From IMG/VR virus record IMGVR_UViG_3300025168_000699, positions 1 to 23,335 of that record: DNA of 23,335 nucleotides. One strand, 5' to 3'. A model generated the notes under the pieces. That model made no database searches. It was not told where the DNA came from and was given only the letters and a program-made list of their open reading frames with translations. Below, piece by piece: positions 1 through 23,335 of the stretch (positions within the stretch are counted from its first letter, which is position 1; the number at the start of each line of letters is the position of its first letter). The stretch comes from a virus. The position numbers were made by a program, and so were the translations under genes.

Positions 1-108
1 AAGAACATGATAACCGGGAAGGTCTGGAAGAACCTCTGGGTCCGGTACATCATTCTTGGTAATCCACGCATCGTTTGTAATAGCCCCGCCTAGTTGAGGA
101 TTAATCAT
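1..108 (-). CDS. Partial CDS, possible GroES-like co-chaperonin (N-terminal 36 aa)
   Basis: This is the beginning of a leftward gene whose ATG is at 108-106 and which runs off the left edge of the window. The 36 visible residues start MINPQLGGAITNDAW and end in PDLPGYHVL. A short leader followed by a PGY/W-x-(I/V)-LV segment resembles phage-encoded 10-kDa co-chaperonins (GroES type), which would assist folding of phage proteins with the host GroEL. This is a recollection of the family and not a proof, because the mobile loop and the core barrel lie outside the window. The gene overlaps the stop of the preceding 65-aa gene by 8 bases, so it belongs to the packaging/head operon. It could also be an unrelated structural protein. 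Confidence 0.5.
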   Translation of the reverse strand, partial: MINPQLGGAITNDAWITKNDVPDPEVLPDLPGYHVL

Positions 109-298
109 TATCGTCGTCTCTTTCCATTCTTTTGTTTACAATGTCAGTCAGTTTATTGTAAGACCATTCAATTCCTGTAAGTGTTCCTACAACCTGCCTA
201 TAATGGTTATAGTCCTCTACGTGTCCCTTTGCAAGGAATTCTTTTAAAGTATCTTCTTCTTCTTTAAAGTGCCTTCGTATCTCGTCAAAAATATCCAT
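101..298 (-). CDS. Small conserved-looking hypothetical protein (65 aa)
   Basis: The product is a 65-residue, strongly charged, probably all-helical protein with no membrane segment or signal peptide. It begins MDIFDEIRRHFKEEED and ends in the acidic tail MERDDDND. Small helical proteins of this shape are common between portal and capsid genes in podovirus-like phages, but I do not recognise a named family. It starts 2 bases after the stop of the 54-aa gene and overlaps the next gene by 8 bases. This tight coupling is the main support for it being real. Function unknown; an accessory or head-assembly role is only an inference from position. Confidence 0.7.
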   Translation of the reverse strand: MDIFDEIRRHFKEEEDTLKEFLAKGHVEDYNHYRQVVGTLTGIEWSYNKLTDIVNKRMERDDDND

Positions 299-300
299 GC

Positions 301-465
301 TTATGCTTTACGCGCTAACCTTTTCTTTTTCTTAGAAGGGCGTTTTGGTTTCTTAGAAGTAGACATGGCAATGGCCACTGCTTGCTTCTGAGAGTAGCCT
401 TCTTCTCGTAATTTTTTAATATTATCTGAAATTGTTTTAGAGGACTTTCCCGGTTTAAGTGGCAT
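301..465 (-). CDS. Small basic phage protein (54 aa), DUF6496-like
   Basis: The ATG is at 465-463 and the stop at 303-301. The protein begins MPLKPGKSSKTISDNIKK, has a middle segment EGYSQKQAVAIAM, and ends in a run of lysines and arginines. The pattern MPLK-G-S-(K/R)-TIS-NI-K followed by G-x-(P/S)-QKQAVAIA is a recurring small phage and plasmid protein which I recall as DUF6496. The family name is from memory. Function is unknown, and the basic tail suggests nucleic-acid contact. The start overlaps the end of the lysozyme gene by 11 bases and the stop is 2 bases from the next start, which fits translational coupling in this operon. Confidence 0.75.
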   Translation of the reverse strand: MPLKPGKSSKTISDNIKKLREEGYSQKQAVAIAMSTSKKPKRPSKKKKRLARKA

Positions 466-901
466 CGGTCTTTCTCATTTCAGTGGAAAGATTCCTTGCT
501 CTGGAATAAGTCTGCTTGGCCCATCTGGAATCCATCATCTGAGTAGCGGCTTCGTTAAAATCTTTTGGTTCTTTTTTCAGTGCTCTAAACATTTTTTTAA
601 ACTTTGAAACTCCGGTTTCTCCCATTTGATATACCATTTCTATAATGATTTCTTCTGGTACACAAGGCAAATCTTTTACCTTATTCTTTGTAATAAGTCT
701 TTTGGCACCTTCTTTAGCAAGGCGCAAATCTTTTTGAAAGAGTTTTTCCCATCCTTCTCTGTCTGTGGGAAGCTCTTCTCCTGCGATGATTCTATGTCCA
801 TAACCTCCTGTAAGAAAGCCAAGCGTGTCAGTATAGGGGTGTCCCACGTATCCTTCATGTTTCTTAATCCGCTCCTCTAATGTTTCTTTCTCTGCTGCCA
901 C
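455..901 (-). CDS. Endolysin, T4-type lysozyme (glycoside hydrolase 24)
   Basis: This enzyme cleaves the MurNAc-GlcNAc bond of peptidoglycan for host lysis. The catalytic triad of T4 lysozyme (Glu11, Asp20, Thr26) is matched with identical spacing by Glu16, Asp25 and Thr31, in KHEG, YTDT and the GFLTGGYGH segment. The C-terminal part (about residues 86-145) has the usual GETG-SKFKKM and DSRWAKQT-RA motifs. Length (148 aa) is slightly below T4 lysozyme (164 aa). The start is GTG at 901-899, with a GGAG motif about 8 bases upstream. There is no signal peptide or signal-anchor, so release would need a holin. None is recognisable in the window, and the spanins are at the other end. It lies 2 bases downstream of the portal gene, an unusual place for an endolysin but common in mosaic phages. 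Confidence 0.92.
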   Translation of the reverse strand: MAAEKETLEERIKKHEGYVGHPYTDTLGFLTGGYGHRIIAGEELPTDREGWEKLFQKDLRLAKEGAKRLITKNKVKDLPCVPEEIIIEMVYQMGETGVSKFKKMFRALKKEPKDFNEAATQMMDSRWAKQTYSRARNLSTEMRKTDAT

Positions 902-903
902 TG

Positions 904-3357
904 TTATTTCTCCAGTTTTGCAATGTTGACCAAGGTATCTAGAGCAGTCTTCTTATTGGTCAGTTGATTATTACCTTCTACTCTTTCTGATTCAAGAGAA
1001 AGTTTTGCTGCTGCTTCCAGAGCTTTGTTGGCGTCTCTGTCAGCTTCCAGAGAAAGCTTGCTGATATCTATCAGAGCATCTAGCTGCACCTTCTTATCAG
1101 AGCTTTCGTGTTCCTTGCTCCTGACTTCCAGATCAGCTGCCTTCTCCAGAGCATCCATCTGCATCTTCTGTTGATCAAGCTGGAGCCTTTGCTGCTCAAT
1201 GTTCATCATCTGCTGTTCTGGACTCTGTGCAATTCCTAGGGCAGCGTTGGCGTTGGCCACTCCTTCTGCTGCTTCTGCCATTACCATTTCACTGGTCTGT
1301 GGGTCATTGGCAACTCCGGTGACCATTCCTCCTATCTGCTCTTGATACTTCATCAGCATATGGTCTCTGATGTTGGCGTTGAGAATAGGCACAATCTGCT
1401 GCATCATTGGGTTTGCACCGTTGCCGGGGTCTTTGAGAAAAGCAGTCTTGAACTGAATGTGTGCATCGTGGTTCTGCCCCGGAAAAGCAGCAATGGGTAA
1501 ACCCTTGGAAGCTGCCATGATATCTGCCAGTGGGTCTTTAGGTTCTGGCTTTTGTTCTGGTGGTAGAACTTCGTCTAGGTTTGGAAAGTTTGCAGCTGTC
1601 AAGACTTCTCTGTAGAGGGCTGGCATATTAAAAGTACCCGGAGGAGTTTGAGAAGCTAGTTGAATAGCCATCTGTCCCAGTGCTAATCTGTGAGCAGAGG
1701 ACGGAATATTAGGATCAGAGACAGGAATAACATCAATTCTCCCGTCAAAGTCTTGTTTGAAAATCTTCTGATCACCGCCTACTACTTCGTAAGGGTAATC
1801 GTCTGGAAGGAAGTCGTAGTTGATTCTGGCCAGAATGTCAAACTCTTCTCTCTGAGCTTTGTGCATTCTTTTGTGAATGGCTGTGGAGAACTTAGACGAT
1901 GCATCTAGAAGAGCCATGGTAGTTCCCACGGGTCCATAGTTGGCAGAGTCTGCTATCACCTGTTCTGTGGAGTCTGCAAACTTCTGTCCTGCTCCTACAA
2001 CAAACTGGAGCATCTGGAGAAGAGTTTGAGAAGGTTCTTTATAAGGCAGAGGTACAATAGCCTTGGTCAAGTCAATGCCTGTGCTCTCTACTTCCTTGAA
2101 CTCACCGGGGGCAATTGGATCATTGTCACCTACCAGCCTAACACCTCTGGCCTTGAAGCCACCGGGGAGGTTGGCAAACTGTCCAGCGTCTATCAGAGAA
2201 CGCATGGCAGTGGTTGCTGTCATGGTTAGATTGCCTAGGAAATGTATAAGACCCAGACCATAGAAAGCAAACCCCGGTACATACTTGTAATGTGTAAAGT
2301 GTAGTATTCTTTCTCTGGTGGGATCACCCTCTGCGTAGTTTCTTTTGATACAGAGAACTTTTCTGGAGTTGAGATCAACAGTGACAACATAGGGAAGAGC
2401 AATCTCATCTGGGTCTCCGTAGGGTTCTGGAAGGTCTAGGTAACAGTGTTGTTCCAGTAACACATACTGAGGATCATCCTCTGCTGTTGCAGCTATTCCC
2501 ATGATGTTGTCTATCTTCTGCCCCATGGACGTTGTATCAGGGGCCTCTGGCTCCCCTACGTCTATGTCGCGGTACATTCCAGATACCACATCTTTTCTAA
2601 AATCATTGGGAGAACGATAGATCATGTGCGTGTATCGCTCTGCTGTTCTGAGATCAGTGGCGTAGTAAGACACATAGAAGTGATCCACTGGCACAAACTC
2701 TGACACAGGTCTCTGTCTTAGCTCATCATAGTAAATCTTTTTAAATGCAGAGCCTACCAGCGGTAGGTGAAAGAGCATACGCTCAAACTCGTCAAAGTAT
2801 TCTGGCATCTGCGTGGTAAGTTGGTAGTTCATAAACTGTTTGACGCGCTGTGCCTGTTCTTCTCTGGGTACTGTGTTTGCCCCTATCACCTGTGCTCTGA
2901 CAGGACCTGCAGGTGGGAAGAGTTCTTGAGAGGCTCTACTCTGAAACTTAACAGCTGATTCTATCAAGAGAGGGTGTACTGCTGTACAGGCACCGTCAAA
3001 TGGTTCTGTTGTGTCTTGTAGCTTTAGACCTAGTAGATCAAAGCCGTGTTCAAAGATTTGCTCCCATTCTGATCTGGATTCTTTGTCTGTTTCATAGTTG
3101 TCAATGACAGTGTTGCCTATGTCAGCTAGATCATCGTCGTCTAAAATTTCTGCAAGATTTGCGTAGTGGTCATCTTCCATGTCCATCATGGCAATTTCTT
3201 CCATGTCACCAAACTCTACCTCTACACCACCGTCAGAGGTGGGATTGAACTGTACCGACTCTAGTTCCTCTTCGCTTACTAGACTTAAAGAGGGAGAATC
3301 TCGTCTAAGTTCTTTTACTTCTTCTATTTCCATAAAAGGGTTTTGTTCCACTGCCAT
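904..3357 (-). CDS. Portal protein (large, 817 aa)
   Basis: The portal is the dodecameric ring at the unique head vertex through which DNA is packaged and to which the tail attaches. Identification rests on the position directly after the large terminase, the length, and family-like segments: an acidic N-terminus (1-80), a motif around 118-150 (PFDGACTAVHPLL, then KFQSRASQELFPP) and a central stem region. The size is far above T7 gp8 (about 535 aa) and closer to the P22-like class. The last 150 residues form a long helical region rich in Gln, Ala and Leu, with a partly repeated segment (KLSLEADRD, then KLSLESERV), resembling the helical barrel that extends into the capsid of P22. The start is ATG at 3357, 3 bases from the terminase stop, with only a weak ribosome binding site. 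That suggests translation coupled to terL. Confidence 0.88.
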   Translation of the reverse strand: MAVEQNPFMEIEEVKELRRDSPSLSLVSEEELESVQFNPTSDGGVEVEFGDMEEIAMMDMEDDHYANLAEILDDDDLADIGNTVIDNYETDKESRSEWEQIFEHGFDLLGLKLQDTTEPFDGACTAVHPLLIESAVKFQSRASQELFPPAGPVRAQVIGANTVPREEQAQRVKQFMNYQLTTQMPEYFDEFERMLFHLPLVGSAFKKIYYDELRQRPVSEFVPVDHFYVSYYATDLRTAERYTHMIYRSPNDFRKDVVSGMYRDIDVGEPEAPDTTSMGQKIDNIMGIAATAEDDPQYVLLEQHCYLDLPEPYGDPDEIALPYVVTVDLNSRKVLCIKRNYAEGDPTRERILHFTHYKYVPGFAFYGLGLIHFLGNLTMTATTAMRSLIDAGQFANLPGGFKARGVRLVGDNDPIAPGEFKEVESTGIDLTKAIVPLPYKEPSQTLLQMLQFVVGAGQKFADSTEQVIADSANYGPVGTTMALLDASSKFSTAIHKRMHKAQREEFDILARINYDFLPDDYPYEVVGGDQKIFKQDFDGRIDVIPVSDPNIPSSAHRLALGQMAIQLASQTPPGTFNMPALYREVLTAANFPNLDEVLPPEQKPEPKDPLADIMAASKGLPIAAFPGQNHDAHIQFKTAFLKDPGNGANPMMQQIVPILNANIRDHMLMKYQEQIGGMVTGVANDPQTSEMVMAEAAEGVANANAALGIAQSPEQQMMNIEQQRLQLDQQKMQMDALEKAADLEVRSKEHESSDKKVQLDALIDISKLSLEADRDANKALEAAAKLSLESERVEGNNQLTNKKTALDTLVNIAKLEK

Positions 3358-3360
3358 GTT

Positions 3361-4896
3361 CTAGTTCCAGTTCCAGTAAGTTTTCTTCTTAGGTTTCTCT
3401 TCATCGTCGTATTCAGGATCATCGGGGTGAGACAGATGCCAAGAATCTTTGAGATAGTGCACAGCCATCGCCATTGCATCTACCTGATCATCGTGTCTGG
3501 CAAAAGGAAACTGTATTGCCTCTGCGTATAGGTCTTCTGCCCAATCTTTTCCTCGGGGGAGCCAGACTCTGCCAGCTTCTAGTAAAGGCGTAATTGCGTG
3601 TACTCTTGACACTTTATCACGGTCTGGAAGGTAATCCAACACAGGAAGACCTGCTCTTCGCATATCCTGTATCAGGCTCTGCCCAGAAGCTTTCTTTTCT
3701 ATGATGCAGATGTCTGGTTGATAATCATCGTATAGGTCTTGCGCTGTTCTTCTTAGTTCTGGGTACTCTAATCTTTCCCTGACACTGCCCAGAAGAATAA
3801 TATGAGGTGCCAGAAACTCTCTGCCTAGTGAATCAGTATAGGGGTAGTCAAACACACCCCATGTTTGGATCACTGAGTAGTCAGCGGTGCTCCGGGTGGA
3901 GAAGGCAGTGTCGTATGTTTGTATGATCATGTCACATTCTGGAGGTTCCTCGTCTGTCCAGTTCTGAAACCATTCAGACTTGATGGTAGAGCCCTCGTCA
4001 GGTGTGGGGTTCTGCATGTACAGGGCTTGCCAGTACTTGCCCCCGTTGTTGGCCCTGATCTCTGCCTCGTCTAGTCTAAGAAGCTTATCTGGTTTCCACT
4101 CCGGGAAGTAGGAAGAACCTTCTGGTAGGTCTAGAAGTGCTGCTGAGTCCTCGTCTAGCCACGCCGGGATAGAGATAACATCCCATGGGATTGTGTCCTC
4201 TGTCTCGTTGGAGAGGAGCCAGCCACAGAGATCATCTTCGTGGTACCGGGTGTTGATGATGATGACAGAGCCATTGGGCATCAACCGTGTTCTGAGACCC
4301 GAGGGGTACCATTCCTTGATGTACCTGCGCCCTGCCTCTGAGAAGGCGTCTTCTTCTGACATGGCATCGTCTATCAGTGCAATGTGTGCTCCGCGCCCTG
4401 CAATCTGTGACCTCACTCCTGCAGCGTAGTAGATACCGTTCTGCTTGGTCTTCCATTTACCAGCTGCTCTTACGTCTTCTCTGAGCGTGGCAGCGGGGAA
4501 TATCTCTTGGTACAGGGGCATCTTTAGAATATCCCTGACAGTTCTGCCGAAGTCTGAGGCCAGCTGATCAGAGTGAGAGATGCTCATTATTTCGTGAGAG
4601 GGGTAGTTTCCTATGTACCAAGAGGGGAACAGTTGAGAACAGATCAGGCTCTTGGAAGAGCGAGGAGGGAGGAACACCATGAGCCTTTGTGGGTCTGGTG
4701 AGTCCACCACTCTCTGTAGCTTTTGACAGATTACTTCTATGTGTTTTCCTATTTTAAAATCAGGGACCAGAGAAGGAGCAATGAACTTGGTGAAAGAGAA
4801 GAAATCTACCTTTGCAGCTTCTATGGCCTGTAGGTAGAGAGATTCTCTGAGTTTAAGAGCGCCTTCTAGGTTCTCGCCTAGTCTTTCTTCGCTCAC
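3361..4896 (-). CDS. terL: Terminase large subunit (packaging ATPase/nuclease)
   Basis: TerL is the motor that pumps DNA into the prohead and cuts it at the end of packaging. The ATPase domain shows Walker A PPRSSKS (77-83), Walker B IALIDD (172-177) and a coupling-type motif NTRYHEDD (215-222). The C-terminal RNase H-like nuclease has acidic residues at D329 (QTYDTAF), E400 (ICIIEKK) and D469, D470 and D473 (HDDQVDAM). Length 511 aa is normal. The start is GTG at 4896-4894, overlapping the terS stop, and has a very strong upstream ribosome binding site (AAAGGAGGT, 6-base spacing). This site decides the start. The C-terminus is acidic and then basic (DDEEKPKKK). The nuclease and ATPase motifs are intact, so the protein should be active. 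Confidence 0.95.
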   Translation of the reverse strand: MSEERLGENLEGALKLRESLYLQAIEAAKVDFFSFTKFIAPSLVPDFKIGKHIEVICQKLQRVVDSPDPQRLMVFLPPRSSKSLICSQLFPSWYIGNYPSHEIMSISHSDQLASDFGRTVRDILKMPLYQEIFPAATLREDVRAAGKWKTKQNGIYYAAGVRSQIAGRGAHIALIDDAMSEEDAFSEAGRRYIKEWYPSGLRTRLMPNGSVIIINTRYHEDDLCGWLLSNETEDTIPWDVISIPAWLDEDSAALLDLPEGSSYFPEWKPDKLLRLDEAEIRANNGGKYWQALYMQNPTPDEGSTIKSEWFQNWTDEEPPECDMIIQTYDTAFSTRSTADYSVIQTWGVFDYPYTDSLGREFLAPHIILLGSVRERLEYPELRRTAQDLYDDYQPDICIIEKKASGQSLIQDMRRAGLPVLDYLPDRDKVSRVHAITPLLEAGRVWLPRGKDWAEDLYAEAIQFPFARHDDQVDAMAMAVHYLKDSWHLSHPDDPEYDDEEKPKKKTYWNWN

Positions 4897-5438
4897 TCCT
4901 TACCTCCTTTGATCACAGAATATCCTGAAATATTGGCAAGTCTTTTGATATCCTCGTCTACATTGGGTGTGAAAGCTTCATCTATGCCTTGGAAGGTGGT
5001 GCTCTGTTTGATCTCACTCTTGTTGATAAACATGCCAAGGTGTTTACCCATGTTCTCCAGAGAACGGTTGGCGTTGGTGTAGTCATCTGCCTCTGTGGCT
5101 CTCATATAAGTCTGGTACATTTTGTCTAGTACCTTCTGAGCATCCCACGATACCTTCTCCACTACATCGTCTCTGAGTATTTCTATATAGGCTCTAAGCT
5201 TTGGGTTGGCAAGATACTGTTGTGCCCTACGACCAGTCCTAGTCCTGTCTAGGTCACCATCAGATTTCTTTACAGGAGCATACCCTGCTTCTAGGAGAGC
5301 ATGGGTAGCGTCGTTGGTGGCTATGTATTCTTCTGCAAATCGAATTTGCTTTCTGGTCAGTCCATAGTTTTCTGATCTGGCATTCTCTGGTGTGTCGTAC
5401 TGACCCTGTAGCCTACTCTTGTCACTGTCGCTCATCAT
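4893..5438 (-). CDS. terS: Terminase small subunit (Terminase_2/Nu1-like)
   Basis: The small terminase recognises phage DNA and regulates TerL. After a short leader, the segment LTRKQIRFAEEYI followed by TNDATHALLEAGY is the characteristic N-terminal helix-turn-helix of the Terminase_2 family. A central helical region (about 90-150) probably forms the oligomerisation domain. The frame is open 32 codons further upstream to 5534, but those codons are atypical. The start chosen is the ATG-ATG pair at 5438/5435, which follows an AGGGAG ribosome binding site by about 10 bases and gives 181 aa. It is the first gene of the leftward operon and its stop overlaps the terL start (GTGA). A 70-type promoter candidate lies just upstream at 5469-5497. 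Confidence 0.87.
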   Translation of the reverse strand: MMSDSDKSRLQGQYDTPENARSENYGLTRKQIRFAEEYIATNDATHALLEAGYAPVKKSDGDLDRTRTGRRAQQYLANPKLRAYIEILRDDVVEKVSWDAQKVLDKMYQTYMRATEADDYTNANRSLENMGKHLGMFINKSEIKQSTTFQGIDEAFTPNVDEDIKRLANISGYSVIKGGKE

Positions 5439-5468
5439 AAATTTCTTACTCCCTCTTTTATAAATTAT

Positions 5469-5497
5469 ATTATACACACACCCTGAAGGGAACACAA
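5469..5497 (-). promoter_or_regulatory. Candidate sigma70 promoter for the leftward packaging operon
   Basis: Read on the minus strand, a perfect -10 box TATAAT (5474-5469) is separated by 17 bases from a weak -35 box TTGTGT (5497-5492). The spacer contains the short dyad CCCTTCAGGG. Transcription would start about 25 bases upstream of the terS ATG. The weak -35 and the dyad would fit regulation by an early phage protein, which is inference. Confidence 0.5.
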
Positions 5498-5561
5498 GGA
5501 AGAAAGAAGGGGCTTGCCAAAGTCTGATAATCATGATATCCTAGCTTCCAAGCGACGAGGA

Positions 5562-5701
5562 CATATATATTATATATATTATATTATATATTAGTATAAG
5601 TTATTTATACTAATTACTAATATAAATAAGATAATAAATATTAATAATAATAATATATTATATAATTATTAATATAGTTATTAATATAATTATTAATAGA
5701 T
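5562..5701. other. A+T-only tract in the divergent region, replication-origin candidate
   Basis: About 140 bases are almost wholly A and T between the leftward and rightward gene blocks. Inside is a perfect 10-bp inverted repeat with a 5-base loop (5590-5599 and 5605-5614, arm ATTAGTATAA) and a 12-bp iteration (5666-5701, listed separately). Easily melted DNA plus short iterated motifs at a divergent junction is the usual look of a phage replication origin. No coding capacity is seen. An alternative is an UP-element-like promoter region. Confidence 0.45.
5666..5701. repeat. Three 12-bp tandem repeats (TTATTAATA core)
   Basis: The nonamer TTATTAATA occurs at 5666, 5678 and 5690 with an exact period of 12 bases. 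The trailing three bases are TAG, TAA and GAT. Exact phasing slightly above one helical turn suggests an iteron-like protein binding array or slippage in A+T DNA. The same core recurs in the second A+T tract before the primase gene. Confidence 0.6.
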
Positions 5702-5728
5702 ATGCGCCGAAAGTGTATTTTATAAAAA

Positions 5729-5757
5729 TTGCTCCGCTAGTGGGGGTACCATAATAT
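5729..5757 (+). promoter_or_regulatory. Weak candidate sigma70 promoter into the repeat region
   Basis: TTGCTC (5729-5734) and TAATAT (5752-5757) are 17 bases apart, close to the T+A tract. Transcripts would run through the 21-bp repeats and hairpins towards the 133-aa ORF. A+T-rich DNA gives chance matches easily, so this is tentative. Confidence 0.25.
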
Positions 5758-5799
5758 ATAATACAAAGCTTTAGATTTTTCCCTACCCCGTCCCTCTGA

Positions 5800-5871
5800 T
5801 AGGTCAGCAGTCCTGCCCTAAATAGGTCAGTGGTTCTGTCCCATATCTAATAGGTCAATGTCACTGTCCTA
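5800..5871. repeat. Three 21-bp direct repeats with internal dyad
   Basis: Units at 5800-5820, 5823-5843 and 5851-5871 each begin TAGGTCA and, at the same internal offset, end CTGYCCYA. Unit starts are 23 and 28 bases apart. Unit 1 is an imperfect palindrome (arms TAGGTCAG and CTGCCCTA, one mismatch), and the other two keep the dyad less well. Multiple degenerate dyads in a row look like an operator array for a phage regulator or an origin-binding protein. No coding frame explains the conservation. Confidence 0.6.
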
Positions 5872-6029
5872 ATCCTGAATCGGATATTCTCCCCAAACAA
5901 CGCAAGATTGTTGCGCGGAATAATGCATTATTTTGTGGACGGCATTCTTGGAATGTGATCTACTTCTAATGTCAGCGACGCCCTTGTGGCAAGCGACTGG
6001 GGGCAGGAACCCAATCCGCCCCAGAGCTT
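5872..6029. other. Non-coding stretch with a series of hairpins (possible structured RNA)
   Basis: No gene is supported here. Several inverted repeats follow each other: CGCAA/TTGCG (5901-5915), the perfect 14-bp palindrome AATAATGCATTATT (5919-5932), CATTC/GAATG (from 5943), CTTG/CAAG (within 5982-5993), and a strong hairpin 5997-6024 that pairs CTGGGGGCAGGA with TCCGCCCCAG (10 bp, two single-base bulges, loop ACCCAA). The G+C content rises abruptly compared with the A+T tract. It could be the leader of the downstream ORF, an ncRNA or an attenuator. Strand is unknown. Confidence 0.35.
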
Positions 6030-6086
6030 ATGAAACTGCAGAGCGGTTTCGCTGACAAACCTTCAAACAATCTTAGGACTAATACT

Positions 6087-6488
6087 ATGTTAAAGCACAG
6101 AATATGGAATAGCGTATCTAATATATTGTTCTCCGATGTTAGAGGCGGGGGACAGAATGGATATCGTAACACCAAGGTCAGAATAGCACTCTCGGCAATG
6201 GTACGGATTGGCTGGATAGAGAAGGGCTGGATTGGCCATTTCGAGAAGACCTTGTGGCAAGATGCCAAACTTATAATAGAGCAGGGCGAGTGGACGGGAA
6301 CGATTTCCGATCTAATGGTTTTCCGGTTCTGGCATCATGTAGCGATAAAGGCTGGTGACGAATACACTAGCCTCGGCGTGAAGTTTCGGCGACAAGCTGC
6401 AGAGCCATATCAGAACGATAGCGTGATATGGTCCAAGTCAGAATTGATTGTTGATAAATCAGCAAGTCGGAAACGTCGCGCAGCTTAA
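6087..6488 (+). CDS. Hypothetical protein (133 aa), unrecognised
   Basis: This is the only sizeable ORF in the divergent region. The frame opens at an ATG at 6030, but the ATG at 6087 has an AGGA motif at 6075-6078 with ideal 8-base spacing, so it is preferred. The protein begins MLKHRIWNSVSNILFSDVRG, is rich in Trp and basic residues, and ends with the basic tail SASRKRRAA. No membrane segment and no family that I recognise. Codon use differs from the neighbours: CGG, CGA, CGC and TTG appear often, whereas adjacent phage genes prefer AGA/AGG and CGT. Either it is a recent arrival, possibly a small DNA-binding regulator, or the frame is open by chance over a structured region. Position alone would suit a transcriptional switch protein. 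Confidence 0.4.
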   Translation: MLKHRIWNSVSNILFSDVRGGGQNGYRNTKVRIALSAMVRIGWIEKGWIGHFEKTLWQDAKLIIEQGEWTGTISDLMVFRFWHHVAIKAGDEYTSLGVKFRRQAAEPYQNDSVIWSKSELIVDKSASRKRRAA

Positions 6489-6509
6489 CAGAGCTTGAAG
6501 GGGCGAGGC

Positions 6510-6539
6510 GGGGGGAGTGTAGAGCAAAGCACTCTCCCC
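6510..6539 (+). terminator. G-rich hairpin, terminator-like
   Basis: GGGGGGAGTG (6510-6519) pairs with CACTCTCCCC (6530-6539) over 10 bp including one G-U, around the loop TAGAGCAAAG. It lies 22 bases after the stop of the 133-aa ORF. What follows is AATTCGTTTG and not a clear T-run, so intrinsic termination is plausible but not certain. The strong pairing and position support the ORF being transcribed. Confidence 0.5.
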
Positions 6540-6554
6540 AATTCGTTTGATCAA

Positions 6555-6632
6555 TTGAGAGAAACAATCATACTGGTCTGGATTGCGGCTTATGCTGCTG
6601 CAATTCTGGCAATGCTTTCAATGGCAATATAG
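6555..6632 (+). CDS. Possible 25-aa hydrophobic peptide
   Basis: A TTG-initiated frame of 25 codons encodes a single hydrophobic helix (RETIILVWIAAYAAAILAM, then LSMAI) and stops at a TAG, with the second G-rich hairpin starting 4 bases later. If translated it would be a one-pass membrane miniprotein. Against it: no good ribosome binding site, a TTG start, and no family known to me. Placement exactly between two related hairpins is the reason it is listed. Confidence 0.2.
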   Translation: MRETIILVWIAAYAAAILAMLSMAI

Positions 6633-6635
6633 GAG

Positions 6636-6658
6636 GGGCGGGGGCGAAAGCCCTCCCC
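6636..6658 (+). terminator. Second G-rich hairpin with GAAA tetraloop
   Basis: GGGCGGGGGC pairs with GCCCTCCCC around a GAAA tetraloop (6646-6649), giving 9 bp with one G-U and one bulged C. It follows the tiny ORF and resembles the hairpin at 6510-6539 in sequence and form. The downstream sequence ACTATTTCCC lacks a proper T-run. Terminator or RNA stability element. Confidence 0.45.
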
Positions 6659-6913
6659 ACTATTTCCCTAGGTGTTTGTTAGTTTCATGACTGCAATCAT
6701 TAGTTATATAGTATCATGACTGCAACCGTTAGAACGATAAGCGCGCATACTATCCAACTCCACAAGGGACAGTAAGCGGGCTTATCAATTTATACTAGTG
6801 TTGCCAACTGTTTACCACAAGATAAGCGTACATATCTTTTTATACAGAATACTCCGCGTCTCTTGTATACAATATGAAATATAAATTAATTGTACTTAAT
6901 CTAAATTAGTGTA
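6659..6913. other. Gene-free control region upstream of the early operon
   Basis: About 255 bases without a supported gene. Besides the TCATGACTGCAA repeats listed separately, GATAAGCG occurs at 6736-6743 and again at 6821-6828, and GCTTATC (6780-6786) is an inverted copy of GATAAGC. The perfect 10-bp palindrome TTGTATACAA is at 6863-6872. All are operator-like sequences shortly upstream of the candidate early promoter at 6914-6943. Confidence 0.4.
6685..6732. repeat. Two 19-bp direct repeats with palindromic core (operator candidate)
   Basis: TCATGACTGCAAYCRTTAG occurs at 6685-6703 and 6714-6732, 29 bases apart and 17 of 19 identical. In the first copy ATGACTGCAATCAT is a near-perfect dyad (12 of 14 symmetric positions, TGCA centre). 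The second copy keeps only half of the symmetry. This is typical of a strong and a weak operator for a dimeric repressor. Confidence 0.5.
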
Positions 6914-6943
6914 TTGACACCTCCCCCATCTACCCCCTACTAT
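6914..6943 (+). promoter_or_regulatory. Candidate early sigma70 promoter
   Basis: A perfect -35 box TTGACA (6914-6919) and a -10 box TACTAT (6938-6943) are separated by 18 bases of C-rich sequence. The first early gene starts 31 bases downstream of the -10 with AGGA at good spacing. This is the most convincing promoter for the rightward early operon and implies use of host RNA polymerase. Confidence 0.6.
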
Positions 6944-6974
6944 CCCCCTAGTTAATCACATCAGGATATAGACC

Positions 6975-7832
6975 ATGCCCTTCGATTTCACCAGTGACCT
7001 AGACCTAGCCATCACTGATTATAAGCAAGCCAACAATGCCAAGCCTAACGGGTTCATCATATACCGTGGCCCTTCTAAGCTAGACGGTAAGCCTATTGTG
7101 GTGATTGCAATACCCAAGTCTAGCAATGATAAGACAGACGATATGCTACAGACGTTTATCATGCGCGCCGACGTTCCCCCCTTGGATGCGCTCAAAAGCG
7201 GCGACGATTACAGCGTTTGCGGGGATTGCTTGGCAAGGCCAGCTAATAAGGGCTGGTGTTATGTCAATGTGGCGCAATCTGTCAACATGGTATACAAGTC
7301 CTTGGTGCAAGCGCCTATTATCCGGAAGGGTATCGACACGGGGAACACGTATAAACCTTATTGTGATATCTCTGACAATTGGCTGGCCATTACCCAACTA
7401 GGTACCGACAAGGATAATCGCCTAGGTACATACGGTGATCCGGCGGCGGTTCCCCTTGACATATGGCACAAGCTAAACGCTCACGCTCACGGCTGGAACG
7501 GGTATACCCACCAATGGCGCACCGTATCCCCCGCTTATTCTAAGTATTGCATGGCCAGCATAGACAAGCCTTGCGACACCATCGCCGCTGAGATGATGGG
7601 ATACCGTTGTTTCATTGCCCACGTGCAAGGGGAGGACAAGCCCTCCGATACCTCTTACAAGGTGGTGACCTGTCCCGCTGATAAACAAGTACACGGGGAG
7701 GCCCTTGCCAGTTGCAAGAGCTGTCTAGGGTGCGGCGGTACAGGTGGGCGCGGCACTACCCATAGGTCAATAACGGTACACGGTACAGGGTATAAGGTGA
7801 AGAGGTACCTTGAATGGAGGGAAGCGGGATAG
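6975..7832 (+). CDS. Cysteine-rich phage protein of unknown function (285 aa)
   Basis: This is the first gene of the rightward operon, with AGGA 8 bases before the ATG. The N-terminal part has the segment NGFIIYRGPSKLDGKPI (25-41), then a Cys cluster C82-x2-C85 with C95 nearby, then GTYGDPAAVPLDIW (151-164) and GYTHQWR (176-182). The C-terminal part has C233 and C247-x2-C250-x2-C253 followed by GGTGGRG. I recognise this set from other phages as an uncharacterised family (DUF7227 if memory serves). The cysteine groups could bind zinc or an iron-sulfur centre. As the leading early gene it may act in host takeover, but no function is known to me. Codon use is more GC-rich than in the packaging genes. 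Confidence 0.85.
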   Translation: MPFDFTSDLDLAITDYKQANNAKPNGFIIYRGPSKLDGKPIVVIAIPKSSNDKTDDMLQTFIMRADVPPLDALKSGDDYSVCGDCLARPANKGWCYVNVAQSVNMVYKSLVQAPIIRKGIDTGNTYKPYCDISDNWLAITQLGTDKDNRLGTYGDPAAVPLDIWHKLNAHAHGWNGYTHQWRTVSPAYSKYCMASIDKPCDTIAAEMMGYRCFIAHVQGEDKPSDTSYKVVTCPADKQVHGEALASCKSCLGCGGTGGRGTTHRSITVHGTGYKVKRYLEWREAG

Positions 7833-7842
7833 AAATAAACAC

Positions 7843-7882
7843 TTGACAGGGGGAAGCACCCTAGACTATGTTCCCCCTGTCA
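7843..7882 (+). promoter_or_regulatory. Promoter candidate embedded in a perfect 12-bp inverted repeat
   Basis: TTGACA (7843-7848) and TATGTT (7867-7872) are 18 bases apart. The arms TGACAGGGGGAA (7844-7855) and TTCCCCCTGTCA (7871-7882) are perfect inverted repeats around a 15-base loop and cover both the -35 and most of the -10 box. It lies between the stop of the first early gene and the next start, so it could be a repressor operator on an internal promoter, or a hairpin in read-through RNA. No T-run follows it. Confidence 0.5.
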
Positions 7883-7914
7883 CCTACTTAAATCTAACAA
7901 GGGATACCGAGACA

Positions 7915-8130
7915 ATGGACAACCAAGAAACCACCAGCAACACCACCACCCTACGCCTAACCATCACCATAGACATAGACAGGGACACGGTCCCTAGCTT
8001 TGGCACTGTCCGGCGCGATGGTCGCATAGGTGCAAAGAATATCAGCAACAACCTCATGGAGAGGGGCATGAGCGTCAAGAGTATAGACGTGCATGCTCGA
8101 TCTGTGATAGAGACAGAGGCAGAGGACTAG
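7915..8130 (+). CDS. Small hypothetical protein (71 aa)
   Basis: The product begins MDNQETTSNTTTLRLTI, with an unusual Thr-rich start followed by alternating hydrophobic/charged residues (RLTITIDIDRD) that suggest a beta strand. The middle has GRIGAKNISNNLMERGMSV and the end is acidic. No family recognised. The frame is open upstream to an ATG at 7810, but that would overlap the preceding gene and the promoter/inverted repeat. The ATG at 7915, with AAGGGA 10 bases before it, is preferred. If the internal promoter is real, this is the first gene of a second early unit. Confidence 0.65.
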   Translation: MDNQETTSNTTTLRLTITIDIDRDTVPSFGTVRRDGRIGAKNISNNLMERGMSVKSIDVHARSVIETEAED

Positions 8131-8136
8131 AACACC

Positions 8137-8352
8137 ATGGAACAATTACACCCACGCCACCAGCTACCAAGGGACACGCACCTAGACATAGCAGAGACGC
8201 TAGAGGGTAACCTCCGGGTATGGCTCACGGCTATTCACCCAGAGGCCAGCGCCGAGGTCCTTAGCATGTACGCGGAGGAAATTGTAGACCAAGCCTTTGA
8301 CGCCATACATGATTTATCAATGGACATTGACGCAACACCTACGGAGTGCTAG
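8137..8352 (+). CDS. Small acidic hypothetical protein (71 aa)
   Basis: A 71-residue acidic, mainly helical protein beginning MEQLHPRHQLPRDTHLD and containing AEEIVDQAFDAIHDL. No membrane segment, no recognisable family. It lies 6 bases after the previous stop and 3 bases before the next start, within a run of small early genes, which supports its reality. Small acidic early proteins of phages often bind host proteins, but nothing here shows a partner. Confidence 0.6.
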   Translation: MEQLHPRHQLPRDTHLDIAETLEGNLRVWLTAIHPEASAEVLSMYAEEIVDQAFDAIHDLSMDIDATPTEC

Positions 8353-8355
8353 ACT

Positions 8356-8589
8356 ATGGAGATGTTAAACCTAGAAGAATTCATGCAAGCACAGATCAGT
8401 GACAGAGTGAAGGCCATGAGGAAACGAGAACGCAAAAGACTGGACAAAATACAGCGGCACACTCCCGCCAGAAATCCCATGGCTAAAGCTATGTGGGACA
8501 AGGGACACCCTGTCGAGAAGGTAGACACAAAATATAACAGAAAGAAATTACAAAAGCCTGTTGACATCTACCGGGATACTGGAATATAA
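8356..8589 (+). CDS. Small basic hypothetical protein (77 aa)
   Basis: The product starts MEMLNLEEFMQAQISDRV and then becomes very basic (KAMRKRERKRLDKIQRH, later KYNRKKLQK). The composition suggests nucleic-acid binding. No known domain is visible. Its start is 3 bases after the preceding stop. The internal PARNPMAKAMWDKGHP segment has no match that I can recall. An ORF on the opposite strand covers the same bases, but the operon context favours the plus strand. Confidence 0.6.
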   Translation: MEMLNLEEFMQAQISDRVKAMRKRERKRLDKIQRHTPARNPMAKAMWDKGHPVEKVDTKYNRKKLQKPVDIYRDTGI

Positions 8590-8631
8590 ATCTATAAGCC
8601 TACATTGAAACACAACACAAGGAACTAAACC

Positions 8632-9588
8632 ATGAACGATGTACTAAGCTTCCGCTCACCCACTGCACAGACAGCACAAGACCTGTTCTCTGAACACAAT
8701 GAGACAGAGAGGGCGCAGCGTTTCTTATCGCCTGTCTCTGAGCAAGACCTATGGTTTGAGCGTCCCTCCCCTTACCACGCCAGTTCTCTGCACGGTAGCA
8801 AGCTTACAGAACTAGAAAGTCATAAGGTTCTGGTGGATACGTGGACAGGTGCCAGCACAGGCGTGGTAGGTAACAAGTACAAGATCACGCAGATGGGTGA
8901 CTTCACCAAGGCCACAGAGGAAATGCTACTGGAAGCCCTGCCTAATGACAAGTTCAAGGACATGGAAATCTCTGACAGTATGTCTCACGGTTCAGCTATC
9001 AGGTGCCGGAAGTATACCTTCCCCGCATTTGCCAAGCCCATTGAGACACGCAAGCACAGCACAGATGTAGCCCTCACCGTTGCCCTGATCCAAAGCTATG
9101 ACGGGTCCACCTCCAATGGCTTTGTCACTGGCCTACTGGATTTCTTCTGCACCAACGGCATGATCTCCGGCGACTATACCAAGGGGAACAAGCGCCACAC
9201 CTCTGGCTTTAACCTCTCCAACTTTATCCTAGACATGGACAAGGTGGTCCGGGATTTCTACAAGGATATCCAACGGTATCAGGTGATGGCAAGCACTGAC
9301 ATACGCATACCACAGGCAGAGGCAGTGCTAGAAGCTCTCCCGGGGATGAGCGACAGGCTTGCAAAGGTTATGAAAGATCAATACCTTACGGAGGTAAGTA
9401 CCCGTGGCTCCAACGTGTGGGCATTGGCATCTGCCCTGACCTACTACAGTAGCCATAACTCTGAGGAGTTCCCTGTCAAGGGGTCAGCCTCTAACGATAA
9501 CGTAACCAAGTCCCTGCTTGACAGGTCCCGGCGTGTCAACACTTGGATGAACAGCACACCTTTCCAAAGCCTACTCTTAGCAGCTTAA
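8632..9588 (+). CDS. DUF932 family protein (318 aa)
   Basis: The pattern is that of the phage/plasmid DUF932 proteins: an N-terminal variable part, VGNKYKITQ (around 80-88), a middle section IQSYDGSTSNGFVTGLLDFFCTNGM (about 153-177, cited only for position) with the conserved SYDGS and CTNGM motifs, and a helical C-terminus. Members of this family are widespread in phages and plasmids, and a DNA-related role has often been assumed without proof. Length is in the usual range. The start has the upstream motif CACAAGGAACTAAACC, with AAGGA about 9 bases before the ATG. The end of the gene is followed by a further strong ribosome binding site for the next small gene. Confidence 0.85.
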   Translation: MNDVLSFRSPTAQTAQDLFSEHNETERAQRFLSPVSEQDLWFERPSPYHASSLHGSKLTELESHKVLVDTWTGASTGVVGNKYKITQMGDFTKATEEMLLEALPNDKFKDMEISDSMSHGSAIRCRKYTFPAFAKPIETRKHSTDVALTVALIQSYDGSTSNGFVTGLLDFFCTNGMISGDYTKGNKRHTSGFNLSNFILDMDKVVRDFYKDIQRYQVMASTDIRIPQAEAVLEALPGMSDRLAKVMKDQYLTEVSTRGSNVWALASALTYYSSHNSEEFPVKGSASNDNVTKSLLDRSRRVNTWMNSTPFQSLLLAA

Positions 9589-9610
9589 ACTCAACACAGG
9601 AGGATCACAC

Positions 9611-9811
9611 ATGATCACAATACGTCCCTTCCACTCTCCTCGCACCGAATGGGTGCGCCGTGCAACTGACCAGAAGTGGGTCAAGTGGGTGGAGAAACCT
9701 ATCTCCTCCCTCTCCTCTGAACCAGTGACGCAGGTCTCTCCTGTGTCCAAGACAGGGGAGCACTGGCTCCATGACCACTACACGTGGGTGATAGAGGAGG
9801 TCAAGGTATGA
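9611..9811 (+). CDS. Small hypothetical protein (66 aa)
   Basis: A 66-residue protein, beginning MITIRPFHSPRTEWVRRA, rich in Trp and basic residues, with a Ser-rich centre. It has a very good ribosome binding site (CAGGAGGATCACAC before the ATG). No family recognised and no membrane segment. Its stop overlaps the next start (ATGA), indicating translational coupling. Confidence 0.65.
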   Translation: MITIRPFHSPRTEWVRRATDQKWVKWVEKPISSLSSEPVTQVSPVSKTGEHWLHDHYTWVIEEVKV

Positions 9812-10023
9812 GTAAGCCTAAGAAGTACAACTACCAGACCCACTCCGAGGTACCAGATATTCTCTGGTCCTACATGGACAGCATCGTAGATGTTGACTAC
9901 CCTGTCAGGGCCATAGAGATAGAAGATGTAAACAAGTTCCTTAACTTTATAGACGAGGGACCCGGCCTACCTGACGAGGAGCTAGACATACCTGACCCCA
10001 GACAATTGGTGTTTGACCTATGA
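9808..10023 (+). CDS. Small acidic hypothetical protein (71 aa)
   Basis: The frame opens at 9784, but the ATG at 9808 overlaps the preceding stop (ATGA) and has GAGGAGG about 7 bases upstream, so it is preferred. The protein begins MSKPKKYNYQTHSEVPDI and is very acidic afterwards, ending with LPDEELDIPDPRQLVFDL. No family known to me. It is translationally coupled at both ends, since the next ORF starts inside its stop codon. Confidence 0.65.
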   Translation: MSKPKKYNYQTHSEVPDILWSYMDSIVDVDYPVRAIEIEDVNKFLNFIDEGPGLPDEELDIPDPRQLVFDL

Positions 10024-10187
10024 TGTTAAGCCTAACAATGTACTCACCCTTAGAAAAACTAGTGGAGAGTGAGATCAAAAACTGGTACCACAAGAGACCT
10101 GATATGTCCTTCACGTGGCCCTGTCTATCACCGTGGGCCAAGCGTAAGTGGACAGAATTATTCTGGGATGAGAAAGGAATTAATTGA
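10020..10187 (+). CDS. Small hypothetical protein (55 aa)
   Basis: A 55-codon ORF starting at 10020 inside the previous stop (ATGA) and ending at 10187. It begins MMLSLTMYSPLEKLVESEI and is unusually rich in Trp (NWYHKRP, FTWPCLSPWAKRKWTELFW). Two possible start codons follow each other. Function unknown. The coupling and the non-random aromatic composition support it. Confidence 0.55.
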   Translation: MMLSLTMYSPLEKLVESEIKNWYHKRPDMSFTWPCLSPWAKRKWTELFWDEKGIN

Positions 10188-10190
10188 CAG

Positions 10191-10373
10191 ATGTTTAAAA
10201 AAACCATACCTTTGTCAGACGTTCTACGAATGACAGACCTAATGAAAGATATAAGTATTGACAAGTATTCGCAAGAAGAATACAGACAAGTACTTAACGA
10301 GATCATGTATATATCTATCACTGACTATGACTCAGAGGAGGTACAGAATGAACATCTTTTTTCTCCATCCTGA
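10191..10373 (+). CDS. Small hypothetical protein (60 aa)
   Basis: The product begins MFKKTIPLSDVLRMTDLM and is helical and acidic in the second half. It starts 3 bases after the preceding stop, with AAAGGA 12 bases upstream, which is a rather long spacing. The last 26 bases overlap the start of the next gene in another frame. No family recognised. Confidence 0.5.
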   Translation: MFKKTIPLSDVLRMTDLMKDISIDKYSQEEYRQVLNEIMYISITDYDSEEVQNEHLFSPS

Positions 10374-10845
10374 TCCGCTCACCGCTGCCGAGATGCACTG
10401 TGATAAGCACTGCGTCAAGATGATCCTAGAGACAGCGCAGATGTTATGCACTGCTCACAGAGCACTCGACGGTGACAAGAGAGCAGACATATATAATATG
10501 TACAAGACTGCTCACCTCAACCACCCCTCTACCAAGTGGGTCAGAGGATCACTGCTCCAGTACGAATGGACCTATCACCTGTTCAAGTTCCTGTGCTCTG
10601 AGTACACGCAAAGGTTTAACAAGGTACACTTGACAGATAAGAAACTCAAAGAGATTTTGCGTACACCTCCGCAATCTATCACTAACAAAGGAGAGTACAC
10701 ACAACCACCACAGTGTATGCCTGATCAGTACAAGGTACCAGATGATGCTGTCAAGGCTTATCGAGACTACTACATAGGGGAGAAGGCTGGCTTTGCTAAG
10801 TGGGCTTACTGTTCTACACCTGACTGGTTTTCGGTGGCAGCATGA
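10348..10845 (+). CDS. Conserved phage protein of unknown function (165 aa), possibly nucleic-acid repair-like
   Basis: The frame is open from 10258, but a strong ribosome binding site (GAGGAGG, 6 bases before the ATG at 10348) and homology-like sequence set the start. The N-terminal signature NIFFLHPDPLTAAEMHCDKH, then CVKMILETAQML (residues 2-33), and the later HLNHPSTKWVR (56-66) are those of a family I have seen in many phages. There the start is typically a short strand, then D-P-x2-(A/S)-A and (D/N)-K-(H/R)-VVKM-E-(S/T)-AQ-L. Some members have been compared with pyrimidine-dimer glycosylases, but I cannot confirm that. The middle contains a charged loop and the C-terminus WAYCSTPDWF. 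It may act on DNA, which is inference. Confidence 0.75.
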   Translation: MNIFFLHPDPLTAAEMHCDKHCVKMILETAQMLCTAHRALDGDKRADIYNMYKTAHLNHPSTKWVRGSLLQYEWTYHLFKFLCSEYTQRFNKVHLTDKKLKEILRTPPQSITNKGEYTQPPQCMPDQYKVPDDAVKAYRDYYIGEKAGFAKWAYCSTPDWFSVAA

Positions 10846-11006
10846 AGCACCTGCTTCTTGTAATGGTAGTCCTATCACTAACCCAAGGTTGTGCCGCTCT
10901 GATGATAGGTAGCTCTGCTGTCTCCACTATCTTTGACAGGTACGAGAAGCATCAGATTAAAAAAAAGATAGAGGACTTAAAAAAAGAACTTGACAAGGAG
11001 AAGTGA
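10842..11006 (+). CDS. Small putative lipoprotein (54 aa)
   Basis: Starts inside the stop of the preceding gene (ATGA). Residues 1-16 form a short signal peptide (MKHLLLVMVVLSLTQG) followed by Cys17 in a weak lipobox (TQGC). The mature part has a hydrophobic patch (AALMIGSSAV) and then a very basic/acidic helix (KKKIEDLKKELDKEK). It may be a small envelope protein, for example for superinfection exclusion or a lysis accessory. It does not look like the o-spanin, which is found at 22808. Function unknown. Confidence 0.55.
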   Translation: MKHLLLVMVVLSLTQGCAALMIGSSAVSTIFDRYEKHQIKKKIEDLKKELDKEK

Positions 11007-11069
11007 ATGTACTATGTAGTAGGCTTCTACGCTACCTGTTGTCTGATTGCGCTATTGGCCATGGGTTAG
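11007..11069 (+). CDS. Possible 20-aa membrane peptide
   Basis: An ATG directly follows the stop of the lipoprotein gene (TGAATG) and opens 20 codons encoding MYYVVGFYATCCLIALLAMG. This is one hydrophobic helix with two cysteines. The preceding AAGGAGAAG gives a proper ribosome binding site. Such miniproteins are often missed. It could be translated as a partner of the lipoprotein, but no homologue is known to me. Confidence 0.35.
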   Translation: MYYVVGFYATCCLIALLAMG

Positions 11070-11076
11070 GGAAGGA

Positions 11077-11169
11077 GAGGAGAAAAAGATTGAGTGCCTT
11101 GATGGTTCTTGTCAAAGGATACTTATGTCTATAGAACTTGTGCCACCGTCACGTCTTCTTTTTCTCCTC
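11077..11169. repeat. Perfect 13-bp inverted repeat enclosing 67 bases
   Basis: GAGGAGAAAAAGA (11077-11089) and TCTTTTTCTCCTC (11157-11169) are exact reverse complements. The enclosed 67 bases contain CCTTGA/TCAAAGG and GTTCT/AGAAC pairs, so RNA from here could fold as a closed multi-part structure. The right arm ends in a T-rich run, so the element might also act as a terminator for the small-gene operon before the A+T tract. Confidence 0.45.
11109..11137 (+). promoter_or_regulatory. Candidate promoter for the replication genes
   Basis: TTGTCA (11109-11114) and TAGAAC (11132-11137) are 17 bases apart, within the inverted repeat region upstream of the primase-helicase. The match is moderate (5 of 6 and 4 of 6), so the call is tentative. 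It would give a leader of roughly 120 bases containing the A+T tract. Confidence 0.3.
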
Positions 11170-11236
11170 AATGTTAATTATAATATATTAATATTAATTA
11201 TAATAATAAATAATTATTAATATTAATTATTATTAA
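11170..11236. repeat. Second A+T tract with 15-bp direct repeats
   Basis: About 65 bases nearly without G or C. ATTAATATTAATTAT occurs at 11187-11201 and 11216-11230 (29 bases apart). The core TTATTAATAT is shared with the 12-bp iterations at 5666-5701. Located directly before the primase-helicase gene, it is a second origin or promoter-element candidate. Confidence 0.5.
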
Positions 11237-11262
11237 TCTTATATCAGAAAGGATGTTAGAAA

Positions 11263-12972
11263 ATGTTTGACAATCCAGAAGAAGGTCTGATAAAATCACA
11301 TCAACCATGTCCCTGTGGTAATAGTTCAGACGCCTTCGCCTACTACGAGAACGGTGGTCACTGTTTCTCTGGTAAGTGTGAGGGTGGTAAGAACTTCTAC
11401 ACCAACCATGAACTAGGAATAGAGGAAGGAAAGATACCAGATATGAATATGATGTTTCCAGTAGCAACAAAACCAGCAACACCAAAAGAGTTATCTTCTG
11501 GTGTTACATCTGACATACCAGATAGAAAGATTAACAAAGAAACCTGTAAGCATTTTGGTGTTACTCTCAAACACGATGACACAGGTAAAGAACTTAATCA
11601 TTACTACCCTTATCACGATGCCTCTGGTGTTCACTGTGCCAACAAGGTCAGAGGCAGAGGCAAGTCTTTCATATGGGAAGGATCATCAAGGGAGGGTACA
11701 CTCTTTGGTCAGCACACTTTCGGTGCAGGTTCTGCCAAGGCTATCACCGTTGTCGAGGGAGAACTCGACGCACTTGCCACGTACCAGTTACTAGGCTCTC
11801 GTTATCCTGTTGTGTCCATTCAGAACGGTGCGGGTAATGCCTTGAAGAGTTGTAAGGCACAGTACAAATACCTCGACAGCTTCGACACCATTGCCATCTG
11901 CTTTGACAATGACGAAGACGGGATCACAGCTGCCAATGCAGTGGCCCAACTCTTTCCCAACAAGGCCAAGGTAGTTAAGCTACAACTCAAGGACGCCTGT
12001 GAATACCTGAAGGAGAACAAACAGAAAGAGTTTACCAACTGTTGGTTCTCTGCTGAGAGGTATACCCCTGCCAACATCGTCAGAGGCGAGGACCTGCTGG
12101 AGAGACTGTCTAATCAACCCACGCCTGAGTGCCTGACACTCCCGTGGGAGGGCCTTCAAGACCTGACCTATGGTATCCGTAAGGGAGAGATGTGGACCAT
12201 CACCAGCGGCTCTGGTATGGGCAAGACGCAGGTGCTCAGAGAACTAAGCTACCACATACAACAGCACACTGAGGATAACATTGGCCTACTGTTTCTGGAG
12301 GAACCACTGGAGGACGCTGCCCGTGGGATGATGAGTCTCTCTGCTGGTAAGCCCCTGCACCTGCCCACCACTGAGTACACGCAGGATGAATGGGACGACG
12401 CCTTCACTGATACTCTAGGCACAGGACGGTACGCCTTCTTTGATTCCTTTGGATCAAACAACATTGACACCATCATCAACACCATCAAGTACATGCGGTA
12501 TGGTTGCGACTGTCGGTATATTTTCCTTGATCATATCTCCATCCTTGTCAGTGATCAGAGCGCAGGTGATGAGCGAAAGGCACTGGACGAGATAGCAACC
12601 AAGCTCAAGACCCTGACCCTTGAACTAGACATCTGGCTGGGCATGGTCAGTCACTCCAAGCGTCCCGCTGGTAAGCCACACGAGGAAGGTGGACAGACCT
12701 CGCTCTCTGAACTCAGAGGCACCGCTGGCATAGGTCAGTTGAGTAACATGGTACTGGGCTTGGAGAGAAATGGACAGGACCCTGACCTGTACCGGAGGAA
12801 TGTAACCCTGATACGGGTGCTCAAGAACCGTTTCTCTGGCCTCACTGGCCCTGCCTGTCACCTGTACTACGACAGGGGTACAGGACGCTTGACACAGATA
12901 GATGATCCTGATATAGATCAAGAGCTAGAGGTGATGACAGAAGAGGAACACGATGAAACGAATATCTCTTGA
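11263..12972 (+). CDS. T7 gp4-like DNA primase-helicase (569 aa)
   Basis: A bifunctional replisome protein that lays RNA primers and unwinds DNA at the fork. The N-terminal zinc-binding motif uses C16, C18, C34 and C39 (PCPCG and HCFSGKC). The TOPRIM primase core shows E165 in VVEGELDA and D215/D217/D219 in FDNDEDG. The RecA-like hexameric helicase has Walker A GSGMGKT (316-322), Walker B IFLDHIS (420-426), the EEGGQTSLSELRG segment (474-486) and the arginine finger region LKNRFSG (520-526). Length is almost that of T7 gp4 (566 aa). The C-terminal tail is acidic (TEEEHDETN), as needed for polymerase contact in T7. AAAGGA lies about 10 bases before the ATG. The gene overlaps the polymerase gene by 20 bases. 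Confidence 0.95.
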   Translation: MFDNPEEGLIKSHQPCPCGNSSDAFAYYENGGHCFSGKCEGGKNFYTNHELGIEEGKIPDMNMMFPVATKPATPKELSSGVTSDIPDRKINKETCKHFGVTLKHDDTGKELNHYYPYHDASGVHCANKVRGRGKSFIWEGSSREGTLFGQHTFGAGSAKAITVVEGELDALATYQLLGSRYPVVSIQNGAGNALKSCKAQYKYLDSFDTIAICFDNDEDGITAANAVAQLFPNKAKVVKLQLKDACEYLKENKQKEFTNCWFSAERYTPANIVRGEDLLERLSNQPTPECLTLPWEGLQDLTYGIRKGEMWTITSGSGMGKTQVLRELSYHIQQHTEDNIGLLFLEEPLEDAARGMMSLSAGKPLHLPTTEYTQDEWDDAFTDTLGTGRYAFFDSFGSNNIDTIINTIKYMRYGCDCRYIFLDHISILVSDQSAGDERKALDEIATKLKTLTLELDIWLGMVSHSKRPAGKPHEEGGQTSLSELRGTAGIGQLSNMVLGLERNGQDPDLYRRNVTLIRVLKNRFSGLTGPACHLYYDRGTGRLTQIDDPDIDQELEVMTEEEHDETNIS

Positions 12973-14599
12973 CATAGAGACAGATGGCTTTGACCCTTCT
13001 CATATCTGGTGCGTAGGCACAGAGGATATAGACACGGGAGAAAGCCACCTCTTCACAGAGGATCAACGGTTTCAATTTAAGGAGTATATGAAAGATGCCA
13101 CGGAAGTACTTGGATTTAATATTCTACAGTTTGATCTGCCTATTCTTACTAACCTGTGGGGCTATGGTGTACCTGTGGATCAGGTCACAGATGTTCTTAT
13201 TCTCTGCCAGCTAGAGCAACCGGGAAGGGAAGGTGGTAACTCTCTCAACGCATGGGGAGGAAGGCTTCGCTTTCCAAAGATGGACATGGACGTGGAAGAT
13301 TTCTACACAGGGTATACTGAGGACATGGGAACCTATTGCATGAACGATGTAAAGCTTACCACTAAACTGTACCATCACATAAGTTCTCTGATGTCTGGTA
13401 GATTTAGCAAGGACAGCATTCGTCTTGAGCATCAGGTCAAAGAGATTACTTCTAGGCAGGAGAGAGATGGCTTTCACATTGACGAGTTCACTGCCATGTC
13501 TCTCAGCGCAGAGTTCTCTGAGAAACTAACAGAGATCATTGATAGGATGCAGAAGATATTCCCACCCAAGGAAGTGCAGTTGAAGACCAAGGTAAAGTAC
13601 GTTCCCTTTAACCCCGGCTCTCGTAAGCAGATTGCGGAGCGTTTGATGGAACAGGGGTGGGAGCCAAAGAAGCACACTGATAAGGGTAATGTGGTGGTGG
13701 ACGAGACAACCTTATCAGCAATTGACATGGACGAGGCCAAGGTCTTGGCAGAATACCTGATGCTACAGAAGAGATCAGCGCAGGTTAAGTCATGGCTAGA
13801 GGCTATCAATCCCAAGACAGGGAGGGTGCACGGGAGAGTGCTGACACTCCAGACAATCACGGGGCGCATGGCTCACGCCTCTCCTAACATGGCACAGGTA
13901 CCAGCTGTGTACTCACCCTATGGAGAGGAGTGCAGGTCTTGCTGGACAGTACCCTCTGCTAAGAAAGTATTGGTGGGTATAGACGCTTCATCCATTGAAC
14001 TGAGGATGCTCTGCCATTACATGAAGGACGATGATTATACAACACAGGTTGTCTCTGGTGACATACACTCCTACAACCAGAAGCTGGCAGAGTTACCTTC
14101 GCGCTCCCAATCGAAAACATTTATTTACGCCCTTCTCTACGGGGCAGGTGCCGCCAAGATAGGTTCTATAATTGGGAAAGGTGCCAAGGAAGGACAGCAG
14201 ATAATGGACAGGTTCTTTCTAAATCTAAGTTCTTTTAAAACTCTGAAGACAAAGGTCAACAACGTGGCAGAGAGGGGTTGGATCATGGGCTTGGACAAGA
14301 GGACCCTACATATCAGATCAGTACACGCCTCTTTGAATACACTGTTACAGGGTAGCTCTGCCATACTTATGAAGAGAGCACTGGTGATCTTTGATAGTCT
14401 TATCAAGGAACAGGGACTGAACGCAATCTTTGTTGCCAATGTTCACGATGAATGGCAATTAGAGGTTGACAAAGACCATGCAGATATGGTAGGTAAGGCA
14501 GGAGTTGAGGCTATCAAGAGAGCAGGGGACTACTACAAACTACGATGCCCTCTTGACGGTGAGTACAAAATAGGTAACAACTGGGCAGAGACACACTGA
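12953..14599 (+). CDS. Family A DNA polymerase with 3'-5' exonuclease (548 aa)
   Basis: The replicative polymerase. Exonuclease motifs: Exo I D7-x-E9, Exo II N56-x4-D61, Exo III Y128-x3-D132. Polymerase motif A is D344-ASSIELR, motif B K388-TFIYALLYG, and motif C H498-D499-E500. Residue Y392 corresponds to T7 Tyr526 and E. coli Pol I Phe762. Tyr or Phe at this site is found in lytic phages, Leu often in temperate ones. The protein is about 155 residues shorter than T7 gp5. The distance between exonuclease end and motif A is about 85 residues less, suggesting absence of the thioredoxin-binding loop and so of host thioredoxin as processivity factor. It overlaps the helicase gene by 20 bases, with GAGG before the ATG. 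Confidence 0.95.
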   Translation: MKRISLDIETDGFDPSHIWCVGTEDIDTGESHLFTEDQRFQFKEYMKDATEVLGFNILQFDLPILTNLWGYGVPVDQVTDVLILCQLEQPGREGGNSLNAWGGRLRFPKMDMDVEDFYTGYTEDMGTYCMNDVKLTTKLYHHISSLMSGRFSKDSIRLEHQVKEITSRQERDGFHIDEFTAMSLSAEFSEKLTEIIDRMQKIFPPKEVQLKTKVKYVPFNPGSRKQIAERLMEQGWEPKKHTDKGNVVVDETTLSAIDMDEAKVLAEYLMLQKRSAQVKSWLEAINPKTGRVHGRVLTLQTITGRMAHASPNMAQVPAVYSPYGEECRSCWTVPSAKKVLVGIDASSIELRMLCHYMKDDDYTTQVVSGDIHSYNQKLAELPSRSQSKTFIYALLYGAGAAKIGSIIGKGAKEGQQIMDRFFLNLSSFKTLKTKVNNVAERGWIMGLDKRTLHIRSVHASLNTLLQGSSAILMKRALVIFDSLIKEQGLNAIFVANVHDEWQLEVDKDHADMVGKAGVEAIKRAGDYYKLRCPLDGEYKIGNNWAETH

Positions 14600-14611
14600 G
14601 AGGTACACGCA

Positions 14612-14911
14612 ATGGACATTTACTTACACACTGCCATATCTGTAGGGGCTATTCTTATAGCCTATGTTGTGGGCAACTTGTTCTCCATGTCAAAACATAT
14701 TTCCTACGGTGTAGAGCATACGCTTAATAAACTAGAGAAGGAAAACTGCATACTTATCACTTACAACAGAGATGGAGAAAAGAAAATCGTCAGTCACTTA
14801 GAATCTTTTAAAGAACTACATACAGAGATAGGTATACTAAAAGGAAATGTCTATGATCTGGAAAAACAATTGAACGCTTCTAGAAAAAAGACTGTTGACA
14901 AGTTAGTATAG
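14612..14911 (+). CDS. Small membrane-anchored coiled-coil protein (99 aa)
   Basis: One N-terminal membrane helix (about residues 6-26, ISVGAILIAYVVGNLF) is followed by a charged, probably cytoplasmic coiled coil. The positively charged region after the helix and the heptad-like leucines (LESFKELHTEIGILKG) fit that picture. No known family. It follows the polymerase by 12 bases and has GAGAGG before the ATG, so it is in the replication operon. A role in attaching the replisome to the membrane is a guess only. Another possibility is a lysis accessory protein. Confidence 0.65.
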   Translation: MDIYLHTAISVGAILIAYVVGNLFSMSKHISYGVEHTLNKLEKENCILITYNRDGEKKIVSHLESFKELHTEIGILKGNVYDLEKQLNASRKKTVDKLV

Positions 14912-14959
14912 ACCTGCTATATACACATCATCATCAACGTAACGAAAGGAATTAAATTC

Positions 14960-15547
14960 ATGGGTATCATTCAAGGCAAAGCATACTGGGCCAAGCTAGA
15001 CCCCAACAACCCTACTCAAATCTACAACACCACGGCCAACACTGATAAGCAGTGGACCATGGACGTGACACTGGACAAGGCAGCTGCAAAGATTCTTCAG
15101 CAGTTTGATATGTCAGCGTCTCTCCGGGATGGTTCACAGGAAGCTGTCAAGGCAGGGGTAGGCCGTAAGCTGAATGGTAAACCTACTCTCCTTTATCCCA
15201 AGGGCCACGAGTCTGATGACTTCTACTTCACCTTTAAGTGCAAGGCGTTTGACAAAAACCTTGAACCCAAACGTCCTCCTCAAGTGGTAGACGCTGACCG
15301 TAAAGATATCACTGGAACTCTTATAGGTAATGGTTCAATTGTCAACGTCAAGTTTAACGAATGGCTCAACCCTGCAACTGATAAGCATGTACTGTATCTC
15401 AACGGAGTGCAGGTGGTACACCTTGTACCTTATGATCGAGGTGACGGCTTTGAAGTTATTGAGGGCGGGTTCAAGGGAGAACCTATGATGACTTCAACTG
15501 TAACGGTTTCTGCTTATGAAGAAGACTTTGAATCGGTTAGTTTGTAG
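14960..15547 (+). CDS. Single-stranded DNA-binding protein, gp2.5-like (195 aa)
   Basis: Coats single-stranded DNA and coordinates polymerase and helicase in T7-type replication. The sequence follows the pattern of phage gp2.5/DUF2815-like proteins: an N-terminal beta-rich part (GIIQGKAYWAKLDPNN, QWTMDVTLDK), the segment PPQVVDADRKDI (about 105-116) followed by GNGSIVNVKF (122-131), then QVVHLVPYDRGDGFEVIEGG. The C-terminus EEDFESVSL is acidic but shorter than in T7. AAAGGA is found 11 bases before the ATG. Its location between the polymerase and the exonucleases agrees. The family assignment is by motif memory, so moderate to good confidence. Confidence 0.78.
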   Translation: MGIIQGKAYWAKLDPNNPTQIYNTTANTDKQWTMDVTLDKAAAKILQQFDMSASLRDGSQEAVKAGVGRKLNGKPTLLYPKGHESDDFYFTFKCKAFDKNLEPKRPPQVVDADRKDITGTLIGNGSIVNVKFNEWLNPATDKHVLYLNGVQVVHLVPYDRGDGFEVIEGGFKGEPMMTSTVTVSAYEEDFESVSL

Positions 15548-15563
15548 GAAAGGAGATTAGATA

Positions 15564-15767
15564 ATGAAAGCAACTGCACAAAGCCGAGTCCTCCGCGCAC
15601 TGAAGAAGCGTAACCGAGTGACTCGAAAGACAAGCATTGAACGTGGCTGGGCTGAGAACTTGACGGCGACTATCTCAGACCTGCGGGAGAAGGGGCATGA
15701 CATTATTCCCGTACACGTTCCAATGCTTGACGGTCCAGACTACACTCGTTATAAGCTGGTGGTCTGA
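15564..15767 (+). CDS. Small helix-turn-helix protein (67 aa)
   Basis: The product is a small winged-helix-like protein with the pattern VLRALKKRNRVTRKTS, then NLTATISDLREKGHDI (31-46), then YTRYKLVV at the end. This resembles the HTH_39-type domain found in phages, where the recognition part has (L/A)-x-RISDLR-KGHDI and ends with a (R/Y)-x-R-Y-x-L strand. It is basic. AAAGGAGA lies 9 bases upstream of the ATG. It may regulate nearby promoters, and is therefore a candidate binder of the operator-like repeats in this genome. This is inference. Confidence 0.65.
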   Translation: MKATAQSRVLRALKKRNRVTRKTSIERGWAENLTATISDLREKGHDIIPVHVPMLDGPDYTRYKLVV

Positions 15768-15770
15768 ACC

Positions 15771-16619
15771 ATGAACGGTGGCAAGATTAGTTCTCTTCTA
15801 CAAGACATAGAAGAAAGACTTGAAGACGGCGCGGCAGTGGACGAGGCTAATCTTGCTATCTTCCTAGAGGAGATGGAGGAGGTAATGGTAAGGTTCTTCT
15901 CCGAGGGTAGTAGCTACACTACCAAGGGGAGGATGAGACTTTCAGCAGTGGGTAGAGAGAACCGTAAACTATGGTACGAGTACAAGGGTTATGATAAACC
16001 TAAACTCAACACATCAACAAGACTAAGGTTCTGCTTTGGCCATGTGCTGGAGTCCTTCCTCCTCCTCCTTGTAAGAGAGGCGGGGCATAAAGTATCTGAC
16101 TGTCAGAAGAAGGTAACAGTGAACGGAGTAGATGGTCACATTGATTGCTTGATAGACGATGAGCTTGTCGATGTAAAGTCTGCTTCTCCTTACGGGTTCA
16201 AGAAATTTAAGGACGGTTCAATAACAAAAGGTGAGGACCCATTCGGTTACATGCACCAGTTAGGTGCTTATGCCACGGCTCTTGGGAAAGAGAAAGGACA
16301 CTTCTTATCTATCGATAAGAGCAGCGGAGAACTTAACTTACTAAGGGTGAACCTGTCAAAGGTGGACACGCCAACCCGTATAGATTTTCTAAAGGAAACG
16401 CTACCCCTTGACACGCCACCAGACAGGTGCTATGCAGAGATAGAGGACGCCTCCGGTAATAAGAAGTTGGCCAGTGGGTGCAGGTTCTGTGACTTTAAGG
16501 TGGAGTGCTGGAAAGATTCTAACAATGGAAGAGGTCTTAGGAAATATAAGTACGCCAGAGGACCAGAGTACTTCACCCATGTAGAGAAAGAGCCAAGAGT
16601 AGAGGAGGACTTCCTATGA
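15771..16619 (+). CDS. PD-(D/E)XK exonuclease, Cas4/RecB-like (282 aa)
   Basis: Motifs of the RecB/Cas4 nuclease family: E94 in GHVLESF, D125 in DGHIDCL (motif II), D134-V-K136 in LVDVKSAS (motif III), and Q163 in HQLGAY. The C-terminal C237-x2-C240-x5-C246, together with C88 or C220, could bind a 4Fe-4S cluster as in Cas4 and AddB. It is expected to degrade DNA in 5'-3' or similar direction and takes the place of T7 gp6 (host DNA degradation, primer removal, recombination). Start ATG at 15771, 3 bases after the HTH gene stop, with only a weak ribosome binding site. Its stop overlaps the next start (ATGA). It is not next to cas genes, so a CRISPR role is not supported. Confidence 0.85.
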   Translation: MNGGKISSLLQDIEERLEDGAAVDEANLAIFLEEMEEVMVRFFSEGSSYTTKGRMRLSAVGRENRKLWYEYKGYDKPKLNTSTRLRFCFGHVLESFLLLLVREAGHKVSDCQKKVTVNGVDGHIDCLIDDELVDVKSASPYGFKKFKDGSITKGEDPFGYMHQLGAYATALGKEKGHFLSIDKSSGELNLLRVNLSKVDTPTRIDFLKETLPLDTPPDRCYAEIEDASGNKKLASGCRFCDFKVECWKDSNNGRGLRKYKYARGPEYFTHVEKEPRVEEDFL

Positions 16620-17122
16620 GCCACGTGTTGAAGCTAACAGACGATGAACTGGCCTACTGTAGAGAGCTAGGAGTGAAGAGGCACATGGCAAAGCACCCAT
16701 CGTTCAGAGAGAAGAGTGTTGTACCTACAAAGCAACTGTACGCTGGTGAGTCCCATGTTCTAGGTATACTAGGTGAGTACGCCTACCATAAAGTTACTGG
16801 CTCTAAGCTAGATGAATGCATCTATCAGAGAGGAGATGCCGGTTATGATTTTGAAGAAGACGGGTCAAAGATAGAGGTGAAGGTCAGCACCTTTGGCCCC
16901 GTGGGTACAGAGTTAAAGATACCAAAGAAAGAATACGAGGAAAGAAAACCAGACCAGTATGTACTTGTTTACGTTAACAAGAACAATCTCAAAGATGTCA
17001 GTGTGCTTGGAAAGATTAGCAGAAAAACCTTTGACAAAAAGAAACGTGAGAAACAGTATGGTCCAAGGTACCCTGTTAATTATATTGTAGGCGCGGAGGA
17101 CCTCGATGCACTGGACGTTTAG
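16616..17122 (+). CDS. Second PD-(D/E)XK nuclease-like protein (168 aa)
   Basis: A fold of restriction-endonuclease type is suggested by E54 (LGEYAYH), D78 (AGYDFEEDG) and E87-V-K89 (KIEVKVSTF), then a strand DQYVLVYVN and further ISRKTF. These match the core of many small phage nucleases (G-E-x-A, then D, then (E/D)-V-K). It could replace T7 endonuclease I as a junction resolvase or be a repair nuclease. The precise role is unknown. The ATG lies inside the stop of the exonuclease gene (ATGA). Cysteines are few, so no Fe-S centre is seen. Confidence 0.7.
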   Translation: MSHVLKLTDDELAYCRELGVKRHMAKHPSFREKSVVPTKQLYAGESHVLGILGEYAYHKVTGSKLDECIYQRGDAGYDFEEDGSKIEVKVSTFGPVGTELKIPKKEYEERKPDQYVLVYVNKNNLKDVSVLGKISRKTFDKKKREKQYGPRYPVNYIVGAEDLDALDV

Positions 17123-17846
17123 AGATGACAAGACTAAGATACCACAGCCTGATGAGTACTTTGGTTTTGTTTATGTAATCAGTAACAAGCTCACCACCAA
17201 GCAGTACATTGGGTGTAAGCAGTACTGGCAGATGCGTAAAAAGAAGAAGCACAAGCCCTCCAATTGGCGTGTGTATACCTCGTCGTCTAAATACTTGAAC
17301 GAGGACATTGACAAGATAGGAAAGAGACGGTTCAAGTTTGAGATCATACAAGAATATAAAACAAAGAGGGGGCTACACTACTATGAACAATACTATCAGA
17401 TGAAGTACCATGTCCTCACCGCTGTTATCGAAGGGACAGATGAGCCAGCTTACTATAACAAGAACATAGGCGGGATCAGGTTTTATGTTCCTCTTGAAGT
17501 TTATGAAGACCCTGCGGTTATAAAGAAAAAAAGTGAAGCGTCCCTACGCAACTGGGCTAATCCTGAGTTCAGAAAGAGACTGAGTAAAAGCCAGTCTAAC
17601 GGTCCTTACAGAATTACCTTTGACACTGGTAGAGAAATTATCGTTGACAGTATGTCAGGGTGGGCAAAAAGTAACGGGTATGTTCATGGTAATCTCTCAC
17701 ATATGGCAAGGGGAAAACCTCAGGTTCAGAAAGATAAACATGGTAAACCTTATAAATTTAAAAGGGCTAAACACAAAGACATAGTAAAGGTAGAAAGACT
17801 GAGTGATGAAGAGGTAGAAAGACTGAGTGATGAAGAGAAGGAGTAG
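17106..17846 (+). CDS. GIY-YIG homing endonuclease with NUMOD-type DNA-binding region (246 aa)
   Basis: The N-terminal domain has the GIY-YIG signature as FVYVISNK (20-28) and KQYIGCKQ (32-39), with basic residues following and a catalytic Glu candidate in HYYEQYYQMK. In the middle, KKKSEASLRNWANPE (about 141-155), then RKRLSKSQ, fits the NUMOD3 DNA-contact motif, and IVDSMSGWAKSNGYVHGNLS (about 179-198) fits a NUMOD1-like helix-turn-helix. No intron is apparent, so it is free-standing and would spread by cutting phage genomes that lack it. A GGAGG site 6 bases before the ATG marks the start. The last codons contain a 24-base tandem duplication. Overlaps both neighbours (17 and 17 bases). Confidence 0.85.
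   Translation: MHWTFRDDKTKIPQPDEYFGFVYVISNKLTTKQYIGCKQYWQMRKKKKHKPSNWRVYTSSSKYLNEDIDKIGKRRFKFEIIQEYKTKRGLHYYEQYYQMKYHVLTAVIEGTDEPAYYNKNIGGIRFYVPLEVYEDPAVIKKKSEASLRNWANPEFRKRLSKSQSNGPYRITFDTGREIIVDSMSGWAKSNGYVHGNLSHMARGKPQVQKDKHGKPYKFKRAKHKDIVKVERLSDEEVERLSDEEKE
17790..17837 (+). repeat. Perfect 24-bp tandem duplication in the homing endonuclease tail
   Basis: Two exact copies (17790-17813 and 17814-17837) encode VERLSDEE twice at the C-terminus. The duplication is in frame and recent, since there is no difference between copies. It also covers the likely start of the next gene (ATG at 17830), moving a GTG/ATG start and ribosome binding site with it. Confidence 0.9.
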
Positions 17847-18180
17847 TGACGCTGTGCTCCAGACATTGGAGGAGGGAGTGCATGAGCACCATAGTCCAGA
17901 GAAAGTTATGTGGCTATGTGTCATTCTTCAGCAGCTTCTGGACGCCACCAAACCTGTCAAAGACTACGACAGTGCAGAGGTACAGTTGGTCAGGGATCAG
18001 GCAGAGGCGTGGATATTCTCTTCCATAGGTGTAACAGCGCAGGACAGAGATACAGTATGCTACCTTGCAGGGGTAGAGCCAGCAGCTTTCAAATCCTTTG
18101 CAAAGAAAGTTTTAAAAACTAAAGAAACAGTGTTCATAAGGAAGAGAATAAATGCTATCTTACATGAAGATTCTTATTAG
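17830..18180 (+). CDS. Hypothetical phage protein (116 aa)
   Basis: Starts within the end of the endonuclease gene. ATG at 17830 is chosen over the adjacent GTG at 17827. Real start uncertain, because the first residues (MKRRSSDAVLQ) are in the duplicated stretch. A central helical part VMWLCVILQQLLDATKP is followed by SAEVQLVRDQAEAWIFSSI and AQDRDTVCYLAGVEPAAFK. That last combination (D-R-(D/E)-x-VC-LAG-x-(D/E)-P) recalls a family of small phage proteins in alphaproteobacterial phages, function unknown. There are overlaps with both neighbouring genes (17 and 29 bases). Confidence 0.6.
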   Translation: MKRRSSDAVLQTLEEGVHEHHSPEKVMWLCVILQQLLDATKPVKDYDSAEVQLVRDQAEAWIFSSIGVTAQDRDTVCYLAGVEPAAFKSFAKKVLKTKETVFIRKRINAILHEDSY

Positions 18181-18667
18181 TTTTATCCTTGTTACTTATG
18201 CCACTAACGCCGCAGCACTGGCTGAGTTAGAGTTTAGAAGTAACCTAGACAAGCAACTCTTGTGCGTGGCAGAGGCAATTTACTTTGAGAGTAGAGGAGA
18301 GTCTTTCATTGGACAGCTTGCAGTGGGACAGGTTATTCTACAGCGGGTGAAGAGCAAAGCCTTTCCTGATGATGCCTGTTCTGTGGTGCACCAAGGCAGA
18401 CTACACAAAAGTGGAGCGCCTGTTAAACATAAGTGTGAGTTCAGCTACTGGTGTGATGGTAAGCCAGAAGAGGTGGGAGATGAGGGAGCCTACGGTGAAG
18501 CCATATCTGCCGCTCTCCTTGTATCAGAAGGTGTCAGAATTTTAAGTGTAAAAAGTGCTTTACATTACCATGCAATATATGTTAGACCTTACTGGGCAGA
18601 CAGTTACAAGAGGCTTGCTCAGATAGGCAGACACGTTTTCTATTCAAGGGAAAGGGTTAGTAAGTGA
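18152..18667 (+). CDS. SleB-type cell wall hydrolase (171 aa)
   Basis: Belongs to the Hydrolase_2 (SleB/CwlJ) family of peptidoglycan lytic enzymes. A Sec signal peptide is visible (about residues 1-23, KILISFILVTYATNAAALA) with an A-x-A type cleavage site, so it would act in the periplasm without a holin. The family core is LLCVAEAIYFESRGE (36-50, Glu catalytic candidate), then GQLAVGQVILQRV, CSVVHQ, and CEFSYWCDG. The ATG at 18152 has AAGGAAG upstream at good spacing. Location among replication and nucleotide genes, and not with the spanins, is odd. It could modify the cell wall during infection or entry, or contribute to lysis. It overlaps the preceding gene by 29 bases. Confidence 0.85.
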   Translation: MLSYMKILISFILVTYATNAAALAELEFRSNLDKQLLCVAEAIYFESRGESFIGQLAVGQVILQRVKSKAFPDDACSVVHQGRLHKSGAPVKHKCEFSYWCDGKPEEVGDEGAYGEAISAALLVSEGVRILSVKSALHYHAIYVRPYWADSYKRLAQIGRHVFYSRERVSK

Positions 18668-18897
18668 TGAGTGCAAAACAGGAGACAGCTATAGATAAAC
18701 AAGTGGGAGGCGACCACTATAAAAACTGTAAGATTCAACCAGTTGAGTACATTGAAAGTAATGGACTTGGTTTTCTCATGGGTAATGTAGTAAAATATGT
18801 GACACGCTACGCGGTGAAAAGTAATGTGCAGGACCTAGAAAAAGCCAAGCACTACATTGAACTTCAATTACAATTGAACGAGAAAGGAAAGCTATGA
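18667..18897 (+). CDS. DUF3310 protein (76 aa)
   Basis: A small protein widespread in phages. The family signature is clear: QVGGDHYKNCKIQPVEYI (14-31) then VVKYVTRY and DLEKAKHYIELQL. Members have sometimes been called nucleotide-kinase-like, but a function is not established. The ATG at 18667 overlaps the preceding stop. The GTG at 18664 is a less likely start. The next gene begins inside its stop (ATGA). Confidence 0.85.
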   Translation: MSAKQETAIDKQVGGDHYKNCKIQPVEYIESNGLGFLMGNVVKYVTRYAVKSNVQDLEKAKHYIELQLQLNEKGKL

Positions 18898-19085
18898 AAG
18901 ATTATCTAGCCAGTAAAAGTAATTCTAATATTCTTTGTCAAGTGCTTAGAAGAAAGTACGCTGAGATGGGGTTAGATGATGTAAAGGTATGGTCAGAACA
19001 TTTTGAACTAGGTGATGGTAAAGTAACGCTATGGTCTGTACGTTCTGACCTGACTACTAAACACCCAGAACTATTTCAATTTTAA
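18894..19085 (+). CDS. Small hypothetical protein (63 aa)
   Basis: The product begins MKDYLASKSNSNILCQVLRR and has a mixed composition with the strand-like segments KVWSEHFEL and KVTLWSVRSDL. No family recognised. It starts inside the stop of the DUF3310 gene, and the next ORF starts directly after its stop with no gap, so translation is probably coupled. Confidence 0.6.
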   Translation: MKDYLASKSNSNILCQVLRRKYAEMGLDDVKVWSEHFELGDGKVTLWSVRSDLTTKHPELFQF

Positions 19086-19259
19086 ATGTCTATACCTTTA
19101 CTTGAAGTCAGTGGCGATGATCTTATATTTGATGGTGAGAAACTTGCAGATATAAGTGCACTGGCAGATGAACATACGATTAAGAAATTTGAATACTGGT
19201 TAGAATTTGTAACAGATAAACTAGAAGAGGAACTTGCTGATGAATATGCCCCATCTTAA
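19086..19259 (+). CDS. Small acidic hypothetical protein (57 aa)
   Basis: A 57-codon ORF that begins with the ATG immediately after the preceding TAA. It starts MSIPLLEVSGDDLIFDGEKL and becomes strongly acidic (LEFVTDKLEEELADEYAPS). The last 20 bases overlap the start of the RNR gene. The ribosome binding site of the RNR gene lies inside this ORF, so translation of the two may be coupled. No family recognised. Confidence 0.6.
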   Translation: MSIPLLEVSGDDLIFDGEKLADISALADEHTIKKFEYWLEFVTDKLEEELADEYAPS

Positions 19260-21180
19260 TAATCAGATTACCCTACCCACCAACTACCAAAGCTTTATTC
19301 ATATGTCGCGCTACTCCAGATGGCTGGAGGAAGAGGGGCGTAGAGAAACGTGGGAAGAAACCATTGACAGGTACCTCTCCTTTATGGAGAAGCATTTGAA
19401 AGAGAACTATTCCTACTCTCTCTTTGGAGCAGAGTTATCTTTCATCCGGAGGGGTATGCTAAACCTAGAAGTACTAGGTTCCATGAGAGCACTGATGACA
19501 GCTGGTCCTGCACTGGAGCGTGAGCACGTATCAGGGTACAACTGTTCCTATCTCCCTGTGGATTCTCCCCGCTCCTTTGACGAGTGCCTGTACATTCTGA
19601 TGAACGGTACAGGCGTAGGCTTCTCTGTTGAGCGCCAGTATATCAACAGTCTTCCCACCATACCTGACCAATACTTTGAGAAAACAGACGATGTTATCTC
19701 TGTCACTGATTCCAAGGAAGGGTGGGCCAGAGGACTGCGAGATCTTATTTCTCTCCTGTACACCAACCGTATACCCAAGATAGACACCAGTAAGATACGT
19801 CCTGCTGGTGCAAGGCTCAAGGTCTTTGGAGGGAGGGCTTCTGGTCCTGCACCTTTGGAAGAACTGTTTGACTTCACCATCCAGACGTTTAGAAAAGCCA
19901 AGGGTAGAAAGCTTACCTCTATAGAGTGCCATGATATCATGTGCAAGGTAGGTCAAGTGGTGGTGGTAGGCGGTGTCCGTAGGTCTGCTTTGATCTCACT
20001 CTCTAACCTCACTGATGAGCGTATGCGTATGGCTAAGTCAGGTGACTGGTGGGTGGACAACCAACAGCGCGCCCTCTCCAACAACTCTGTATGCTACACA
20101 GAGCGCCCTGACATGGGTATCTTTATGAAGGAATGGCTCTCCCTCTATGAAAGCAAGAGCGGTGAACGAGGTATCTTTAACCGTGCCTCTGCACAGGTGA
20201 AGGCAGCTGCCAACGGTAGGCGTGACGGTGACATAGAGTTTGGTACCAACCCCTGTTGTGAAATTATCCTCAGACCTTACCAGTTCTGTAACCTGTCAGA
20301 GGTTATCTGTAGGGCAGACGATACCATAATGACGCTGAAGCACAAGATCAAGCTGGCCACTATGCTGGGTACGTTCCAGTCTACGCTGACAGACTTTGGG
20401 TACCTGCGTAAGCGTTGGAAGGATACCACAGAGGAGGAGAGACTACTGGGTGTATCTCTGACAGGTATCATGGACTGCCCTGCTGTGTACGATGCTTCTC
20501 CAGAGGCTCTTCAACAACTGAGAGACGTGGCTATTAAGACTAACAAGAGAATGGCAGAGAAGCTGGGCATCAACCAGAGCACCGCTGTCACCTGTGTCAA
20601 ACCTTCCGGCACTGTGTCTCAGCTGGTGGACGCTGCCTCTGGTATCCATGCAAGGCACAACCCTTACTATGTCAGGACAGTCAGAGGAGATAACAAGGAC
20701 CCCCTGACCATGTTCCTGAAGGACAAAGGTGTACCATCAGAGCCTGACTTCACAGCGCCTGACAATGTAACTGTGTTCTCTTTCCCTATGAAGAGTCCAG
20801 AGGGTGCCATCTGCAGGTATGACATGGGAGCACTGGAACAGCTAGAACTCTGGCTCAAGATTGCAGACAACTACTGTGAGCACAAGCCCTCTGTCACCAT
20901 CTCTGTCAAGGAACATGAGTGGCTAGAGGTAGGGGCATGGTGCTGGGAACACTTTGATTCTCTCTCTGGTATATCCTTCCTCCCCTTCTCTGATCACTCT
21001 TATAAGCAAGCCCCTTACCAAGACATAGACAAGGAAGAGTTTAAAGACTTGACAGAGAAGATGCCACCTGCTATAGACTGGTACGAGTTACAAGACTATG
21101 AGAAGGAGGACACCACCACTGGATCACAAGAGCTTGCCTGTGCAGGTGGAGTGTGTGAGATAGTAGACATAGGGGTATAG
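19240..21180 (+). CDS. Class II ribonucleoside-triphosphate reductase, B12-dependent (646 aa)
   Basis: Makes deoxynucleotides from ribonucleotides with adenosylcobalamin, independent of oxygen. It resembles the monomeric Lactobacillus leichmannii enzyme. All five functional cysteines of that enzyme (C119, C408, C419, C731, C736) have counterparts: C102 (NCSYL), C339 in NPCCEI, C350 eleven residues later, and C634-x4-C639 at the C-terminus (ACAGGVCE). N337 and E341 complete the radical site. The frame opens with TTG at 19234. The ATG at 19240 has AGAGG 8-9 bases upstream and is preferred (numbering here is from it). It supplies the polymerase and works with ThyX downstream. The host must have or import B12. 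No intron or intein seen. Confidence 0.95.
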   Translation: MNMPHLNNQITLPTNYQSFIHMSRYSRWLEEEGRRETWEETIDRYLSFMEKHLKENYSYSLFGAELSFIRRGMLNLEVLGSMRALMTAGPALEREHVSGYNCSYLPVDSPRSFDECLYILMNGTGVGFSVERQYINSLPTIPDQYFEKTDDVISVTDSKEGWARGLRDLISLLYTNRIPKIDTSKIRPAGARLKVFGGRASGPAPLEELFDFTIQTFRKAKGRKLTSIECHDIMCKVGQVVVVGGVRRSALISLSNLTDERMRMAKSGDWWVDNQQRALSNNSVCYTERPDMGIFMKEWLSLYESKSGERGIFNRASAQVKAAANGRRDGDIEFGTNPCCEIILRPYQFCNLSEVICRADDTIMTLKHKIKLATMLGTFQSTLTDFGYLRKRWKDTTEEERLLGVSLTGIMDCPAVYDASPEALQQLRDVAIKTNKRMAEKLGINQSTAVTCVKPSGTVSQLVDAASGIHARHNPYYVRTVRGDNKDPLTMFLKDKGVPSEPDFTAPDNVTVFSFPMKSPEGAICRYDMGALEQLELWLKIADNYCEHKPSVTISVKEHEWLEVGAWCWEHFDSLSGISFLPFSDHSYKQAPYQDIDKEEFKDLTEKMPPAIDWYELQDYEKEDTTTGSQELACAGGVCEIVDIGV

Positions 21181-21185
21181 GGTAC

Positions 21186-21428
21186 ATGACATATACAATT
21201 GACATGAGCGAAGAGATGGCAGAGAGAATTACCTCTGCTGTCTTGAGGCAGATCAGGAAAGAGACTGCTTCCGGTGGAGTGATGGAAGCCTGTGCCATTG
21301 TTCTTACTCATCTTGAACCTCTTAACAAAGCTATTCTTACGAAAGAGTTTGATGAATGTTTAAACGATTACACTGAAGAGTTTAAAGACTCAGGTTTTAC
21401 AGATGACTTTGGAGTATCCATGGAATGA
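21186..21428 (+). CDS. Hypothetical protein (80 aa)
   Basis: An 80-residue acidic helical protein beginning MTYTIDMSEEMAERITSAVL, placed 5 bases after the RNR stop. Another ATG at residue 7 is possible. The helical segment AERITSAVLRQIRK and the end DSGFTDDFGVSME give no family. Its stop overlaps the next small ORF (ATGA). Probably a small phage protein carried with the nucleotide cassette. Confidence 0.6.
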   Translation: MTYTIDMSEEMAERITSAVLRQIRKETASGGVMEACAIVLTHLEPLNKAILTKEFDECLNDYTEEFKDSGFTDDFGVSME

Positions 21429-21541
21429 AAGGTAAAATCCCAAGGTACCTAGGAGGTACACCTACAGAGGGTAAAAGTTTCAAAGAATATGTCAGAGGTG
21501 TTATGGACAAAATAATGCTTTTCTTTTTAAAGCTCTACTAG
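21425..21541 (+). CDS. Small basic hypothetical protein (38 aa)
   Basis: Starts inside the preceding stop (ATGA) and runs 38 codons: MKGKIPRYLGGTPTEGKSF, then KEYVRGVMDKIMLFFLKLY. Basic with a hydrophobic C-terminus (IMLFFLKLY). No family known. It ends 15 bases before the thyX start. Coupling is its only support. Confidence 0.4.
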   Translation: MKGKIPRYLGGTPTEGKSFKEYVRGVMDKIMLFFLKLY

Positions 21542-21556
21542 AAGGAATTATTTTAA

Positions 21557-22246
21557 ATGGAAGTTACACTGATAGACCACATGGGCACTGACCTGACAGT
21601 GGTCAACGCTGCCAGAGTTTCCTTCTCCAAGGAATCTGAATGGGAGAGCATCACTCCTGCTGGTCCTGTTAGTAACCTGCTAAAAGAATCAGACGAGAAG
21701 CTTATCAAGTACCTTGCCAAGCACAATCACTGGACTCCCTTTGGCCACTGCTCTGTCTCCTTCAGGATCAAGGCACCCGTCTTTGTGGCCAGACAACTGG
21801 GTAAACATCAGGTGGGTCTGGTATGGAACGAGGTGAGCAGGAGGTACGTGGACTATGAGCCAGAGTTCTACTACCCTGAGTACTGGAGAGGTAGGCCCTC
21901 TGATAAGAAGCAGGGAAGTTCTGAAGAGGAGATTGATATTAATCCTACAGGTTCCTCTGGCCCTGCCATGGTAGATGAGTACCACCATGCCATGAAAAAA
22001 TGTTTATGGACTTATAGACATTTACTAAGGAAGGGGGTAGCACCGGAGATGGCACGTATGGTGCTACCCCAGAGCATGTTGACTGAGTGGTACTGGACAG
22101 GTAGTCTCATAGCATTTAGTAGAGTGTGCTCTCTTAGGATTAAAGAAGATGTACAAGAGGAGACCAGAGACATTGCATCTCTGATAGATGTAGAATGCTC
22201 ACATCTTTTCCCTGTGTCTTGGGAACAACTGATGAAGCTTCCGTAG
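21557..22246 (+). CDS. thyX: Flavin-dependent thymidylate synthase ThyX (229 aa)
   Basis: Converts dUMP to dTMP with FAD, NADPH and methylene-tetrahydrofolate, supplying dTTP for phage replication without the need for a separate dihydrofolate reductase. The N-terminus has VNAARVSF (16-23) and the active region HWTPFGH (58-64). The ThyX signature is present as NEVSRRY (91-97), but the canonical RHR of RHRx7S reads HQV (84-86), after K83. The C-terminal RMVLPQSMLTEWYWTGSL (165-182, approximate) holds the dUMP-binding arginine region. Residues 115-140 form a charged loop. AAGGA is 10 bases before the ATG. The last 10 bases lie within the tRNA-Arg gene. Confidence 0.92.
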   Translation: MEVTLIDHMGTDLTVVNAARVSFSKESEWESITPAGPVSNLLKESDEKLIKYLAKHNHWTPFGHCSVSFRIKAPVFVARQLGKHQVGLVWNEVSRRYVDYEPEFYYPEYWRGRPSDKKQGSSEEEIDINPTGSSGPAMVDEYHHAMKKCLWTYRHLLRKGVAPEMARMVLPQSMLTEWYWTGSLIAFSRVCSLRIKEDVQEETRDIASLIDVECSHLFPVSWEQLMKLP

Positions 22247-22313
22247 CTCAACTGGATAGAGCAACAGACTTCTAATCTGTAGGTTGCAGGTTCGAGTCCT
22301 GCCGGGAGCGCCA
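22237..22313 (+). tRNA. tRNA-Arg (anticodon UCU), CCA encoded
   Basis: A full cloverleaf: acceptor GCTTCCG (22237-22243) with CGGGAGC (22303-22309), D stem GCTC/GAGC with GG in the loop, anticodon stem ACAGA/TCTGT with loop CTTCTAA and anticodon TCT (22271-22273), variable AGGTT, T stem GCAGG/CCTGC with TTCGAGT loop, discriminator G and a genomically encoded CCA. One G-U pair in the acceptor. It reads AGA, a common arginine codon in the phage genes here, so it may supplement the host. The first 10 bases overlap the end of thyX. A phage tRNA may also serve as attachment site, but no integrase is in the window. Confidence 0.95.
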
Positions 22314-22323
22314 ACTTTAAGGG

Positions 22324-22352
22324 TTGAATTTATTAAGAAAGTATGTTATACT
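22324..22352 (+). promoter_or_regulatory. Candidate sigma70 promoter for hsp20
   Basis: TTGAAT (22324-22329) and TATACT (22347-22352) are separated by 17 bases, 11 bases downstream of the tRNA. Predicted transcription start is about 22359, exactly at the first leader hairpin. It allows Hsp20 to be transcribed separately from the long rightward operon. Confidence 0.6.
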
Positions 22353-22359
22353 AGCCACC

Positions 22360-22402
22360 GAGGTGCCGTTCTTGGGCCTCTTAGAACTCGCTGAAAAGGA
22401 GT
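22360..22402 (+). ncRNA. ROSE-like RNA thermometer in the hsp20 leader (candidate)
   Basis: Two hairpins fill the leader. The first (22360-22380) pairs GAGGTGCC with GGGCCTC around GTTCTT. The second (22386-22402) pairs ACTCGCT with AGGAGT around a GAAA loop: six pairs with G22390 bulged out. Its 3' arm is the Shine-Dalgarno sequence AGGAG, 8 bases before the ATG. The 5' arm contains UCGCU, matching the UYGCU motif with bulged G that defines ROSE thermometers upstream of small heat-shock genes. An alternative pairing CTCTT (22378-22382) with AGGAG would also mask the site. Melting with heat would free translation. Function inferred from structure only. Confidence 0.6.
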
Positions 22403-22409
22403 ATAGACT

Positions 22410-22811
22410 ATGATAGCAAAATGGAATAGAGATAGAATGTTAGGAATGGGTGAGCTAGTACAAGCCATGACTAACATAGCATACGAAGACAATTCTTACC
22501 CACCTCACAACATTAACGAGGATAATAAAAACTATACAATTGAACTTGCTCTTGCAGGATGGGAAAGTAAAAACATTTCTGTCTCTGTAGAAAATTCTAA
22601 GCTTACCATAACAGGTAGGTGGAGTGCCGCCAAACCTGACAGCATGTACCACCAAGGTATCTCATCTAAAAATTTTAGTAAAGGTTTTATTCTTTCTCCT
22701 CACCATACAGTGGAGAGTGCTTCACTAAAGAATGGCCTACTGGTTATTGAAATTAAGCACGTCTTACCTGAAGAACTAAAACCAAAGAACATTCCTATAA
22801 AAGAACTTTAG
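22410..22811 (+). CDS. Small heat-shock protein Hsp20 (133 aa)
   Basis: ATP-independent chaperone that holds unfolding proteins. The alpha-crystallin domain spans about 31-118 (PPHNINEDNKNYTIELALAG at 31-50, the strand LTITGR at 65-70, and the G-x-L segment NGLLVIEI at 108-115). The C-terminal I-x-I motif IPI (128-130) used for oligomer assembly is present. Resembles the Hsp20 genes carried by cyanophages and other marine phages, which are thought to help head assembly or stress tolerance. The gene has its own promoter and a leader that hides the ribosome binding site. Its stop interlocks with that of the convergent o-spanin gene (4 shared bases). Confidence 0.92.
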   Translation: MIAKWNRDRMLGMGELVQAMTNIAYEDNSYPPHNINEDNKNYTIELALAGWESKNISVSVENSKLTITGRWSAAKPDSMYHQGISSKNFSKGFILSPHHTVESASLKNGLLVIEIKHVLPEELKPKNIPIKEL

Positions 22812-22999
22812 TTACAAAGCTCATCCCATGTTTCATTATGGGTGAGAATAGTTCTAGCTGTGGTTGGCGTGAGCCTGTCTTCTTTTTCTATAAGGATAGG
22901 CTTCACCCAGCTACAGTTATTCTGACTTGCCCCAACGCTTACGCAGCTGCTCATTGACAGTGTCATTAGTAATACGATCCAGCCTTCTTTCAACTTCAT
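22808..22999 (-). CDS. Outer-membrane spanin, Rz1-like lipoprotein (63 aa)
   Basis: The o-spanin joins the i-spanin to fuse inner and outer membrane at the end of lysis. The frame is open to 23026, but the ATG at 22999 has a GGAG site 7 bases upstream and gives a proper signal peptide (KLKEGWIVLLMTLSMSS) followed by a lipobox cysteine (MSSC, Cys19). The mature part has the pattern C-x-W-x-KPI, then RLTPTTARTILTHNETW and a final Cys, seen in many podovirus Rz1-like proteins. It is nested partly within the i-spanin gene in another frame (83-base overlap), the classical Rz/Rz1 arrangement. Confidence 0.8.
   Translation of the reverse strand: MKLKEGWIVLLMTLSMSSCVSVGASQNNCSWVKPILIEKEDRLTPTTARTILTHNETWDELCN
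22820..22846. terminator. Inverted repeat at the convergent gene ends, possible terminator
   Basis: CTCATCCCAT (22820-22829) and ATGGGTGAG (22838-22846) pair over 9 bp with one bulge. It lies inside the o-spanin coding end, just past the hsp20 stop. No T-run follows on the plus strand, so it is a weak candidate for stopping rightward transcripts. Confidence 0.25.
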
Positions 23000-23132
23000 T
23001 GGCTCTCTCCACCATCTTTGATTCATTCTCTAGTACATCCACCTGTGCAGATTTCTTCCCTGCCCTGTAGGCAAAGAGCATAGGCAATAGCTTACCCAGA
23101 AATCCTATTACATTTCCTATGATGGAGAGCAC
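22917..23132 (-). CDS. Inner-membrane spanin, Rz-like (71 aa)
   Basis: An N-terminal membrane anchor (about residues 3-22, SIIGNVIGFLGKLLPMLFAY) is followed by a charged coiled coil in the periplasm (VDVLENESKMVERANEVE, then RRLDRITNDTV). This is the topology of phage i-spanins. The start is GTG at 23132-23130, since the frame has a stop shortly upstream and no ATG. The ribosome binding site AAGG is weak. Shorter than lambda Rz (153 aa), in the size range of small podovirus spanins. The o-spanin starts inside its 3' half. The order i-spanin then o-spanin is normal for the minus strand. Confidence 0.75.
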   Translation of the reverse strand: MLSIIGNVIGFLGKLLPMLFAYRAGKKSAQVDVLENESKMVERANEVERRLDRITNDTVNEQLRKRWGKSE

Positions 23133-23177
23133 TGGCTCAGACCTTAGTCAGTTGGGTGAGGACCATCAAGAGGGTGT

Positions 23178-23335
23178 TCATTTTTTGGTTTCATCTACCT
23201 TTTCCACTGTACCTTTTACCATCTCTACTTTTATTTTCTCAGGTACAACAGCACCGCTTTGCTTGGCCTTCCCAAAGGTAAGCGAAGCCCACTCTACTAC
23301 CTTATAAATCTTACCTAGCACAGTGTCAGGATCAG
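23178..23335 (-). CDS. Partial CDS, C-terminal 51 aa, unrecognised
   Basis: A leftward frame enters from the right edge and ends at the TGA at 23180-23178. The visible part is DPDTVLGKIYKVVEWASLTF, then GKAKQSGAVVP and KIKVEMVKGTVEKVDETKK. It is basic/acidic without a membrane segment. It lies 45 bases upstream of the i-spanin and probably in the same late operon. A 14-codon ORF (MNTLLMVLTQLTKV) begins in its stop codon but is too short to annotate. No function can be named. Confidence 0.5.
   Translation of the reverse strand, partial: DPDTVLGKIYKVVEWASLTFGKAKQSGAVVPEKIKVEMVKGTVEKVDETKK

Follow-up and report, generated by a model that had tools for sequence, protein, structure and literature searches.

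The leader of about 52 bases in front of the hsp20 gene of the phage studied here very probably is a short two-hairpin RNA thermometer of the ROSE type which controls the translation of Hsp20. The window, the whole stretch of 23,335 nucleotides that was analysed (IMG/VR virus record IMGVR_UViG_3300025168_000699), carries at positions 22410 to 22811 of the plus strand a reading frame for an IbpA-like (class A) small heat-shock protein of 133 amino acids. The assignment as Hsp20 had already been made in a first sequence-only reading and is borne out for this frame, with its start codon at 22410, by a match to the Pfam HSP20 family (PF00011, E 2.8e-13). Upstream lies a sigma70-type promoter (22324 to 22352, plus strand), recognised from its sequence TTGAAT-17-TATACT, in which an extended TG precedes the -10 box. 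It ends 7 bases before hairpin 1, and its predicted RNA start at about 22358–22360 coincides with the foot of that hairpin, as had been proposed for a promoter with 17-base spacing.

Both hairpins of the leader lie on the plus strand and are indicated by folding and by covariation. Hairpin 1 (22360 to 22380) reads GAGGU-[G22365]-CCG(UUCU)UGG-GCCUC and contains a core with the bulged G22365, YGCC...GGR. Hairpin 2 (22386 to 22402), the predicted thermosensor, reads ACUC-[G22390]-CU(GAAA)AG-GAGU and has six base pairs, the bulged G22390 and a GAAA loop when the sequence from 22300 to 22420 is folded. Its 5' arm carries UCGCU (22388 to 22392, plus strand), an anti-Shine-Dalgarno motif of the ROSE signature type UYGCU, and all bases of the Shine-Dalgarno sequence AGGAG (22397 to 22401, plus strand) are paired within it. 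The sequence-only reading had described the Shine-Dalgarno sequence hidden in a six-pair, GAAA-loop hairpin with one bulged G, the facing UYGCU-type motif and a further hairpin 5' of it, all of which were recovered; the bulged-G core, the conserved part of hairpin 1, it had missed. ROSE-like elements are characterised by U(U/C)GCU paired imperfectly to the Shine-Dalgarno sequence in the 3'-most hairpin, by a bulged G opposite the latter, by a 5' untranslated region with two to four hairpins, by non-canonical pairs in the core, by translation that rises with temperature as hairpin 2 melts and, typically though not obligatorily, by a small heat-shock gene downstream. In the present element the motif varies between C and U among relatives, G22390 is kept in the window clade and in leaders retrieved by protein similarity, and there are two hairpins, each with covariation, before an hsp20 gene.

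When the window leader was shuffled 20,000 times with its dinucleotides preserved, a hairpin with a bulged G sequestering the Shine-Dalgarno sequence arose in 2.7% of the shuffles, and in 0.7% together with UYGCU. The thermosensor hairpin by itself is thus weak evidence. The whole arrangement occurred once per 20,000 shuffles, and it is on this full arrangement and on its conservation that the weight rests.

A search of the whole window with Rfam at the strict cut-off returned the tRNA alone. In the 151 bases around the leader, ROSE_3 (RF02523) was the best of 4227 Rfam families, with a full-length match (model positions 1–69 of 69; 22357 to 22415, plus strand) which places the AUG in register and scores 16.5 bits (E 0.22); with ROSE_3 as the single hypothesis across the whole 23-kb record the E value is 0.0079. 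The comparison with the Rfam ROSE models, proposed as a check in the sequence-only reading, thus singled out the expected kind of family over its full length, but 16.5 bits stand against a gathering cut-off of 43 bits, and the leader is ROSE-like and not a member of RF02523. ROSE_3 fits the short two-hairpin ibpA elements of Pseudomonas. In whole-genome searches the same model matched the hsp20 leaders of Melnitz-3 (34.1 bits, E 1.6e-6, the best score of a phage isolate), C48C1 (26.8 bits), S-SM2 (24.9 bits) and syn9 (17.6 bits). Among phage leaders free of the suspicion of host DNA none reached the ROSE_3 gathering score, and no other Rfam family claims them; the phage element is therefore absent from Rfam 15. 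Several other matches were discarded: STnc450 and SOX2OT on the leader are chance, plastid-ycf2 in relatives is the antisense of the tRNA, a 69-bit ROSE_3 match in 'Pseudomonas phage Y7' (OQ572409.1, L225) belongs to an ibpA of the Pseudomonas type, comes from an unverified record and is probably host DNA, and ibpAB with ROSE leaders in 'Salmonella phage S.Kent 1-2-1' (OR851202.1, L241) is host-type and probably host DNA as well. A covariance model built from 20 other phage leaders with the window excluded (R1) matched the window at 22346 to 22410 of the plus strand with 38.2 bits (E 4.6e-8). Over 12 complete phage genomes (about 2.1 Mb) R1 yielded nine matches with E values up to 1, all nine at hsp20 leaders, and missed three of the 12 genomes whose leaders pass the structural parse described below. 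Over 11 IMG/VR records it gave one match with E <= 7e-4 in each, all others having E > 0.03.

Close relatives are nine IMG/VR contigs whose Hsp20 is 77–100% identical. In L003 and L005–L010 the DNA directly 5' of the leader has been replaced and the leader from CGAGG to ATG has been kept; between the window and L006 45 of 52 leader columns agree, compared with 21 of 74 columns in the 60 bases upstream. Changes within the leaders of the window clade are confined to loop 1, the linker, the Y of UYGCU and the last base or bases before the ATG, and not a single pair is broken. The exchange of UCGCU for UUGCU in L004 and L006–L010 is the very degeneracy of the ROSE motif. A tRNA-Arg(tct) gene (22237–22313 of the window) directly 5' of the hsp20 promoter is kept in all nine relatives, at a larger distance in L006–L008. 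Elsewhere in the window a region of about 1.4 kb between divergent gene blocks (5535–6974) has no convincing gene, its one reading frame of 152 amino acids being without a Pfam match, and a SegE-type GIY-YIG endonuclease (17106–17846, E 1.2e-31), likely mobile, lies in what is a podovirus-like genome.

Beyond this clade, a scan of 2.9 million viral contigs in IMG/VR for the RNA pattern AACTYGCTGAAAAGGAG-N4-9-ATG gave at least 120 matches. Among the matches listed 119 of 120 stand before Hsp20 or before a small reading frame leading to Hsp20, and 106 of the 114 complete reading frames were identified as Hsp20 by phmmer. The other eight frames listed are three rubredoxin-like and three phasin-like small reading frames, each followed by Hsp20, a truncated Hsp20 (L027), and L051, an unrelated frame and the single match listed without Hsp20, which also has no hairpin 1. 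The rubredoxin- and phasin-like frames were rejected as other target genes, as the Hsp20 gene comes next in each case. At these loci (rubredoxin-like L011, L012 and L124; phasin-like L053, L081 and L088) the switch would control a two-gene unit; the related contig L109 is without the insert. The pattern-matched loci listed have widely diverged upstream DNA, yet they repeat hairpin 1 with the core YGCC..GG(R). RNAalifold on 20 of these leaders recovered both hairpins, four consecutive pairs of hairpin 1 being changed on both sides in 8–10 of the 20. Since hairpin 2 is fixed by the pattern, it is invariant in the leaders retrieved in this way (L011–L130), which makes them unfit for testing it.

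A second retrieval blind to the leader was therefore based on the protein: with an alignment of phage Hsp20, by which 595 of 600 stretches among the matches listed were relatives, 80 loci were fetched. The resulting set comprises 73 leaders, among them those of the window clade, of isolates and of five cellular genes as well as two ibpA controls. Each leader was parsed for a bulged G that follows Y, precedes C and has canonical pairs on either side, for the Shine-Dalgarno sequence in the 3' arm, for UYGCU and for an upstream hairpin with a bulged G. In this leader-blind set, drawn from the matches listed, 68 of 73 Hsp20 leaders passed with both hairpins. Control leaders of other reading frames on the fetched contigs passed in 7 of 1440 cases, and all seven proved to be Hsp20 genes which the filter had missed. 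The protein-retrieved leaders contain the same two-hairpin element with other hairpin 2 sequences, namely UUAUUCGCUUGAAAGGGGAAUAA, UUAUUCGCUUGAAGGAGGAAUAA, ACUCGCUUAAUAAGGAGG and UUUAUUUGCUUAAAAAGGAGAAAUAAA.

Covariation was counted in 43 distinct phage leaders. In mixed alignments MAFFT puts the arms of the hairpins in the wrong place, so they were excised by the structural parse before counting; the parse favours pairing and thereby raises the percentages of paired cells somewhat. For hairpin 1 95.9% of the cells are paired compared with 66.7 +/- 1.7% after shuffling (0 of 500 shuffles reaching the observed value), 94 cells are changed on both sides, and compensatory change is seen at six of eight pairs. 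For hairpin 2, where the count rests on the parsed protein-retrieved leaders, the values are 88.1% compared with 80.6 +/- 1.0% (0 of 500), 30 cells and five of eight pairs. If the partner is shifted by 1–3 columns pairing falls to 37–60%. The covariation of hairpin 1 is safe because the effect is large and the unparsed alignment A4 gives the same outcome. Comparison of related phage hsp20 leaders had been set beforehand as a refuting test, and the outcome is conserved pairing with compensatory change in both hairpins. Together with the near-universal occurrence before phage Hsp20 genes and with ROSE_3 as the top family this supports the ROSE-like reading.

The element is also found in cultured phages. 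All 16 cyanophage isolates examined have both hairpins, those of S-SRM01 becoming visible only once position 332 of L260, instead of 281, is taken as the start. In this phage (NC_070963.1 157104-157155, L260:281-332) the GenBank start of hsp20 lies inside the RNA element, and the first 17 annotated residues (MPKGFTKHKLAFKGDAK) are translated leader, the ATG at L260:332 being the likely start. Both hairpins are present in Melnitz-3, Mosig, C48C1, Ettore and Atu_ph07. Pelagibacter phage HTVC115P has hairpin 2, and its fold gives a hairpin 1 with a bulge which the parse missed as an A precedes the G. In the Wolbachia phage WO neither hairpin was found. Of 53 related phage leaders, 50 have a TATAAT-like box that ends 4–7 nucleotides 5' of the foot of hairpin 1, and several T4-like phages have at the promoter position either a motif of the late-promoter type, NATAAATA (Melnitz-3, Mosig, ACG-2014d, ACG-2014f), or TATAAT. 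Judged from these promoter sequences, the RNA probably starts at hairpin 1 whatever the promoter class.

For the working of such a leader the ibpA gene of Pseudomonas is the closest guide. Its short two-hairpin leader has been established as a thermometer by reporter assays, probing and ribosome binding (Krajewski 2013, PMC3669281). Hairpin 2 alone is enough for thermosensing there, hairpin 1 stays unmelted, and deletion of the bulged G or a stronger neighbouring G-U pair leaves the opening blunted or locked (PMC3669281). The computed stability of hairpin 2 is -4.7 kcal/mol in the window, -4.7 kcal/mol in P. aeruginosa-type ibpA and -4.8 kcal/mol in Salmonella ibpA, and removal of the bulge in silico takes the window leader from -14.2 to -18.0 kcal/mol. 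That the unpaired G is retained in the phage hairpin 2 points to selection for lability and not merely for a hairpin; a flaw conserved in this way argues for selection that maintains the capacity to melt. Fold prediction with ViennaRNA, which the sequence-only reading had named as a further check, shows the Shine-Dalgarno sequence opening on warming, from 3% unpaired at 20 °C to 11% at 40 °C, but only gradually, which is not proof of thermosensing; a sharp switch is absent from the predictions for the Pseudomonas and Salmonella ibpA leaders as well.

In the mechanism proposed, hsp20 would be transcribed from the foot of hairpin 1 onwards. At the usual temperature of the host, hairpin 2 would pair the Shine-Dalgarno sequence with UCGCU around the bulged G22390, and little Hsp20 would be made. 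On warming, the imperfect hairpin 2 would melt, ribosomes could bind, and the phage chaperone would be produced, presumably to the benefit of the infection. Hairpin 1 may serve as a stable 5' clamp or folding aid. Its bulged-G core YGCC..GGR is common to the phage elements and those of Pseudomonas (L225:540-565 region) and Salmonella (L241 leader); it recurs there although hairpin 1 does not hold the Shine-Dalgarno sequence.

The main alternative, possible though rather unlikely as the main function, is that the leader is a self-repression operator: free Hsp20 would bind the leader, block its own translation and be titrated by aggregates during infection, in the manner demonstrated for IbpA of E. 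coli, so that temperature would act indirectly. Such a control may coexist with thermosensing. IbpA of E. coli binds and represses its own thermometer leader, for which R93 and an aromatic residue at position 34 are required (PMC10474464), a system with the same kind of leader and protein as the phage one. Most phage Hsp20s have R at the R93 place, at 90% or more in alignment A5, and Y or F at 34. In Pseudomonas, moreover, hairpin 2 alone is enough for thermosensing (PMC3669281), yet hairpin 1 with its bulged-G core has been conserved. The window clade, in contrast, has K at the R93 position (K87 in the window Hsp20) and so is without the required arginine, and the exchange R93K abolished self-repression in E. 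coli IbpA (PMC10474464). C48C1 and Ettore are likewise of the K type, and the element nevertheless persists in their leaders. If the R93 rule carries over to phages, self-repression is gone from the window phage and the RNA switch remains, which would favour heat sensing in the window clade; elsewhere both inputs may act. A wider scheme, put forward here with considerable reserve, would place phage Hsp20 genes, those of T4-like cyanophages included, under a viral ROSE family that reads folding stress by two inputs, melting of hairpin 2 and release of leader-bound Hsp20, perhaps via the bulged-G core of hairpin 1, with heat as the only input in lineages that changed R93 to K, such as that of the window.

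It is improbable that the leader is a constitutive structure which sets the translation level or the stability of the mRNA and senses nothing. A stable hairpin at the 5' end can protect an mRNA, and hairpin 1 lies at the predicted 5' end, but UYGCU, the bulged G of hairpin 2 and the restriction to Hsp20 genes would be left unexplained. A chance resemblance, a G-rich Shine-Dalgarno sequence beside a U/C-rich stretch, can practically be discarded in spite of the 0.7% of shuffles mentioned above, as the rarity of the whole arrangement and the lack of any non-Hsp20 gene among the 1440 controls speak against it and the covariation refutes it.

Taken as a ROSE-type thermometer, the phage element shares with Pseudomonas ibpA ROSE (PMC3669281) the two hairpins, a leader of about 50–60 nucleotides, the UYGCU anti-Shine-Dalgarno motif with a bulged G, a free AUG, a class A small heat-shock gene and the equal stability of hairpin 2. 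It differs in being phage-borne, in scoring below the Rfam cut-off, in the other hairpin 2 forms of its relatives, in the abutting promoter box and in being present in phages of cyanobacteria. The cyanobacterial hsp17 thermometer is a different, single hairpin (PMC4477652). With the classical ROSE elements (Bradyrhizobium ROSE1, ibpA of E. coli and Salmonella) it has in common UYGCU, the bulged G, occlusion of the Shine-Dalgarno sequence and the small heat-shock gene, and the first hairpin of Salmonella ibpA has the same YGCC..GGR core as the phage hairpin 1; the number of hairpins is three to four in the classical elements (PMC3669281) and two in the phage element. The known phage thermometers are lambda cIII, SPbeta blyA (fourU) and that of a Caudoviricetes sigma70 gene (fourU) (PMC11182007), blyA being only the second phage RNA thermometer according to the Robo-Therm authors (PMC11182007). 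Like these, the phage hsp20 element lies in a phage mRNA and would control translation by temperature; they are single cases, non-ROSE and not in front of hsp20, whereas the phage hsp20 element forms a large family. In open-access full text no paper was found that joins ROSE elements or hsp20 thermometers with phages, and in a word search of two papers on cyanophage small heat-shock proteins (one PMC3827213) neither a thermometer nor an untranslated leader was mentioned.

Cyanophage small heat-shock proteins are nearer to bacterial class A than to cyanobacterial ones (PMC3827213). The nearest cellular Hsp20s found are those of marine alphaproteobacteria (OCS116/Rhodobiaceae and a Rickettsiales MAG), which have the same two-hairpin leader. 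As this leader is shared, and the hairpin 1 core is shared with Salmonella, phages probably acquired the gene together with its switch from proteobacteria. In the Hsp20 tree, which does not fix the time or number of entries, the window clade sits on a long branch with no firm place. Hsp20 of the Rickettsiales MAG (NZIN01000044.1, L246) and Hsp20 of Pelagibacter phage Mosig form a group with 99/96 support, and the MAG contig may therefore be phage DNA.

The phage element very probably is of the ROSE mechanism class and forms an extensive branch in viruses which the Rfam models do not cover and which extends beyond proteobacterial hosts. Only a few phage RNA thermometers are known so far, none of which belongs to the ROSE type. 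The present element stands before the Hsp20 gene in nearly all phages checked, which suggests that many phages gate chaperone synthesis by temperature. It further suggests that phages bring a proteobacterial heat switch into cyanobacteria and retain it through exchanges of the promoter, be it sigma70-type or T4-late type. The hsp20 gene is carried by hundreds of phages and recurs in T4-like cyanophages, its role being unsettled, and the old question of why phages carry it is now directly testable in cultured phage-host pairs, with a bearing on the effect of warming on marine infection.
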